Below the pieces are notes generated by a model that saw only the letters and a list, made by a program, of their open reading frames with translations, was not told the origin of the DNA and ran no database searches. Positions 1-64,000 of a stretch of DNA of 64,000 nt are shown piece by piece. A program made the translations under genes and the position numbers. The DNA is from Chitinivibrio alkaliphilus ACht1. GTDB taxonomy: Bacteria > Fibrobacterota > Chitinivibrionia > Chitinivibrionales > Chitinivibrionaceae. Each line of letters opens with the position of its first letter. Positions within the stretch are counted from its first letter, which is position 1. The stretch is from the NCBI RefSeq assembly GCF_000474745.1, contig NZ_ASJR01000009.1, positions 1 to 64,000 of the forward strand. The letters run 5' to 3'.

Positions 1-52
1 CCCCGTCGAATGTGAAGGTAGGGTGAGCCGTGAAGTCGGGGAGGGGTAGAAG

Positions 53-1240
53 TTAGGATTCGTCCGTAAGCAGATAGGTGCTGCCAAGTCGTATGCCAAT
101 AAGGCCAACGGGGGCAGTGATGAGAATAGAAATTACCGCAAGAGCGAGTATAATATCCCCTTCAGGCAGCCCATGAGACAGGGCTACTCCTCCAAGAGCT
201 GCTTGAACCGTTGCCTTTGGAATGTAGGCACAAACGCAAAAGAGGCGCTCTTTCTTGGTTAAGTGCCGTGAAGGGATGGTGGATATCCAGACACCGATAC
301 TGCGAACAGACACACCAATGAGGATAATCAGCACTCCGCGCGGGCCTGCATAGAGTGCTGCGGAAAGATCGAGGGAAAAACCGATGAGTACAAACAGAAT
401 AATCTCGGCAAAGACCCAGATCTTGGAGAGTTTTTCTGCAATACGAGCGGCGATATCTGAATTTTTTTCCAGGATAATAAACCCGGCAGTCATAATAGCA
501 AGAAGGGATGCGATGTGTATGATTTCACCAAGAGAGATAAGAAAGAAGGCTCCTACTAAAAGAAGTAAGACCTTCTCAGTATCGCGAACTTTCTCAGGAT
601 GTTTTGAAAAGTAATAAATAGAGACTCTACCAACAAAGGCTCCTGCGACCACGGCGGTAACCAAGGCGAGGGGCGTCATAAGAGCTATTTCCTGTGGGGA
701 AAAGGCCTCTCCTGTCAAACCATGCAGGAGAAGTGAAAAGAGGGTGATTGCCAATACATCGTCAATGGATGCCCCCGCAAGAATAAGGCTTGGGATATCT
801 TTCTTATTTCCCCGATTTCGGGCAGTGAGATCAAGCATGGCCGGTACAATAACTGCTGGAGAAACTGCTGTGAGCATGGTGGCCGTAAGCAGGGCCGTAA
901 GCAGGGAGAAGCTCAGGAGGGAGTGCAGGGCAAGGGTGAGCACAATGGTTTCGAGGGTTGCCGGCAGAAAGCTCATCAGCAGAGCGCTTGTGCCGTTTTT
1001 CCGAAGGCTCTCTTTTTTTATTCCTAAGCCTGCGCGGAGAAGAATAATGGTGAGAGCAAAAGATTTGAGTGAGGGTTCAACTTCCCAAAGAAGCGGGCTT
1101 GCGTAATTTCCAATAGTAAGGGAAGCGAAAATGCCAAAGATAAGCATACCCAAAATACTGGGAAGCTTAAGACGATCGAAAAATAATCCAAAAAAATATC
1201 CACCACAGATGAGGAGAAAGAGTGTCGTGTTGAGATCCAT
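53..1240 (-). CDS. Na+/H+ (cation:proton) antiporter, CPA family
   Basis: This is an integral membrane protein of about 395 residues with 11-12 hydrophobic segments across its whole length, typical of the Na_H_Exchanger family. The acidic pair in the segment ASIDDVLAI (about residue 160) matches the ion-binding site of these antiporters, which exchange protons for Na+ or K+ across the inner membrane. Two ATG codons lie in tandem at 1243 and 1240. The upstream GAGGAA suits the second, so I place the start at 1240. The gene follows tRNA-Pro on the same strand. The 52 bases downstream to the window edge hold no gene I can define. Family is clear; ion specificity cannot be read from sequence. Confidence 0.85.
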   Translation of the reverse strand: MDLNTTLFLLICGGYFFGLFFDRLKLPSILGMLIFGIFASLTIGNYASPLLWEVEPSLKSFALTIILLRAGLGIKKESLRKNGTSALLMSFLPATLETIVLTLALHSLLSFSLLTALLTATMLTAVSPAVIVPAMLDLTARNRGNKKDIPSLILAGASIDDVLAITLFSLLLHGLTGEAFSPQEIALMTPLALVTAVVAGAFVGRVSIYYFSKHPEKVRDTEKVLLLLVGAFFLISLGEIIHIASLLAIMTAGFIILEKNSDIAARIAEKLSKIWVFAEIILFVLIGFSLDLSAALYAGPRGVLIILIGVSVRSIGVWISTIPSRHLTKKERLFCVCAYIPKATVQAALGGVALSHGLPEGDIILALAVISILITAPVGLIGIRLGSTYLLTDES

Positions 1241-1261
1241 CATGGTTCCTCATAATCATGG

Positions 1262-1335
1262 TCGGGAAGACAGGATTTGAACCTGCGACATCTTGGTCCC
1301 AAACCAAGCGCGCTACCAAACTGCGCTACTTCCCG
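1262..1335 (-). tRNA. tRNA-Pro (anticodon UGG)
   Basis: The reverse complement folds as a full cloverleaf. It has a 7-bp acceptor stem CGGGAAG/CTTCCCG with discriminator A, a D-arm GCGC/GCGC, an anticodon stem CTTGG/CCAAG around loop TTTGGGA (anticodon TGG), and a T-arm with loop TTCAAAT. CCA is not encoded. It lies between lpxA and the antiporter on the same strand and appears to have its own promoter overlapping the lpxA stop. Confidence 0.95.
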
Positions 1336-1349
1336 ACTTGTTGTGCCAT

Positions 1350-1379
1350 AATATATATATTCGTTATTCTGAAAGGCAA
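1350..1379 (-). promoter_or_regulatory. Probable sigma-70 promoter of tRNA-Pro
   Basis: On the minus strand, TTGCCT (1379-1374) and TATATT (1355-1350) are separated by 18 bp and end about 15 bp before the mature tRNA 5' end. The -35 overlaps the last codon of lpxA. Predicted by eye only. Confidence 0.5.
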
Positions 1380-2174
1380 TTATTTTTTAAATTGAAGAAG
1401 CCCCCGGGTGCTTTTCTCAATAAAAGAAAGCAGTGTCTCCACATGGGCTTCATGGGGCCACCGTTCTTGGAGAAGGGCAACTGCCGCATCACGGGTGTGA
1501 CCTTTGCGAAGAAGAATTGTAATGGCTGATTTAATAGTACGACGCTCTTCCGCTGTAAACCCGCGGCGCTTCAGTCCCACACTGTTAATTCCGTAGATGA
1601 AAGCCGAAAGGGTATCTCCGGCAACGAGAGCAAAGGGAACCACATCCATGGTGACATATTTATTTGCCCCAATAAAAGCATGGGAGCCGATCTGCGTAAA
1701 TTGGTGTACCGAAACATTTCCTCCACAGATGACGTGATCGCCCACCCGTACATGTCCAGCAAGGGCTAAGCCATTGGAAGCAATAAAATGGTTTCCAATA
1801 ATACAGTCATGACCTACATGGCAATAAGCCAAAAGCGCGCAGTCACTACCAATAATTGTGCGACCCCGGTTGGCTTCTGTTCCCTTATTAATGGTACAGA
1901 ACTCACGGATCATAGTACGGTCACCGATGGTCAGAGAGCAGGCTTCCCCCGCATATTTTAAATCCTGCGCAAGGGTGCCCACGGAGGCATGGTTGTATAT
2001 CTGACAACCTTGGCCAATTGTGGTATCACTGCCAATGTATGCGCTTGCTCCAATTTTTGTATCACTGCCAATGGAGACATTTTCTTCTATAATAGCAAAG
2101 GGGCCGACAGTGACGTTCTCCCCAAGGGTTACATTTTTTGCAATAATAGCACGTGGATCAATGGTTGTGCTCAT
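1380..2174 (-). CDS. lpxA: UDP-N-acetylglucosamine acyltransferase LpxA
   Basis: LpxA transfers a 3-hydroxyacyl chain from acyl-ACP to UDP-GlcNAc, the first step of lipid A synthesis in the cytoplasm. The 264 residues match the usual length. The first 180 are hexapeptide repeats of a left-handed beta helix (for example ENVTVGPFAIIEENVSIGS). The catalytic histidine lies in the CHVGHDCIIGNH stretch, and a helical C-terminal domain follows. The ATG at 2174 sits one base after the lpxC-fabZ stop with AAGGAG just upstream, so the two are translationally coupled. Order lpxD, lpxC-fabZ, lpxA places three consecutive enzymes in one operon. Confidence 0.95.
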   Translation of the reverse strand: MSTTIDPRAIIAKNVTLGENVTVGPFAIIEENVSIGSDTKIGASAYIGSDTTIGQGCQIYNHASVGTLAQDLKYAGEACSLTIGDRTMIREFCTINKGTEANRGRTIIGSDCALLAYCHVGHDCIIGNHFIASNGLALAGHVRVGDHVICGGNVSVHQFTQIGSHAFIGANKYVTMDVVPFALVAGDTLSAFIYGINSVGLKRRGFTAEERRTIKSAITILLRKGHTRDAAVALLQERWPHEAHVETLLSFIEKSTRGLLQFKK

Positions 2175-2175
2175 A

Positions 2176-3534
2176 CTACTCCTTGGTGATCATGCAGCGG
2201 AGTTCTGCTTGACAGGCGATTTTATCGCCGATGTACGCTTTTCCCTTCGCAGAAAGGATATTTCGTGCCATCTTCTCTTTCGATACTTTTAAAACGAGTT
2301 TATCGCCAGGGCGAACAGGGTTGCGCCATTTCACTTTATCAACACCGAGAAAGAGCATCTGCGCATTACCCGTATCAGCATCATCACCGTAGAGAGCCAT
2401 AAGGCCGGCTGCTTGGGCAAGAGCTTCAATTTGGAGCACCCCCGGCATAATGGGATTATCAGGAAAATGGCCTTGGAAAAATTGCTCATTAAAGGAGACA
2501 TTTTTATAGGCGACAATACTCTCTCCGGGAGTGATCTCGTCGACACCATCTACGAGCAGGAAGGGATAGCGATGGGGGAGGAGTTGAAGAATATCCTTGT
2601 ACTCGATCTTTGACATGTTCTGTTCCTTTTTATTAAAATGTTCACGTATTTTTTTTGCTAATTCATGGTTTGCCGCATGGCCGGATCGTGCCCCGAGAAT
2701 ATGCCCCTTAAGAGGCTTGCCAAGGAGATAGAGATCGCCCACTAAGTCGAGGGCTTTGTGGCGACAGAGTTCGTTTTCAAAGCGAAGCTCCGTATTGTTT
2801 ACAAACCCGTTTGTACCCGGACGGATTGTTTCATCCTGCTGCATAAGCTGTTCCAGACGATGGGCATCCTCGGTGGAGAAGGACTTGTCTTGAACCACCA
2901 CGGCACTGTTGATACTGGCACCCTTGATAAGACCCTTTTCCCGGAGATGCTCAATTTCAGAAAGAAAGCAGAATGTTCGGGCCGGGGCAAAATCGGTCTC
3001 AAAATCTTCGAGATTAAATATGGTAGTGTGTTGTGCCCCGATGGCGGGATTATCGAAATCCATCATAAGGGAGAGATGAAACTGGTCCGCAGGAAATACG
3101 GAGAGCGCGGTGTTGCCATTGGAATAGAGCCACATAGGTTCACTGATAACAATGTACTCCTGCTCTTTTTCCTGTTCACAGACGCCCAGCTCTTTTACAA
3201 GGGAGAAAAAGGGTTGCGCCGATCCATCCATGAGGGGGATCTCTTCAGCATTTACCTCCACACGGAGGTTTGAAATACCAAAGGCAGCCAGGGTTGCCAT
3301 GAGATGTTCAATGGTGTGAACAACAGCACTGCCAATGCCAATAGCCGTTCCGCGCGCATTGCCGACAATAAAATTGATATCTGCAGGTATTTCGGTTTTA
3401 TCGGGTAAATCGACCCGTACAAAGCGAATGCCGTAGTCTTCGGGAGCCGGAACAAGGGTAACTGTTGACTCTGCACCCGTATGGAGGCCAATCCCACTGA
3501 GAGATCCTGTTTTTTGCACTGTTTTCTGCTTCAT
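2176..3534 (-). CDS. lpxC/fabZ: Bifunctional LpxC deacetylase / FabZ dehydratase fusion
   Basis: One 452-residue chain carries two enzymes. Residues 1-303 are UDP-3-O-acyl-GlcNAc deacetylase, the committed step of lipid A synthesis: zinc and catalytic residues are visible in HTIEHLMA (73-80), H259/D263 of HKALDLVGD and H286 of SGHAANHE. Residues 307-452 are 3-hydroxyacyl-ACP dehydratase FabZ, with catalytic His321 in LLPHRYPF and Glu370 in [10 protein letters not shown]. The junction KKEQNMSKI still looks like an old FabZ start. The fusion is known from Bacteroidota, Chlorobi and relatives. The start overlaps the lpxD stop by ATGA. Both active sites appear intact. Confidence 0.95.
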
Positions 3535-4562
3535 TTTTGGAGAAGCTCCTTTAGGTGTTCGATTTCAGATTTGAGTCGTCGAAGTTCCTTGAGGGCGTCG
3601 GGGAGTTTTCGTTCTGCTGCATCTACTCTTCGACGTTCCAGCAGAGGAATTGCGGGAATTCCCGTAACTTTTGCTTCTGATTCAACCGACCCCGGAATCC
3701 CGGCTTTGGCCCCAATAAAAGCTTTGTCACCAATGGAGATATGTCCAGCAAAGCCTGCCTGTCCCCCGATCATAACCTGTCGACCAACCTTTGTAGATCC
3801 AGCAAAGCCAACTTGGGAAGCAATGCCGCATGATTCTCCGATCTCAACATTGTGTGCTACTTGGACGAGATTATCAATGCGTGCCCCCGCTTTAATACAG
3901 GTGTCTTCAAAATTTCCTCGGTCAACCGTTGTGTTTGCCCCTATTTCGACATCGTCTTCAATGACTACGGTGCCGAAGCAGGGGATACGAGTAAAGCTTC
4001 CTTCATGAAAGGCATTGGCAAATCCTTCGCTGCCAATGACAGCTCCCGATGAAAGAATCACCCGTGCGCCAATACGGCAGTGAGAACGGACAATCGCACC
4101 GGAGTGAAAGATACACTCTTCCCCGATTTCTACGTGCGGTTCGATAATAACCCCCGCATCAATTCGGGTTCCTACTCCGATACGGGTGTGGGCTCCAAGG
4201 CAGCAGCCCGGTCCAATAGTAACAGAATCACCAATCTTTGCCGTGGGATCGATGTAGGCGTGGGGAGAGATTCCTGCCCCAAAGGGCGGGCTTTGATCTT
4301 CAAACAACTGCGCTACCACTGCATAGGCCCAATAGGGGTCTTTCACAAAGATGTTATGTTTTCCCGGTATGGGCCATGCTTCTTTTGTTATTACCGCACA
4401 GGCGGGCGATGCTGCTGCATCTGCACGATGCTTTGGTTTTGAGAGAAAGGTGATACTGGTTTCGTCAGCCGTATCGAAGGAAGCAATACGGGATATTGAA
4501 ATGGAAGGGAGAGGCCCTTCCATTGTTCCATCAATCGCCGCTACAATTCGAGAAAGCTCCAT
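3531..4562 (-). CDS. lpxD: UDP-3-O-acylglucosamine N-acyltransferase LpxD
   Basis: LpxD adds the second acyl chain after LpxC. The protein has an N-terminal UDP-binding domain (MELSRIVAAIDG onward), a long hexapeptide-repeat beta helix, the catalytic histidine in QVAHNVEIGE, and a C-terminal helix rich in charged residues (LKELRRLKSEIEHLKELL). A longer reading frame runs upstream to 4673, inside ompH. The ATG at 4562 has an AAGG ribosome site five bases upstream and gives 343 residues, the usual length. It follows ompH by seven bases and overlaps lpxC-fabZ by four. Confidence 0.93.
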   Translation of the reverse strand: MELSRIVAAIDGTMEGPLPSISISRIASFDTADETSITFLSKPKHRADAAASPACAVITKEAWPIPGKHNIFVKDPYWAYAVVAQLFEDQSPPFGAGISPHAYIDPTAKIGDSVTIGPGCCLGAHTRIGVGTRIDAGVIIEPHVEIGEECIFHSGAIVRSHCRIGARVILSSGAVIGSEGFANAFHEGSFTRIPCFGTVVIEDDVEIGANTTVDRGNFEDTCIKAGARIDNLVQVAHNVEIGESCGIASQVGFAGSTKVGRQVMIGGQAGFAGHISIGDKAFIGAKAGIPGSVESEAKVTGIPAIPLLERRRVDAAERKLPDALKELRRLKSEIEHLKELLQK

Positions 4563-4569
4563 GGGTGCC

Positions 4570-5082
4570 TTAATTGCCTGCATTAAGGATAGAAATGATT
4601 TTGTCGGTAATGTCGTACGACGGATCACCATAAATGAGGCCAACAGTGCTGTCGAAAATGAAATCGTATGCATCTTCTTCAGAAATTTGCTGTACCGCCT
4701 TATTTATTTCTTCCATAATGGGTTCCATGAGCTCTTCATTTTTTTGCGCAATAGAGCCGGTTTGACCAAAGTGTTGTTGGAGAAACTCCTGATATTCAGC
4801 ATACTTCTGTTGAAGGGTTGTCATCATTTCCTGTTGGCGTTCTTCACTCAACATGAGTTGCTGCTGCTCAAGCTGCTGCTGGAGCTCTTGCATTTCCTGC
4901 TGCATCTCTGTTGCTTCTCGCTCTTTCTGAGCACTAAAGCTTTGCAGCTCCTGTTTTGCATCTTGTACCATGCCGGTTTCTCTAATAATCCGATCAGAAT
5001 TAATGTAGCCCATTCGGGGGCTTCCAGCCAAAGCAAGGGTTGCTGCAAGGGCGATACAGAGTACTACTGCGTATTTTTTCAT
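4570..5082 (-). CDS. ompH: OmpH/Skp-like periplasmic chaperone
   Basis: A signal peptide (KKYAVVLCIALAATLALA) precedes a protein of about 150 mature residues. The middle (about 45-110) is an extremely Gln/Glu-rich coiled coil, as in Skp/OmpH chaperones that carry unfolded outer-membrane proteins to BamA. The gene lies directly after bamA and before lpxD, the classic bamA-ompH-lpxD order. Two ATG codons are adjacent at 5085 and 5082; GGAGGT abuts the first, so the second has the better spacing. The C-terminal part (DAYDFIFDSTVGLIYGDPS) matches the family end seen in Bacteroidota and Fibrobacterota. Confidence 0.88.
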   Translation of the reverse strand: MKKYAVVLCIALAATLALAGSPRMGYINSDRIIRETGMVQDAKQELQSFSAQKEREATEMQQEMQELQQQLEQQQLMLSEERQQEMMTTLQQKYAEYQEFLQQHFGQTGSIAQKNEELMEPIMEEINKAVQQISEEDAYDFIFDSTVGLIYGDPSYDITDKIISILNAGN

Positions 5083-5100
5083 CATACCTCCAGGGGGTTA

Positions 5101-7365
5101 TTAAAAATCTTTGTTCATAATAAAGTGGCTGGTCCAGTCTCCGGGACCGTCTTTTTCAAAGCCAAAGGCGTTTTTATCATTGAGTGGTACGGCAAAGTCA
5201 AAGCCAATGAGCCCAACCATGGGAAGCATAAGGCGAAAGCCAAAGCCCGTACCCATATAGAAATCGTTTCCAAACTCGTCGAGGTCGGAAAAACTGTTTC
5301 CACCGTCAATAAACCCGGCAACATAAAAAGTTTGGTCTACAATGGGAAATGATATTTGCCCTGACATGGTAGCCATGGCCAGGTTCTCCTGGAAGTCAGA
5401 CTCACTGTATCCGCGGATTACCCCGTCATAATAGACTCCTCCAACACGGAAAAGATCGTTATGCCCCAAGTCGGGAGTAGAGCCATAGAGGGGGTTTATG
5501 GTTCCTACTTTTCCTGATGTCCCCAGGGTAAATTTCCAGAAAAGGGGCATGTACCACTCATAGTCAAAGGTGGTTTTGAGGTAGTTGTAGTCGCCACCAA
5601 GACCGCCGAGAAAGGCAGAAACACCGAAGGCTGATCCCTGAGTAGGGAAGGTGGGGCGGTCTTTGTCATCACGGCCAAGACGGAGAAAAAGTCGGCTTAA
5701 GGTTCCCTCTGATACGATATTCACCCCAAGGCGATCTTCTGTGAGGGTATAATCCCGATTGTAGCGGTCGTGACCAATGAGATATCGAAAGGAACCACTC
5801 CAGTAATCATCAGGCCAGGTGAGGCGTCGTCCAAGGCCAGATTCTGCCGCAATCCGTTCATAATTATACATTTGGAATCGTTCACTTGCATAGTCCGCTT
5901 TTTCCCAATAGACACGTCCAGTGAAGTTGATAGGACGGTCGAAGATCCAAGGGCGTTGAAATCCACCGGAAACAAGAACCCGTTCCTGGAGGCGTTGAAA
6001 CTCCACGTCCAACTGTTCACCGGCGCCACGAAAATTGGGAATTGAAACGGAGGCGTTTCCACCGAATCCACCATCGCCACTGTAGGTTACCCCGGCAGAA
6101 AACTGGCCGAGATTATCCTTTTCAATGACCTTGAATTCGATATCAACGATGTTCGACTCTTCACTGCGAGGGATAATATCAGGACGAATATCTTTAAAAT
6201 ATTGTAGTTGATGGAGTTCCCGAATTGAACGCTGGATTGCAGACTGGCTGTATACTTCACCGGGGTAGATACGCAGATTGCGGCGGATGACCTGCTCTCT
6301 GGTTTTAGAGTTACCCGTGATGCGAACCTTTCCAACCACGGCAGGCTGGCCTTCACGAAAGGAGTAGATTACATCAATTGTATCATCACGATACACCAAT
6401 TCCGGCTGTATCTGGGCGTAGAGATATCCATCGTTTCGATACATATCACCTACTTGCATGGTTGATTTCTCAAACTCTTCTTGCGAAAATGCATCGCCCT
6501 GAGAGAGTGCGACGGCACGGGCCAGCTGCTCGTCTTCAAAGACGGTATTTCCATCGAAAAAGAAATTACCCGCATAATAGCGTGGGCCTTCGTCCACGGT
6601 AATGGTGATAACCAAGGCATTTTCATCGTCGGGGGTTGTTATTTCATACTCAGAAATGCGCGCGTCAAGATAACCACGATTTTGATAATAGGTAACCACC
6701 TCCTGCAGGTCATCCTGAAAGTCTTCTTCCTTGAAGGTCCCGCGTGAGAATATATGGCGCCGTTTTGTTTCTTGTAAGCGTCGTCGCAGCCGACGGTTTC
6801 TAAAGACTTCGTTGCCCTCAAAGATAATGTCATCTACGTACACACGCTCCCCTTCATCAATACGAATGATAACAATGGCGTAGCCGTCAACGGAGGATTC
6901 CTGCAGGTCAAAGTCGATTTCTGCGTTGTTGAAACCTCGTTCAGCGTACATATTTTGAAGGATTCGCTTGTTTTCGTGAAGAAGCTGATCAGTAAGGAGT
7001 ACCCCGCGAGATATGGTAATGCTGTCTCGGATCTGCCGTGTGGAAAACTCGTCGTTGCCTTCTATTTCGAAGATGTCGCAGTACAGATTGGGTTCCAGGG
7101 TAATACGAAGATCAACGCCCTCATCCCCCTCTTCGGGCGTGACAGAGACATCGCGAAACATATCAGTATTGTAAAGGGTTCGGATAATTTGTGCAGTTAC
7201 TGCTCGCGTGAATTGGTCTCCCTCTGAAACAGGAAGGTTTTGTTGTATGCGCGCGGTTTCTTCTGAAGATACACCTTCAATGGTAATTGAACGAATAAGG
7301 GGTTCCGCAGAGAGGGTTGTACAGAGGGCCAGCATACACAGGAGGGCAATAGTGAGTTTGTTCAT
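5101..7365 (-). CDS. bamA: Outer membrane protein assembly factor BamA
   Basis: BamA is the central pore protein of the BAM complex, which folds beta-barrel proteins into the outer membrane. The 754 residues start with a signal peptide (MNKLTIALLCMLALCTTLSA). Five POTRA repeats follow up to about residue 405, recognisable by segments such as VYVDDIIFEGNEVFRNRRL. The rest is a 16-strand Omp85 barrel, ending in phenylalanine (IMNKDF) as expected for a barrel. GGAG lies five bases before the ATG. It heads the bamA-ompH-lpxD-lpxC/fabZ-lpxA operon and is divergent from the PBP1A gene; I see no convincing promoter in the 215-bp intergenic region. Confidence 0.95.
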   Translation of the reverse strand: MNKLTIALLCMLALCTTLSAEPLIRSITIEGVSSEETARIQQNLPVSEGDQFTRAVTAQIIRTLYNTDMFRDVSVTPEEGDEGVDLRITLEPNLYCDIFEIEGNDEFSTRQIRDSITISRGVLLTDQLLHENKRILQNMYAERGFNNAEIDFDLQESSVDGYAIVIIRIDEGERVYVDDIIFEGNEVFRNRRLRRRLQETKRRHIFSRGTFKEEDFQDDLQEVVTYYQNRGYLDARISEYEITTPDDENALVITITVDEGPRYYAGNFFFDGNTVFEDEQLARAVALSQGDAFSQEEFEKSTMQVGDMYRNDGYLYAQIQPELVYRDDTIDVIYSFREGQPAVVGKVRITGNSKTREQVIRRNLRIYPGEVYSQSAIQRSIRELHQLQYFKDIRPDIIPRSEESNIVDIEFKVIEKDNLGQFSAGVTYSGDGGFGGNASVSIPNFRGAGEQLDVEFQRLQERVLVSGGFQRPWIFDRPINFTGRVYWEKADYASERFQMYNYERIAAESGLGRRLTWPDDYWSGSFRYLIGHDRYNRDYTLTEDRLGVNIVSEGTLSRLFLRLGRDDKDRPTFPTQGSAFGVSAFLGGLGGDYNYLKTTFDYEWYMPLFWKFTLGTSGKVGTINPLYGSTPDLGHNDLFRVGGVYYDGVIRGYSESDFQENLAMATMSGQISFPIVDQTFYVAGFIDGGNSFSDLDEFGNDFYMGTGFGFRLMLPMVGLIGFDFAVPLNDKNAFGFEKDGPGDWTSHFIMNKDF

Positions 7366-7580
7366 AGGGTCTCCGAATAGCTCCAGTCTCTCATAAACGA
7401 GGAAAGTACGAAAATAATTTAATGATACACTGGTGAGTTAGATTTCTCCGGTATTTTTATTACCAGGCAATATACATTTTAGGAAGGGTATATTGGGAAA
7501 ATAGGAATTCAAAAAGCAAAAGAGGATGTCTTGAATTATTTTAAATGTGTACGAATTTTTTTGCAAAGGTTAGTTACTTC

Positions 7581-9845
7581 ATGACGAGCGAATCTCCCTT
7601 AACTTTCACCTCAAACAAAAAGGCACCTCCTACGGATCGTGCGGCCGTTAAAGACAGAACGGTTCTATGGATTGGCGGTGCTGCGGCGATACTCTTTTTC
7701 CTTGTTCTCGGGGGGGCTTCAGCGTGGTTCTTTTACACATCCGTGGCAGAAACCCTTCCTGAGCCGGAGCAATTGTCAAATATTAGTCCCTCCCTTGTTA
7801 CATCGGTGTATGACTCAGAGGGAGAGGTGGTGCATGAGTTTAGTATTGAGCGTCGATTCTGGATGCCCCTCGATTCCTTTCCTGAGCACTTGGTGCAGGC
7901 CGTTATTGCCATTGAGGATGCGCGTTTTTACGAGCACTGGGGAATTGACATTCGACGCATCGTCGGTGCAGCCATGGCAAATGTTGTTCAGCGGGGATAT
8001 TCGCAGGGGGCTTCAACCCTCACGCAACAACTGGCGCGAAATGCTTTTTTAACCCATGATAAGCGGATTATGCGGAAAATCCGGGAGATTTTAACGGCCA
8101 TCGATTTGGAGCGATATTATATAAAAGATGAAATTCTCGAGCTCTATCTCAATATGGTATACATGGGGGCAGGGGTTTATGGGATGGAGGCCGCCAGTCA
8201 GCAGTATTTTAGTAAATCCGTGTATGATTTGAGTCTTCATGAATCGGCCTTGCTTGCCGCGGCTGTTCAGCGCCCCGAAGCGTTTCGCCCTGATCGTGAT
8301 GCCAATCATACCCGAGGGTTTAACAGGCGGAACACTGTTCTGGCAGCCATGGCGCGTAATGGCTTTATCTCAGAGGAGGATTTTCATCATTATCGGGAAC
8401 AACCCATTGAGGCAACGCCGGCGCAGCGCACCTCGGCACAGGCTCCCTATTTTGTTGAAGAGGTTCGTCGGCAGGTGTTACGTATGTTTGGTGAAGATCG
8501 GTTATATCATCAAGGTTTATCCATATATACTACCTTGGATACAGAGGCGCAAGCCGTGGCCGAAGAGGCCGTTACAGCTCATCTAGATACCTTGCAGCGT
8601 ATTCCCAACAGGCTCTTTATTACGGAGAATCGTGCATGGGAAATGATTGGTGTATCGCGCGACTCCCTCTTTGATAATTTCTCCCAGCTCTACGATGAAC
8701 ATCGAGATACCTTTGAGGCATTGCATGACTCATTAAAGCTTCGACAATTACAAACGTCCGTGGTAACTCTTGATAATAGCTCCGGTGCGGTTCGTGTGTT
8801 AATCGGTGGGCGGGACTTCTCCGAGAGCCGCTATAATCGTGCCATGCAGGGCGGTCGCCAACCCGGCTCAGCCTTTAAGCCCTTCGTGTACACCGCTGCC
8901 TTAAAGCAGGGATATACCCCGGCGACACAAATTATTGATAAACCTGTCACCATTGAAACCTCCGAAGGGGAGTGGCGTCCGGTCAATTTTGACCGGCGGT
9001 TTCACGGCGAAGTTTCCCTTGAGTATGCTGTACGGCGTTCCCTGAATCTTGTCGTGATAGAGGTGCTCCTGGATATTGGTGCCACAGATGTTATTTCTCT
9101 TGCCCGACGAATGGGTATTTCTGGACACTTGCCTGCAGTTCCTGCTCTTGCAATTGGTGCTGGTAATGTGAGCAACCTCGAATTAACAAGGGCATACAGC
9201 GTGTTTCCAAATCAGGGTACGCTTCGTCAAACCTATCTCATCGATTCTATTGTTGATAATCACGGACGAGTGATCTTTCGTAATGACCTTGAGGAACAGG
9301 AGGTTCTCTCTCCAGATGTTGCAACGGTAATGACAAAAATGCTTGAAAAGGTTGTCTCTGAGGGGACTGCCGGTGCTGTTCGTCGTGAGGGGTTTCGTCA
9401 TCCCACTGCGGGAAAGACAGGGACCAGCAATAACTATTCTGATGCTTGGTTTGTGGGGTATACACCCCGTTACACAACCGGAGTGTGGGTAGGGGCCGAT
9501 CAGCGTAGAACCATGGGGCGGGGTATTACGGGGTCCCGCGGTGCAATTCCTATTTGGACACCCCTTATGCAAAGTCTTCACGATGAGGCATCCCGTGAGG
9601 AGTTTCCTCTCACCGATGAGGTTGTAGAGCATCGTGTTTGCGAGGATACGGGAGAGTTGGCTACATCCCATTGTCCCCGACGGTATACTACGCATTTTCT
9701 GCGGAGTAATGTTCCGGATCGCTGTACAGAGCATGGGGTAGAGCAACGCCGTGACACCTCAAATGTGATCGACTATTTTGGTACCCCCCCAGATTCGCGT
9801 GACCGTGATGAAGAGGAGGATCCTTCATCACAGATGCTCTTTTAG
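7581..9845 (+). CDS. mrcA: Class A penicillin-binding protein 1A (transglycosylase/transpeptidase)
   Basis: This enzyme polymerises and cross-links peptidoglycan at the outer face of the inner membrane. After a cytoplasmic tail and one membrane helix (about residues 29-52) comes a GT51 domain with catalytic E112 in AIEDARFYEHWG and the STLTQQLARN motif. The transpeptidase domain has S430/K433 in GSAFKP and K612-T613-G614 in GKTGTSNN. The reading frame is open from ATG 7545, but only ATG 7581 has an upstream AAGG, so I start there (754 residues). Its stop codon overlaps that of coaX on the other strand. A second class A PBP lies at 26.5-29.3 kb. Confidence 0.93.
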   Translation: MTSESPLTFTSNKKAPPTDRAAVKDRTVLWIGGAAAILFFLVLGGASAWFFYTSVAETLPEPEQLSNISPSLVTSVYDSEGEVVHEFSIERRFWMPLDSFPEHLVQAVIAIEDARFYEHWGIDIRRIVGAAMANVVQRGYSQGASTLTQQLARNAFLTHDKRIMRKIREILTAIDLERYYIKDEILELYLNMVYMGAGVYGMEAASQQYFSKSVYDLSLHESALLAAAVQRPEAFRPDRDANHTRGFNRRNTVLAAMARNGFISEEDFHHYREQPIEATPAQRTSAQAPYFVEEVRRQVLRMFGEDRLYHQGLSIYTTLDTEAQAVAEEAVTAHLDTLQRIPNRLFITENRAWEMIGVSRDSLFDNFSQLYDEHRDTFEALHDSLKLRQLQTSVVTLDNSSGAVRVLIGGRDFSESRYNRAMQGGRQPGSAFKPFVYTAALKQGYTPATQIIDKPVTIETSEGEWRPVNFDRRFHGEVSLEYAVRRSLNLVVIEVLLDIGATDVISLARRMGISGHLPAVPALAIGAGNVSNLELTRAYSVFPNQGTLRQTYLIDSIVDNHGRVIFRNDLEEQEVLSPDVATVMTKMLEKVVSEGTAGAVRREGFRHPTAGKTGTSNNYSDAWFVGYTPRYTTGVWVGADQRRTMGRGITGSRGAIPIWTPLMQSLHDEASREEFPLTDEVVEHRVCEDTGELATSHCPRRYTTHFLRSNVPDRCTEHGVEQRRDTSNVIDYFGTPPDSRDRDEEEDPSSQMLF

Positions 9846-10588
9846 AGGCGGGGGGTAATAGTTCTACAATAGGCTGCGATACCCTGAAGCACCAAGTGCG
9901 GTATGTACTGGACGGAGATACTCATATATGGTGCCACGGTGTCCCAGCTTCCTCCCGTTGCGATAATACGTGGTGATTGAACAAAAGAAGCAAGGTGGGA
10001 TACGCACTTTTCAATGCCGCCACAAGTGTCCAGAAGGATACCTCCGGAAAGGGCTTCTCTGGTATTCTGAGGGATTGTTGGCGAAAGAAAAAGCCCTCTT
10101 GACTCCAGTGCTGTAGCAAGACGGGGGGTTTTCTGACACAATCCATCTCTCTTTGCGGTAATACCGGGGAGTATAAAACCCCCGCAAAAGACATTGGTAT
10201 CTTTGAGAAGGTCTATGGTGATGGCGGTTCCGGCGTCTATAATAATACAGTTTTCTTGTGGATAGTGGTATAATGCCCCAAGAGCGCCAAGGGCACGATC
10301 TATACCAAGCTCTCCCGGTGCATACGCCGAGCTGAGGGGTATCTTCTGTGCTTGACAAAGTATGACTGTCGTGCTGAACCTTGAAAAGAGGGCTGCGGTG
10401 TGCTCAGGGGCACGTACAGAGCTCAGGCAAAGGGGGAGCCCCCTCTGCTCTTCTCCTAAGATACGGGGTAGATCGTCCGGGCATAGGGGGTGTTGTATAC
10501 TCCAAACACTTTCCGGTGTGTGGGTACTTCCCCTAAAGAGACCTACTTTGATGCAGCTATTACCCTCATCAACAGCAAGAAATCTCAC
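9842..10588 (-). CDS. coaX: Type III pantothenate kinase CoaX
   Basis: CoaX phosphorylates pantothenate, the first step of coenzyme A synthesis, and unlike CoaA is insensitive to CoA feedback. The protein has 248 residues, the usual size. The ASKHA-fold phosphate loop is VDEGNSCIKVG at the N-terminus. The family signatures ELGIDRALGALGA, IIDAGTAITIDLL and GGFILPG follow. The start is GTG at 10588 with AAGGAG upstream, overlapping the preceding sugar transferase stop by GTGA. There is no BirA domain beside it, although coaX is often coupled to birA in other bacteria. Confidence 0.9.
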   Translation of the reverse strand: MRFLAVDEGNSCIKVGLFRGSTHTPESVWSIQHPLCPDDLPRILGEEQRGLPLCLSSVRAPEHTAALFSRFSTTVILCQAQKIPLSSAYAPGELGIDRALGALGALYHYPQENCIIIDAGTAITIDLLKDTNVFCGGFILPGITAKRDGLCQKTPRLATALESRGLFLSPTIPQNTREALSGGILLDTCGGIEKCVSHLASFVQSPRIIATGGSWDTVAPYMSISVQYIPHLVLQGIAAYCRTITPRL

Positions 10589-12039
10589 TTTGCTCCTTTT
10601 CCGGTGAAGACCACAAGAATTGTTTGAATTATAATTTTTATATCGAGAAGGAGGGACATGTTTTCAAAGTAGTAGAGGTCATACATCACCTTGGTCTTCA
10701 CATCCTCTATGGTTTCATCATATTTATGTTTTACCTGTGCCCAACCGGTGATTCCCGGCTTCATTTTAAGTCGCTTCACATACCACGGAATTTCTTTTCG
10801 AAGTTTATCTATGAAGAACTGTCGTTCTGGTCGTGGCCCGACAAAACTCATTTCTCCCTTCAGTACATTGATAAGCTGGGGTATTTCATCAAGGCGAGTT
10901 TTTCGCATAAATCGCCCAAAGGGGGTAATGCGTGGATCATTGTCCGTTGCCCACTGTGGGCCGCTTCGTGCTTCAGCATCAACGTACATGGAGCGAAATT
11001 TCATCATAATAAAGGGTTTGCCGTTTTGTCCAATCCGTTCTTGTTTATATACGGCGGGACCAGGGTCGGTGATTTTTACCATGGCAGCAACAAGGCCCCA
11101 GAGAGGGGCAAAGGGAACAAGAATGGTGAGAGATATGACAATGTCAAAGAGACGTTTGATTTGCGCTTGCCATCCGGGCATGTGGTCTTGGAGGAGTACT
11201 ATCAAGGGAACACCGGCGATATCATGGGTTTTGAGGTGGCCGGAAATGACATCCATGAGAGATGGTGCAAGGTAGATGGTGAGCTTTTCGTCCCAACAGT
11301 ATTTTAAGATATTGAGGATATCCCGCGCAGAGTTGGTCATATGTGAAATAATCAAACCGTTTATTTGATATTTTTCAGTTATTTCAGGAATGTCAGCGCT
11401 TTTGCCCAGGATTGGGTAGCCGTAATGCTTTCCCTTTTGAGTGTCATCAATAAACCCGATAAAGGTATATCCCAGTTCGGGGTGTTGTTCGATTTCCCGA
11501 ATGAGCTTGAGAGATGATTTGTTTGCCCCGGTAATCACAATGTTTTGTGTGGCAATACCTTTTTTGAAAAGCCAACCATAGATACTGTGCATAATAAAAC
11601 GAATACCCGTTGCGGCAAGCAGTAGGGTAATTGCATAGGTGACGAGGAGGTGGCCACGCAGTTGTTCAATAAAATGGGTGACGCGGGTAATTCGATCAAC
11701 CTCTTCGTTTTGTGCTAAGGTGATAAGCTGGTCGCTGAACAGCATAATGAAAAGCAGGAATATGCCGATACAAATGGTTCGTGCCACCACAAAGAATTCA
11801 TCTAAGCGCGATTCTTTGTACCAGTCCCGATACAACCCGTTGAAAAAATAGAGTATTAGCCATGCCATGGTTGATACAAAGGCCAAGGAGGGGGTAAAAA
11901 AGTCAAGTATCGTATCTACGTATCCCGGGCTAAATAAGGAGATCTCCTGACGTAAGGAGTAGGTTATGATTAAGGCAACATTAATTGCAAGAATATCAAA
12001 GAGAAGAGTTGTTATTTTTTCGATCAGTCGATGGCCCAT
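10585..12039 (-). CDS. Polyprenyl-phosphate sugar-1-phosphate transferase (WcaJ/EpsL type)
   Basis: This membrane enzyme transfers a hexose-1-phosphate to undecaprenyl phosphate, the first step of an exopolysaccharide or O-antigen unit. Four or five N-terminal membrane segments precede a nucleotide-binding-like domain (IVITGANKSSLKLIREI). A further helix (IVISLTILVPFAPLWGLVAA) anchors the catalytic bacterial sugar transferase domain with MKFRSMYVDAEA, TRLDEIPQLINVLKGEMSFV and GPRPER. An upstream TTG at 12054 has no ribosome site; the ATG at 12039 gives 484 residues. No glycosyltransferase cluster surrounds it, so the polymer it serves is unknown. Confidence 0.9.
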   Translation of the reverse strand: MGHRLIEKITTLLFDILAINVALIITYSLRQEISLFSPGYVDTILDFFTPSLAFVSTMAWLILYFFNGLYRDWYKESRLDEFFVVARTICIGIFLLFIMLFSDQLITLAQNEEVDRITRVTHFIEQLRGHLLVTYAITLLLAATGIRFIMHSIYGWLFKKGIATQNIVITGANKSSLKLIREIEQHPELGYTFIGFIDDTQKGKHYGYPILGKSADIPEITEKYQINGLIISHMTNSARDILNILKYCWDEKLTIYLAPSLMDVISGHLKTHDIAGVPLIVLLQDHMPGWQAQIKRLFDIVISLTILVPFAPLWGLVAAMVKITDPGPAVYKQERIGQNGKPFIMMKFRSMYVDAEARSGPQWATDNDPRITPFGRFMRKTRLDEIPQLINVLKGEMSFVGPRPERQFFIDKLRKEIPWYVKRLKMKPGITGWAQVKHKYDETIEDVKTKVMYDLYYFENMSLLLDIKIIIQTILVVFTGKGAK

Positions 12040-12158
12040 AGGGTTGTGTTCCAAGGAAGAGTATGGTTTTTGGTCAATTTGCTTTTAAATATACTTTCCT
12101 GCAAAGAGGGATACCTATATATATATTTGATTCGTGAACCCTTTTCCGGAGGCCTTTT

Positions 12159-12716
12159 ATGAGACGGTATGCCCCCTGTATCGTGCTCTTCATTTTCCTG
12201 AGCGCCTGTGATACTCGTCAAACAGGTCTTCAAAAAGGGGCGGCAACAGCAAAGGGGGGCGAGCAACGTATTGAACAAACGGCTCTACATGCATACGATG
12301 GGGGAACGCTGTTGTGGGTATTGGAAACCGATCTACTCTATCGTTCACACGGGGATACACCAATTCAGGTAATTCCGGTACAAATGGAGCTTTTTACCGA
12401 CACCGGCACGGTGGGGACCAATGTTGTTGCCGATTCTGGTTTAACCTCTGAGTCAATGGATCATTTTCGTCTGTGGGGGGCTGTGTCCATTGAGACCTGG
12501 GATGGAAAACAGATTCGTAGTGAAACCCTCTACTGGGATAAGGAAACACGCCAATTGCACTCACCGGACTATGTGGAGATACAACTGCCTTCGGGAGAAA
12601 AAATGTGGGGGCGTGGGTTTGAAGCGGCGGAAGACTTTTCCTGGTGGGTCTTTCACGAAGATGTCCAGGGGGAGTTTCGTAATTTTGAAGCGCTTATTGG
12701 TCGGAACGAGGGCTGA
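12159..12716 (+). CDS. lptC: LPS export protein LptC (lipoprotein form)
   Basis: LptC links the LptB2FG transporter to the LptA bridge that carries LPS across the periplasm. The N-terminus is a lipoprotein signal (VLFIFLSAC), so this copy is probably lipid-anchored instead of held by a helix. The remaining 165 residues form the DUF1239 jellyroll, with the typical LWGAVSIETWDG and SETLYWDKETRQLHSPDYV segments. GGAGG lies six bases before the ATG. It is followed three bases later by an OstA-like gene and then lptB, the expected lptC-lptA-lptB order. Confidence 0.82.
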   Translation: MRRYAPCIVLFIFLSACDTRQTGLQKGAATAKGGEQRIEQTALHAYDGGTLLWVLETDLLYRSHGDTPIQVIPVQMELFTDTGTVGTNVVADSGLTSESMDHFRLWGAVSIETWDGKQIRSETLYWDKETRQLHSPDYVEIQLPSGEKMWGRGFEAAEDFSWWVFHEDVQGEFRNFEALIGRNEG

Positions 12717-12719
12717 CGA

Positions 12720-14030
12720 ATGGGGCTAAAACTCTTTCTTTTTCTTTGCATTGGTGTGAGTATTTCCGTAGGCGAAGGATTGCTCCACCTGATACACGCA
12801 CAGCGAAATGAGAATGTATTTGAAGATAATCGTTTGATAAATCGCTTAATGGGAGATGTGCGATTTCGCTATGATGATATGGTGATCGGTGCCGATACGG
12901 TAGAGGTGTTTCGTCGTGAGGGGCGTTTTGCGCTCCGAGGTAATCTCCGCATTGATCGTCCCGGATACGGTGTTCGCGCCGAGCGGGGCACCTACGACTC
13001 CGATCTGGCTCGTATTCGTCTCACGGGAGATGTTTCTGCCCATGACACCGTGGGAATGGCGACCCTCTTTGGTGACACGGCCGATTATTTCATGCAGCAC
13101 GACAGCCTGTTTGTATTTTCCCGAAGTGGGGTTGTAACGTGGGCTGATACGTCTCTCACGGACAGCATGTCCGTACTTCAGTCGCATACCTTAAGCTATT
13201 TTGATGGCAGGTTTGATGCTGCAAGAGAGGTACGTATTACCGACGGAGACCTCCTTTCTCGGAGTGATTCTGCACGGTTTTGGCCTCGTCGTGACTCTGC
13301 TTTTCTCTTTGGAAATGTTCATGTGGAAGCCGGTGATGCCGAGCTTATGGCTGATACGCTTACTGTACAGCAGACAGGGCAATTTACGGAGCGATTTTCT
13401 GCCTTTGGGGGAGATCCGGCGTTGTTTATACAAGGTGATGCCGAGCGGTATGAACTATATGGAGATACCTTGGTGTTTACCGTACAGGATGCAGTGGTGC
13501 AGTATCTGGATGTGTATGGCCGGGGACGTTTTCGTCAGTACGACTCCTCTTCTCCTCTGCCTCAAGTATCCCTCTCCGGAGAAACGCTCTTTATCGATCT
13601 TTCCCGTGGATATCCAGAGCAACTACACGCCTATGGCAGTGTTGAAATACTGCAGTATGAACGCCATAGAGATGATCATACCACCTTGCGTGCCGATACC
13701 GTTTATGCAACCATGGATTCTGCCGGAACGGTGCGCTCCATGGATTCATGGATACCGGCCATGGTATCCTTTGGGTCTGATTTCGGGGGGACGGATTCAT
13801 TGCGGGGAGATACTGTGCGGTATGAGTGGCTCAGCGAAGAAACACAGTATGTGTATGCGCGTGGTCGTGCTCGGGGCATCACCCGTATTGACTCGCATAC
13901 GGTAAACTCCGTGGCTGGTGATGAGATTGATCTTCGCGTGGGCCACGGTCTTGATGCCGTGGTAATTCGGGGAGAGGTATCTGGAAGAGTGAAACAGACT
14001 GGCAAAAGGCGGGGGCAAGACCGTGAGTGA
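12720..14030 (+). CDS. OstA/LptA-like LPS transport protein, long form
   Basis: A signal peptide leads a 436-residue protein built of repeated beta-jellyroll segments with the pattern ADTVxV...GNV (for example IGADTVEVFRREGRFALRGN and ELMADTLTVQQTGQF). This is the OstA-like fold shared by LptA and the N-terminus of LptD. Position between lptC and lptB argues for the LptA role, bridging inner and outer membrane. It is more than twice the length of E. coli LptA and has no barrel domain, so it is not LptD. Long OstA-like proteins occur in Bacteroidota and relatives. The stop codon overlaps the presumed lptB GTG start at 14023. Confidence 0.75.
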   Translation: MGLKLFLFLCIGVSISVGEGLLHLIHAQRNENVFEDNRLINRLMGDVRFRYDDMVIGADTVEVFRREGRFALRGNLRIDRPGYGVRAERGTYDSDLARIRLTGDVSAHDTVGMATLFGDTADYFMQHDSLFVFSRSGVVTWADTSLTDSMSVLQSHTLSYFDGRFDAAREVRITDGDLLSRSDSARFWPRRDSAFLFGNVHVEAGDAELMADTLTVQQTGQFTERFSAFGGDPALFIQGDAERYELYGDTLVFTVQDAVVQYLDVYGRGRFRQYDSSSPLPQVSLSGETLFIDLSRGYPEQLHAYGSVEILQYERHRDDHTTLRADTVYATMDSAGTVRSMDSWIPAMVSFGSDFGGTDSLRGDTVRYEWLSEETQYVYARGRARGITRIDSHTVNSVAGDEIDLRVGHGLDAVVIRGEVSGRVKQTGKRRGQDRE

Positions 14031-14055
14031 ACAAAAAAACGGATTGAAGTTGTAG
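14023..14055 (+). other. A AAA AAC heptamer at the lptB start (frameshift site or base miscall)
   Basis: A GTG at 14023, preceded by AGGCGGGGG, opens a frame that reads GTG AGT GAA CAA AAA AAC and stops at TAG 14053-14055. A -1 shift on the heptamer 14034-14040 continues in the lptB frame and restores the missing N-terminal strand. A single extra A in the run 14033-14039 would do the same. Confidence 0.6.
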
Positions 14056-14081
14056 AGCTAATAAAGAAGTTTTCCGGGAGA

Positions 14082-14759
14082 GTGGTGGTAGATCGGGTCT
14101 CTCTGTTTCTTGAAAAGGGTGAAATTGTGGGGCTTCTGGGGCCGAATGGGGCGGGTAAAAGTACGACCTTTAATATGATTGTGGGAAATGTTACTCCCGA
14201 TGCCGGAGCGATCTTTCTCAATGGGAAATCTGTTTCTAAGACTCCCATGCATCGGCGTGCCCGGTTGGGAATCGGCTATCTTCCGCAAGATGCATCGGTG
14301 TTTCGTCGTCTCACCGTGGAGGAAAATATTCTTGCTGTTCTTGAGGGCCGCGGTTTATCGCCGCAGCAGCGGTATGAAAAAACAGAGCGTCTCTTAGATG
14401 AGTTTAATATTACAAAATTGCGTAAAAGCCCGGGATATGCCCTGTCCGGTGGCGAGCGGCGTCGTGCTGAGATTGCTCGTTGTCTTTCCATAGACCCCGA
14501 TTTTATCTTGTTGGATGAGCCCTTTGCCGGAGTTGACCCCATTGCTGTAGAAGAGATACAGGCTATTGTTGGGCAACTGCGGGACAAAGGGTATGGTGTG
14601 TTGATTACAGACCATTCTGTTCGTGAGACCTTGCGTATTACCGATCGAACGTATATTATGTCAGATGGGGAAATCTTAATACACGGTACATCCCAAGAGC
14701 TTTCAGAAAATGAAGAGGCTCGCCGTATTTACCTGGGAAAGAACTTTAGACTGGATTGA
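14082..14759 (+). CDS. lptB: LPS export ABC transporter ATPase LptB
   Basis: LptB powers extraction of LPS from the inner membrane with LptF and LptG. Visible motifs are Walker A GPNGAGKS, signature LSGGERRRAEIARCL, Walker B FILLDEPFAGVDP and the H-loop ITDHSVRET. The intact frame offers only a GTG at 14082, which lacks the first beta strand. The missing stretch (KRIEVVELIKKFSGR) is encoded in frame immediately upstream, but the frame hits the lptA stop before any standard start. A GTG at 14023 one frame away supplies the start if one A is added to an A7 run or a -1 frameshift occurs. lptF and lptG are not in the window. Confidence 0.9.
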   Translation: MVVDRVSLFLEKGEIVGLLGPNGAGKSTTFNMIVGNVTPDAGAIFLNGKSVSKTPMHRRARLGIGYLPQDASVFRRLTVEENILAVLEGRGLSPQQRYEKTERLLDEFNITKLRKSPGYALSGGERRRAEIARCLSIDPDFILLDEPFAGVDPIAVEEIQAIVGQLRDKGYGVLITDHSVRETLRITDRTYIMSDGEILIHGTSQELSENEEARRIYLGKNFRLD

Positions 14760-16042
14760 CCTATGATAAAGTTAGTTGCATTTTTTTGGGAGTGCTCTCT
14801 TGTGTCGGCGTGGCTGCTATGGTTGATGTTTCTTTTCAGTATGACCGCTGGGGAGAAGAGGAGAGCATGTTGCGTGGGGTTGTTGCTCTTGGCCCTGATG
14901 AGTCGGGGGAGTATGCGCGTCGCCCCCTGCAGGTGTATGTTGTTGTTGATGTGTCTGAAGGGCTGTATGGAGGCATGACCCAGGAAATCTCTGATGCTGT
15001 TACAGCTCTTGTCTCCACGCTCTCTGCGGAAGACCAATACGCACTTATTTCCTACTCTGGCTCTGTTCGCACGCTCATGCCCTTTCAGAGCGCAGCGGAA
15101 CCAGATACGGCTGCTTTGGGACAAGAAATTCGCGGGCTTTCCCTCGAGCGGGGGCGGAGTTACAGCACGGTGTTTTCCCGCTTGAAGAGCCTTGCGGAAA
15201 ACTCTTCTGCCGGCAGTGACTACCGAAGCTGTGTTATTTTCTTTACTCATGGGAGCCCCGATGACAGAGATCTCTCTGCCTCTATTGATAGCATGATTTC
15301 CTATGGGGGTACGGCAGGTCTGTCTTTTTATACGATTGGCTATGGCGATGATCTTGCCGATAGAGAACTAATTCGGCTTGCCGAAGAGACCGGCGGGCGT
15401 GCCATGTATGTTGAAGAAAATAGCGCTCGTGATATTGGAGAGCGGATCCAGGTCATCGGCAGTGAAGTGGTTCAGCCGGCTCGATACGATATTGAGCTCA
15501 CCTTTTCTCATGAGCTTTCATTTTATGCCCAGGATGGGAGCGTGTACACAGCAGAAAGATATTTCATTAATAGTATCCCCGAGGAGGGGGAAAAATATAT
15601 TTTCTTTCACATTGCAGATGATGATCTCGCGGGTGCAGATCTCGATATTACCTATGAGTATTTCCTCGCTACGAGGGGTGTTGAAAGATCAGGACGGCAC
15701 AGTGAACGGATTCCGTCCCGGGCTTCAAGTAGAAATTTTGATACATATGCTGCCCCGAAGATTATATTACACTCTGTGTTGCGCAATTTTCTGGAACAAG
15801 AGGCGACCTTACTGCGGTCGGATGTAGATTTTCGTCGTTCCTTTGCTTCTGCCATGGGGCGATCGCTCCTTGAGCCTCTTGAAGAGGCGACGCGGCAGAT
15901 AGCAACGGAGGAGATGCAGGATGTATATACTGTAATAGATGATTATGCTAATGTGTTATATGGTAATCCAATAGACGATGATGTTGAGTTGCTGTTTAGG
16001 CAAATGAAATATAAACTCCATGATTGCAAATTTGGGTATTAA
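14756..16042 (+). CDS. von Willebrand factor A domain protein, exported
   Basis: The protein (about 428 residues) has a hydrophobic N-terminus and a VWA domain at about 55-230. It contains VYVVVDVSEGLYGG, where the metal-site pattern DxSxS is changed to DxSxG, and FFTHGSPDD. The rest is beta-rich followed by a helical tail. It is probably periplasmic and protein-binding; the function is unknown. In this frame the only start is TTG 14756, overlapping the lptB stop. An ATG at 14763 in the next frame gives MIKLVAFF and then, if one T is added to the T7 run at 14781-14787, LGVLSCVGVAA: a much better signal peptide. Confidence 0.75.
   Translation: MTYDKVSCIFLGVLSCVGVAAMVDVSFQYDRWGEEESMLRGVVALGPDESGEYARRPLQVYVVVDVSEGLYGGMTQEISDAVTALVSTLSAEDQYALISYSGSVRTLMPFQSAAEPDTAALGQEIRGLSLERGRSYSTVFSRLKSLAENSSAGSDYRSCVIFFTHGSPDDRDLSASIDSMISYGGTAGLSFYTIGYGDDLADRELIRLAEETGGRAMYVEENSARDIGERIQVIGSEVVQPARYDIELTFSHELSFYAQDGSVYTAERYFINSIPEEGEKYIFFHIADDDLAGADLDITYEYFLATRGVERSGRHSERIPSRASSRNFDTYAAPKIILHSVLRNFLEQEATLLRSDVDFRRSFASAMGRSLLEPLEEATRQIATEEMQDVYTVIDDYANVLYGNPIDDDVELLFRQMKYKLHDCKFGY
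14763..14787 (+). other. T7 run splitting the signal peptide of the vWA gene
   Basis: ATG 14763 opens a frame that joins the main frame if the T7 at 14781-14787 were T8. The joined product has a textbook signal peptide. I favour a base miscall; phase variation is the alternative. Confidence 0.5.
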
Positions 16043-16053
16043 CAGGGGATTAT

Positions 16054-16602
16054 ATGAAAAGAATTCTTATTACCGGTCCAAAGGCTTCAGGCAAGAGCAA
16101 TATTGGCAATCGGCTGGCTGAGCTTCTGCATGTAGATTTTTATGATCTGGATAACATGATTGAGACTCTTTTTCGCAAGGAAAAGGGTGCGCGGCTTAAT
16201 TTTCGGGAAATCTACCGACGCCATGGTGAAGCGGTATTTCGCGATTACGAGATACGGAGTGCCCGTGAGATCGCCCATAAGAGTCCGGTAGTGCTAAGTA
16301 CGGGCGGCACCTCCTTTCTCTTGTCGGAGATTCGAGAGATCTTTTCGAAGGACACATACGTAATTCTTCTCAAAAATGATTATGAAGTTTTATGGGAGCG
16401 CGTTGCCAAAAATGGAACACCGGCCTATCTTGAGGATGTGGAGGAGCCGAAGCGGACGTTCTTCAATCGTGTTGACAAGGTTATTGAGGCCATAGAGCCG
16501 GATGCGGATATTGTTTTTGATACAAATGATCTTTCCATAGAAGATGTGGCACAAATGCTTGATATGGAGCTGGATCGTCGTGGTATTTCTTTGCGGGAAT
16601 AA
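16054..16602 (+). CDS. Shikimate-kinase-family ATPase
   Basis: The 182-residue protein has the fold of AroK: Walker A TGPKASGKSNIGN, the DLD pair in FYDLDNMIE, FRDYE (the shikimate-binding Arg plus Glu), STGG, and a C-terminal P-loop-type finish. Shikimate kinase phosphorylates the 3-hydroxyl of shikimate. The usual GGG is GGT here and the adenine-side RPLL motif is KNGTPAYL, so either a divergent AroK or a related kinase is possible. No other aro gene lies nearby. ATG 16054 has AGGGG six bases upstream and follows the vWA gene by 11 bases. A strong terminator follows. Confidence 0.65.
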   Translation: MKRILITGPKASGKSNIGNRLAELLHVDFYDLDNMIETLFRKEKGARLNFREIYRRHGEAVFRDYEIRSAREIAHKSPVVLSTGGTSFLLSEIREIFSKDTYVILLKNDYEVLWERVAKNGTPAYLEDVEEPKRTFFNRVDKVIEAIEPDADIVFDTNDLSIEDVAQMLDMELDRRGISLRE

Positions 16603-16624
16603 GTTTTTTCGATAAACAAGATTG

Positions 16625-16652
16625 AAAGGCAGATTTTTTCTGCCTTTTTTTT
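16625..16652 (+). terminator. Rho-independent terminator after the shikimate-kinase-like gene
   Basis: A 9-bp stem AAAGGCAGA/TCTGCCTTT with a 5-base T loop runs into eight Ts. It closes the lptC-lptA-lptB-vWA-kinase transcript. Confidence 0.85.
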
Positions 16653-16704
16653 GTATCATTGGTATACTATGTAAGGATATGTTTATTTCTTTGGGAGTGT
16701 GATT

Positions 16705-17070
16705 ATGGTACATACAGTACTTCTTTGTATTTTTTTCCTGAGCATGACAACCGTGGCTGATTCAGTGGATGAGGCTGTGTTTGCCCTGCAGCGATCTCAG
16801 GAGCTGCGTAAGTCTGGTACAGCCCTTGTAATTAGTGGAGCTGTCCTGATGGGGGGCGGAGCTGCCATGGCATATGCCTATGATTCTGACAGCGGAGATG
16901 GAGCCTTGTCCCTCGGGCTTGGTATTACGTCTTTTGCTGGTGGCGCTTTTCTTGAAGTGCTTGGTGTGCGCGACCTTATTGCATCTCGCCGTATTTTAAC
17001 ACAAGCAGCAGAAAAAGCACCTGCTCTTCGAATTTCTCCCGGAGAAATAGCCCTTATTGCACGGTTTTAG
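16705..17070 (+). CDS. Small exported or membrane protein, unknown function
   Basis: 121 residues. A signal peptide (VHTVLLCIFFLSMTTVADS) is followed by a short helix (DEAVFALQRSQELRKSG) and a glycine-rich hydrophobic stretch (residues about 40-85, including GAVLMGGGAAMAYAY). That stretch looks like a glycine-zipper membrane segment. I do not recognise the family. ATG 16705 is seven bases after GGGAG, which is better placed than GTG 16699. The gene stands alone between a terminator and the convergent xer gene, whose stop lies two bases away. Confidence 0.6.
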   Translation: MVHTVLLCIFFLSMTTVADSVDEAVFALQRSQELRKSGTALVISGAVLMGGGAAMAYAYDSDSGDGALSLGLGITSFAGGAFLEVLGVRDLIASRRILTQAAEKAPALRISPGEIALIARF

Positions 17071-17071
17071 G

Positions 17072-17971
17072 TTAGGTGCGCTTGCCGGATCGAGGGTGGG
17101 CTTGGTGAAAGGCCTGAGCGATTCTCTGTTTTGAAAGATGCGTGTAGATTTGAGTGGTATCAAGGCTGGAGTGCCCAAGGAGCTCTTTTACAACGCGAAT
17201 ATCTGCACCATGGTCCAGGAGATGCGAGGCGTAGGTATGGCGTAGAGTGTGGGGGGTATGAGAATCTTCGTCGGTAATGTGGTGTAATACTTTTTTTACA
17301 ATACGCTCTATCTGACGGCGTGAAAGCCGCTTTTCTCCAGTACTGGTAAAGAGGGGAGCGTCTTTGCATTTTGTTCCTCGATCCTGTGTAAGATAGGTCA
17401 TAAGGCAGCTCAGGCTCTGTGGAGTGGTCGGAACAATTCTTGTTTTTTCTCCTTTACCCACAACCCGAATAAGTCCTTTTTCCCATTCGATATCACCGAT
17501 ATTTGCTCTGTGTAATTCACTGAGGCGAAGACCACTCCCATAGAATAACTCTATCAGAGCTTGGTTGCGTCGTGCCTGAGGGCCGGAGTATTTCATGTGT
17601 TGCAGGGCAGCTGTATGCCGCTCTTCGATGATTCCGGGCAGGCAACGGGAAGCGTTTTTCGGTGATCCCAGGCTGGCAAGGGGGTCTGTTGAAAGATATG
17701 ATCGAAGAAGGCAAAAGGTAATGAAGCTTTGCAAGGCTGCGCGTTTACGTCGAATTGTTGCGGGGCTGTTTCCCATGGTATGAAGGGTGTGCAAGACGTG
17801 TCGAACCACAGAGCGGTGGAGTATCTCCTGTACATGTGGCGGAGAAGAGGGGCACAGCGTTTTGCCTTCGGCAATAAATGACTCTAAATCTCTTTTATAG
17901 GCATCTCTGGTGTGTTTTGAATGATGTCTGAGGGAGCGAAGGAACTCTTCAAGGCAGCGGTGTATCTCCAC
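17072..17971 (-). CDS. xer: Tyrosine recombinase, XerC/XerD type
   Basis: The protein has an N-terminal SAM-like DNA-binding domain (residues 1-95) and a catalytic domain with the R-K-H-R-H-Y set: Arg in GSGLRLSELH, Lys in VGKGEKTRIVP, HTLRHTYASHLLDHGAD, LGHSSLDTTQIY and the nucleophile Tyr in TQIYTHLS. About 299 residues is the normal size of the dif-site resolvases that separate chromosome dimers. The frame opens with TTG 17995, but GTG 17971 has AAGGA eight bases upstream and gives a family-like start. It overlaps the upstream gene by 23 bases. No integron or phage genes are near, so a housekeeping Xer is likelier than an integrase. XerC versus XerD cannot be decided here. Confidence 0.88.
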   Translation of the reverse strand: MEIHRCLEEFLRSLRHHSKHTRDAYKRDLESFIAEGKTLCPSSPPHVQEILHRSVVRHVLHTLHTMGNSPATIRRKRAALQSFITFCLLRSYLSTDPLASLGSPKNASRCLPGIIEERHTAALQHMKYSGPQARRNQALIELFYGSGLRLSELHRANIGDIEWEKGLIRVVGKGEKTRIVPTTPQSLSCLMTYLTQDRGTKCKDAPLFTSTGEKRLSRRQIERIVKKVLHHITDEDSHTPHTLRHTYASHLLDHGADIRVVKELLGHSSLDTTQIYTHLSKQRIAQAFHQAHPRSGKRT

Positions 17972-19274
17972 GGTGCGTATCCTTTTGCGTATCAAGAATC
18001 TTTGAGATAATATAATTACTTTTGTTCAGCTTCTGGGCAAGAAGTTTTGCCATGAAAAAGCTATAATGCGGATATTGATTCAGCTTAAGGATAAAGTCAA
18101 TTTTGTCAATAGGGATGATTTGTGCGTCCGTAAGACTACGTACGGTGGCTGTGCGCTTTCCCGACGTAAGAAGAGCCATTTCACCAATAAATACATGATC
18201 AGGAGTAATTGTTGAGATGCGAACTGAGTTGACCGAAACGGCAAAGCGCCCGCTCACAATAAAGAAGAGGGTATTGCTTACTTCATCTTCGCGGATAATG
18301 GTTGTTCCTGCGGTGATCTTTACGGGGTCTTTGTCACGAAAAATAATGGGTATTTCATTTGCTATGGTGTCTCTATGATTAATAAGGCAGTTGACGATAT
18401 TGCCCTTGGGGTTGTAGTGAAGGCGGTCAAGACTTGAGAGAGCGATCATTATTCCTCGACCATTTTCACCGGTATAGTCTATATATTTTGTTTCATGAAG
18501 GTACTTTTTCCAGTTAAACCCCTTGCCTTCATCAATGATGGTAAACACGGACCCTTCCGTGGTGATTTTGTATGAAAATGTGACCCGTCGTTGCTGAATA
18601 TGCTTTTTCGACAGGCGCTGCTTGATGAGTTGGTCAATTGGTTTTCCCGCGCTTAGATAGGATTTCTTTTCATTGTAGCCAATCTCGCAATTGCCGTGTT
18701 CCACGGCGTTTACCAAGAGTTCCATAAGAGCTGTAGTGACTTGGCTTTTACGATGCCAATCTATTTTTCCGGTGTTGTACAGCAGAGAGGTCACAAGGTT
18801 TACCAACACTTCCACTTCAGTAATGGAATTGGCAATGCGGTAGGTTCCCATACAGCCGAAATCATAGTTCTGCGGAACAGCCCTATCGGAAAGAAGGTTT
18901 CGATTTAATCGAATCACCTTGAGAATAACCGGAAGGTCTTCACGGATCTCAAACTTAGAAAGCCCTGCGGCAAGATTTACCACTCGGGAACCACTGATTT
19001 GTCGAGCTGTTTTATGACAGTTATAAATGGTGATAACATTTTGATAATGCAGCCATGGGTCGTGGGAGAGTGTGTCCAAAACCGAGAACCCCAAGTGCCA
19101 GTCGGAAAAATCAATAATAATGACGGAGGCTGTGTTTAAGGAAATCGTATCAAAATCATCGGCGTTAGAGGCAAAAAGAAGTGTTTCTTTTTCAAGAAAA
19201 CAGTGGCTCACCTCTTTTTTTATTTCCGGATTATTGCTAATACAGATTGTTGTTGGGATAAGGTGTGATGCCAT
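17949..19274 (-). CDS. RsbW-like HATPase plus cyclic-nucleotide-binding signalling protein
   Basis: 441 residues in three parts. Residues 1-120 resemble a receiver fold, but acidic phospho-acceptor patterns are not obvious (SVIIIDFSDW). Residues 140-300 are a GHKL ATPase of the serine-kinase/anti-sigma type, with N-box ELLVNAVEHGN, G1 DEGKGFNW and G2 GENGRGIMIA. Residues 310-430 are a cNMP-binding domain (FFIVSGRFAVS, IGEMALLTSGKRTATVRS). It probably senses a ligand and phosphorylates or sequesters a partner-switching protein such as the STAS protein at 46.8 kb; that link is inference. GGAAG lies six bases before ATG. The pit gene ends two bases upstream. Confidence 0.75.
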   Translation of the reverse strand: MASHLIPTTICISNNPEIKKEVSHCFLEKETLLFASNADDFDTISLNTASVIIIDFSDWHLGFSVLDTLSHDPWLHYQNVITIYNCHKTARQISGSRVVNLAAGLSKFEIREDLPVILKVIRLNRNLLSDRAVPQNYDFGCMGTYRIANSITEVEVLVNLVTSLLYNTGKIDWHRKSQVTTALMELLVNAVEHGNCEIGYNEKKSYLSAGKPIDQLIKQRLSKKHIQQRRVTFSYKITTEGSVFTIIDEGKGFNWKKYLHETKYIDYTGENGRGIMIALSSLDRLHYNPKGNIVNCLINHRDTIANEIPIIFRDKDPVKITAGTTIIREDEVSNTLFFIVSGRFAVSVNSVRISTITPDHVFIGEMALLTSGKRTATVRSLTDAQIIPIDKIDFILKLNQYPHYSFFMAKLLAQKLNKSNYIISKILDTQKDTHRGDTPLP

Positions 19275-19276
19275 GG

Positions 19277-20236
19277 CTATACTTCCAGTCTGAGATTTGA
19301 GAGAAATGTGATGAGAAATGATGTGGAGAAGGCGATGGCAGGGGTTATAATCCAGCCAGAAAAAACCTTGGTGGCAGTTTTGTATTGAATAGACTCATAG
19401 TTTTTAATGATTCCAATGCCAATGACGGCGCCGACAATGGCCTGTGAACTTGATACGGGTACACCTATCATGGCAAAAACATGAATGGTTGCACCATGGG
19501 AGAGCACCGTCACAAGGGCTGAAAATGCGTCAAGGGGGATGATGTTCTTTCCAATGGTCATCATAACATGGCGGCTGTATGTAAGCACTCCCACGGCAAT
19601 GCTGATTCCGCCAAGAAGCGTGGCGGTAAAGGGGGTGAGAAGATTGTCTTCTCCCGTATACACGCCGGTGACATTGGCAACATTGTTTGCACCAAGGGCG
19701 TATGCTCCATAACAACCCGCTATAATGAGCCCATATCGAACGATGAGGTCACTTGTACAAAGGTCTGGTTGTATCTTTTGAAAGAGGGTGTGCAATAGAT
19801 GGTAGAAGAGCAAGGTAAAGAAAAGTCCTCCCACGGGGGTTGCAAGCCAGCAGATAAGTATGGTGAAGAGTTCGCCGTATTGCACCGGAGGGAGGTCCAA
19901 AAAGGTTGACCCAAAGATCTGAACGCCAAGGATGGCACCAACGACAGCCTGAGAGGTGCTGATAGGAAGCTTTAACAAGGTAAGAATAATGACTGCAATG
20001 GCTGCGCTGAGAGAGGTAATAAAGGCGATGTTTTGTCCCTGCCCTGAAAAAGTGCTGATGGTTTCCACTCCGGCTTGTCCCTGAAATAAGGCTCCGGCAA
20101 GAATGAAAATCGATGACAGCACAATTGCCGTAGTGTAGGGGACAACGCGCGATGCGACGGCTGTGCCGAAGATGTTTGCTGAGTCGTTAGCCCCCAGACC
20201 CCACCCCAGAAGTATGGAACTTGTCAATCGTATCAT
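19277..20236 (-). CDS. pit: Pit-family inorganic phosphate transporter
   Basis: A membrane protein of 319 residues with about nine helices. The two family repeats are both visible: GWGLGANDSANIFGTAVASR at the N-terminus and GAYALGANNVANVTGVYTG in the second half. Pit proteins import phosphate as a metal-phosphate complex by proton or sodium symport. It is shorter than E. coli PitA (about 500 residues), matching the short archaeal/bacterial form that is paired with a DUF47 protein. The start overlaps the DUF47 stop as TAATG. Confidence 0.9.
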   Translation of the reverse strand: MIRLTSSILLGWGLGANDSANIFGTAVASRVVPYTTAIVLSSIFILAGALFQGQAGVETISTFSGQGQNIAFITSLSAAIAVIILTLLKLPISTSQAVVGAILGVQIFGSTFLDLPPVQYGELFTILICWLATPVGGLFFTLLFYHLLHTLFQKIQPDLCTSDLIVRYGLIIAGCYGAYALGANNVANVTGVYTGEDNLLTPFTATLLGGISIAVGVLTYSRHVMMTIGKNIIPLDAFSALVTVLSHGATIHVFAMIGVPVSSSQAIVGAVIGIGIIKNYESIQYKTATKVFSGWIITPAIAFSTSFLITFLSNLRLEV

Positions 20237-20883
20237 TACAGAACTCGTTTAATGTTCATTATATTTAATACTTCAGCCGTATCCTCACAGGCATCGGCAA
20301 TCGTGCTTATTTTTTCTATGAGGCATGCAGACTCAAAGCGGAGCGGTACCTTATTAGGGTCTTCGTATATGTGGCTGATAATCGTAAATTCACTACTGTC
20401 ACACTGTGTTTCTATGGCTCCGATATTTTCTATCTTTCTTTTGAGCTTGTCGCTATTGTTTTTTCCGAAGATATCAAGAAAGGCTGAGCAGGTCTCCTCG
20501 AAACAGGCGGTTTCCGCTTTCAAAAGCACCGTTATGGTATCGTGCAGAAAGGGGAGGGGAGAGAGGTTTCGGGAGATAATATATCGGAGTGTGTCTTCAG
20601 CAATATCAATGGTGTTGTCAAAGGTCTCCACAAGAAGGGTAATATCTTCCCGAGCATCGGGAAGTAAAAATCCTTTGTAGAGGGTGTCTTTTATTGCTGA
20701 AACAAAGGCGTCAGCTTTTCGCTCTAGGCGAATCAGTTCTTCTGTGTGGTAGTGAAATGTACTGGTTTTTCCGGCACTGATAAATTCATGCATGGCCGTG
20801 AGAAAGGCGCTGTGGCTTTGTTGGCAGGTCTCTACAAACTCGGTCATTGTGGTGAGAAAAGACCGATGCTTTTTTCCAAACAT
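20236..20883 (-). CDS. DUF47 (PhoU-like) phosphate transport accessory protein
   Basis: 215 residues, almost entirely helical, of the TIGR00153/DUF47 family. These proteins resemble PhoU and nearly always sit directly upstream of a pit gene, as here. They are thought to regulate the transporter. The start MFGKKHRSFLTTMTEF is preceded by AGAGGTG. The gene is divergent from the topoisomerase gene. On the minus strand TTCATG, 16 bp and TATGAT in the intergenic region could be its promoter, but the match is weak. Confidence 0.85.
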   Translation of the reverse strand: MFGKKHRSFLTTMTEFVETCQQSHSAFLTAMHEFISAGKTSTFHYHTEELIRLERKADAFVSAIKDTLYKGFLLPDAREDITLLVETFDNTIDIAEDTLRYIISRNLSPLPFLHDTITVLLKAETACFEETCSAFLDIFGKNNSDKLKRKIENIGAIETQCDSSEFTIISHIYEDPNKVPLRFESACLIEKISTIADACEDTAEVLNIMNIKRVL

Positions 20884-21020
20884 AACACCTCTGTCTTATT
20901 ATGAAGAATGGCAAGACTTTACTGTATCATATATACGTAATTGTGTCCATGAATTTTTGTTTTTATTCTTTTTTATTAGGGGGGAACGTATTTTACTTTC
21001 TCCGGTATCTGTGAGGTAGT

Positions 21021-22976
21021 ATGGCGTATTTAAAAGAGTTGTTTAATGAGAATTTTCTTGAGTATGCTTCGTACGTTGTGAAGGAGCGGGCTATTCCGCA
21101 TATTAACGACGGTCTCAAGCCGGTTCAGCGAAGAATTATGCACTCTCTCATTGAAATGGATGACGGTAAATATAATAAGGTTGCCAATGTTGTCGGCAAC
21201 AGTATGAAATACCACCCCCATGGAGATGCGGCGATCTATTCCGCCTTGGTTGTTTTGGCAAATAAGGGGTTGTTTATAGATCGACAGGGAAATTTTGGAA
21301 ACACCCTCACGGGAGACCCGGCTTCAGCGGCTCGATATATTGAGTGTCGACCGGCGAAATTGACCTATGAAACCGTGTATAATCCGGAAATTACGGAGTA
21401 TGAACTCTCCTATGATGGACGAAATAAAGAGCCGAAAACCTACCCGGCAAAGTTTCCCATAGCCCTTGTTCAGGGAGCTGAAGGGATCGCCGTGGGGATG
21501 GTTGCAAAGATACTTCCCCATAATTTTGCGGAGGTCCTTTCAGCCATGAAAGATGCCCTGTATGATCGTCCCTTTACGGTTGTCCCCGATTTTTATACCG
21601 GGGGATACATCGATGTATCAAAATATGATGAGGGACGCGGACGGGTATTGGTTCGGGCAAAAATTGAAGAGAGAAGTGCCAAGGATGTGGTTATTACGGA
21701 GATTCCCTACGGCACGACAACGGAAAGCCTTATTGCGTCCATAGAGTCTGCGGTTCGAAAGGATAAGGTAAAGGTCACCCGTGTCGATGATTATAGTACG
21801 GATCGGGCAGAGGTGCATCTTCGTGTTAAGCGAGGCTTTACCGCTGCTGAAGTGATTCAGTCTCTCTATGCATTTACCGATTGCGAAAAAAGTATTACGT
21901 CAAATATCCTCTTTATTCATGAAAATAAGCCGCGAGTTTTTACTGTATCCGAGGTTGTAGTGTTTGCAGCTCAGCAACTACGTGATGTGTTGCGCAAAGA
22001 GCTTGAGCTTGAACGACATAAGTTGCAGGAAAAGCTTCATAGAAGAAGTCTTGAGTTGATTTTTGTCAGTGAGCGTATTTATAAAAAAATTGAAAATAAG
22101 CGCAAGCAGGAAACCATTGTTGCTGCTGTGGTTGAAGGGCTTTTGCCCTTTAAAAAAGAGTTGTATCGTGATATTACTGAGCAGGATGTTGAGTATCTTC
22201 TTTCCATTCCAATTCGCCGTATTTCCGCCTATGATATACAGAAAGCCCGTAATGCCGTACGTTCCATGGAGGAGCGAATTGCGGAAATACGTCGACTTCT
22301 CTCTGATATGGTATCCTATGCAGCGCAGTGGATTGATACGATGCTTCAGCAGTATGGTGAGCGGTTCTCTCGTCAGACTACGATTGTTGATATGGATCCC
22401 ACCAGTGCTCATGAGGCGGCTGTGCGAGATCGTGATTTGAAGTATAATGGTAATAAGGGCTATTTAGGGTATGATCTTGAAGATACGCCAACACGATTTA
22501 AGGTGTCTGTCTATGATCGTATTCTTGTCATAGATCGTGAAGGAACCTATCGTGTCATTGATGCGCCTGAAAAGATTTTTATTGGGTATCGTTTACGCTA
22601 TATCGGTCTTGCCACAGAAGAGAATCTCGATGCTGTTATTTTTTCTCTTCTGTATCGACATACTCCTTCAGGAACCCTCTTTTTGAAGCGATGCAAAATT
22701 AAAAAATATATCCTGGATAAAAAATACTCCTTGCTTCCCGATGATTCCTGTGAGCTTTTGGAGTTACGTGACGAGAGTGAAGGCGGGTTTGTGGTGCGTC
22801 TTATTACCACGGGGCGAATGAAGAAAACACAGCTGGTTTGCCCATTTGAGAAGTATGCCGTAAAAGGGGTTGGTGCGAAGGGGTATAAAATTACGTCAAA
22901 GGAAGTGGATTCCGTACGGTACTACAAGGAGCGCGAGCAGGAAAACGACTCTTTACCTCTATTTGAACAGGAGTAG
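21021..22976 (+). CDS. parC: Type IIA DNA topoisomerase subunit A (ParC/GyrA family)
   Basis: The protein cuts and rejoins DNA as the A subunit of topoisomerase IV or gyrase. The N-terminal breakage domain shows DGLKPVQRRIMHSL, YHPHGDAAIYSALV and the active-site Tyr106 in AARYIECRPAKLT. A tower and coiled coil follow (about 300-450). The C-terminus is short (651 residues in total), without the full six-bladed GyrA wrapping domain, favouring a ParC-like role. No gyrB/parE lies next to it. The positions equivalent to E. coli GyrA Ser83 and Asp87 are Ala70 and Ser74. GAGGT precedes ATG 21021. Confidence 0.88.
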   Translation: MAYLKELFNENFLEYASYVVKERAIPHINDGLKPVQRRIMHSLIEMDDGKYNKVANVVGNSMKYHPHGDAAIYSALVVLANKGLFIDRQGNFGNTLTGDPASAARYIECRPAKLTYETVYNPEITEYELSYDGRNKEPKTYPAKFPIALVQGAEGIAVGMVAKILPHNFAEVLSAMKDALYDRPFTVVPDFYTGGYIDVSKYDEGRGRVLVRAKIEERSAKDVVITEIPYGTTTESLIASIESAVRKDKVKVTRVDDYSTDRAEVHLRVKRGFTAAEVIQSLYAFTDCEKSITSNILFIHENKPRVFTVSEVVVFAAQQLRDVLRKELELERHKLQEKLHRRSLELIFVSERIYKKIENKRKQETIVAAVVEGLLPFKKELYRDITEQDVEYLLSIPIRRISAYDIQKARNAVRSMEERIAEIRRLLSDMVSYAAQWIDTMLQQYGERFSRQTTIVDMDPTSAHEAAVRDRDLKYNGNKGYLGYDLEDTPTRFKVSVYDRILVIDREGTYRVIDAPEKIFIGYRLRYIGLATEENLDAVIFSLLYRHTPSGTLFLKRCKIKKYILDKKYSLLPDDSCELLELRDESEGGFVVRLITTGRMKKTQLVCPFEKYAVKGVGAKGYKITSKEVDSVRYYKEREQENDSLPLFEQE

Positions 22977-22982
22977 GGGGTA

Positions 22983-24266
22983 CTACCTCTGATCTATGGG
23001 GACAAAGGGGCGTTCTCCCGGACCGGTGTATATTTGTCGCGGACGGTATATTCGGCCCTTGTTGTCGCAAAATTCTTTCCATTGAGCTATCCATCCGGGA
23101 AGGCGTCCCAAGGCAAACATTACCGTGAGCATGTTCGTGGGGATGCCAATGGCACGGTAGAGAATACCTGAGTAAAAATCGATATTTGGATAGAGTTTTC
23201 GTTCTTGAAAATATGGGTCCTTTAAGGCGGCATCTTCAAGGCGTCGTGCCGTATCGAGCAGAGGGTCTGTAATGTTTCGTTTTTGAAACAGTTCATCTAA
23301 AAGCTCTTTGGCAAGTCGTGCCCGAGGGTCATAATTTTTATACACGGCATGGCCAAACCCCATGAGACGGAAGGGGTTGCTCTTGTCCTTTGCCATATTG
23401 ATATATTTTTGTATGTCATTATTGTCTTTTCGGATGCATTTAAACATCTCGATAACTGCTTGGTTTGCTCCGCCGTGGAGAGGCCCCCATAAGGCGCATA
23501 TTCCAGCAGATATGGCCGCGTAGAGATTTGCTCGAGCGCTTCCAATAAGTTTGACTGCGCTTGTGGAGCAGTTTTGTCCATGATCGATATGTAGTATGAG
23601 GAGTTTATCAAGAATTTTTGTGTGGAGCGGGTCTATCTCATACTTGCGTACGGGAGATCCAAACATCATGTGTAGAAAGTTTTCACAATAGTAGAGGTCA
23701 TATCGTGGGTAGACAATGGGCTGTCCTTTGGACTTTTTGTATGAAAAAGCGGCAATGGTTCTCACCTTGGAAATGAGGCGTGCTGCCGTAATATCAAAAT
23801 TTGAGTCTTCTTGATTGAGGTCGGGATAAAAACTGGAGAGTGAGGTTACCATGGAGGCGAGAATTGCCATGGGATGAGAATCTGAGGGAAAGCCGGCAAA
23901 AAAGTGATGCATGTCTTCATGGACAAGGGAGTGTTCCGTGAGGTATTTGCTGAAGAGATCAAGCTCGTTTTTACTGGGGAGTGTTCCGTGTACCATAAGG
24001 TAGGCAACTTCCCGAAAGGAACAGTGTTTTACCAAGTCATGCAGGTTGTACCCACGCATTCGGAGCGTACCGTTTGCGCCGTCAATATAGGTGATATTGC
24101 TAAACCCAGCAGCGGTGTTGGAAAAACCAGAATCGTACGTATAGGCACCGGTCTCCCGATACAGTTTTGAAATATCAATCCCAAGTTGGTTTTCATTTCC
24201 ATTAACCACCGGAAGATGTGTGGTTTTTCCGTGTATTGTTAGTTTTGCCGTGTCTCGTGTTTTCAT
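22983..24266 (-). CDS. gltA: Citrate synthase
   Basis: The enzyme condenses acetyl-CoA with oxaloacetate. 427 residues match type II citrate synthases with an N-terminal extension. Catalytic histidines are in LHIDHGQNCSTS and GPLHGGANQAVIEM; the aspartate is in NIDFYSGILYRAIGIP; the C-terminal arginine region is LGRLPGWIAQWKE. The motif usually written HADHEQN reads HIDHGQN here. AGGAA lies before the ATG, and a good promoter lies 59 bp upstream. The divergent neighbour is malic enzyme, so both ends of the C4/C6 acid branch are encoded together. Confidence 0.95.
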   Translation of the reverse strand: MKTRDTAKLTIHGKTTHLPVVNGNENQLGIDISKLYRETGAYTYDSGFSNTAAGFSNITYIDGANGTLRMRGYNLHDLVKHCSFREVAYLMVHGTLPSKNELDLFSKYLTEHSLVHEDMHHFFAGFPSDSHPMAILASMVTSLSSFYPDLNQEDSNFDITAARLISKVRTIAAFSYKKSKGQPIVYPRYDLYYCENFLHMMFGSPVRKYEIDPLHTKILDKLLILHIDHGQNCSTSAVKLIGSARANLYAAISAGICALWGPLHGGANQAVIEMFKCIRKDNNDIQKYINMAKDKSNPFRLMGFGHAVYKNYDPRARLAKELLDELFQKRNITDPLLDTARRLEDAALKDPYFQERKLYPNIDFYSGILYRAIGIPTNMLTVMFALGRLPGWIAQWKEFCDNKGRIYRPRQIYTGPGERPFVPIDQR

Positions 24267-24324
24267 TGTTTTCCTGTCTTGCTCTTCTCTATACTAAATT
24301 CTGAAACCATTTTGGCATGATAAT

Positions 24325-24352
24325 AATATATTTTAGCACCGTTGAAAGTCAA
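24325..24352 (-). promoter_or_regulatory. Sigma-70 promoter of citrate synthase
   Basis: On the minus strand TTGACT (24352-24347) and TATATT (24330-24325) are separated by 16 bp, about 58 bp before the ATG. It lies in the region shared with the divergent malic enzyme gene. Confidence 0.6.
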
Positions 24353-24378
24353 AGTAAAATTGTCCCGAGGTATAAGTT

Positions 24379-25659
24379 ATGTCCTTTAAAAATGATGCCC
24401 TGGCCTACCATTCAGAAGGGCGGCCTGGAAAAATTGAAGTTACCCTGTCCAAACCGTGCCACACACAACAGGATCTCTCCTATGCATATACTCCGGGGGT
24501 TGCAGAGCCGTGTCGGGAGATAGCCAAAGACCCTGCAGCGGCAGCAGCATATACGGCAAAAAGTAATCTCGTTGCTGTTATTACCGACGGGACTGCAGTA
24601 CTTGGGTTAGGAAATATCGGTCCCTTAGCAAGCAAGCCTGTTATGGAGGGAAAGGGCGTACTTTTTAAACGATTTGCTGACGTGGATGTCTTTGATTTAG
24701 AGCTTGCAACAACCGATGCTGATGCCTTTATCCGAACGGTTGAAGCCCTGGAGCCAACCTTTGGCGGTATTAACCTTGAGGATATCGCAGCACCGGATTG
24801 TTTCTATATTGAAAATGAGTTAAAAAAACGTCTCAATATACCCGTATTTCATGATGATCAGCATGGAACTGCCGTTATCTCCGGGGCTGCGCTTCTCAAT
24901 GCCTGTGAGATTCAGGGAAAATCCGTGTCAGATATTCAGGTTGTTTTTTCCGGAGCCGGGTCTGCGGCAGTTTCCTGTGCGCGACATTATATTCGTCTTG
25001 GAGTGACCCCAGAAAATATTCTTATGTGTGATAGTAAGGGGTTGATTTATAAAGGTCGTGCAGATATCTCGGGTACATATAAGGAAGAGTTTGCGCAATC
25101 GACACAGGCACGAAGTCTTGCCGATGCCCTTCAGGGAGCAGATCTATTTGCCGGGCTTTCTACGGGGGGGATTGTGTCGGGTGACATGGTTCGTACTATG
25201 AATGAACGTCCCATTATTTTTGCCATGGCAAATCCTGACCCCGAAATAACATATGAAGAAGCATGTGCCGCAGCACCCGACTGTATTATGGCTACGGGGC
25301 GTTCTGATTATCCCAACCAAGTAAATAATGTACTTGGGTTTCCCTTTATTTTTCGAGGAGCCCTTGATGTGGGAGCCTCTGCAATTAATGAAGAAATGAA
25401 GGTTGCCGCTACCATGGCTTTGGCAGATCTTGCAAAAACGGGGGATGTGCCTGAAATGGTACTGAACGCCTATGGATGCAGTTCTATGAAATTTGGTCGC
25501 GACTATATTATTCCAAAGCCCCTTGACCCACGGGTGCTCGTGGAAGAAAGTTATTATGTTGCTCGTGCTGCTGTTGACTCGGGGGTTGCGACCCGCACTA
25601 TCGATGACTGGGATGCGTATCGTCGAAGCTTGGAAGATTTGGCAGAGGGTATTCAGTAG
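24379..25659 (+). CDS. NAD(P)-dependent malic enzyme
   Basis: Oxidative decarboxylation of malate to pyruvate. The 426 residues comprise the malic N-terminal domain ([30 protein letters not shown], catalytic Lys in [15 protein letters not shown], metal ligands in [14 protein letters not shown] and [11 protein letters not shown]) and the NAD-binding domain ([17 protein letters not shown]). The phosphotransacetylase domain that many bacterial MaeB proteins carry is absent. GAGG lies eight bases before ATG 24379. Cofactor preference is not evident. It converges on a small unknown gene. Confidence 0.92.
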
Positions 25660-25662
25660 GAT

Positions 25663-25920
25663 TTATTTTTGCGGGCGGTTTTTCAACCGTTTGAGACATT
25701 CCGCCCGCACTGCCTGCAGGGCTGCGATGCGATTCGTCTGATCTGCGTCCCCGACAATGCCGCGGCCAAGTTGGTCATTGTCAAACCTGATATAGAGCGC
25801 TTCCAGTTCGTCATCAAGATCCCGTAGGAGTTCCTCCGGGGCTTCCTCTAATCGTCGTGAATAGAATGAAAGTGCATCTTCTACAAGATGCGTGCCTTGA
25901 AAATTCCAGTTCATTTTCAT
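25663..25920 (-). CDS. Small acidic hypothetical protein
   Basis: 85 residues, largely helical and charged (RRLEEAPEELLRDLDDELEALYIRF), without a signal peptide or membrane segment. I do not recognise the family. A strong AGGAGG sits eight bases before the ATG, so the gene is probably real. It ends three bases from the malic enzyme stop on the other strand and is divergent from the peroxiredoxin gene. Confidence 0.6.
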   Translation of the reverse strand: MKMNWNFQGTHLVEDALSFYSRRLEEAPEELLRDLDDELEALYIRFDNDQLGRGIVGDADQTNRIAALQAVRAECLKRLKNRPQK

Positions 25921-26021
25921 AGGGGTACCTCCTGTTCTCTCCGTAAATATATCTTTTTAGAAAGAGGATGTCTTCTCTTTTTATCTATTTCTACACTATT
26001 CCTGTCTCTGGAACAAGGAGG

Positions 26022-26525
26022 ATGTATGGTACGATCAATCGCCCTTTTTTTCTCACAATAGGTGTCGTGTTCATTGCATGTGCTGCGTCACAAGATCTTA
26101 TTTCTCCCGGTGCATCAGCCCCGTCCTTTTCTCTCGAGAGCGATACGGGAGACACCCTGTCCCTTGAGGAGCTGCATGCTGATGGCTATCTTGTTATTGT
26201 ATTTTACCCGGGTAATAACACGCCCGTTTGTACACGCCAGCTCTGTGAGCTTCGTGATTCCTACGAAGAGCTTTTGTCCCATAATGCCCAGGTGGTGGGA
26301 GTAAACAACGATTCCCGTGAAGCCCATGCGGAATTTCGTCGTGAAAACAACTACCCCTTTCCGCTCCTGCGCGATACGGATAATCGGGTTGCCCATGCGT
26401 ATGGGACAGCTCGCCGCCGTGGAGTTCGTCGCTCTGTTGTGGTAATCGATGGCGAGGGAACCGTGGTATATGCGTGGCCTGGACGCCCTTCTGTTGAGGA
26501 GATTCTCGGAAAAATTACGGGGTAA
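26022..26525 (+). CDS. Exported BCP-type peroxiredoxin
   Basis: A thiol peroxidase of the PrxQ/BCP subfamily. The peroxidatic Cys is in NNTPVCTRQLC, and a second Cys five residues later is the usual resolving residue. The core (VIVFYPGNNT, VVGVNNDSREAHAEF, YPFPLLRDTDNRVAHAYG) is complete. An N-terminal hydrophobic segment ending FIACAAS suggests export, perhaps as a lipoprotein, which is uncommon for this normally cytoplasmic family. In the present frame ATG 26022 abuts AAGGAGG with no spacing. ATG 26026 has correct spacing and yields MVRSIALFF, which would join the main frame if T7 at 26045-26051 were T8. Confidence 0.82.
   Translation: MYGTINRPFFLTIGVVFIACAASQDLISPGASAPSFSLESDTGDTLSLEELHADGYLVIVFYPGNNTPVCTRQLCELRDSYEELLSHNAQVVGVNNDSREAHAEFRRENNYPFPLLRDTDNRVAHAYGTARRRGVRRSVVVIDGEGTVVYAWPGRPSVEEILGKITG
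26026..26051 (+). other. T7 run splitting the signal peptide of the peroxiredoxin
   Basis: ATG 26026, correctly spaced from AAGGAGG, opens a frame that ends at TAG unless the T7 at 26045-26051 gains one base. The joined N-terminus is a standard lipoprotein-like signal. Same pattern as the vWA gene. Confidence 0.45.
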
Positions 26526-26526
26526 T

Positions 26527-29283
26527 TTATTCACCCTGCGCTATGCTGCGCAGGTATCTTTCATAGTAGTGGTAATAGCCGCGTCGTACTCCCGTTCCAG
26601 CGGTGTGAAGCAGGGCTGCGGTGAGATAGCGATGCAGGCTTTTGCCATCTGTTGGTCCGGTGTATTCTCGGTTTCCTTCAGCAATGCAAGCGATGGTAAC
26701 GTCTATGGTGTCTGATCGTTGCGGTGATATTTTTCCCATGTCAAGACGGAGGACGGCATTCCAATTGCCATAGGTGGTTCGTTCTGTTGACCATGAAGGC
26801 GCATTAAAAGGGCGAAGGATATTATTTGTGGTTCCACTTTTGGCAAAATTTGAAAGAGGCTCTGATAGGCTGTAGGCTTTGGGGGAGTATGACGAAGTCG
26901 GCTCTTGCGGGTGGCGTGAAACTTCCTGCAGGGGGAGGTCTGCATGGGTTAAGTTGTCTGCGGGGGTGTTGATCAATCGCTTATGCAGTCCCAAAAGGGT
27001 TGGACGAAGGGAGTTTGTGGTTCGAAAGGGGTGGTACCGTACAGCCTGAGAATGTATGGGGTAGGAGGTGCCGTCGAGAGAAATTTCTTGAACAAAGAGG
27101 GATGGGTCTTCGGCGGGATTTTCTCGTAAGGTGTTATCATAGAGCATGTTGAATAAGTGCATCTGTTCCAGAAGAGACAACTCAATGGTTCCCAAAGCGG
27201 CAGAGTACAGGGAGTCATTGATATGGTCGACGGATACCCCGAGAATACGGCAGAGCTCTTTGTACAGGCGAATACCTGTGATCTCACGTCCTGCAAAGGT
27301 CTCACGAAGTGTTTCGTATTGATCAATGTTGTAAAGAAACTGTCCATGATTGAAATATTCTCTGTTGAGGGTGCTCTCTGGGGTAAACACTTCCGCCGAG
27401 AGGCGATAGGCACTTTCAACGCCAAGGATGTTGTTTGAGCGTGTGAGATGATTAAAAAGAAAGTCTTCTCCTCCTATTCGTTGTCCATAGTTGTGGACAT
27501 CATAGGGGGGCGCGCCTTGTGCAACAGAATGGAATCTGAACCAACCTCCACGTTCTGTTGGGTAGAAAGTTCGATGCCACGGTAGATCTGGGTCATCAGC
27601 ACATGTCGTATCGGACCACCGATCGTGGGGTTTAAATAATTCAAGGTCAAAGAGCAGGGCGTTGAGAATTGGCTTTGCCAAGGCAGATCCATTGGGGAGA
27701 CGTCGTTTGAAAAGACTTGCGTTTTCTGAGCCGATTTGATCTCGTGAGTAGGTTGCAAGAAGCTCTCCTGTACGTGCATCCATCATGGCGTAGGCAAAAA
27801 ACTGCCCATCTACTCGCACCGGGAGATGGGCGTAGTGGAACACGCTGCGGCGATACTGCGAGTCTCCCAGGGCACGGTATCGGATATTCGTAATTACGGT
27901 GTCTCCTGCAGTAAGGTGCGTGGCGGCGGGGCGGTCGTGCTCGGTAAAGAGGGAGTCTGTGGTAAGGATCGTTTTTGTATTGAGGGTGTCTTTCGGGGGC
28001 GTGGTGCGTGTAATATCTTCGCCAAAACTGCCAACCCGTGCACGGGTGACAATGGTTGTGTCACCACCAAAACCTCGGTTTCGTACCAATTGCTCCAGCG
28101 TTTTCTGTACCCCTCCATCAATGGTAAGGTCTATGGTGAGATTTCCCTGTCGTCGGATAAGAGAGGTTGGTTTGAGAAGATCAAAATTGTGGAGCTCCTC
28201 TTCAGCGTACCCTTCTTGGAGCAGGAATTTCTGCCAATACCTGTTTGCAAGATCAATGAGATGTGGATGGTCTGAATGAATGCGGCGGGGGCGTGAAAAT
28301 GTCAGGTTCTCTATTTCCGCAAGAACCGTGTCTGCATAGGCGGGGCTCCACCCCAAATACTCGGCAATACGGGGCATGTCAATTCGGCATTGTGCAGCGA
28401 TTCGTTCAGGGTAGTTCATACCCCACTTTACCATGCGCGATAGATACACGCTCTCAGCGTCTGTGAGCTCAGACACGGTTTTTCCCCAAAGCCCCTGGGA
28501 AATATCTGCAATACCAACAAGGCCGTATGAAGATGTCATACAGTGGTTTACATATACTTCAAGTATTTCTTCAGGCTCATATTTTTTTCGCAGTGCTGCC
28601 GCAAGGCGAAGCTCTTGAATTTTTCGATCCACCGAGCGTGCTACGTAGCGTTGCCCCTCTGAATCAAGGTGCGAGACAAACATTTTGGCTACTTGTTGTG
28701 TAAGGGTTGAGGTACCTCGGGGTTGGGAGAGTGAGAGGGTGGTGATGCTTTCTTGCAGCGCTACCACAATGGAGCGAACAAAACTATTGTATTCAAATCC
28801 ATAGGGGTTACTAAAAAAGTGTTGGTCCTCTGCGGCAACAAGTGCCCCCACGAATGTTTCTGGCAGGGAGTCGTAGGGGGTACGCACGTGATCTGTTTGA
28901 ATGATTGCAAGGGTGTCTTTGTGTCGGTCACGAATACAGATGCGATTAGAAAGGTCACTTATGCGATTGAGCCGCTCAACAACGCTAATCGAGGGGTAAT
29001 CTTCAAGGGGAATTCCCGTTGCTCGTGTGAGAGATTGCGGTGTTGAGGTGCCGGTTATGCGTTGGAGTTCTTGTTCCATCTTGTCTTCGTAGGCAATGTG
29101 ATGCCAGGCGGCACCGAAGTTGGTAGAAAGAAGTCCTTGCGCATCCATGGTAATGAGTTTTTCCGCCCAGCGGCGTGCATAGGCGTGTATCCAAATATGC
29201 CCTGTCCAGTATATGATAAGTGGTGAGAGTAGAAAGCCAACACAGAGAGCGCTTATGAGAGCAATTTTTGTATGTTTTTTCAT
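26527..29283 (-). CDS. Large class A penicillin-binding protein with altered SxxK
   Basis: 918 residues. A membrane anchor (residues 8-30) is followed by a GT51 transglycosylase domain with catalytic E152 in AAEDQHFFSNPYG and GTSTLTQQVAKMF. A transpeptidase-like domain follows with S616-N-N618 (RSNNIL) and K815-S-G817 (AKSGTTNN). The serine-lysine motif reads GSALAKP, S533 and K537, one residue longer than SxxK, so cross-linking activity is doubtful; the glycosyltransferase looks intact. It is much larger than PBP1A at 7.6 kb. It converges on the peroxiredoxin and is divergent from ribF. The ribosome site is weak. Confidence 0.8.
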   Translation of the reverse strand: MKKHTKIALISALCVGFLLSPLIIYWTGHIWIHAYARRWAEKLITMDAQGLLSTNFGAAWHHIAYEDKMEQELQRITGTSTPQSLTRATGIPLEDYPSISVVERLNRISDLSNRICIRDRHKDTLAIIQTDHVRTPYDSLPETFVGALVAAEDQHFFSNPYGFEYNSFVRSIVVALQESITTLSLSQPRGTSTLTQQVAKMFVSHLDSEGQRYVARSVDRKIQELRLAAALRKKYEPEEILEVYVNHCMTSSYGLVGIADISQGLWGKTVSELTDAESVYLSRMVKWGMNYPERIAAQCRIDMPRIAEYLGWSPAYADTVLAEIENLTFSRPRRIHSDHPHLIDLANRYWQKFLLQEGYAEEELHNFDLLKPTSLIRRQGNLTIDLTIDGGVQKTLEQLVRNRGFGGDTTIVTRARVGSFGEDITRTTPPKDTLNTKTILTTDSLFTEHDRPAATHLTAGDTVITNIRYRALGDSQYRRSVFHYAHLPVRVDGQFFAYAMMDARTGELLATYSRDQIGSENASLFKRRLPNGSALAKPILNALLFDLELFKPHDRWSDTTCADDPDLPWHRTFYPTERGGWFRFHSVAQGAPPYDVHNYGQRIGGEDFLFNHLTRSNNILGVESAYRLSAEVFTPESTLNREYFNHGQFLYNIDQYETLRETFAGREITGIRLYKELCRILGVSVDHINDSLYSAALGTIELSLLEQMHLFNMLYDNTLRENPAEDPSLFVQEISLDGTSYPIHSQAVRYHPFRTTNSLRPTLLGLHKRLINTPADNLTHADLPLQEVSRHPQEPTSSYSPKAYSLSEPLSNFAKSGTTNNILRPFNAPSWSTERTTYGNWNAVLRLDMGKISPQRSDTIDVTIACIAEGNREYTGPTDGKSLHRYLTAALLHTAGTGVRRGYYHYYERYLRSIAQGE

Positions 29284-29362
29284 CCGAGCCTATAGAAATC
29301 TGGATACTTTGAAACAATATAAACTATTTTTTGGCACATACGGAATAAACGAGGGATCACGG

Positions 29363-30298
29363 GTGCAAATAGTAGAATATTCAGAAGAGTTACAGATTGC
29401 GACACCTTCCCTTGTGAGTATCGGCAACTTTGATGGTGTGCACGTTGGGCATCGAATGTTGCTTGAACGGCTAGTTTCAAAGGCGCGACTCTTACGAACC
29501 TGCTCCATTGTTCTTACGTTTGAACCCCATACTCGTGAAGTTGTTCATGGTGAGAGGGTTCCTCGTCTGACTCTGCAGAGGGAAAAGGAATTGCTGTTGC
29601 GTTCCTTTGGAATTGATTATTGTATCACCATACCCTTCACAAAAAACATGGCATCTCTTAATAAAGAAGCTTTCATGAAGAATGTCTTGGTGAAGCAGCT
29701 CTCCTGCAAAGGTGTTGTCATGGGTGAGGATCATAGCTTCGGGAGAAAAAGGGATGATTTGGAAAATAATTATCCTATTCGGTGTGAAATGAATGATTTT
29801 TACACGGTAAAATTGAGGTTATACCGGGAGAATGATGTTGCTGCCAGCTCAACCTCCGTGAGAGAGTATGTCTCTTCGGGAGAGATAGAGTCGGCCTGTG
29901 ATATGCTCGGACATCCTTATTTGCTCTGTGCTGTGCGAACCCGTGGTAAGCGTCTTGGAAGAGAGTTGGGCTACCCCACTCTGAATTTTCTTCCACCGCC
30001 TTCGCAAAAATTAGTTCCACCCCCGGGTGTGTATGCTGCAGCGCTTGAGTGCCATGGGGTTCTGTTGGAAGGGTGTCTCTATTTTGGGGACTGTCCGACC
30101 TTCGGTAATCGGGATGTTCATTTTGAGTTTTTCTCCCTTGATGAGTTGCCGCCCCGTATAGATCAGGAACGGGAGGTGCTTCTCTGGATACAGAAAGAAA
30201 TTCGCCAGGAGCAGCGCTTCGATACTCCTGAGGAGTTGGTGGCTCAGATGGAAAAAGATGTAGAGAGTATACGGAACTATTTCAGGAAGGAATGGTAA
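29363..30298 (+). CDS. ribF: Bifunctional riboflavin kinase / FAD synthetase RibF
   Basis: RibF makes FMN and then FAD from riboflavin. The N-terminal adenylyltransferase domain shows SIGNFDGVHVGHRMLL, VLTFEPHT and SSTSVREYVSSGE; the C-terminal flavokinase domain has GRELGYPTLNF and PPPGVYAA. The frame stays open upstream to 29213, but GTG 29363, six bases after GAGGGA, gives the family start and 311 residues. The stop overlaps the rpsO ATG as TAATG, a common ribF-rpsO arrangement. Confidence 0.93.
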   Translation: MQIVEYSEELQIATPSLVSIGNFDGVHVGHRMLLERLVSKARLLRTCSIVLTFEPHTREVVHGERVPRLTLQREKELLLRSFGIDYCITIPFTKNMASLNKEAFMKNVLVKQLSCKGVVMGEDHSFGRKRDDLENNYPIRCEMNDFYTVKLRLYRENDVAASSTSVREYVSSGEIESACDMLGHPYLLCAVRTRGKRLGRELGYPTLNFLPPPSQKLVPPPGVYAAALECHGVLLEGCLYFGDCPTFGNRDVHFEFFSLDELPPRIDQEREVLLWIQKEIRQEQRFDTPEELVAQMEKDVESIRNYFRKEW

Positions 30299-30567
30299 TG
30301 TCAATTACAACTGAAAAAAAAGCAGAGTTGATACGTGAGTTTGGCGCAGGTGAAGCTGATTCAGGTAATGCCTGTGTACAAGTGGCCATACTGACGGAGA
30401 GAATAAAAAATCTTACCGGGCATGTGAAGGCAAACAAAAAGGATCACGATACGCGGCGGAGTCTTATGATGCTTATCGGAAAGAGAAAGCGTTTGCTGAA
30501 ATATCTTCGTGAGCGTGAAATCGAAACGTATCGAGAGCTTCTGAAGCGATTGAACCTAAAACGATAA
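30298..30567 (+). CDS. rpsO: Ribosomal protein S15
   Basis: 89 residues, the full family length. S15 binds 16S rRNA early in 30S assembly. Typical segments are ADSGNACVQVAILTERIKNL, HDTRRSLMMLIGKRKRLLKY and YRELLKRLNLKR. ATG 30298 is chosen over an in-frame ATG six bases earlier because GGAAGG is better spaced and the start MSITTEKK fits the family. It is coupled to ribF and followed by a terminator. Confidence 0.96.
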   Translation: MSITTEKKAELIREFGAGEADSGNACVQVAILTERIKNLTGHVKANKKDHDTRRSLMMLIGKRKRLLKYLREREIETYRELLKRLNLKR

Positions 30568-30595
30568 GTTTTGCTTTGATACGAGTATATTTGTG

Positions 30596-30623
30596 AAGGC
30601 TGTCCGCATGGACAGCCTTTTTT
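30596..30623 (+). terminator. Rho-independent terminator after rpsO
   Basis: A 10-bp stem AAGGCTGTCC/GGACAGCCTT with a GCAT loop is followed by a T run. It ends the ribF-rpsO transcript. Confidence 0.9.
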
Positions 30624-30697
30624 GGATGTTTTTTACAGAGGCATCTCAGGATAATGTATTTTACTATCTGTAATTCCTATTTACCAAAGGCGGCACT

Positions 30698-31411
30698 GTG
30701 GAAGAGACCTTGTCATCCTCCCTTGAGGATTATTTAGAGACAATTCTGGAATTAGTGGAAGAAAATTCTGTTGCCCGTGTTAAGGATATCTCCGATCGAC
30801 TGGGAGTAAAACGTTCCTCTGTGACCGTTGCCCTGCGAAATTTGTCTGAACGCGGACTGGTACATTATGCGCCCTATTCTGTAATCACTCTTACATCGAA
30901 GGGGGATGGAATTGCAAAATGTATTAGTTGTAAGCACACCTATCTTCGTCTTTTCTTTAAGGAACTTCTTGGTCTTGATGATGCCATGGCAGAAAAAATT
31001 GCCTGTCGTCTAGAGCACGGCTTTGATTCTTCTGCCTTTATTCGTTTTCGTGCCTTTATTGATATTGTGAAGGAGCGGTTTGACCTCACTGATCTACACG
31101 CAGAAATTGATACTGCAGCAGAAGGTAGTCTTGAGGATTGTCTTTGCGGTGGGGGTGCCCCCTTTGGCGAAGAGAGACCCCATCTTTGTGCTCTTGCAGA
31201 TTGTCAAGAGGGGGATCGTGGTGTTGTGCGCTCTCTGTATCTTCAAGAAGGGGAGTTGAATATGCTGGCAGATATGGGGATTGTGGCGGAACGGCAGGTT
31301 CGTGTTATTACGAACGATCGCGCGGCGGGAAATATCACCGTAGCCGGGGTAGATACGAAATGTACCCTCGATTATGAAACGGCGCGTCATATTCTTCTTG
31401 CCATCCAGTAA
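30698..31411 (+). CDS. DtxR/MntR-family metal-dependent transcription regulator
   Basis: 237 residues. The N-terminal winged helix (SLEDYLETILELVEENSVAR, DISDRLGVKRSSVTVALRNL) binds DNA. The middle dimerisation domain carries the metal-site helix AEKIACRLEHGFD. The C-terminus is an SH3-like FeoA domain (LADCQEGDRGVVRSLYL). Such regulators repress metal uptake genes when Fe2+ or Mn2+ is high. No transporter or clear operator is visible nearby, so its regulon is elsewhere. The start is GTG 30698 after AAAGGCGG. The stop overlaps the next gene as TAATG. Confidence 0.88.
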   Translation: MEETLSSSLEDYLETILELVEENSVARVKDISDRLGVKRSSVTVALRNLSERGLVHYAPYSVITLTSKGDGIAKCISCKHTYLRLFFKELLGLDDAMAEKIACRLEHGFDSSAFIRFRAFIDIVKERFDLTDLHAEIDTAAEGSLEDCLCGGGAPFGEERPHLCALADCQEGDRGVVRSLYLQEGELNMLADMGIVAERQVRVITNDRAAGNITVAGVDTKCTLDYETARHILLAIQ

Positions 31412-32244
31412 TGCGCCCTGTTTTTTCGGTTGTCATCCCCACGTATAATCGCTATGAGCAATGTGTACGGGCGCTCTCCTCTGTAATAGCCCAGGATTTT
31501 CCTTTCTGGGAGGTGATCCTTGTTGATGATGGGTCTACCATGGCTATTCCTGAAGCCTTTCGACGATTACTTTCGCAGCACTCCGAGAAAATTACCCTTC
31601 TCTCCTTTCCTGAGAATCGGGGCGTCTCCGCGGCACGAAATGCTGGTATTGCCCGTGCTCGTGGAGAGTGGGTCGCCTTTCTTGACAGTGATGATGTGTG
31701 GCATCGGGAAAAATTGACCCGGCAATATGAAAAATGTCAAAGCCAAGGGTATCTCATTCATCAAACACGAGAAATTTGGATTCGCCGTGGGGTGCGGGTA
31801 AACCCGCCCCGAAAATGTGAGAAATATGAGGGAGATCTCTTTGCGGACAGCTTAGAGCGGTGTATAGTTACCCCTTCATCCGTGGTAATTCATGGCTCTC
31901 TTTTTACTCGGTTTGGTCTGTTCAATGAGTCCTTTCCCGCCTGTGAGGACTACGATTTATGGATTCGAATGACAGCACAGCTTCCCGTTGGATTAGTGGA
32001 TGCCTATCTTCTCACTCGATACGGCGGACACGCAGATCAGCTTTCCATAACCGTCCCGGTGCAAGACCGATACCGCGTCGAGGCTCTTCAGGCTCTGTTA
32101 GAAACAGGGGGGCTTTCTCTGTATCAACAAGAGCTGGTACGCAGGGTTCTACGGAAGAAAGCAGAAATTCTCCTTCTCGGTGCTCAGAAACGGGGCCTTC
32201 ATGAGGAAGAACGCTACTATGCCGGAATTCTTACAGAAAAATAA
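31411..32244 (+). CDS. Family 2 glycosyltransferase
   Basis: 277 residues with the GT-A fold: FSVVIPTYNRYEQCVRALSS at the N-terminus, ILVDDGS, NRGVSAARNAGIARARGEW and the metal-binding FLDSDDVW. The acceptor region has PACEDYDLWIRM. It uses a nucleotide sugar to glycosylate an unknown acceptor such as a polysaccharide or lipid. There is no membrane segment. Translation is coupled to the DtxR gene by a one-base overlap, though a functional link is not obvious. Confidence 0.85.
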   Translation: MRPVFSVVIPTYNRYEQCVRALSSVIAQDFPFWEVILVDDGSTMAIPEAFRRLLSQHSEKITLLSFPENRGVSAARNAGIARARGEWVAFLDSDDVWHREKLTRQYEKCQSQGYLIHQTREIWIRRGVRVNPPRKCEKYEGDLFADSLERCIVTPSSVVIHGSLFTRFGLFNESFPACEDYDLWIRMTAQLPVGLVDAYLLTRYGGHADQLSITVPVQDRYRVEALQALLETGGLSLYQQELVRRVLRKKAEILLLGAQKRGLHEEERYYAGILTEK

Positions 32245-32314
32245 TCTCCTTTTATTGCAATTTTAGTACCGCCATTATACACTCTGTTTTTAGCTCATTT
32301 CATGGATGTAAAGT

Positions 32315-33532
32315 ATGTCAATGACCTTTTTGGGACGACAACCTGTTTTTACTTCAGCCATGGAGACCTATGGGTATGAGTTGCTATACCGGTCAAATGA
32401 AATAAATCGTGCGGATTTTCATGACGGAAATCGTGCCACCTCAAGTGTCTTGGTAAACTCTTTTTTTGAATTCGGGTTGAAAAACATTGTCGGAGAGAGC
32501 CGTGCCTTTATCAATCTCCCTCGAGATTTTATTATTGGGACCTATGAGCTTCCCTTCGATCCTGAACAAATTGTGTTAGAAGTATTAGAGACGATCTCCT
32601 TTGACGATACCGTTGCTGAGGCCCTGCTTGCCCTTCGACGAAAAGGGTTTATTCTCTGTCTTGATGACTTTATACTTCCTGAATCAGGAGAAAATCCCTT
32701 TGTAGACTATGTCGATATTGTAAAGCTTGAACTGCCGGCATACTCACCTCCGCGCTTATTAAAAACTGCACACTACCTGCAAAGCAAGGGGGTAGAAATC
32801 CTTGCGGAAAAAGTTGAGACCCGTGAAGAGTTTGAGTTATGTCGCCGGGTGGGATGTGATTTTTTTCAAGGGTACTTTTTTTGTAAACCGAATATTTTGA
32901 AACAGGAGAAAATTCCTAAAAATAGATTTGCGATTATACGGCTTCTGAAACGTGTCCATGACCCCTTGGTTAGTTTTTCTGAGCTTGAGGAGTTGATTGC
33001 TCAGGATGTGACCCTGTCATATCGTATTCTCAAATATATTAACTCAGCCGTATTCTGTTTGCGTTCACGGGTAGAGTCAATTAAACGGGCATTGTCCTAT
33101 ATTGGCCTTGAGAAGTTAAAACAGTGGATTTATATTATGTCCATTGCGGATATTTCCAATGATCGCAGCATTATTCCCCTTATTGAGACCTCCATGATTC
33201 GTTCAAAAATGTGCGAGTTGATAGGCAATGCCGTTGGGGCTTCGCAGGGGAAAAATATTTTTGCCACGGTCGGACTTTTTTCTACCCTTGATGCGGTGGT
33301 TGGCATACCCCTACAGGATATTTTGGAGGAACTCCCCTTCTCTCAGGAAATAAACCGGGCCTTGCTTCATGCAGAGGGGCTTCCGGGGGAGATCTTGCAT
33401 GTGACACGCACCTTGGAGTCGGGAAAACCACCCGAAGAGGGTTTTCAAAATATTTCATCTAAGCGCCTGGGAGAGTTGTATATTGACGCCATACAATGGG
33501 TCAATAAAAACATGAATGAGATATTTTCCTGA
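32315..33532 (+). CDS. Degenerate EAL plus HDOD signalling protein (YuxH type)
   Basis: 405 residues. The N-terminal half is an EAL-like barrel (RQPVFTSAMETYGYELLYRS, FINLPRD, ILCLDDF, VDIVKLEL, VEILAEKVETREEF), but the catalytic EAL is ELL and the normal metal ligands are only partly kept. Cyclic-di-GMP hydrolysis is therefore unlikely. The C-terminal half is an HDOD domain (FSELEELIAQDVTLSYRILKY, SIKRALSYIGLEKLKQWI). Such proteins act as c-di-GMP-linked scaffolds in motility or chemotaxis. It precedes a diguanylate cyclase by 35 bases, suggesting a shared pathway. Confidence 0.88.
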   Translation: MSMTFLGRQPVFTSAMETYGYELLYRSNEINRADFHDGNRATSSVLVNSFFEFGLKNIVGESRAFINLPRDFIIGTYELPFDPEQIVLEVLETISFDDTVAEALLALRRKGFILCLDDFILPESGENPFVDYVDIVKLELPAYSPPRLLKTAHYLQSKGVEILAEKVETREEFELCRRVGCDFFQGYFFCKPNILKQEKIPKNRFAIIRLLKRVHDPLVSFSELEELIAQDVTLSYRILKYINSAVFCLRSRVESIKRALSYIGLEKLKQWIYIMSIADISNDRSIIPLIETSMIRSKMCELIGNAVGASQGKNIFATVGLFSTLDAVVGIPLQDILEELPFSQEINRALLHAEGLPGEILHVTRTLESGKPPEEGFQNISSKRLGELYIDAIQWVNKNMNEIFS

Positions 33533-33567
33533 GATACGGGAGAGTTCACAAAGGGTGGCATTAAGCG

Positions 33568-35046
33568 ATGAATCACGAAAGACGGGTGCTTGTTGTTGAT
33601 GATGATTCCATATCCCGTATGGTCTTGCGGGAGGCGCTCTCCATTTCATATCGGGTAGATGCTGCCAGTGATATCTTTGAAGCTCTTGAGTATCTTGATA
33701 CCTCTGAATATGCTGTTGTGGTGACGGATCTTGTCTTGCAAGGGCATACGGGTATTGATATTGCCAAGCAGATACGAAAAATGGGTCTTGACACAGAGGT
33801 TATTGTTGTCACGGGGCATGATTCCCTAGAAACGGTTCGTGAGGCCATTCATGTGGGGGTGAACTATTATCTGACCAAACCCTTGAATACATCGGAGCTG
33901 CGTTCTTTGGTAAAACAGTCGATCTATACCTATGAGTTTAATCGTCAGGCCGGTGAGATATTACAAAGCTCATGCGTTTCAGGAACTCCCGTCGTGGCAA
34001 CGGCGCTGCAAAATGCCATGGATTATTACAACATTCAGCGACAACTGAGTAAGACGAGAAATGTTGAGGATGCCATAAGCGCTTTCTTCCATATGTTTAC
34101 GTCTCAGCAGGGGTGTTCCTCTGCCATGGCGTATCTCACAGACGGAGAGGCATACTATCTCTATTTTTACGGGGGCTACTCCGAAGATGAGCTCTTTTCT
34201 TTTCTTGAAACGTCCCTTGACCAGGATCTCTTGCAGAGTGTTTCCTATCCACGGGGGCTCCCCCAGGATGATATCTGTTTTTATAAACTGGGCGGAACCA
34301 ACCGGTCTGATATTACCTCCAGTGAAAAAATGATCTTTTCCCCTCTAACGGGGCTTGGGTCGTCCCTTGGTTTTATCGGTCTCTTTGGAGATGCAATTTC
34401 TCTTAACAGGCCAGTGGTTAATCGATTTTATACCTGTATCCCCATTATTACCCCGGTGATAAAACGTATCTATCTCGAGCAGAAAATAAATCATCAGGCG
34501 CAGACAGATACACTTACGGGAATTGCCAATCGTCGTATGCTTGAGCAGGCGTTTCATAGAGAAATTAAACGAGCCTTGCGCTATGGGACACCCATATCGG
34601 TGGTCATGATTGATCTGGATGACTTCAAACAGGTAAATGATACCCATGGGCATATTGTGGGGGATAGTATTCTCAAGGATTTTGTCCAGAAAGTAAATGG
34701 TATTATTCGTGGATCAGATCTATTTGCCCGCTATGGAGGAGAAGAGTTTACCTTAATTCTTCCTGAGACGGAGAAGGAGGGTGCTCTTCATCTTGCAGAG
34801 AAGGTGCGGAGCGAAATTGAGACAACCGGCTATGAAGAACATGCTCTATCGGTGCAGTATACCATAAGTCTTGGCGTAAGTTGCATCTCCGGTGTTGATA
34901 GAAACAGCCAGGCTGATGCTGTAGGTTCTGATACCTGCGGGAAGGTTGCAGAGACGGCAATACACCAAGCAGACCAAGCGTTATATCAAGCAAAAGAAAT
35001 GGGGAAGAATCGAGCTGTCCTGTTTCAACAAGAGGCGACTTCTTGA
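33568..35046 (+). CDS. Response regulator diguanylate cyclase (REC-GGDEF)
   Basis: 492 residues. REC at about 1-125 has VVDDDS, phospho-acceptor Asp in VVVTDLVLQGHTG, and VTGHDS and YYLTKPLN. A GAF-like middle region (about 150-310) is followed by a GGDEF domain starting DTLTGIANRR. It has the metal site MIDLDDFKQVND and active site RYGGEEFTLILP. An RGSD inhibitory site lies five residues before GGEEF, so product feedback is expected. It makes c-di-GMP when phosphorylated. The cognate kinase is not in the window. The stop overlaps holA. Confidence 0.93.
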   Translation: MNHERRVLVVDDDSISRMVLREALSISYRVDAASDIFEALEYLDTSEYAVVVTDLVLQGHTGIDIAKQIRKMGLDTEVIVVTGHDSLETVREAIHVGVNYYLTKPLNTSELRSLVKQSIYTYEFNRQAGEILQSSCVSGTPVVATALQNAMDYYNIQRQLSKTRNVEDAISAFFHMFTSQQGCSSAMAYLTDGEAYYLYFYGGYSEDELFSFLETSLDQDLLQSVSYPRGLPQDDICFYKLGGTNRSDITSSEKMIFSPLTGLGSSLGFIGLFGDAISLNRPVVNRFYTCIPIITPVIKRIYLEQKINHQAQTDTLTGIANRRMLEQAFHREIKRALRYGTPISVVMIDLDDFKQVNDTHGHIVGDSILKDFVQKVNGIIRGSDLFARYGGEEFTLILPETEKEGALHLAEKVRSEIETTGYEEHALSVQYTISLGVSCISGVDRNSQADAVGSDTCGKVAETAIHQADQALYQAKEMGKNRAVLFQQEATS

Positions 35047-36095
35047 GCGTTCATGTACATATTTTTACCGGGGACGATGTGCTGGGGATGAGTGCCGCTC
35101 GCGAACGGTTTTTGCAAGCTCTTTCAGAACAGAAGGAGGGATGGGAACATCGCGCGTTTGACGATACGCAGCATACCTTAGACGACTTTCTTGCCGATAT
35201 GCAGTCTCCAACATTTTTGGATGGGTCTCGCCTGTTTCACTTTCGCCATGGTGAACAGTTCTCCCCAAGGGAGGTTCGCTTGCTTGGATTGGCCATGCAG
35301 GACCTTCCTGCAGATACGCGTGTGCTTATTGAATATGGCAAGGTTTCGAGCAAGGAGTTTCTCTCAGCTTTGAATCTTCCCAAAAAAACATATGAGCGTA
35401 AAAATTTCATAAAACCTCGTGATTACAAAATGGTAGAGTGGTTGCAGGGGCAAACAGATATGCTCTGGGAGCGCTCCATAGACCTCGATGGTGCTCGTCT
35501 CTTGGTAGAGCATTGTGACCATGATCTGGCGGCTATTTATCGGGAACTTCAGAAAATTGATACCTACCTTGCACCGGCTCAGCCGATACGCTTGGAGACG
35601 GTGCAGCTGATTTGCGGTACTTCCGTTGCGATAAAACCGGATGATCTCTGTGATGCCTTGGGGTTTCGAAAGTGGAATCAAGTGGAACAGGTGCTTCGTC
35701 ATGTTGAAGATAGCAAAGGGTATTCTCTCATGTTCTTTTTGGTGAGTGTGGAGCGTCATTTTTGGAATCTCTATAAAATTCGAGCCTATTCTGAAACACA
35801 TCGCGATCGAGCAAATCTGGTATTTCGCGGAACCTTTCATCAAAAAAATGATGCGGCGAAGGAGATCGCCTTTTCTACGGGGATATTACAGCCAGATCAG
35901 GAGAAACGTCTGTATCCTGCTGTAATAAAACGGGGGATTATCGGGCAGGCGGCAAAATACTCCCTTCGGGAGTTGCGTGGTATTCAGATTTCCCTGGCAG
36001 AATATGATCGTGGCTGTAAGGGTGGCCGGTTTCGCTTAGATTTGTCTTCTTTTACAGAGTTATGCAGCACTATTGTGGGAATGGAGAGACGGTGA
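35043..36095 (+). CDS. holA: DNA polymerase III delta subunit
   Basis: HolA is the clamp-loader wrench that opens the beta clamp. The 350 residues carry the weakly conserved family pattern: an N-terminal AAA-like domain (VHVHIFTGDDVLGMSAARERF, SPTFLDGSRLFHF), RLLVEHCDHDLAAIYRELQK in the middle and a helical collar domain. The start is TTG 35043, overlapping the GGDEF stop by four bases. The stop overlaps truA by GTGA. Identification rests on overall pattern more than on catalytic motifs. Confidence 0.78.
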   Translation: MSVHVHIFTGDDVLGMSAARERFLQALSEQKEGWEHRAFDDTQHTLDDFLADMQSPTFLDGSRLFHFRHGEQFSPREVRLLGLAMQDLPADTRVLIEYGKVSSKEFLSALNLPKKTYERKNFIKPRDYKMVEWLQGQTDMLWERSIDLDGARLLVEHCDHDLAAIYRELQKIDTYLAPAQPIRLETVQLICGTSVAIKPDDLCDALGFRKWNQVEQVLRHVEDSKGYSLMFFLVSVERHFWNLYKIRAYSETHRDRANLVFRGTFHQKNDAAKEIAFSTGILQPDQEKRLYPAVIKRGIIGQAAKYSLRELRGIQISLAEYDRGCKGGRFRLDLSSFTELCSTIVGMERR

Positions 36096-36826
36096 ATCGC
36101 TATTTTGCACGGGTTGAGTATGATGGAACAGAGTTTGCTGGGTGGCAGGTGCAGCCTGATCAACGAACGGTTCAAGGGAGTATTGAAAAAGCCCTGGCGG
36201 TGTATTTGCAAAGCCCTATTCGAGTGGTCGGCGCAGGACGAACCGATGCGGGTGTGCATGGACGGGGCCAGGCACTACATTTTGATACAGAACACACGCT
36301 CTCTTCAAAGAGCGCTCTTCGTGCTCTGAACTCCTTATTGCCCGATGATGTTGCTCTCTACGACCTTTCTCCTGTTACCTCTGATTTTCATGCGCGGTTT
36401 TCTGCCTGTTCGCGACGGTATCGATACTATCTTTCTACGGAAAAACACCCCCTTTCCCATCGTTTCTACAGCAGGGTCTCCTATCCCGTTGATTGGACAC
36501 GTTTTTCAGAGGAACTCTCTTGTTTGCCCGGTGAACGTATTTTTACGTCCCTTTGTTCTTCACGGTGTTATACGGATAATCATCGGTGTAGGATTACAGA
36601 GGCAACCTTGACACAACTTGATGATACCCATTTTGTGGTGTCTCTTACAGCAGATCGTTTTCTCTATAACATGGTTCGAAATATCGTTGGCACCGTAATT
36701 GATATATCCCGAGGATATTTGGAGGAGGGTATTCTTGAGATTCTGGAAAAACGTGATAGGAGTGCTGCGGGAGTAACTGCGCCAGCACGGGGCCTTGTGC
36801 TGGAGTATGTTTCCTATGATACATAA
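36092..36826 (+). CDS. truA: tRNA pseudouridine(38-40) synthase TruA
   Basis: TruA isomerises uridines 38-40 in the tRNA anticodon arm. 244 residues is normal. The catalytic Asp52 is in GAGRTDAGVHGRGQ; other signatures are RVEYDGTEFAGWQ, FHARFSACSRRYRY and FLYNMVRNIVGT. GTG 36092 overlaps the holA stop and has GGAGAG upstream, and gives the usual start, so it is preferred to an in-frame ATG at 36062 inside holA. Confidence 0.94.
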   Translation: MNRYFARVEYDGTEFAGWQVQPDQRTVQGSIEKALAVYLQSPIRVVGAGRTDAGVHGRGQALHFDTEHTLSSKSALRALNSLLPDDVALYDLSPVTSDFHARFSACSRRYRYYLSTEKHPLSHRFYSRVSYPVDWTRFSEELSCLPGERIFTSLCSSRCYTDNHRCRITEATLTQLDDTHFVVSLTADRFLYNMVRNIVGTVIDISRGYLEEGILEILEKRDRSAAGVTAPARGLVLEYVSYDT

Positions 36827-37922
36827 GCAGGGCCTGTATAAATATGCCCTTTTAGTATTGCTCCTTATCTGCAGCATTTTACTTGGGGTTGTGGTGTCTC
36901 TTTTAGCAGGACAGCAGCCTATGGATACACAAGATTTTACCATGGCAGCTCAGAATGCTCGAAAGAGTGTTGTTGGTATTGAAGCGAAGGGTAAAGAGGT
37001 TGTCCGCTCGGGATACTACTATGATTTTTTTAGAAATCGCTTTTTCCGTCGTGACTACCGTGAGTTTGTAGAAGATTTTGAAAATATGGGGTCGGGAATG
37101 ATTATCGACTCAACGGGGTATGTGTTAACCAGTTACCATGTTGTAGAGGCAGCCCGTGATCTTACGGTGAGTTTTTCCGATGGAAATCGGTATGCGGCTG
37201 AGGTTGTTGGGCTTGATTCGCTCAGTGATTTAGCGGTGGTTCGTATTGCTGATACCACTCGTCGGTTTCAGCCGGTGTCCTTTGCAGATTCCGATAGGTT
37301 GCGCGTGGGGCAGTGGGCCTTTGCCATGGGGAATCCCTTCCTTAATTTCTTTCGTAACTCAGACCCTACGGTGACTGCTGGGGTTGTCAGCGCTCTTCAT
37401 CGTAATTTTCGGAGTTCATCAGGGGCAATTTATCAAAATATGATACAAACCGATGCTGCTATTAACCCCGGCAACTCCGGTGGGCCACTCATGGATCACA
37501 ACGGACGGGTGATAGGGGTAAATGCCTTTATCTTTACGGGAAGTGAGGAATCTCCACAAGCAGGATCTATCGGTATTGGCTTTGCGATTCCTGCAAATCT
37601 TGCACAGCGTGTGGCCCAGGAGCTTATTACGCATCAAGAGCGACGTAAAGCCTATACGGGAATTGTTCTATACGACGTGCCTGCTCCGGGATTTTATCAT
37701 GAGCCGGGGGTGTATGTGCAATATGCGGACCCTCTCGGGCCGGCAGCTGAAGCGGGTATTCGCATGGGTGATCGCATAACCGCGGTGAACAATCGCCGTA
37801 TTCATGCTCCCCATGACTTGACGGGAATTCTTGTACCCTTTTTTCCCGGTGATACGATTTCTATTTCTGTTGTGCGGGAAGGGGAGCGACGAAACTTTCC
37901 TGTAGTATTAGGTACGCGCTGA
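36816..37922 (+). CDS. DegP/HtrA-like membrane-anchored serine protease
   Basis: 368 residues. One N-terminal membrane helix (YALLVLLLICSILLGVVVSL) anchors a periplasmic trypsin-like domain. The catalytic triad is His in TSYHVVEA, Asp in SLSDLAVVRI and Ser in NPGNSGGPLMD. A single PDZ domain follows (GPAAEAGIRMGDRITAVN). The anchored form with one PDZ resembles DegS or HtrA-type proteases of envelope quality control. ATG 36816 overlaps the truA end by 11 bases. Confidence 0.92.
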   Translation: MIHKQGLYKYALLVLLLICSILLGVVVSLLAGQQPMDTQDFTMAAQNARKSVVGIEAKGKEVVRSGYYYDFFRNRFFRRDYREFVEDFENMGSGMIIDSTGYVLTSYHVVEAARDLTVSFSDGNRYAAEVVGLDSLSDLAVVRIADTTRRFQPVSFADSDRLRVGQWAFAMGNPFLNFFRNSDPTVTAGVVSALHRNFRSSSGAIYQNMIQTDAAINPGNSGGPLMDHNGRVIGVNAFIFTGSEESPQAGSIGIGFAIPANLAQRVAQELITHQERRKAYTGIVLYDVPAPGFYHEPGVYVQYADPLGPAAEAGIRMGDRITAVNNRRIHAPHDLTGILVPFFPGDTISISVVREGERRNFPVVLGTR

Positions 37923-37979
37923 GAAATTATATATTTTGTGTCGGTGTCCCTCTGAACATTATTACTATGAAGGTACAAT

Positions 37980-38285
37980 ATGGTACGATATCTCAAAGAA
38001 CGAAAAATATCAACACTGCTCTTAGTTGTGTTTGTGGGGATTCTCCTTGGCAGTTTTCTCACTGAGCTGGTCTCTCTTCTTCCCGGAGGAGATCATAACG
38101 TGGTACGTAATATTTTTACCACGAGTATTCCCATTCGTTTTGGGAGTTTTGAAGACGGGGCATTTCAAGCTCGTTTAATTGATTTCGGAGCACTTCGATT
38201 TCAATTTGCCTTTGAATTAAAGATTAATCTTTTATCCATTGTTGGGTTAATCTCTTCTGTTTCAATTTTTAGTAAATACAAATAA
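37980..38285 (+). CDS. DUF4321 small membrane protein
   Basis: 101 residues with an N-terminal membrane helix (STLLLVVFVGILLGSFLTEL) and a second one at the C-terminus (INLLSIVGLISSVSIFS). The ending LRFQFAFELKINLLSIVGL is the DUF4321 signature. The function of the family is not known. It lies 17 bases upstream of gatA. Confidence 0.75.
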   Translation: MVRYLKERKISTLLLVVFVGILLGSFLTELVSLLPGGDHNVVRNIFTTSIPIRFGSFEDGAFQARLIDFGALRFQFAFELKINLLSIVGLISSVSIFSKYK

Positions 38286-38302
38286 GGACTGGAGGAGAGT
38301 CT

Positions 38303-39736
38303 ATGGCCTTTTTTCATACCTCCGTTGAATCTGTCGTAACGCAGGTTGCTGCGGGTACAATTTCTGCTATGTCCTTAGTGGAAAAGTCTCTTAGTCGCAT
38401 TGCAGAACAAAATCCGACAATTAACGCCATAACCACGGTTTGTGCAGAGCAGGCTCGGAGACGGGCTGAATATGTGGACTCTCTTTCTGAAAAAGAGAAG
38501 CAAGCATTGCCTTTGTGCGGTATTCCCGTGGCGGTAAAGGATAATATATGCACGAAGGATGTGCCAACGACCTGTTCTTCACGAATGCTTGCGGAGTACA
38601 TTCCTCCCTATAATGCTCACGTTGTTGAGCGATTGGAAGCGGCCGGTGCAATTGTGGTGGGTAAGGCCTCCATGGATGAGTTTGCCATGGGATCAAGTAA
38701 TGAGACTTCTTTTTTTGGCCCCGTGAAGAACCCGCGAAATACTGACGTGGTTCCCGGTGGGTCCAGCGGTGGAAGCGCTGCTGCTGTTGCTGCCGACATG
38801 GTACCCCTCGCTCTTGGTTCAGATACAGGGGGCTCTATTCGGCAACCCGCATCGCATTGCGGAGTGGTTGGGCTTAAGCCAACCTATGGACGGGTTTCTC
38901 GATACGGCCTTGTTGCCTTTGCATCCTCTTTTGACCAAATTGGCCCCTTGGCTCAGCGGGTGGAAGATGCATCCTTGTTGCTGTCGGTGATTGCCGGAGA
39001 AGATCGCCGTGACTCAACCAATGCTGCTCGGGCGTATAAGCATGAACGGCCCGAAACGAGGGGCGATTTTTCTAATGTGACTGTGGGGGTTCCCAAGGAG
39101 TATTTCTCCCATGAGGTATCGTCAGAGGTAGCCGCACGTATTGAGACGGTCATAGAGACGCTTCGGCATGGAGGAGCTCGTATTACCGAGGTGTCCCTTC
39201 CTAATGTTTCTCATGCAATTGCTGCGTATTATGTTCTTGCCACGGCTGAAGCATCTTCAAACCTTGCACGGTTTGATGGGGTGAAGTATGGGTTTCGGGC
39301 CGATGAATCGGGAGATTTGGCTCGTATGTACTGTGCAACGCGTCGAGAGGGTTTTGGTGAAGAGGTGCGTCGTCGTATTCTTTTGGGTACCTATGTGCTT
39401 AGTTCTGGATACTACGATGCCTATTATCTACAAGCTGCCAAGGTACGAACCTTAATTAAGCAGGATTTCTCCCGTGCCTTTGAGACCTGTGATCTCCTTT
39501 TATCTCCGGTAACGCCATCTCCTGCGTTTCCTGTGGGAGAAAAGATCAGTGATCCCTTAGAGATGTATTTGACGGATATTTTTACGGTTTCTGCAAATTT
39601 AGCCGGCATACCGGGCATTGCGATTCCTGCAGGCACAGCGGGAGAATTGCCCGTGGGTGCTCAGCTCATGGCTGCCGATTGGGATGAGAAGATGCTCTTG
39701 TCCGTTGGGGCTGCCTTGCACGATCCGAAAGCGTAG
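38303..39736 (+). CDS. gatA: Asp-tRNA(Asn)/Glu-tRNA(Gln) amidotransferase subunit A
   Basis: GatA releases ammonia from glutamine for GatB, which amidates mischarged tRNAs. The amidase-signature triad is present: Lys in PVAVKDNICT, and cis-Ser and Ser in GGSSGGSAAAVAADMVPLAL and GSDTGGSIRQPA. 477 residues is standard. GGAGG is well placed before ATG. gatB and gatC are not in the window; the usual gatC position upstream is occupied by the DUF4321 gene. Confidence 0.94.
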   Translation: MAFFHTSVESVVTQVAAGTISAMSLVEKSLSRIAEQNPTINAITTVCAEQARRRAEYVDSLSEKEKQALPLCGIPVAVKDNICTKDVPTTCSSRMLAEYIPPYNAHVVERLEAAGAIVVGKASMDEFAMGSSNETSFFGPVKNPRNTDVVPGGSSGGSAAAVAADMVPLALGSDTGGSIRQPASHCGVVGLKPTYGRVSRYGLVAFASSFDQIGPLAQRVEDASLLLSVIAGEDRRDSTNAARAYKHERPETRGDFSNVTVGVPKEYFSHEVSSEVAARIETVIETLRHGGARITEVSLPNVSHAIAAYYVLATAEASSNLARFDGVKYGFRADESGDLARMYCATRREGFGEEVRRRILLGTYVLSSGYYDAYYLQAAKVRTLIKQDFSRAFETCDLLLSPVTPSPAFPVGEKISDPLEMYLTDIFTVSANLAGIPGIAIPAGTAGELPVGAQLMAADWDEKMLLSVGAALHDPKA

Positions 39737-39742
39737 TATTCG

Positions 39743-40315
39743 GTGAAGCTTCTTGTTATCGGTATTTTTTGTGGGGTCTTGAGTGGGTGTGCTGTCATGG
39801 AGAGTACGGCGGTCCTGCCGTCCCACCGACCTTGTCCGGTTCCTGAGGAGGATACGTCTTCGAGACGTGAGAGCCCGCGTTATAGGGCGCGGCAACAGGA
39901 TACGATCGATCATACTTCACACTCCACATCTCCCCGGAAAAGCTCTCGTCGCTTAGAACGGACCGCTCGATCGTATCTCGGGGTTCCGTATGAATTTGGG
40001 GGCACCACACGCCGAGGCATGGACTGTTCCGGTTTTGTCTATCGGGTATACACTGACCTTGGATATGATGTATCTCGCTTGAATTCCCAGGGGTGGTATG
40101 ATCACGGTGGAAGGCGTGTATCCCGGAATAGTTTGCAAGTGGGAGATCTCTGTTTTTTTGGTCCCTCCCGCAGAATTAACCACGTTGGGTTTTATGTGGG
40201 GAATGATTCCTTTATTCATGCAAGTAGTTCCCGGGGGATTGTTATAACGTCCCTTGATGATCCATATTGGAGTGCTCGCTTTGTAGGGTGTCGTCGTATC
40301 ACTCCGGAAAAATAA
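39743..40315 (+). CDS. NlpC/P60 cell-wall endopeptidase, lipoprotein
   Basis: 190 residues. A lipoprotein signal (FCGVLSGCAVM) is followed by a basic low-complexity linker (about 35-75) and an NlpC/P60 domain. The catalytic Cys is in RGMDCSGFVYRVY, His in INHVGFYVGND and the third polar residue in FIHASSSRG. Such enzymes cleave peptide stems of peptidoglycan, as E. coli Spr/MepS does. GTG 39743 lies six bases after gatA, so they may share a transcript. Confidence 0.9.
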   Translation: MKLLVIGIFCGVLSGCAVMESTAVLPSHRPCPVPEEDTSSRRESPRYRARQQDTIDHTSHSTSPRKSSRRLERTARSYLGVPYEFGGTTRRGMDCSGFVYRVYTDLGYDVSRLNSQGWYDHGGRRVSRNSLQVGDLCFFGPSRRINHVGFYVGNDSFIHASSSRGIVITSLDDPYWSARFVGCRRITPEK

Positions 40316-40391
40316 ATTGGTTGTTCAAAATATTCACAAATGCATCGATTCTGCGTAGTATATTAAAAGAGAGTGTAAACAAGGAGAATAG

Positions 40392-43300
40392 ATGTTTCGC
40401 GCTGTTTGTATGGTGCTTTGTATACTTATGGGTACGTCATGGGCATCCTTTTATGAAGTGGTTGAACAAGAGCCCGGACGCATTGTCCTTGATTTTACCT
40501 TTCCTGCTCCTGTGGCTGAAGAGGATACGGCGGGCGAACGTCGGGTGACGGTGCCGGGTTTGGCCCCTGCAGTAGTGGGAGCACAAGAGGTTCCATACCC
40601 AACAAAACAACTCCTCCTCGCTCTTCCACAGCGCAAAGACGTGCGTACTACCATCGAAGTACATGCGGAGCACACCCACGGAATTACGGGAAACTTTCAA
40701 GATGATACAGGATATGTCGAGTTACCCGCCAATACTCATCTAGGGCCCATACAGCCCTTGGAAGTTCGCGGGGTACAGCTGCAGCAAATTCACCTTTCGC
40801 CCCTTTCCCATGACGGAAGCAGGTTGGCCCCCCGTTCGATACATACGGCACGGTTGACCATAGAGTATCCTCCAGTCACAGAGGGGCAACGACTTCGACA
40901 GAGCGATTACACAGCAGCGCTTGAGCGATCTGTTCTTAATCCTGCTGAGTTGCGTAAGAGTGCACAGCCTCCACGAACGCTCTCTGCAGATGCCGCGTCC
41001 GCCTATGTGTCACGTTCTGCCACTGTGTTGCATTTTGACCATGCGGTGGAAGGTAATCTGCGCCATGAAGAGTCGGCCGTGGAAGATATTAACGGTGTAT
41101 ATCGTTTCACCGGAGCCGAGCTTGCTGAACTGGGGGAGGCTATACCCATACAGAGTATCACCGTTCGTGCCTCCAATAGAGATGTGTACTCTGCGGAAAC
41201 TCCCGATTATGGCACTATTCCCCCCGGTCTTGTAGATGTTCCGGTGATCGTGCGTGATCATGGCAATACGGGGGTCCTTGACCCTGAGGATGAGGTTCTT
41301 ATTCCTGCATCTGCTGTAAATTATTGGGTGTGGCAGGATAATGACTGGACAATGAACTATAGTGATTTTGATTATCGTCGGCATTACTGGATTAGTATTG
41401 ATACGGGAACAGTGATGGAATCATACGAGCCATCCTCTGCGGAAAATTTTCCTGTGGAACAGACGGGACGGGTGTATCGGCGAATTCAACAGAGTAACGC
41501 CCTTGAGACGTTCGATTCAGATTATGCTACCACTACCTCCCGTCGGTGGAAATGGATTACCCTCAATCAGCGTAACAACAGTTTTCGTCAAAACCTTGCG
41601 GGACGAATCTTTTCTCCGGCGGAGGAGAGCTCCGTGGGGATTCGTTTTGGCTTTACTAATGTGGATGGCGCTCCGCGTTTCGGTCTCTCCTTTGGAGGAC
41701 GTGAGCGATCTCCCCTTTCGTGGTCCGCAGGAAAAACCCCTTGGTATGAAGCCGAAAGGGTGGATGAAGCAGAATCTTTTGAGATTACCTTTCAAAGTGG
41801 CGGGCTTGGTGATCTCTGGTATTATGATCTCTTTTATGATCGGAGCCTCGATTTTTCCGGGGCAAGCACCGCTCTCACCTTTTATTCGCGTGACGCCTCT
41901 TCTCAGGATGGGCAGAATCTCGTGGAGTATCAATTGGAGAATCTCCCTGAAGAGTATACCCTTGTACTGCGGGAAAACAGTCGTCACGGTACAATGAAGT
42001 ATGTGGGCAAACCAGATTCTGGCGGTACCTTTGCGTGGGCAGATACCCTTGGCATGGGGTTGAGTTATCATGTTATTCCGGAAAGCCAGTTTCTTCATAC
42101 GTCTCTTCAACGGTGGGAACCTCCTGCCATAACATCCCCCTTTCTTATTCCAAGCCTTCACACCCATCGTGGCGAGTATGACTATCTCATTCTTACCACA
42201 GAATATTTCTTTTCGGCCGCAGAGGAGTTGGCAGAACTCAAATCCAGTCAAGGTATGCGGCCGGGCATTATTCTTGTAGAAGATGTGTTCCGTGAATTTG
42301 CCGGAGGAATGCGGTGCCTTTCTGCCATACGAAATGGTTTGCGAAGGGCCTTTGAAGATCTCGGAATGCCATCGTATCTGACACTTTTTGGCATGGGGCA
42401 TTATGATTACAAGGGGTATCGTACAGACCTTGAAAACCATATACCTCCCTATATATCTCGTTCTTCCGGCTCTCCTGTCTTAGAAGAGTTTTTTGCCTAT
42501 TTTCGACCGGGGGATGAACCGGCCCAAGCCATAACGGGGGGGAATATTCCTGCGTTGTTTGTTGGGCGAATTCCCGCAAATACCCGTGCTGAAGCACGGG
42601 CATATCTTGCAAAATTACGGACCATGGATGAGAAACCTCCCGAGCAGGATGATTTTCGTAATCGGGTTCTCTTTCTCAGTGATGATGATACACAGCGTGG
42701 AAGACCGGAAAATCTCCAGCATTGGCAGCGGAATAATGTTTTTATGAATACCCTCGTGGCGCAGGATCCTGCCTATGATCTCTTTGAAGTCAATTTGCTT
42801 GAATATCCCTTTAGTAGCGGTTGGACAAAACCAGGGGCACGAAGCCGGTTTCTTTCAGAGCTTAATCGGGGTACCATGATGGTTTCTTTTTTCGGTCATG
42901 GGTCGAATCGTTCTCTCACCGATGAAGGAGTTTTCGGGGTAAATGATATTTCCTTTCTTGAAAATCGTGATAACTACTTTCTGTTTGCGGCCTTTTCTTG
43001 TGCGGTCTCGTTTTTTGACAATCACGAACTTGATAATATCGGAACGCGCTTAGTACTTGCCGATGGCCGGGGAGCGATTGCCACCATTGGAAGTACCCGA
43101 GAATCGTGGGATGGAAGTAATGCAACCTTTGGAAGACGTTTCAGTTCAGAGTTTTTTACCCCCCAAAATGGTGAGGTCCCTACGGTTGGCATGGCCTTTG
43201 GCCAAGCCCGTCTTGGGGCAAATCGGGTGGAGCGCTATGCCCTTATGGGAGACCCGGCGTATCGTCCGCATCGGGCGCGTCCCACGAGGGAGCTGGAGAT

Positions 43301-44516
43301 TACCACAGTGGATGGAGAACCAGCTCATTCAGCGGCAATTTTTGATCGCCTGACCCTTTCTGGAGAGCTCCCGCCAGAACTTGCCGGTGCTGAAAATGTA
43401 CGGTACACCGTGGCAGTCCAAAACCCCATCCGCCATGATGTTGAACGGAAAGATCTTGAAAGTGCCCCCGCTGATGTGATGCGTACATATGATCTTCCGG
43501 GAGATATGGTATACCATAGTGGCGTGTTGGAATCTCAGGGGACAGCCCTTTCCCATACTATACAAATTCCTCGCTCCATTGCTCAAGTTGATTCGGGGGT
43601 TACCTTCCGAATGTATGCGTGGGCCAAGGACTCCCCCGATGCATTTGTGGCGTATACGGATACGCTTCCTGTTGAGGGGATTAATTATGATGAAATAGAC
43701 ACAACCGATACAGAAGGCCCCTCCATAGCCGTACGATTGCAGCCGAGTCGTGATCGGGAAGATTTGGACCAAGGTTTTATCAGCGAATTTGTTGACGCTC
43801 CGGGAAGAATCGAAGTTGATGGTTTTGTTGGAGATACCTCCTTTCCAATTATTAATGATCGTGTGGATACAACAATACAGAATTTTATCTCTTTAGAGAT
43901 ACTTCTCCGGGACACTTCCGGAATTGATCATTTTTATGACAAACCCGGTGAAGGAATTACTGTGGAAATTGATGGGGTGATGCCCTTACGCGTGGTGAAT
44001 GAAGAGTTTGAGAGCCTTGCGGAAAGAGATCGAGCAGGGCGTATTACCCTCTTTGTTCCTCGAAGCTCTGTTCCTCGTACGGGGGAGTATACATTCACCG
44101 TGGCAGCTTCTGATATTTTGGGCAATCGGACACGGAAGCAGTATGTGTTAGATATTACCTCTCTTGAGGAAAGCCAGTATACCCTTGGCGAGGTGTTTGC
44201 CTTTCCTTCTCCGGCTCGCATGGGCGAGTATACACGTTTTTGGTTTAATGAGCCCGGACGCAATGTGGGGCGAACAGAGTTGAAAATTTTCACCTTGGAT
44301 GGTCAGCTGGTGAAACGTGTTCCCGATGTGCGCCCTGGATATACGTGGGATCTTCGTGATGCACGAGGAACCCCCCTGTCTCCAAATGTCTACCTCTACC
44401 GTCTGTATGCAGAACGGGACACGCGTGCTCGAGCAGAACGGTTTCATCGCAGTGACGCCTCCCGTGAGGATATTACCAGTTCTATCAAGAAATTGATTAT
44501 CTATCCTCCTCGATAA
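40392..44516 (+). CDS. C25 (gingipain-type) cysteine peptidase, PorU-like
   Basis: 1374 residues with a signal peptide (MFRAVCMVLCILMGTSWA). The long N-terminal half resembles the PorU leader region (YEVVEQEPGRIVLDF). The C25 catalytic domain carries His836 in SFFGHGSNRSLTDE and Cys870 in AAFSCAVSFFDN, with GRGAIATIGSTRESWDG after it. The C-terminal 90 residues form a FlgD/type IX-like sandwich (LKIFTLDGQLVKRVPD, SPNVYLYRLYAERD). PorU is the sortase that removes type IX sorting domains at the cell surface in Bacteroidota. A secreted C25 protease is the alternative. No other type IX gene lies in the window. AAGGAG precedes the ATG. Confidence 0.8.
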   Translation: MFRAVCMVLCILMGTSWASFYEVVEQEPGRIVLDFTFPAPVAEEDTAGERRVTVPGLAPAVVGAQEVPYPTKQLLLALPQRKDVRTTIEVHAEHTHGITGNFQDDTGYVELPANTHLGPIQPLEVRGVQLQQIHLSPLSHDGSRLAPRSIHTARLTIEYPPVTEGQRLRQSDYTAALERSVLNPAELRKSAQPPRTLSADAASAYVSRSATVLHFDHAVEGNLRHEESAVEDINGVYRFTGAELAELGEAIPIQSITVRASNRDVYSAETPDYGTIPPGLVDVPVIVRDHGNTGVLDPEDEVLIPASAVNYWVWQDNDWTMNYSDFDYRRHYWISIDTGTVMESYEPSSAENFPVEQTGRVYRRIQQSNALETFDSDYATTTSRRWKWITLNQRNNSFRQNLAGRIFSPAEESSVGIRFGFTNVDGAPRFGLSFGGRERSPLSWSAGKTPWYEAERVDEAESFEITFQSGGLGDLWYYDLFYDRSLDFSGASTALTFYSRDASSQDGQNLVEYQLENLPEEYTLVLRENSRHGTMKYVGKPDSGGTFAWADTLGMGLSYHVIPESQFLHTSLQRWEPPAITSPFLIPSLHTHRGEYDYLILTTEYFFSAAEELAELKSSQGMRPGIILVEDVFREFAGGMRCLSAIRNGLRRAFEDLGMPSYLTLFGMGHYDYKGYRTDLENHIPPYISRSSGSPVLEEFFAYFRPGDEPAQAITGGNIPALFVGRIPANTRAEARAYLAKLRTMDEKPPEQDDFRNRVLFLSDDDTQRGRPENLQHWQRNNVFMNTLVAQDPAYDLFEVNLLEYPFSSGWTKPGARSRFLSELNRGTMMVSFFGHGSNRSLTDEGVFGVNDISFLENRDNYFLFAAFSCAVSFFDNHELDNIGTRLVLADGRGAIATIGSTRESWDGSNATFGRRFSSEFFTPQNGEVPTVGMAFGQARLGANRVERYALMGDPAYRPHRARPTRELEITTVDGEPAHSAAIFDRLTLSGELPPELAGAENVRYTVAVQNPIRHDVERKDLESAPADVMRTYDLPGDMVYHSGVLESQGTALSHTIQIPRSIAQVDSGVTFRMYAWAKDSPDAFVAYTDTLPVEGINYDEIDTTDTEGPSIAVRLQPSRDREDLDQGFISEFVDAPGRIEVDGFVGDTSFPIINDRVDTTIQNFISLEILLRDTSGIDHFYDKPGEGITVEIDGVMPLRVVNEEFESLAERDRAGRITLFVPRSSVPRTGEYTFTVAASDILGNRTRKQYVLDITSLEESQYTLGEVFAFPSPARMGEYTRFWFNEPGRNVGRTELKIFTLDGQLVKRVPDVRPGYTWDLRDARGTPLSPNVYLYRLYAERDTRARAERFHRSDASREDITSSIKKLIIYPPR

Positions 44517-44608
44517 ACATCAGGAGGGAGGGGAAATTTTCTCTCCCCCTTCTGCAGTATTTTCCCTGGTGTCTCCCAAAACTTCCTTTTTCTCGGTGTT
44601 TTTTCCAT

Positions 44609-44624
44609 TGGCATGAATTATGCT
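44609..44624 (+). promoter_or_regulatory. Possible sigma-54 (-24/-12) promoter
   Basis: TGGCATGAATTATGCT keeps the GG and GC dinucleotides with exactly ten bases between them, as in sigma-54 promoters; the -12 element is ATGCT instead of TTGCT. It lies 38 bp before the 60-residue gene. No sigma-54 activator is encoded nearby. Confidence 0.35.
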
Positions 44625-44630
44625 CCAACA

Positions 44631-44650
44631 GTGATGAATACGTTCATCAC
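44631..44650. repeat. Perfect 8-bp inverted repeat before a small gene
   Basis: GTGATGAA and TTCATCAC flank TACG. The hairpin or operator ends just before the AGAGG ribosome site of the small gene, so it could act as a repressor site or an RNA stem in the 5' leader. Confidence 0.6.
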
Positions 44651-44661
44651 AAAAGAGGTAT

Positions 44662-44844
44662 ATGAGTATGGAGCATGTGAAAAAACAACTTATCCAGGAA
44701 GCGCAAAAAAGTTTTTCTAATATTCGTCCTTGTAGCAGTAAGGGGAGTTTTCAAGACTGTTTTAGTGTTGAAGGTGATAGCCTTCTATTTTGGTTTAATA
44801 CCCCGGATAATTCAACGCATATTATGACGGCAGATCTTGCGTGA
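44662..44844 (+). CDS. 60-residue protein of unknown function
   Basis: A short protein with a helical basic start (MEHVKKQLIQEAQKSF), two cysteines (RPCSSKGSFQDCF) and a strand-rich end (SLLFWFNTPDNSTHIMTADL). There is no signal peptide. I do not recognise it. AGAGG is placed well before ATG 44662. The gene has its own leader with a possible sigma-54 promoter and a perfect inverted repeat, which argues that it is a regulated gene and not noise. It stands alone between the C25 peptidase and the signalling operon. Confidence 0.55.
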   Translation: MSMEHVKKQLIQEAQKSFSNIRPCSSKGSFQDCFSVEGDSLLFWFNTPDNSTHIMTADLA

Positions 44845-44928
44845 TAGTATCTTTTTCAAGAAGATTACATAAATTACACCTCTGTTTTAGACAAGGCTAA
44901 CAAAATTCGGCCTCAATGTACTTTTTTC

Positions 44929-44956
44929 CTGTTTTTTACATAATACAACGTATATT
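44929..44956 (+). promoter_or_regulatory. Candidate sigma-70 promoter of the signalling-operon leader
   Basis: CTGTTT (44929-44934) and TATATT (44951-44956) are separated by 16 bp, the spacing seen at three better promoters in this window. The -35 is weak. It would start transcription near 44963. Confidence 0.4.
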
Positions 44957-44962
44957 ATAGCA

Positions 44963-45056
44963 GAACATATAAGACGTGTGCTCAGCGGGGATCACTCCAA
45001 AAACAAAATCCCCGGTGTGAATAAATGCGGAGGCAGGAGCTCTCCGCATTTTTTTG
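44963..45056 (+). ncRNA. Candidate structured leader or small RNA (attenuator)
   Basis: Between the candidate promoter and a strong terminator lie about 94 bases with no reading frame. A 7-bp stem CGGGGAT/ATCCCCG (44986-44992 with 45008-45014) closes an A-rich loop containing CTCC, which could pair with GGAG in the terminator stem. The signalling operon starts 47 bases beyond the terminator without a visible promoter of its own. It could be an attenuator or riboswitch; it matches no class I can name. A free small RNA is the alternative. Confidence 0.35.
45023..45056 (+). terminator. Rho-independent terminator upstream of the signalling operon
   Basis: AATGCGGAG pairs with CTCCGCATT around a 9-base loop and runs into a stretch of seven Ts. 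It lies 47 bp before the zinc-ribbon gene, so it either ends a small RNA or controls readthrough into the operon. Confidence 0.8.
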
Positions 45057-45102
45057 TGGTTTTCCTTGTGTCCTATGGCTGCGGTTATCGTGAGGTGACC
45101 GG

Positions 45103-45402
45103 ATGACCGTGAGAAGTCAGCTGAAGACAGAGGAGTATCCTCCGTGCTATCAATGCATGATCATTCCCTTCCTGACACGAGCAATCTGCTCAAATACCTG
45201 GTGGACCCAAAGCAGTGGCGAGTCGTCCATGCTCTGGGGGGCATACGAATGGGTGTGCAAGAGTTGCGGGAACCGCAGTTGTGTGGTATGGGAAGATCGA
45301 GGAAGTAATTCCTCACTCTCCGATGAAAATGCTTGCAAAGAGCTGGGTTTCATTTTACCATGTGTGAGAATATCTTTTTTTGCAGGGGTATACACACCAT
45401 GA
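45103..45402 (+). CDS. Small zinc-ribbon protein at head of signalling operon
   Basis: 99 residues with two CxxC pairs, CYQC (about 15-18) and CKSC (about 54-57), spaced as in a zinc ribbon, plus WGAYEWVCKSCGNRSCVVWE around the second pair. I do not recognise a family. Evidence that it is real: GAGGTGA six bases before ATG, and a stop that overlaps the next gene's start as ATGA. Two other frames in this stretch also contain short open segments without good starts. It is the first gene of a five-gene operon, so a sensor or adaptor role is possible but not shown. Confidence 0.55.
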   Translation: MTVRSQLKTEEYPPCYQCMIIPFLTRAICSNTWWTQSSGESSMLWGAYEWVCKSCGNRSCVVWEDRGSNSSLSDENACKELGFILPCVRISFFAGVYTP

Positions 45403-46778
45403 ATGAGAAGTCTCGTATTGTACAGGAGCTTGCCTCTTTAGCTGCTTCCGGGGAGTTTCAGAGTTTTTACCAATCCGTTATTACGCAGTTGCCCCACACC
45501 CCGCCAGAGGTCGTTGAAGAAGTTGAGGTGGGCACGGTGCTTTCGCACTTTTCGGAAGATGAACAGCAGGCCATGCTTCGTGCCGTGGAGAATGTTTTTT
45601 CTGTACTGGTGCAATTTTATGGTTCTGAACACATTTCCGTGAAGGTTGCGGTGATTCGCCACATTGATACTCATCCCGACGCGGAGGCTCTTCCCCTATT
45701 TCAAGATCTTCTTGGAGATGATACAGAGTGTGATATTCTTATTACAAAGAAAATTGCGTCACGCAAAAGTGTAGATGCTTTTTCTACGCTTCTTGATATC
45801 ACGGGAAGTCCTAATGTATACGTACGTGATTTTGCGAAAACTCAGGTAAAAAGCACAATGAAAAAGGAGTATCATTCCTTGGTCAGTGCGCGTATAGAAG
45901 AACAGAAACATCGCCCCAATCAAGTTATTCCGCTCTTGGATATTGTTTCTGATTTAGGCATCGTTGACGCTGAGAAAACCGTAAGACGTATTGTACAAAG
46001 CGGGATTAAAAATCCGAATGTACGAGCCCTTGCTTATAAGTCATTAATTCGTCTCTCTCGGACGATGCATCATGGACTCATCCTTGATGGACTCTTTGAT
46101 ATTAGCGATGATGTTGCCTTTGCGGTTGCCCAAGGGGTTGAAGAGATTGACCATACACTCGTGACCGGGGTGGCAAATATGATATTGAGTTCTGTGTACT
46201 CTCCCCGTCGCCTTGCGGAAGTGCTTGTGTTTACAGATCAGTTGGAGTTCGTTGAGCGTCTTTATGAACATGCGTGCTTTCAAGAAGCCCTCAGTGACAT
46301 TCTCTCATACCAGGGGATGGAACAGTATCGGGAGAAGTATGAGGCTCGTTTGAATACAACCTTTCCCGTATGCACAAAACGTATTACCCATCGCAAATTG
46401 GCATGGGCGATAGATGACGAGCCTTTTATCCGCAAGCGGTATCTTCGTATGGGGGTTGGTCAGGGAATTCCCTTGCGGGTTTTTGAAGAACCGGAAAAGG
46501 CCTTGGATGCTTTGCAGGATGTTCGTCCCGATATTATTTTTGTAGATATGAATATGCCCACCATGAATGGTGTAGAGTTTACACGAAAGGTGCGGAATAT
46601 TGTCCATGACGGAGAAATTCCCGTCGTGTTAGTGACGACCCAGGATGATGTGCTTGAGGATACCATGGTTCAGGATAATCTTTTTCATACAATCATACAA
46701 AAACCTTTTGATGATGAAGAATTGCGTGACATACTCCGCCAAACGGGCACATCATCAATGACAGTAACAGGTAGGTAA
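45399..46778 (+). CDS. HEAT-repeat protein with C-terminal receiver domain
   Basis: 459 residues. About 1-330 are helical repeats of HEAT type (LRAVENVFSVLVQFYG, PNVRALAYKSLIRLSRTMHH). The C-terminal 120 residues are a receiver with acidic pair AIDDEP, phospho-acceptor Asp in IFVDMNMPTMNG, VLVTTQDD and Lys in IIQKPFDDEE. This order, protein-interaction repeats before a receiver, is unusual. The receiver is a plausible acceptor for the Hpt protein two genes downstream. The ATG at 45399 overlaps the zinc-ribbon stop; the frame open upstream to 45333 is ignored. Confidence 0.85.
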   Translation: MNEKSRIVQELASLAASGEFQSFYQSVITQLPHTPPEVVEEVEVGTVLSHFSEDEQQAMLRAVENVFSVLVQFYGSEHISVKVAVIRHIDTHPDAEALPLFQDLLGDDTECDILITKKIASRKSVDAFSTLLDITGSPNVYVRDFAKTQVKSTMKKEYHSLVSARIEEQKHRPNQVIPLLDIVSDLGIVDAEKTVRRIVQSGIKNPNVRALAYKSLIRLSRTMHHGLILDGLFDISDDVAFAVAQGVEEIDHTLVTGVANMILSSVYSPRRLAEVLVFTDQLEFVERLYEHACFQEALSDILSYQGMEQYREKYEARLNTTFPVCTKRITHRKLAWAIDDEPFIRKRYLRMGVGQGIPLRVFEEPEKALDALQDVRPDIIFVDMNMPTMNGVEFTRKVRNIVHDGEIPVVLVTTQDDVLEDTMVQDNLFHTIIQKPFDDEELRDILRQTGTSSMTVTGR

Positions 46779-46779
46779 T

Positions 46780-47058
46780 ATGGAAGCAGAATCAATTTAC
46801 ATTACAGAGGATATCGTTTCTTCCACCGTGGGTAATCTCCACGATGAGATTAGCGATATTATTGCGGATGGTGTAGAAAAAATTGTTTTAAATATGGAGG
46901 CTGTTGATATAATCGATTCCACAGGAATTGGGTTTATTATTAAAATACAAAACAGTTTGAAAAAGAATGGCGGAAGCCTTACCCTGGAGAATGTCAATTC
47001 GGACATTGTCAGAATGTTTAAGGTGATGCGCCTTGATAAACACATTCGGATTGTGTAA
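46780..47058 (+). CDS. STAS-domain anti-anti-sigma factor
   Basis: 92 residues, a single STAS domain like SpoIIAA/RsbV. The phosphorylatable serine is in IDSTGIGFIIKIQNSL. In its dephosphorylated form such a protein binds an anti-sigma kinase and releases the partner it held. Both the opposing enzymes, PP2C phosphatase and RsbW-like ATPase, are fused in the last gene of the operon. Confidence 0.9.
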   Translation: MEAESIYITEDIVSSTVGNLHDEISDIIADGVEKIVLNMEAVDIIDSTGIGFIIKIQNSLKKNGGSLTLENVNSDIVRMFKVMRLDKHIRIV

Positions 47059-47064
47059 ACCTCC

Positions 47065-47826
47065 ATGACTTTGGTGAGTGATGTAGAGGAGTTTCTACAA
47101 AGTACCGATGATAAGTTAGGGCGCATTCACGACCTTCTTTCGCAGCTGGAACACTGGATCGCGCAGTATCCCCATCGAGACCACTCCTGCCTTATCGAAG
47201 AGTTGTTTCGTGAGTTCCATAATATTAAAAGCATGGCCGCATTTTCAGGGTATCCTGAGATTGAAGAGATCTCACACTCCCTTGAAACCTTATTGGGGTT
47301 AGATAGAACGGGGCAGATATCTCTGAAAGAGCGGGAAATTGATCTTCTCTGTGAAGGGGTTTCCATAATGAGATCAATCCTCGATGATGAGGAGAGTATT
47401 GCCACATCCATCAAAACGTATCTGCATATCGTTGATGGATATGCTCATACCTCCACAGCCGGACTTATCACCATACCTCTTCCGCCGGACAATCGTAAAG
47501 AGTGGGTTTTATCGCGGGCTCTGTTCCGTCGTGCTCCTGAATTAGAGAAAAAAGCGGCAGAATACTATCTGCTTATGTACGATATGGTGCGAGATGTGCA
47601 GGAAAAAGGACTCTACCCCCACCGTCTCATAGAAGAGATTGCCGCCCTGTGTCATATTTTACATAGTGAGTTGGAAACCGAAGCCGTGGGTGATCTTACT
47701 GATGCGGGATTCTCCATGAGGCTCTATCTATTGTGCAGGACCTCCCTGCATCGTTCTATTCTTATGGAAGCACTTGATCTTACAGATGGGATGCTTCAAA
47801 AAATATCCACACCTTCAAATATATGA
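47065..47826 (+). CDS. Hpt-domain phosphotransfer protein
   Basis: 253 residues. The first 120 are a helical Hpt domain with the phospho-accepting His52 in REFHNIKSMAAFSG, matching the CheA P1/Hpt pattern HxxKS. The C-terminal half (about 140-253) is helical and unrecognised. No kinase ATPase domain is present. It lies between the STAS gene and a receiver-phosphatase gene and could shuttle phosphate between the two receivers in the operon. The histidine kinase must be elsewhere. Confidence 0.82.
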   Translation: MTLVSDVEEFLQSTDDKLGRIHDLLSQLEHWIAQYPHRDHSCLIEELFREFHNIKSMAAFSGYPEIEEISHSLETLLGLDRTGQISLKEREIDLLCEGVSIMRSILDDEESIATSIKTYLHIVDGYAHTSTAGLITIPLPPDNRKEWVLSRALFRRAPELEKKAAEYYLLMYDMVRDVQEKGLYPHRLIEEIAALCHILHSELETEAVGDLTDAGFSMRLYLLCRTSLHRSILMEALDLTDGMLQKISTPSNI

Positions 47827-47836
47827 GAGTTATTGT

Positions 47837-49396
47837 ATGAATCAAAAAGTCCTCGTTGTGGATGATCTACCGGTAAATACCCGTGTCTTGAGCTCAATTC
47901 TGCAAACCAATGGGTATGATGTTCAAGCGGCACACTCTGGGAAAGAAGCCGTAGAGTATGCTCAGAACAACACGTTCCACTGCATCCTTCTTGATATTGT
48001 CATGCCTGGAATGGATGGATTTGAGGTTATTCGCCGCTTAAAGGCCATTCCTGAGACTGCGGAAATCCCCGTCATCTTTATTACAGGTAAAGAGGGTGCT
48101 GAGTCTTTGGCTAAGGGCTTTGAACTGGGTGCCGTTGATTATATCACCAAACCCTTTAATAAGATAGAGGTGCTTGCTCGCTTGAAAGCGCATATTCGAC
48201 TCTACTCTACTTTACAATCCCTGGTTAATTCACAGGCAGATATTCTTACACAGATCCATGATGCACAAAATTCACTCTTAAAACAACCAGAAGATCTTGA
48301 AAGCGCCTGCTTTGCCGTTCTCTATGAGTCTCTTCACGCCGCAGGGGGAGACATTTACGATATTATACAAATTAATGATACCATGTACGGGTATTTTGTG
48401 GGGGACTTTGCCGGGCATAAAATTTCAACGGGGTTTCTTACTTCCTCGGTAAAGGCGCTTCTTCACCAGAATTGCAATGCCTACACCTCTCCTGTGGAGA
48501 GCATGCGCATGATTAACTCTGTCTTGGTGAAGCTGATGAACAGCGGCCAGTATATGACTGGATGTTATGCCTTGCTCGATAGGCTAAAATATAAACTGAC
48601 CGTGGTAAGCATGGGGCATCCTCCGCTCATATTCATTCCCCGCTACGGAAATGTCCGCGAGATTGGAAAAGGAGGAGATATCCTGGGGGTGTTTGATCAA
48701 GCAGTTTTCCGGAAAATTACCATTGATATGTATCCGGGAGATCGTGTATTGCTCTACACGGATGGCTTGATTGAGGGGGAGCGAGTGTGGAGCGCGGAAA
48801 TTCCCGAACTCGTATCTACGGTGCGAGCTCTTCGTACAATAGAGGACCGTGATACCTTTATTTCTCGTTTGTATGAAGCGACACAAGAGCAGCGTGGCGA
48901 AGTGGATGATGATGTGATGGTGCTGCTTGCGGACTTTCCCGGTACGCCACCAGATATGGATCGCTCAGAAGAGAATGGAGATATACACTACCGTTTCAGT
49001 GGGCTACGACGGTTTATCGATCCCATTATTGAGGCCTTGATAGCTGATACGTGCGAAATTGTTCCTGCGGGACACCAGTATGGGTTAAAACTTGTGTTGT
49101 ATGAAGCATTGGGTAATGCGGTTATTCATGGTGCTCGGGAGCAGGCTGAGAAAGATATTACCGTACGCCTTTCCATGAATGAAAAGAAGATTGAGGTTGA
49201 AATTGCTGACGGCGGGAGAGGCTTTGATTGGCAGGAGTATTGTGATGGCTTGCGTGATAGTTTTCATGATGAATACGACATGCCCCATCTGCAACTTTCC
49301 GGACGGGGCATAAAAACGTTTTGGGATTATGGGTACGACTTTACCTACAACGATCAAGGCAATACCGTAACCCTATGGAAGAGCTTTTCTTCCTAG
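47837..49396 (+). CDS. REC-PP2C-HATPase partner-switching protein
   Basis: 519 residues in three domains. REC (1-120): VLVVDDLPVN, Asp in ILLDIVMPGMDG, FITGKE, YITKPFNK. A SpoIIE/RsbU-type PP2C phosphatase (about 150-370) has metal ligands in GGDIYDI, VGDFAGHKISTGF, YTDGLIEGE and DDDVMVLLAD. A C-terminal RsbW-like ATPase (about 390-515) has EALGNAVIHGA, DGGRGFDW and LSGRGIKTF. Phosphatase and opposing kinase in one chain, both under a receiver, would set the phosphorylation of the STAS protein. ATG 47837 is chosen; the frame is open from 47774 inside the Hpt gene. Confidence 0.92.
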   Translation: MNQKVLVVDDLPVNTRVLSSILQTNGYDVQAAHSGKEAVEYAQNNTFHCILLDIVMPGMDGFEVIRRLKAIPETAEIPVIFITGKEGAESLAKGFELGAVDYITKPFNKIEVLARLKAHIRLYSTLQSLVNSQADILTQIHDAQNSLLKQPEDLESACFAVLYESLHAAGGDIYDIIQINDTMYGYFVGDFAGHKISTGFLTSSVKALLHQNCNAYTSPVESMRMINSVLVKLMNSGQYMTGCYALLDRLKYKLTVVSMGHPPLIFIPRYGNVREIGKGGDILGVFDQAVFRKITIDMYPGDRVLLYTDGLIEGERVWSAEIPELVSTVRALRTIEDRDTFISRLYEATQEQRGEVDDDVMVLLADFPGTPPDMDRSEENGDIHYRFSGLRRFIDPIIEALIADTCEIVPAGHQYGLKLVLYEALGNAVIHGAREQAEKDITVRLSMNEKKIEVEIADGGRGFDWQEYCDGLRDSFHDEYDMPHLQLSGRGIKTFWDYGYDFTYNDQGNTVTLWKSFSS

Positions 49397-49398
49397 GG

Positions 49399-49839
49399 TT
49401 ATACGTCAAACTCATCTGACATGTCTATTTCCGTTGTTTCCCCACCGGCTTTCATATCTTCAATCAAGTCTTCCCGACCGATATTTTTAAGATGGCGAAC
49501 CCGTCGATACTCGCTGCGATGTTTTGTGCAATATTTAGGGTATACGTACTGTCGTGGAAATATCTTAATCTCAAATTTTTCATTGCATCCATGGAGAGCA
49601 CAAGTTGACTCCATGGTCATGACTTCTGTATATGAATGTTTGATTGTTTGATTTTTCTTGTTAATATCTTCCGGGGCGGTACGCTTACGAATACGATATT
49701 TGTCTTTCCTGTGTTCTTCGCAATATTTTGAAATATGAATCCCGAAAAAAAGCTTGCCGCATACGTTGCCATCTTTATCTACGTATTGACATCGTTTCTC
49801 TCGACGCTTCTGTTTCCGTCTGTTTTTTGGTAACTGCAT
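49399..49839 (-). CDS. Tandem zinc-finger-like basic protein
   Basis: 146 residues, very basic. Two related modules are visible: C17-x9-C27-x12-C40-x2-H43 (ending KYCEEHR) and C80-x4-C85-x18-C104-x2-H107 (ending KYCTKHR). The shared KYCxxHR suggests an internal duplication of a Cys3His zinc site. RNA or DNA binding is plausible from charge, but I do not recognise a family. ATG 49839 follows GAGGTGA; an in-frame ATG at 49866 lacks a ribosome site. It converges on the signalling operon, ending two bases from it. Confidence 0.7.
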   Translation of the reverse strand: MQLPKNRRKQKRREKRCQYVDKDGNVCGKLFFGIHISKYCEEHRKDKYRIRKRTAPEDINKKNQTIKHSYTEVMTMESTCALHGCNEKFEIKIFPRQYVYPKYCTKHRSEYRRVRHLKNIGREDLIEDMKAGGETTEIDMSDEFDV

Positions 49840-50011
49840 ACATTCACCTCTGTAAGAAAAGTACACCTTAATATAACAAAAAAAGAGTGTTTTCCGACAG
49901 GTAAATAATCAGAGGTGCTCTGCAAGATCTACGGAATAAACAGCCCCACAGGCTTTTCGAACTCGGAGAAAGAATTGTTGTTGGTTTTCGCAATGGTAAC
50001 TTTTTTGTAAA

Positions 50012-50791
50012 CTATTCATCTATTCGTGCAAGTAACCGACGAATATTCTCTGCATACACTGTTGCCGGGTATCGCGACAGGGTGTACTGAAGTTGTTCCT
50101 TGGCTTTTGCGGTCTCTGAGAGTGCAAGATAGCACTGGGCAATACGAAAGGATGCCGCATCTCGTTTTGACGACTGGGGGGTTTTCTCCACTTGGGTATA
50201 CAGTGTAAGGGCCGTGTCGTAGCGCTTCAGCTGTCGGTGCGATTCCGCCTTCCAATAGAGTGCATCAGCCAAAAAGGAACTTTCGGGATATTTCTCCATA
50301 AAAATGTTCATTGTCTTGATCGTTTCTTCAAAAAAACCGGAACGATATTGATCAAGACCTCTACTGTAAAGGGGATATTCGTCACCTCCCAATATCGCCT
50401 GTAGAACTTCGGAGGTGGTAAATCCATCAGGACGTTTGGGTGATTCTTTTTTGGAGTGTACCTGTGGAAGAACGCGGATTGCCTGCACTTGTGAATATAG
50501 ATCGCGATAGGCTTGAATAAGAAGGGTTAGGCGAAGGCTCAATTCTTCAAGCTGTACCGGAGAGAGTTCGTCCTGCTGTATACGAAGTTGATCAAGGGCC
50601 TCTTCATGTGTATGAAGGCGTGTTTCTAGCTGACGTATATGGTCTTCTTGCAACTGTACTTTCTCAGTAAGAGCACGGGTTGCTTTCTTTTGTTCTTCCA
50701 GAGAATAAGAGTGGTTTTGTTTGTCTCTGTGCAGGGATTCGTGCCGCCCGCATGCAAAGAGAAAGAGACAGATGAGTACGACATATTTCAT
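50012..50791 (-). CDS. CpoB/YbgF-like TPR lipoprotein
   Basis: 259 residues. A lipoprotein signal (YVVLICLFLFACGR) precedes a coiled coil (about 25-105) and three TPR-like repeats at the C-terminus (YSRGLDQYRSGFFEETIKTM, ALYWKAESHRQLKRYDTA, AQCYLALSETAKAKEQ). This is the architecture of CpoB/YbgF, which coordinates PBP1B with the Tol-Pal system. No tol or pal gene lies nearby. GGAGG precedes the ATG. Confidence 0.8.
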   Translation of the reverse strand: MKYVVLICLFLFACGRHESLHRDKQNHSYSLEEQKKATRALTEKVQLQEDHIRQLETRLHTHEEALDQLRIQQDELSPVQLEELSLRLTLLIQAYRDLYSQVQAIRVLPQVHSKKESPKRPDGFTTSEVLQAILGGDEYPLYSRGLDQYRSGFFEETIKTMNIFMEKYPESSFLADALYWKAESHRQLKRYDTALTLYTQVEKTPQSSKRDAASFRIAQCYLALSETAKAKEQLQYTLSRYPATVYAENIRRLLARIDE

Positions 50792-50844
50792 AGGACCTCC
50801 ACTTATAGAGAAAGTATAGAATAGGAATTATGGTATGGCAACCC

Positions 50845-52050
50845 TTATGGTAGAATTATGGGAATTCCTTCCTGAATAATACACTCTACACCATTACTGC
50901 TTCGTATTGTGTCGGCCAGGGGTGTTTTTGTGAGCGGGTCGAGTCGTATTCCTGTGATGTCTGCCTGAAACCCTGGGGCAAGTTGTCCAAGAGTGGAGGC
51001 GCAACGGACAGCCTTTGCTGCATTTTGGGTAATCATTTGTAAGAGCGTTTGGGGAGACAGCCCCTCGTGGCATTGCGCAATGCAGTGGAGCTCATCGAGA
51101 ATATTTATTGTGGGTGAAAAAGCCGAATTACCAGTGCCTATGGTAAGGTTTATTCCATGTTTGAGAGCTGTTTCTATGGGGAATGCCGGAGCGTCAAACC
51201 GTTCTGCAAGGCGTGGTAGAAGCACTAAGGTGGTTTGCAAAGCCCGCAGGGAACCCAGTTCTGTACTGCTGAAGTAGTTTGGGTTTATGAGCATGGCTGA
51301 GCGGGGGATAAGGGCATTGCGAATGGCATAGGTGGCAGGGCTCTCCTTTTTCCCTCTAATTTTCCAGAGGCCAGCGCGAGAAAGATGGTCAAAATATGGC
51401 CCGCCCTGTTCTGTGAAAGCACCAAACTCTTCCGCCGTTTCACCAATGTAATGAACTAAGGGAATGTGCTGGGTTCGTACGCTGCGGATAATTGCTTTTA
51501 TATGGGAAAGAGCGTGGCTATGCAGTTTGCCCGGTGTTATCCCAAAATAGTGCTTTCCTGTAAGGGTGTGAATGTAGCGGGTGATCTCCTCTTCAGAGAG
51601 GAACCTACGATGTGCCATATTCTTGATATGGAAAAATCGGTGGGGAAGAGTATCGTAATCATCAGGGCAGGTCTTTTTTAACAGTTGTATGGAGGTGGTG
51701 ATGCCGTTTGAGAGAGACTCTTGTACGGCAAGGCGGGTTGCGCGTTGTCGTTGGTGGTGTGTAATCTCTTGACTCATGGCAGCAAGCCGGCTCTGAAATT
51801 CTGTAAAGGTACCCTCAAAGCGTGATTCTCGGTGGCGTAGCGACGCATCCTCAAAGGTTGTATATGCATTAATCATTCCCGGAATAAGAATCATATTACC
51901 AAGATTTTCAATGGCATCACCGGATTGACGAATGCCCGTACGGGGGCCAACATGGGTAATACGGTCGTTCACCACACGGAGTGCACCATGTGATATGAGT
52001 GTATCTCCCGTAAAAATCCATCGAGCAAAGTAGACAGTTCCTGTATTCAT
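50845..52050 (-). CDS. Amidohydrolase-fold protein lacking metal ligands (probable pseudoenzyme)
   Basis: 401 residues with the layout of SsnA/MtaD-type amidohydrolases: N-terminal beta sandwich, barrel starting ILIPGMINAYTTFED, and a C-terminal ending GFQADITGIRL. The metal ligands seem to be gone. HxH reads Y63-T-T65; the third His (normally HxAET) is Tyr in YIGETAEE; the fourth His is Asn in INPNYFSSTE; the Asp of GTDS is Gly in IGTGNSAFS. Catalysis is therefore unlikely unless another metal site is used. Full length and an intact frame argue against a decaying gene. It is divergent from the ABC-F gene. Confidence 0.72.
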   Translation of the reverse strand: MNTGTVYFARWIFTGDTLISHGALRVVNDRITHVGPRTGIRQSGDAIENLGNMILIPGMINAYTTFEDASLRHRESRFEGTFTEFQSRLAAMSQEITHHQRQRATRLAVQESLSNGITTSIQLLKKTCPDDYDTLPHRFFHIKNMAHRRFLSEEEITRYIHTLTGKHYFGITPGKLHSHALSHIKAIIRSVRTQHIPLVHYIGETAEEFGAFTEQGGPYFDHLSRAGLWKIRGKKESPATYAIRNALIPRSAMLINPNYFSSTELGSLRALQTTLVLLPRLAERFDAPAFPIETALKHGINLTIGTGNSAFSPTINILDELHCIAQCHEGLSPQTLLQMITQNAAKAVRCASTLGQLAPGFQADITGIRLDPLTKTPLADTIRSSNGVECIIQEGIPIILP

Positions 52051-52073
52051 ATCCCTATTCCTAAAGAAAGCTC

Positions 52074-52088
52074 TTGGCTAATGGCCAA
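52074..52088. promoter_or_regulatory. TTGGC-N5-GCCAA dyad between divergent genes
   Basis: A 5-bp perfect dyad in the region between the amidohydrolase-like and ABC-F genes. It could be an operator, but such short dyads arise by chance. Confidence 0.2.
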
Positions 52089-52161
52089 AATATGTTTTAT
52101 CCGCCAAGGAAAGCCCCATGTGGTGCATAGGCAAATATATTTTACGATACGGGGAGAATAG

Positions 52162-54081
52162 ATGATACAACTTAAGAATATTGAAAAGCAGTTTGGTGAT
52201 AAAGTCATATATGGTGGCGCGAATCTCACTCTCACGGAGTCTGAGAAATATGCCTTGGTGGGACGAAATGGCGCAGGAAAATCTCTTCTGTTTCGTATGC
52301 TCACCGGTCATGAAGAGCTGGATAGGGGAACCTTGTCCATACCGCCTAATCTTCGCATGGGGTATCTTCCGCAGGAAGTAGAAGAGTATGATCGGGAGAA
52401 AACTCCCTTGGAAATTACCATGGAGCCCTATGCAGCCTACCTTGCCGATGAGGATGTTTTTTCACAAATCGAATCAGAGGGTGGGGCAGAAAATTTAGAG
52501 CGGGTCTCACAGTATATTGAGAATATGGAGCGCTTTGATTTATACTCTTTAGAGTCTCGTGCCGCAGCTATTCTTGCAGGGCTTGGCCTCACTGATGAAC
52601 AAATTAAGAATCCCTTGGAAGAGCTTTCCGGTGGGTTTCGTATGCGTGTCTTTTTGGCCCGGCTCTTGCTTACAGACCCTGATTTTATCCTGCTTGATGA
52701 ACCTACCAATCACTTGGATATGGACTCTCTTATCTGGCTTGAGCGGTTTTTACGGGGCTTCTCCGGTGGGTTTCTTATCATTAGTCATGATATTGCCTTT
52801 CTCAACCGTGTGTGTCGGGTTACTGTGGAAGTGTATCATAAGACCTTTCTTAGTCATAAGGGAAGTGTGACGGAGTATTATGCGTGGAAGGCTGAACAGC
52901 AACGGCTTTCAGAGAAACGTGCAGAGAATGTACAGCAAAAAATGGAACAGCTTGAACGATTTATTACCCGGTTTAAGAGTAAGGCCACCAAGGCACGGCA
53001 GGCACAGGCTAAGATGAAGCAGCTTGAACGACTACAGGAAGAGCTTCCCGAAGAGGTTGTGCAGGAGAAAAGGCTTTCTTTCCGTCTGCCCTCACCCGAT
53101 GACTGCGGTACGGTGCCTATAAAGCTCAATAATCTTTCTGCAGGATATGATACCACCACAGTTCTTGATTCGGTAAATATTACCGTTGGGCGGGGTGAAA
53201 AGATTGCTGTTATTGGACCGAATGGAGCCGGTAAGTCAACATTTCTTAAGGTGTGCAGTGGAGAGTTGCCGCCACAGAAAGGAGAGGTTGCGTACAGTTC
53301 TAAAGCGCGTATTTCTCTTTTTAATCAATATCGGGTACAAGAGCTAAACCCGGCCCTTTCTGTGTATGAGAGTGTGGTGGCTCATACGGGCGAGAACCGC
53401 CCGCAAGAGATTCGTACGCTCTTGGGTACATTCCTTTTTTCCGGGGCGGAGGTGGATACGCCGGTATCTGTACTCTCCGGAGGTGAAAAATCCCGTCTCT
53501 CCCTCCTTCTTCTTTTGGCGAAGCCGGGAAATGTTCTTCTCCTTGATGAACCAACAAACCATCTTGATATTCAAGGAATTGAATCTTTAGCAACGGCGTT
53601 GCACGAGTACACAGGAACGGTGGTTCTTGTATCCCACAACGAGTATTTAATTGAAGCGGTGGCCGACAGAATTATCGAGGTTCGTCCGGGGGTTGTACGT
53701 GATTATCCGGGAAATTTACACGATTATCGCTATTTTGTAGAGACGACCCACAAAACAGATACCTCTCAGAAAAAGCAGGGGGGAGCATCGTCTCATTCTT
53801 CTGAAAACAATTCGAAGCAACGGAGACGAGAACTCTATGAAGAGCGAAAACGTTTGAAGGGCATCATTGATCGCACAGAGCGGAGTATTTCCGAACTGGA
53901 GGCGCAGATAGAGGAAATTAATACAATTCTCTATGCAGATGAGAATAGTCACGCCCACACCCTTCTTGCGGAAAAGCAAGGTGAGAAGTTACGGGTGGAG
54001 GAGAATCTTGCACAGGAGATGGATCAGTGGGAGAATGCTCAGGAGATGTTTGCTGAAATAGAGGATGCTCTGGGCCAATAA
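52162..54081 (+). CDS. ABC-F family ribosome-associated ATPase
   Basis: 639 residues with two ATPase cassettes and no membrane domain. Cassette 1 has Walker A VGRNGAGKS, signature LSGGFRMRVF, and Walker B FILLDEPTNHLDMDSL. An arginine- and lysine-rich linker (about 240-310) joins it to cassette 2 with IGPNGAGKS, LSGGEKSRLSLL and LLLDEPTNHLDI. A C-terminal coiled coil (about 560-639) follows. ABC-F proteins act at the ribosomal E site to relieve stalling; Uup or YfmR types have such a C-terminal coiled coil. GGGGAG lies before ATG. The rpmB terminator begins at its stop codon on the other strand. Confidence 0.92.
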   Translation: MIQLKNIEKQFGDKVIYGGANLTLTESEKYALVGRNGAGKSLLFRMLTGHEELDRGTLSIPPNLRMGYLPQEVEEYDREKTPLEITMEPYAAYLADEDVFSQIESEGGAENLERVSQYIENMERFDLYSLESRAAAILAGLGLTDEQIKNPLEELSGGFRMRVFLARLLLTDPDFILLDEPTNHLDMDSLIWLERFLRGFSGGFLIISHDIAFLNRVCRVTVEVYHKTFLSHKGSVTEYYAWKAEQQRLSEKRAENVQQKMEQLERFITRFKSKATKARQAQAKMKQLERLQEELPEEVVQEKRLSFRLPSPDDCGTVPIKLNNLSAGYDTTTVLDSVNITVGRGEKIAVIGPNGAGKSTFLKVCSGELPPQKGEVAYSSKARISLFNQYRVQELNPALSVYESVVAHTGENRPQEIRTLLGTFLFSGAEVDTPVSVLSGGEKSRLSLLLLLAKPGNVLLLDEPTNHLDIQGIESLATALHEYTGTVVLVSHNEYLIEAVADRIIEVRPGVVRDYPGNLHDYRYFVETTHKTDTSQKKQGGASSHSSENNSKQRRRELYEERKRLKGIIDRTERSISELEAQIEEINTILYADENSHAHTLLAEKQGEKLRVEENLAQEMDQWENAQEMFAEIEDALGQ

Positions 54082-54110
54082 AAAAGGCTTCCTGTAGCAA
54101 CAGAAAGCCT
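54080..54110 (-). terminator. Rho-independent terminator of rpmB
   Basis: On the minus strand AGGCTT-TCTGT pairs with ACAGG-AAGCCT and runs into six Ts. On the plus strand there is no T run, so it acts on rpmB only. Confidence 0.85.
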
Positions 54111-54133
54111 CTGTGATTGATTCGTCGTATCCC

Positions 54134-54307
54134 CTACATAGATTTGAGGCATTTGGTGCATATCTTTACGGTGCGTCGTTCACCTGCTACATCCACCTTT
54201 TTATTATGCAAATTGGGTTTAAACTGACGTTTATTCACATTGTGAGCGTGAGAAACGCTATTTCCTGATACGGGAGCTTTCCCACAATAATGACAAACTT
54301 TCGACAT
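54134..54307 (-). CDS. rpmB: Ribosomal protein L28, zinc-binding form
   Basis: 57 residues, a component of the 50S subunit. The start MSKVCHYCGKAP, the middle SVSHAHNVNKRQFKPN and the end VKICTKCLKSM are typical. Both CxxC pairs are present, so this is the zinc-binding variant; no zinc-free paralogue is in the window. GGAGG lies eight bases before the ATG. A clear promoter upstream and a terminator downstream make it a single-gene transcript. Confidence 0.95.
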   Translation of the reverse strand: MSKVCHYCGKAPVSGNSVSHAHNVNKRQFKPNLHNKKVDVAGERRTVKICTKCLKSM

Positions 54308-54340
54308 GGTAGTATCCTCCGGGTTTTTATTCCTGCCTAA

Positions 54341-54368
54341 AATATATAAGGGGGGATGGCGAAAACAA
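54341..54368 (-). promoter_or_regulatory. Sigma-70 promoter of rpmB
   Basis: On the minus strand TTGTTT (54368-54363) and TATATT (54346-54341) are separated by 16 bp. The initiation point would fall about 25 bp before the ATG. Confidence 0.65.
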
Positions 54369-54371
54369 TAT

Positions 54372-55637
54372 TTATTTATTGCTAACTTTCATTTCTCCTC
54401 GGACAATGCGGAATATTTTTCCTGTGGCTTCACTCTTCACTTTATGTACTTCTCGGTAGAGGCGCACCATGGTTCCCGAATGTATTGTACCGGCAATAGT
54501 GACATACCCTGATTGATCAAAGTCTTTCTCCAGTTCTTCTTCAATAAGAAGCAGGTTTTTCCGAATGAGATTGAGTTTTTTTTCTATAGATTTTAGTTGA
54601 TTTGCCTCATTGACAACTTGCTGTTTTACTTTCGGCGAGAGGGCGTCAGAGCCAACCTTGGAGATAAGTTTCTTTTTGTTTTTAATATCCCGCATAAGGG
54701 GCATCTGCTGTTTTTCAAGAAGGGAGAGAGCCTCCGTAAGTTGCTGTCGTTTATTTTGAAGTTCGCGTCGCTGTTTGTCATCAACGATAAGCTCTGTTTT
54801 TGTATTGTCTTTATTACCTGAATGGCCTATTTCTATTGATTGTTCTGCTTCAACCATGCCACCAATAACTTTGGCGTTTGTTTCTGCCTGGAAATTCTTA
54901 CAGTAACAGGAGCAGTGCAGAAGGGAGTTTTCCACATTTATCAGCCCTTCAGTTTCTAAGGTGCAGTTTTGCGCAAAGTTGACATTGACTCGTTTGGGAG
55001 AGTATATGTATGCCGTATCCTTTCCGATGATGCCCTGTTCAATTTGAACGGACCCTTCTTTTGATTTGATGGTTGCCGCCTCCACATCTCCATGAATCAA
55101 GACATCGTCCCCTCCTTCTACGGTAAATCCTGGTCGCACGCTTCCGTTGATAATAATTCGTCCCGGAAAGCTAATATTGCCTACTTCAAAATCAACATCA
55201 CCGGGTATTTCGAGATAGTCTTTGAGAACCAGAAGATCCTTGTCTTTTGACAATACGCCATTTTTTTCAGCAATTAATTGCGTACCGTCCTTGGAGACGC
55301 TGATGTTTTCTGAGGGGTTAAGCACGTAGGGTTTGCCCGGTGTAGGAGGAATCTCTTCTCCTGTTACTGCTTTTCCGGGAGTTCCTTCGGTGGGGGGGAT
55401 TTGCTCCGCAATTATATCCCCTCTGCTTAACTGCGTAATACTTTTAACTTCACGAAAGTCGACACTTCCATCATCCTTTACGCTGGGAGTGAGATCTTTG
55501 CTCAGGGAGACCTTGTACTCTATACCGCCATTTTTGCCGGGGATGGGTTCTGTTCCCATGGCAACGGGGACGTTCTCTTCGATGAGCTCTTCTTCTACAA
55601 TTTTTTCCAAGGCGGCCTCATCAATTCCAAAAACCAC
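54372..55637 (-). CDS. FapA/DUF342 protein, main part (C-terminal of split gene)
   Basis: Reads from a GTG at 55637 for 421 residues. It carries the FapA (DUF342) beta-helix core (NISFPGRIIINGSVRPGFTV, GGDVLIHGDVEAATIKSKEG) and a C-terminal coiled coil (about 285-385). The start VVFGIDEAALEKIVEE is an internal FapA motif, not an N-terminus. The missing front is encoded in another frame at 55595-55999. Adding one G to the CCCC (plus strand) at 55637-55640 joins LKKKG to VVFGIDE. DUF342 proteins are polymer-forming-like and often linked to c-di-GMP or cell-surface functions; the role here is unknown. Confidence 0.8.
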   Translation of the reverse strand: MVFGIDEAALEKIVEEELIEENVPVAMGTEPIPGKNGGIEYKVSLSKDLTPSVKDDGSVDFREVKSITQLSRGDIIAEQIPPTEGTPGKAVTGEEIPPTPGKPYVLNPSENISVSKDGTQLIAEKNGVLSKDKDLLVLKDYLEIPGDVDFEVGNISFPGRIIINGSVRPGFTVEGGDDVLIHGDVEAATIKSKEGSVQIEQGIIGKDTAYIYSPKRVNVNFAQNCTLETEGLINVENSLLHCSCYCKNFQAETNAKVIGGMVEAEQSIEIGHSGNKDNTKTELIVDDKQRRELQNKRQQLTEALSLLEKQQMPLMRDIKNKKKLISKVGSDALSPKVKQQVVNEANQLKSIEKKLNLIRKNLLLIEEELEKDFDQSGYVTIAGTIHSGTMVRLYREVHKVKSEATGKIFRIVRGEMKVSNK

Positions 55638-55999
55638 CCCTTCTTTTTGAGTTTATACCGAAGTACATCCACGGTAAGGGGGAAGTCTTCATCAAGGTAT
55701 TCTCGTTTCACCATGAGGGTTGCTCGAAGTGCTTTTATCTTTGTAATAAGATAGGAATCATATTCTTCTTGGTAATACACAAAGATGGGACCAATTGGTT
55801 CAAAGGCATTACTTTCTTTCTCGATAACCGACTTAATGGTTGGTAGGTCTGCATTAACCACCCGGTTTTCTGTAAGTATGTTTTGTATGCCCTTGAAGAT
55901 GGTTGCCTTATCTTGAGTTGGGTCGATCTTTATCTCTACGGAAGGACCGTGTTCCCGAACAGCAACTAATGGTTCAAGTATATGTTTTTTTACACTCAT
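55595..55999 (-). CDS. FapA/DUF342 protein, N-terminal part of split gene
   Basis: From ATG 55999, about 120 residues belong to the FapA N-terminal domain (ATIFKGIQNILTENRVVNAD, YLDEDFPLTVDVLRYKLKKKG). The frame then runs into 14 unrelated residues (WFLELMRPP) and stops at 55595, overlapping the main part. Together the two pieces give a normal FapA of about 540 residues. The break coincides with a four-base homopolymer, so a single missing base in the sequence is the simplest explanation; a true frameshift mutation or recoding is possible. Confidence 0.75.
   Translation of the reverse strand: MSVKKHILEPLVAVREHGPSVEIKIDPTQDKATIFKGIQNILTENRVVNADLPTIKSVIEKESNAFEPIGPIFVYYQEEYDSYLITKIKALRATLMVKREYLDEDFPLTVDVLRYKLKKKGWFLELMRPPWKKL
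55637..55640 (-). other. Homopolymer at the fapA frame break
   Basis: CCCC on the plus strand (GGGG in the gene). Five bases would restore K-G-V-V-F-G in one continuous frame. Confidence 0.6.
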
Positions 56000-56134
56000 A
56001 TTCCCGCCGTATGTCAATGACAAGGATGCACACTTTTGCACCCCTTACTAATATAATCATACGGTATAACGCGTGAAGGTGCAACTTTTTTTGCAAAGTT
56101 TTATATTAAGGCAAATATGTAATAAGGAGTAGAG

Positions 56135-57895
56135 ATGATACCTCTTCGAGTTGAGATAGAGCAAGTGTTACAATCTGCCTTTGGTCGCCTTGGGTATGAT
56201 GCGGCGTATGCACGAACAGTGCGATCAAATCGTCCTGATTTATGTCAATTTCAATGTAATGGTGCTTTGGCCATGGCTAAGAAGGTTGGAAAAGCACCGC
56301 GGGAGATTGCCGGTGATATCGTGGCACTGCTTGTGGATGACACTCGGTTTTCCCGTGTTGAAATTGCGGGGCCGGGGTTTATCAATATGACCCTCTCCGA
56401 TACCTATTTGGCTTCATATGGTTCACAGAGTGCACATGAAGAGCCCACGTGGGACAGTACCGGCAAAACCGTTGTGGTCGATTTTGCCGGTCCTAATGTG
56501 GCAAAACCCATGCATGTGGGACATTTGCGATCCGCCATTATTGGCGATTCTCTGCAACGGCTCTTTCGAACAGTGGGGTATAATGTAATCAGTGATAATC
56601 ATCTCGGTGACTGGGGTACACAAATGGGCATGCTGATTACGGAGTTGCAGCGTCGTATGCCCGAGCTTCCCTATTTCGATTCGTTGCAAACAGAAGGGTT
56701 TCCAGAAACTCCTCCCTTGACAATTCATGAGCTTGAGACAATGTATCCCGAAGCCAGTAAAGCGTGCAAAGAAGACCCAGAACGGATGAAAGAGGCCGTG
56801 GAAGCAACGGATGAACTCCAAAGAGGCCGTCCGGGGTATCTTGCATTATGGAAGCATTTTGTGGCTCTTTCGACGGAAACCTTACACCGGGACTTTTCTC
56901 GCCTGGGAGTACATTTTGATCACTGGCTTGGAGAGAGTTTTTACATGGATCGTATGGGGCGTGTTGTAGAAGAATTGACCCGTGATGGCTTTGTGTATGA
57001 GAGCCAGGGGGCGCAGGTTATGGACGTGTCACGTCCTGATGATTCTAAGGAAATTCCGCCGGTTATGCTCGAAAAATCCGGTGGTGGGTTTCTCTATGCA
57101 ACCTCCGATATCGCAACCATTGAGTATCGCATGAAGGAGTTTTCTCCGGCCCGGATCTGTTATGTCGTAGACAAGCGGCAGGCCCTTCACTTTGAACAGG
57201 TTTTTCGTGCAGTGCGTATGGCAGAGATTGTTTCCCATACGGTTTCCTTGGAGCATGTTGGTTTTGGAACGGTAAATGGCAAAGATGGGAAGCCCTTTAA
57301 AACCCGTGAAGGCGGTGTTATGAAGCTTGCCGAATTGATGGATTTGGTTATCAATCGTGCCGCAGAACGTATGGAGGAGTCGGGGATTGGCAGAGATGCT
57401 TCCGAAGAAGAGAAGAACGAGATTGCTCGTATGGTTGGTATTGCAGCTTTGAAATTTGCCGATCTTTCAAACCACCGTCTCTCTGATTATGTTTTTGATA
57501 TTGACAAGTTTAGCCGCTTTGAAGGTAAAACCGGCCCTTATATTCTCTATTCCGCAGTACGAATAAAGTCAATTCTCCGCAAGGTTCAAGCTGCGGGGTT
57601 TTCCTCTGGCGAGATTCTCCCCTTTCGTCACGACTCAGAACGGGATCTCCTGCTTGAATTAGGGCGTCTTGGTGATGTCTATGAAAAAGCTGCCGAAGAT
57701 TGTGCGCCTAATTATTTGTGCGATTATGTGTATGACCTTTCACAGGTTTTTAACCGGTTTTATCGTGATTGTCATATTATGAAAGAAGCAGACACGGCGC
57801 TGAGGGGGAGTTGGATTAGCCTTTGTCAATGGACGCTTAAAACCGTGGAAGATGTTCTGAGCATTTTAGGTATTGTGGTCCCGGAGAAAATGTAA
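56135..57895 (+). CDS. argS: Arginyl-tRNA synthetase
   Basis: Charges tRNA-Arg. 586 residues, a normal class Ia enzyme. The N-terminal Add1 domain is followed by the HIGH motif as ANVAKPMHVGHLRSAIIG. The region GKPFKTREGGVMKL occupies the KMSKS position, as usual in ArgRS, and the anticodon-binding domain shows YILYSAVRIKSILRK and FNRFYRDCHIM. AAGGAG precedes the ATG. It stands divergent from fapA. Confidence 0.96.
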   Translation: MIPLRVEIEQVLQSAFGRLGYDAAYARTVRSNRPDLCQFQCNGALAMAKKVGKAPREIAGDIVALLVDDTRFSRVEIAGPGFINMTLSDTYLASYGSQSAHEEPTWDSTGKTVVVDFAGPNVAKPMHVGHLRSAIIGDSLQRLFRTVGYNVISDNHLGDWGTQMGMLITELQRRMPELPYFDSLQTEGFPETPPLTIHELETMYPEASKACKEDPERMKEAVEATDELQRGRPGYLALWKHFVALSTETLHRDFSRLGVHFDHWLGESFYMDRMGRVVEELTRDGFVYESQGAQVMDVSRPDDSKEIPPVMLEKSGGGFLYATSDIATIEYRMKEFSPARICYVVDKRQALHFEQVFRAVRMAEIVSHTVSLEHVGFGTVNGKDGKPFKTREGGVMKLAELMDLVINRAAERMEESGIGRDASEEEKNEIARMVGIAALKFADLSNHRLSDYVFDIDKFSRFEGKTGPYILYSAVRIKSILRKVQAAGFSSGEILPFRHDSERDLLLELGRLGDVYEKAAEDCAPNYLCDYVYDLSQVFNRFYRDCHIMKEADTALRGSWISLCQWTLKTVEDVLSILGIVVPEKM

Positions 57896-57978
57896 ATCGG
57901 GACTTCTCTTTTTTTAGGGTTGCACTTTCTGATGAATATGATACCCTCTATATGGGTGTATTCATCACGGAAGTGCAT

Positions 57979-57988
57979 ATGAAAAAAA
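57979..57988 (+). other. ATG plus A7 run one base out of frame with the HEAT gene
   Basis: ATG 57979, five bases after GGAAG, would encode MKKAELLEKLSSPEEE and join the HEAT frame if the A7 at 57982-57988 were A6. With seven it stops after seven codons. Confidence 0.55.
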
Positions 57989-58030
57989 GCGGAGCTTCTT
58001 GAGAAACTATCTTCTCCTGAGGAAGAACAG

Positions 58031-58846
58031 GTGATTCAGGGGTTGCTGCGTTTTACCGCCCATGCATCCCCCCATGATTTAAAATACCTTATTCCTCTTG
58101 TCCAAAGTTCCAACGAACATATTTCCCATATTGCACGTGAAACCGCCGCAGATTTCATCAGAAATATTCTTTTAGATCGTCTTGAGGAGCTTTCCTGTGA
58201 GGAAGTACAGAAACTGATTGAGGTGGTGCGGAAACTGACTCCTGACTTTCTTGCCAATGTGTTGAGTGAGATTCGGCGCGGAAGTGAGGGACGCCGTGTC
58301 CATGCCATACAATTGCTACGATATATGAACGACGATGAGGTTGTACGAAAAGTCCTTATTACGCTCCTGCGCAGTAAGGTAACGCATGTACGAGCCACAG
58401 CGGTAAAAGTTCTGGGGTATTTTGTTAATTCTCTCGAGCATCACCTATTCCGTTCTATTTTGCAAGATTCTGATCCGCGAGTGCGTGCCAATGCGATTGA
58501 AGCTATTGAGATGCTTCATGAGCCCCGTTTGGTATACATGATTATTCGTTTCAAAAATGATCCCAATAATCGGGTTCGCGGCAATACTCTCAAGGCGCTA
58601 TACACTCTTGAAAAACGGGATGTGCTTCCTGATGTGCTGAAAATGATGACCAGTTCAGAAAAAAATATGATCCTTACTGCTTTGTGGCTCCTTACGGTTA
58701 TTCCTCTTTGTTCAAAAGAGCTGGAAGATCTTTGTGATCTCTATCTTGATCATGATGATGGCGACATACAACGCCGCGCCGCCTTGGCATGGGAGAAACT
58801 TCTCGGGTGGAAACAACAGCAGGCTGCTCCCCTCTCTCGACAATAG
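58031..58846 (+). CDS. HEAT-repeat protein
   Basis: 271 residues from a GTG at 58031, made of about six HEAT repeats (DVLKMMTSSEKNMILTALWL, LLRSKVTHVRATAVKVLGYF, ILQDSDPRVRANAIEAIEML), a scaffold for protein contacts. No catalytic motif is seen. GTG 58031 has no good ribosome site. The frame continues upstream as AELLEKLSSPEEEQ to an A7 run just after ATG 57979, which has GGAAG; one A fewer would give a start there and add about 17 residues. It lies between argS and nifS with no obvious link. Confidence 0.8.
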   Translation: MIQGLLRFTAHASPHDLKYLIPLVQSSNEHISHIARETAADFIRNILLDRLEELSCEEVQKLIEVVRKLTPDFLANVLSEIRRGSEGRRVHAIQLLRYMNDDEVVRKVLITLLRSKVTHVRATAVKVLGYFVNSLEHHLFRSILQDSDPRVRANAIEAIEMLHEPRLVYMIIRFKNDPNNRVRGNTLKALYTLEKRDVLPDVLKMMTSSEKNMILTALWLLTVIPLCSKELEDLCDLYLDHDDGDIQRRAALAWEKLLGWKQQQAAPLSRQ

Positions 58847-58939
58847 TTTACTCAATCGGTAGACTTTTTTGCGGAAAATCTGCACGGAAATCCCGCTTCT
58901 TTGTATATTTACGGGAGTACTACTGTTTTTGGAGTGAAT

Positions 58940-60115
58940 ATGAAACCTGTATATATGGATTATAATGCCACAACCCCGCTTCATCCCGCCGTGCAGGAGC
59001 GCATGAAGGCTGCCATGGATCTATATGGCAATCCTTCCAGTATGCACACCCAAGGCCGACAGGCCCGTGAGGAAATAGAAGCGGCTCGTGAGGAGGTCGC
59101 TTCCTTTGTGGGGGCACGCCCGAAAAATATCATTTTTGTGGGAAGTGGCTCTGAGGCGAACAATACCATTTTTAACCTTTTTCCCTGTCGACATCGTGAT
59201 TGTAGCCGCTCCATGTGCGGAAAGACCGAAATCGTGACAACGAAAATTGAACATCCGTGTATCCTTGAGTCTGCGAAAAAAGCAGAGTTGCGTGGAGTTG
59301 TGGTGAGATATCTTGATGTGGACCGCTTTGGACGCATCAATTTAGAACAATTGGCAGAGCTGGTTACAGAGAAAACCGCCCTTGTTTCCATTATGATGGT
59401 AAATAATGAAATTGGAACAATTCAGGATCTGGTTAGCGCTGGAAAAATTATTCATGCTAAAAACGCCTTGTTTCATACCGACGCCGTGCAGGCACTGGGA
59501 AAAATACCCATTGATGTGTCTGAGATTCGAGCGGACTTTATGTCCTTTTCTGCTCATAAGATCTACGGTCCCAAGGGAATAGGCGCTTTATATGTGGCCG
59601 ATAAAGCAGATTTTTGCCCCTTTATTTTGGGCGGACATCAAGAGCAGGGCCGCCGTGCCGGCACAGAGAACACTCTGGGCATTGTTGGCATGGGAGAGGC
59701 GGTTCGTCAGCGGAAGCAGGAGATGGAAGAAGAGGGTAAGCGGCTGTGGGACCTACGACGGTTTTTTATCTCAGAGCTTCGTAATCGCGTGGATGATGTT
59801 TCTATTAATGGCCATGAAACCGAGGTGATCCCCGGTACAGTTAACGTCTCTTTTCGCGGTGTAGAGGGCGAGTCAGTTCTCTTGTATCTTGATATGTTTG
59901 GCATTGCCGTTTCCACGGGATCTGCCTGTTCAACAGGTTCACTTGATCCATCCCATGTATTACTTGCCACGGCACATGATGCTGAAATGGCGCACGGATC
60001 AATTCGGTTTAGTTTTGGACGCGATACAACTCAGGAAGATGTCATTTATGTGTTAGACCATGTTGAGAGTACCATTACAAAGCTGCGGGAGATATCGACA
60101 GTATACAGAAAATAA
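58940..60115 (+). CDS. nifS: Cysteine desulfurase (NifS/IscS)
   Basis: A PLP enzyme that takes sulfur from cysteine for Fe-S clusters and tRNA thiolation. 391 residues. Key features: YMDYNATTPLHPAV, GSGSEANNTIF, ATKIEHPC-like TTKIEHPCILES, the PLP lysine in SFSAHKIYGPKGIGALY, and the persulfide cysteine loop STGSACSTGSLDPSHVL. An upstream TTG (58901) is ignored; ATG 58940 has GGAG five bases upstream. The nifU-like gene follows 12 bases later. Confidence 0.95.
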   Translation: MKPVYMDYNATTPLHPAVQERMKAAMDLYGNPSSMHTQGRQAREEIEAAREEVASFVGARPKNIIFVGSGSEANNTIFNLFPCRHRDCSRSMCGKTEIVTTKIEHPCILESAKKAELRGVVVRYLDVDRFGRINLEQLAELVTEKTALVSIMMVNNEIGTIQDLVSAGKIIHAKNALFHTDAVQALGKIPIDVSEIRADFMSFSAHKIYGPKGIGALYVADKADFCPFILGGHQEQGRRAGTENTLGIVGMGEAVRQRKQEMEEEGKRLWDLRRFFISELRNRVDDVSINGHETEVIPGTVNVSFRGVEGESVLLYLDMFGIAVSTGSACSTGSLDPSHVLLATAHDAEMAHGSIRFSFGRDTTQEDVIYVLDHVESTITKLREISTVYRK

Positions 60116-60127
60116 CAAGGAGTAACT

Positions 60128-60727
60128 ATGTCAGGTTGGGTGTATAGCGAAGTTGTGAAGGATCACTTTATTAATCCGCGGAATGCGTGGAAAAATGACG
60201 AAGATTTTGCCTATGACTGTATGGGGAAAGATGGGAATGTTCAGTGCGGCGATGAAATGCTTTTTGCCTTGCAGATAGATGCAGAGACAGAGAAAATCAT
60301 TGACTGTCGATGGCAGACCTTTGGGTGCGCCAGTGCCATTGCGAGCACGTCCATGTTGTCTGAAGCGATAAAGGGCTTAACCCTTGAAGAGGCCATGAAG
60401 ATAACCCCGAAGGATATTACGGAACGGCTTGGTGGTCTCCCCGATAACAAAATCCACTGCTCTGTATTGGGGGATAAGGCCCTTTGCGCTGCTGCAAATG
60501 ATTATTTTCGTAAAAACGGTATGGAAGATCGTGTCGTTGAGCCCAAGGCGAAGCTTATTTGTGAGTGTAAAAATGTGACAGATCTTGATATTGAAGAGTC
60601 TATTCTTGAAGGAAGTCGTACCTACACCGATCTACAGGATGATACCGGTCTGGGAACGGTGTGTGGCCGCTGTCGTGAGACGGCAGAATCTCTTTTGGAA
60701 CACTACATCGAGAAGCATTTTAAGTAG
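60128..60727 (+). CDS. nifU: IscU/NifU scaffold fused to a BFD-like [2Fe-2S] domain
   Basis: 199 residues. The first 125 form the IscU-type scaffold with cluster cysteines in NVQCGDEM, TFGCASAIAS and KIHCSVLG. Residues about 143-190 form a bacterioferritin-associated-ferredoxin-like domain with CECKNVTDLD and VCGRC, four cysteines for a permanent [2Fe-2S]. The C-terminal Nfu domain of full NifU is missing, so this is NifU without its third domain. It receives sulfur from NifS, its operon partner. AAGGAG precedes the ATG. Confidence 0.93.
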   Translation: MSGWVYSEVVKDHFINPRNAWKNDEDFAYDCMGKDGNVQCGDEMLFALQIDAETEKIIDCRWQTFGCASAIASTSMLSEAIKGLTLEEAMKITPKDITERLGGLPDNKIHCSVLGDKALCAAANDYFRKNGMEDRVVEPKAKLICECKNVTDLDIEESILEGSRTYTDLQDDTGLGTVCGRCRETAESLLEHYIEKHFK

Positions 60728-60799
60728 CGGTGTACCATGAGGGGGGATTTGTATATACATGTTGAAAGTGTTGATAACTGTTAATAACAAGAGGTGTTC

Positions 60800-62164
60800 A
60801 TGGTTTCTTCCGATACGATAGTTGCCCTCGCTACGCCGCGAGGAAACGCAGCCCTTGCGGTTTTGCGTATTTCCGGTCCTGACGCACATGCACTTTGTGC
60901 CGACTTTATTCAAGAAAAAAAGCGGTTTGAGACGGCCAGTCCGGGGCAATTGCGGCGGTATCTTCTTTGTGCAAAGGGAGAGGTTATTGATGAGATCACA
61001 GCGGTGAAGTTTTCTGCGCCCCGTTCATTTACGGGGGAAGATATGGTTGAGCTCATCTGTCATGGCGGAACAACGCTTCTTGAACGTATCATATCTCTAT
61101 TTTTGTCCACCCCTCTTCGCTATGCAGATCCGGGAGAGTTTAGCCGGCGGGCTTTTTTGCATGGAAAGCTGGACTTGAAAAAAGCGGAGTCCATTCACCG
61201 TCTGATCCATGCAGAAAGTGTGCAGGCTCATAAAAATGCCCTTGCCCACTATCTAGGGCAGGAACGTCCCTTCTTTGATGCTCTGAAAGATGATATTCAT
61301 GCTCTTTTAGTAGATATGGAGACAGCCATTGAATTTAGCGATACCGACGACGTGGGAGAAAGTGCGGCCTTTACAGAACGAATGGAACATCTCTTGCAAA
61401 AAATACACCGTGATTTTGAGAAGGAGTTGGAAAAACGTCAGCGCCTGCGTGAGATAGATACGGGGGTGGATGTCTGCATTGTGGGTCGTGCCAACGCAGG
61501 AAAGTCATCACTCTTAAATGCTCTTCTTGGGTATGATCGTGCGATTATTAATGCACGTAAAGGGACAACCCGGGATATTATCACTGAAACGCGTCTTCTC
61601 GGAGGAATGCGCGTTCGCTTTATTGATACGGCTGGTTTAAATGAAACCACCGATGAAATAGAGCAGGAGGGGATTCGGCGAACGCAACAAGCGATAGCTC
61701 AGAGTGCTCTGGTAGTATGGCTTGTATCAGAAGATAGCGGCTGTACCCCAAGTGATTTTTCTGCGGTATCTTCAGGTATGGCGGAAGTGCTGGGGGTTGC
61801 GAATAAGTGTGATTCTCCGCAGGTTGAGAGTGCAGAATCGTTTCTCACGAAACATGGTGTGTATACGTGCTCCGTTTCTGCTCGGACGGGGGAGGGGGTG
61901 TCTCAGCTTCTCAGGGAGATCGAGACGCGAATACATGAAAGATACTGTGATGTAGAGTATGAGACTGTCATAGGGACTGAACGAGAAGAAGCCCTTGTAC
62001 GAAGAATTGTACAGGAGCTTGATAAGATAGACCTTGGAACACCCATGGAAATTCAGGCAGAATATCTTCGCTCCATACTTTCCCATTTGGAAAGTATTTA
62101 TGGAAAGAGTTCTCCCGAAGAGGTCCTCAATGACATATTCGGGAGTTTCTGCATCGGTAAATAG
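60800..62164 (+). CDS. mnmE: tRNA modification GTPase MnmE
   Basis: With MnmG it adds the carboxymethylaminomethyl group to wobble U34 of certain tRNAs. 454 residues. The N-terminal folate-binding domain has TIVALATPRGNAALAVLRIS. The inserted G domain has GRANAGKSSLLNALLG, GTTRDIITE, DTAGLNETTDEIE and NKCD. The helical domain ends in the conserved FCIGK. GTG 60794 is in frame, but ATG 60800 with AGAGG is the family start. Neighbouring nifS could supply sulfur for 2-thiolation of the same base. Confidence 0.96.
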   Translation: MVSSDTIVALATPRGNAALAVLRISGPDAHALCADFIQEKKRFETASPGQLRRYLLCAKGEVIDEITAVKFSAPRSFTGEDMVELICHGGTTLLERIISLFLSTPLRYADPGEFSRRAFLHGKLDLKKAESIHRLIHAESVQAHKNALAHYLGQERPFFDALKDDIHALLVDMETAIEFSDTDDVGESAAFTERMEHLLQKIHRDFEKELEKRQRLREIDTGVDVCIVGRANAGKSSLLNALLGYDRAIINARKGTTRDIITETRLLGGMRVRFIDTAGLNETTDEIEQEGIRRTQQAIAQSALVVWLVSEDSGCTPSDFSAVSSGMAEVLGVANKCDSPQVESAESFLTKHGVYTCSVSARTGEGVSQLLREIETRIHERYCDVEYETVIGTEREEALVRRIVQELDKIDLGTPMEIQAEYLRSILSHLESIYGKSSPEEVLNDIFGSFCIGK

Positions 62165-62170
62165 GCTTTG

Positions 62171-63658
62171 CTATTGAAAGCTTCGATTATACTCTGCCCG
62201 TTTGAGCTGGGCTTCGTGGTAGAAGTCCACATAATGGTCTGTGGCAATCTCCCACGAGAAATTTTCGCGCATGGCACAGCGGCGAAGCCAATCAAAGGCG
62301 GTGTGGTGAGTATACCAAATATCCAGAGCCCATTCTATTGTGCCTTGCAGGGCTTCGGGAGTTGCATCCCAAAATTTAAACCCTGTACCCTCGTTTCGCT
62401 GAATATCAAAGTTACGAACCGTGTCATCCAGGCCGCCAACGGCTCGAACAATGGGCAGGGTTCCATATTTAAGCGAATAGATTTGATTTAATCCGCAGGG
62501 CTCAAATATGGATGGCATGAGAAACATATCCGCCCCTGCCTCAATAAGATGGGCTTTCTCGTTTGAATAGCCAATCCACGAGCCTACTTTGCCGGGATAT
62601 CGTTCCGGAAGTGCGCCAAAGAAATCTTCCATTCCCTTGTCTCCGCTTCCAAGTATCACAAACTGCACATCATGGGTGGCAAGAATGGTTTCAATGACGG
62701 GAATAAGCAGATGGTATCCTTTTTGTTCTACCATGCGTCCCACAATGCCGATAATGGGAGGGGTATCCCGTTTTTCGAGGAGGAAGGCATCTTGAAGCTC
62801 TTCTTTGCAACGGGCTTTTCCGGAAAGATCATCTACGGAGAATTTCTGGGGGATAAGGGGATCCTTCTCAGGACACCATTCGTCGTAGTCTACGCCGTTT
62901 AATATGCCGAGAAAGGAGTCGCCCTTATTGTTTAGGGCAACTTCCATTCCAAAGTCAGAATAGGGACGAATTAGTTCTGCTGCGTGGGTTGGGCTTACCG
63001 TATTCACCATATCGGCAAAATAGATTCCCGCTTTCAGCATGTTAATATCACCATAATCCTCAAACTTATCCGGGGTAAAATGCTCTGGGCCAAACCCCAG
63101 CCAGTGATAATTGTCTCCGGGATAATTCCCCTGATAGCGGGCATTATGAATGGTTAATACTGTCGCAGCCTGACCCACGATGGGGTTATCCCAAAACCAC
63201 ACTTTTTGATATGCTGCAACCAGGGCTGCCTGCCAATCGTTGGCATGGATAATGTCGGGAGAAAATTGTGTGTCAATAGCTACTTGCAATGCAGCGCGGG
63301 CGAGAAACCCAAACCGTTTTGCGTTATCTCCGTAGTCTGTAAATTGATTGTCATGATACAAGCCTTCACGATTAAAAAAACCGTCATGCTCAATAAGGAG
63401 TACCTGTACGCCTCCTGTCCCGATAACCTGCTTTACACTACACCAGATCTCGATGCCGGGGCCCATGGAAACACCCATGGATTCAAGAACTGTCTCTGTT
63501 TCTACGCCCGTGTCTCGTATGGAGCTATAGTAGGGCAAGACAATACGCACATCATGTCCGCGTTTTTTCATATGAGCGCCAAGGGCGGAGACAACATCGG
63601 CCAACCCACCAGTCTTGGCAAAGGGGACTACTTCAGATGAGACAAATAATACGTTCAT
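62171..63658 (-). CDS. glgA: Glycogen (starch) synthase GlgA
   Basis: A GT5 enzyme extending alpha-1,4-glucan from ADP-glucose (or UDP-glucose). 495 residues. The N-terminal MNVLFVSSEVVPFAKTGGLA holds the KTGGL nucleotide-binding motif; HANDWQAALV and the C-terminal MPSIFEPCGLNQIYSLKYGT complete the signature. In-frame ATG 63676 is rejected: AGGA is spaced for 63658. A strong promoter lies just upstream. No other glycogen gene is in the window. It converges on mnmE with six bases between stops. Confidence 0.95.
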   Translation of the reverse strand: MNVLFVSSEVVPFAKTGGLADVVSALGAHMKKRGHDVRIVLPYYSSIRDTGVETETVLESMGVSMGPGIEIWCSVKQVIGTGGVQVLLIEHDGFFNREGLYHDNQFTDYGDNAKRFGFLARAALQVAIDTQFSPDIIHANDWQAALVAAYQKVWFWDNPIVGQAATVLTIHNARYQGNYPGDNYHWLGFGPEHFTPDKFEDYGDINMLKAGIYFADMVNTVSPTHAAELIRPYSDFGMEVALNNKGDSFLGILNGVDYDEWCPEKDPLIPQKFSVDDLSGKARCKEELQDAFLLEKRDTPPIIGIVGRMVEQKGYHLLIPVIETILATHDVQFVILGSGDKGMEDFFGALPERYPGKVGSWIGYSNEKAHLIEAGADMFLMPSIFEPCGLNQIYSLKYGTLPIVRAVGGLDDTVRNFDIQRNEGTGFKFWDATPEALQGTIEWALDIWYTHHTAFDWLRRCAMRENFSWEIATDHYVDFYHEAQLKRAEYNRSFQ

Positions 63659-63693
63659 AGATAATCCTGTTATCAAAGGTTTACGGCATATCT

Positions 63694-63721
63694 ATTATAA
63701 AATACAATTGAACTATTTCAA
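63694..63721 (-). promoter_or_regulatory. Sigma-70 promoter of glgA
   Basis: On the minus strand TTGAAA (63721-63716) and a perfect TATAAT (63699-63694) are separated by 16 bp, about 35 bp before the glgA ATG. Best promoter match in the window. Confidence 0.75.
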
Positions 63722-63731
63722 GGAATAGAAC

Positions 63732-64000
63732 TTATTTAAAGGGCGTTTCCCGCCAGTACCCCAATTTTTTATCTTTTTCGAGATAGAGAAAGGGGTTTTC
63801 ACCGTTGTTGTAGATTGCAATTTTATGATGATCCATAACAATTCTTCCAGAAAATTCCACTGTTTGATAGCCGATTCGTGAGTATTGGGTTACAAGATGG
63901 TGCGCCATCCTATCAAAGGCGTCTCGACTTTCATTGAAGGTGAAAAAGATGGTTGATATTCCCTGTTCTTTCAAAGCGGTATATATTTCGAGAGGTTTCT
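63732..64000 (-). CDS. C-terminal end of an unknown protein, cut by window edge
   Basis: The frame is open to the last base, so the gene continues beyond 64000. About 89 residues are visible, ending YWRETPFK. They include STIFFTFNESRDAFDRMAHH and VMDHHKIAIYNNGENPFLYL. There is no motif I recognise. The start and function cannot be decided from this window. Confidence 0.6.
   Translation of the reverse strand, partial: KPLEIYTALKEQGISTIFFTFNESRDAFDRMAHHLVTQYSRIGYQTVEFSGRIVMDHHKIAIYNNGENPFLYLEKDKKLGYWRETPFK

Follow-up and report, generated by a model that had tools for sequence, protein, structure and literature searches.

Does a phosphorelay encoded without a histidine kinase stand alone, or is its kinase found elsewhere in the genome? 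The question is raised by a short run of genes in Chitinivibrio alkaliphilus ACht1 (Fibrobacterota), located in the window (the whole stretch of 64,000 nucleotides that was analysed, 46.9% G+C, from the start of contig NZ_ASJR01000009.1, here C9). The run encodes two receivers (REC), a phosphotransfer (Hpt) protein, a STAS protein and a PP2C phosphatase fused to an RsbW-like ATPase. In a preliminary description it had been read as a tight operon of five genes, headed by a zinc ribbon protein, in which phosphate passes from the Hpt to the receivers and sets the state of the STAS protein.

Extent and content of the run

Pfam searches bore out the REC, STAS and Hpt calls, as well as the combination of REC, SpoIIE/PP2C and HATPase_c_2 domains in one chain. 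These domains fall on four + strand genes at 45399-49396, separated by intergenic gaps of 1, 6 and 10 nt, and a residue check found the catalytic residues intact across the four proteins.

45399..46778, + strand: protein of 459 aa with a HEAT-like helical N-terminus and a C-terminal REC (D383); Pfam REC 6e-17
46780..47058, + strand: STAS protein of the anti-anti-sigma type, 92 aa, predicted phospho-acceptor Ser47; Pfam 5e-15
47065..47826, + strand: apparent free-standing CheA N-terminus of 253 aa, with P1 (Hpt domain, His52) and the P2-position region; Pfam Hpt 3e-12
47837..49396, + strand: REC (D53), PP2C/SpoIIE phosphatase and RsbW-like HATPase_c_2, 519 aa; Pfam 6e-30, 2e-29 and 5e-11

The first protein had been proposed to be a HEAT-REC fusion. 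Its receiver is clear, with residues D339/D340/D383/T413-T414/K435; the HEAT_2 match is weak (1e-4, below the Pfam cut-off) and recurs in the orthologue, and a single-sequence AlphaFold model (pLDDT 46) was too poor to use. A search of 168 genomes from the phylum detected this HEAT-like-REC protein in only three, namely the present one and two of the same family (G001 and G003). The STAS protein is 53% identical to the G001 copy, and D46, S47 and G49 are invariant in eight sequences from homologous clusters. The last protein carries the REC residues D9/D10/D53/T83/K105, the PP2C metal-binding aspartates D172/D175/D190/D309/D357-D358 and the ATPase residues E423/N427/D458/G460/G489/G491 (N, G1 and G2 boxes), and its full-length identity is 53% to G001 and 51% to G003. 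When genome contigs were scanned with this protein, the matches were mostly REC-only; a full-length match in Vibrio reached 26% identity, and the ORFs adjoining it comprised no che or STAS homologue.

Three features precede or overlap the start of the run:

45023..45051, + strand: terminator-like hairpin upstream of the run, 11 pairs then a T run, from a consensus scan
45067..45230, + strand: putative remnant of a decayed group II intron, with D1D4-1 RNA and then the first part of a reverse-transcriptase ORF, from Rfam and colinearity
45103..45402, + strand: ORF1, the supposed zinc ribbon, assessed by codon score, family searches and relatives

ORF1 has two CxxC pairs and its end overlaps the next start as ATGA, as would fit a self-standing five-gene operon with the zinc ribbon protein as a component. 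That version is nevertheless very improbable. The codon score of ORF1 (-0.20 bits per codon) is that of non-coding sequence, genes of the same window scoring 0.22 ± 0.10 and false frames -0.24 ± 0.14; no Pfam or NCBIfam family matched it, and it overlaps the putative intron remnant. In 60 relatives there was no convincing homologue, the three stray hits having E values between 5e-4 and 6e-3 and covering 28-36 aa in open frames of less than 50 aa. On these grounds ORF1 was rejected as a gene and, as judged from its sequence, is probably a chance ORF. The ATGA is present as letters and does not join two genes; the non-coding signature, the lack of a homologue and the intron remnant together leave a run of four genes, not five.

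ORF1 most likely overlies a decayed group II intron fragment, the match to Rfam RF01998 at 45079-45156 (25.8 bits, E 0.0086) being below the gathering score of 35. Elsewhere in this genome, contig C24 carries an apparently full intron encoding a 436-aa reverse transcriptase (L202/L203; RF02001 138.8 bits, RF01998 53.8 bits). The fragment in the window is colinear with it, also over the beginning of the reverse-transcriptase ORF, and the local alignment of the two scores 32; the highest score obtained from 500 shuffles was 20. An involvement of the intron in moving the gene block is a guess. A riboswitch in the leader was considered and rejected, as Rfam gave the intron fragment only and the folding z was -1.8 versus shuffles; the leader DNA had no match in a plasmid collection. 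The terminator scan of the region returned 9 hits versus 4.0 ± 2.1 expected, so that the hairpin is only moderately supported. The run is bordered by a 1374-aa ORF ending just upstream (40392-44516), which by eye resembles a large exported C25-type peptidase, and by a 155-aa ORF right after it (49399-49866, - strand) with several Cys/His pairs.

The Hpt protein resembles the N-terminus of CheA

Pfam and the position of His52 agree with the presence of an Hpt domain in the third protein (P0004). The preliminary description had, however, taken it for a plain Hpt and missed its CheA character, which emerges from family models, PDB sequence and fold comparisons and alignment. NCBIfam gives CheA models only. 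Among proteins of solved structure, the relatives found by PDB sequence search at E <= 3e-5 are CheA P1 domains and BRIC1, which contains two P1-like stretches. A single-sequence AlphaFold prediction had a pLDDT of 56 overall and roughly 70-83 over most of P1; this low-confidence model was used for the P1 part only, which matches CheA P1 crystal structures (TM 0.85 to 1i5n). The protein aligns end to end with CheA residues 1-250, and its H52, K55, H71 and E74 correspond to residues conserved in all 26 CheAs compared (26/26). In a Pfam search of its 253 aa, the P3 dimerisation, P4 kinase and P5 CheW-like domains were absent. The second half aligns with the P2-position region of CheAs and gave no convincing Pfam or PDB profile match, and 'P2' is used here for the position only. 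On sequence and fold criteria, P0004 corresponds to the first ~250 residues of a CheA, encoded as a separate protein.

The run is part of a chemosensory cluster in relatives

In G001, one run (L120) encodes HEAT-like-REC, STAS, CheA (1057 aa), an MCP-hemerythrin, CheW, CheB, CheR and REC-PP2C-HATPase, in this order, and combines a chemosensory cluster with a partner-switch output. G003 possesses the same gene set across two contigs, CheA and HEAT-like-REC being cut by contig ends. In both genomes, the slot between STAS and REC-PP2C-HATPase is filled by CheA, then MCP, CheW, CheB and CheR, a whole set that the preliminary description did not include. The gene order that it had proposed to look for is present in G001 and, across split contigs, in G003, with a full CheA and further che genes in place of the lone Hpt.

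More distant arrangements share part of this layout. In four genomes of another family (L123, L124, L125 and L128, family f4), a gene for a REC-PP2C protein without HATPase precedes those for STAS and CheA; MCP and CheB lie downstream, as does CheR in the three fetched stretches long enough to include it. STAS also adjoins CheA in G029 and G008, as far as the contigs extend. Taken over the four f4 loci, L187 and L188, a STAS-CheA cluster recurs in other genomes of the order, with MCP, CheB and CheR downstream where the stretch reaches; the PP2C ORF of L188 is truncated by a contig end. An unfused counterpart of the phosphatase-kinase pair was observed on contig C774 of G015 (L129), where a separate RsbW-like ATPase ORF (1092-1505) comes after a PP2C-bearing ORF (1541-2812).

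For the origin of P0004, its position between STAS and REC-PP2C-HATPase is a stronger argument than the tree. The protein is highly diverged (end branch 5.7) and its grouping near the G001 CheA is not firmly supported, with possible long-branch effects; because of this long branch, the tree is not decisive on the exact parentage, and the protein may stem from another CheA or be a relaxed fragment.

A CheA on the same contig

The claim that two receivers and an Hpt are present and a histidine kinase is lacking holds for the operon only, since a CheA is encoded further along the contig:

C9:79257-82322: CheA of 1021 aa
C9:77.7-79.2 and 82.3-83.6 kb (L126 13655-15247 and 18322-19578): MCP-hemerythrins, with C-terminal hemerythrin, flanking CheA

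These genes belong to a cluster at C9:75357-83578 which encodes CheA, the two MCP-hemerythrins, CheB and CheR, is homologous to the G001 set and lies about 26 kb downstream of the run, in the opposite reading direction. Among its ORFs (75-84 kb), no CheW was found. CheX/CheY homologues are located not far from it, and their G001 counterparts lie upstream of HEAT-like-REC. The CheA is flanked by two MCP-hemerythrins and the G001 cluster has one such MCP. In a tree of the CheA core, this CheA is sister to that of G001 (82/77), inside a clade supported at 100/99. Within the window, che genes do not stand in the same run as the partner switch. Given the homologous che genes 26 kb downstream on the same contig, the kinase missing from the operon is probably the CheA at 79257-82322.

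This CheA retains its own P1, and the free P1 is not strictly needed. Identities between the free protein and the CheA of the same genome gave no clear signal either way on subfunctionalisation of P1 and P2. P0004 could even be what remains of a CheA that was destroyed as the cluster broke up, doing little while another donor drives D53. The redundant P1 of CheA, the very long branch of P0004 and the fact that no second genome was found with the truncated form would fit such a history. We consider it quite unlikely, as the frame is open over 253 codons with a gene-like codon score (0.18 versus 0.22 ± 0.10), the gaps to the neighbours are only 6 and 10 nt, and all four P1 residues are retained.

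Comparison with known systems

The preliminary description knew of no such gene set. In Pseudomonas aeruginosa, HptB-HsbR-HsbA (PA3345-PA3347) are an Hpt protein, a REC-phosphatase-kinase regulator and a STAS protein encoded in one operon (PMC5085249, PMC6482189). The HsbA-type STAS anti-anti-sigma protein is phosphorylated on a single serine (PMC5085249, PMC6482189), and HsbR acts as a phosphatase when phosphorylated and as a kinase when unphosphorylated (PMC5085249). Here too, REC, PP2C and RsbW-like kinase domains form one chain and a STAS protein with a conserved serine is adjacent. The proposed logic from Hpt to receivers to STAS matches this pathway and the domain and residue evidence; what it lacked was the identity of the Hpt as a CheA N-terminus. 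Unlike in Pseudomonas, the Hpt is a CheA P1 and P2-position piece of 253 aa, a HEAT-like-REC protein is added and the cluster of relatives includes a whole che set.

The likeness raises the alternative of an independent HptB-type relay, in which orphan hybrid histidine kinases elsewhere, rather than the CheA at 80 kb, would load the Hpt and, through it, the receivers and the STAS switch. Pseudomonas HptB is indeed fed by three unlinked hybrid kinases (PMC5085249), the present genome has 65 REC matches in open frames, several of them long, and the operon is devoid of che core genes. In Pfam, NCBIfam, PDB sequence and fold comparisons, however, the 253-aa protein matches CheA P1 and not other Hpt proteins, its best relatives being CheA P1 domains, and in relatives its slot is filled by a complete CheA with a kinase domain. 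We regard an HptB-type relay as unlikely.

A link between chemosensory and partner-switch genes is known from the che1 locus of Shewanella oneidensis, which carries CheA, CheW, CheB, CheR and MCP together with CrsR-CrsA and for which control of RpoS was proposed (PMC9855816, PMC6482189). CrsR has phosphatase and anti-sigma/kinase domains and CrsA is the anti-sigma antagonist (PMC9855816, PMC6482189); the CrsR ATPase domain itself holds the sigma factor (PMC6482189). Partner-switch genes within a che locus are also what the relatives examined here display. The reported content of che1 differs in having CheD, CheY and the receptor Aer2, with neither a HEAT-REC protein nor a split P1, whereas here the receptors are MCP-hemerythrins and a distance of 26 kb separates the two halves.

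Hpt genes separate from cheA have been reported, as for CheA3/CheA4 of Rhodobacter, and a liberated Hpt is functional (PMC10782961), which provides a precedent for phosphorylation of a free P1 in trans. As in those systems, P1 is encoded apart from the kinase-bearing CheA; there, however, the Hpt replaces a missing P1 within the same operon, while the present CheA retains its P1, and it is the additional P1 that lies beside a partner switch. In Myxococcus xanthus, the HEAT-repeat protein Cpc7 works together with CheY7, a CheY-like receiver belonging to a che system (PMC11514114). This likeness is drawn by description, and here the HEAT-like part and the receiver form one chain.

The split itself is unusual, with a free P1 and P2-position protein beside a partner switch, a CheA elsewhere that has its own P1, and the rare HEAT-like-REC protein. 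In the literature searched, we found no description of this combination with a P1-keeping CheA and HEAT-like-REC, which we regard as a variant of the known systems.

A proposed pathway

We favour, as fairly probable, a reading in which the four genes form the output arm of a CheA chemosensory pathway ending in a partner switch, split from its receptor and kinase arm. We infer the following steps, from cue to final target. Oxygen or redox state would be the cue for the soluble MCP-hemerythrins, which would control the CheA of the same contig. This kinase would phosphorylate the free P1 protein in trans on His52; the P1 of CheA itself or its C-terminal REC could be alternative donors. From the free P1 protein, phosphate may pass to two receiver aspartates, D53 in REC-PP2C-HATPase and D383 in HEAT-like-REC. 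Phosphorylation of D53 would decide whether REC-PP2C-HATPase acts on Ser47 of STAS as a phosphatase or as a kinase, and the state of STAS may determine whether it binds or releases an anti-sigma partner or another target. A candidate for this partner is the HATPase domain itself, as in CrsR. HEAT-like-REC might be a phosphate sink, a scaffold or a second output.

A bolder version, which we put forward tentatively and as somewhat doubtful, is that the phospho-acceptor of CheA was carved out as a free shuttle, so that signals would travel from a hemerythrin-receptor array through a diffusible P1 and P2-position protein to a distant partner switch, with HEAT-like-REC as a dedicated adaptor. The system lends itself naturally to testing a shuttle role for a free CheA P1.

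If the favoured pathway is correct, the run and the che cluster together probably respond to oxygen or a similar cue by turning a regulator on or off, and the link between chemosensory array and partner switch known from Shewanella would extend to a distant lineage, the Fibrobacterota. The relatives, with the operon whole, without the kinase domain or split, illustrate the rearrangements open to such a pathway. Possible partners exist in the genome (2.59 Mb, 99 contigs), given nine STAS matches (seven above the Pfam cut-off), ten HATPase_c_2 matches (five above it) and six sigma-70-family matches. A second partner-switch locus was also observed at C14:17.5-19.1 kb (L189 3476-5072), where an RsbW-like ATPase, a STAS-ATPase fusion and a stand-alone STAS protein are encoded.
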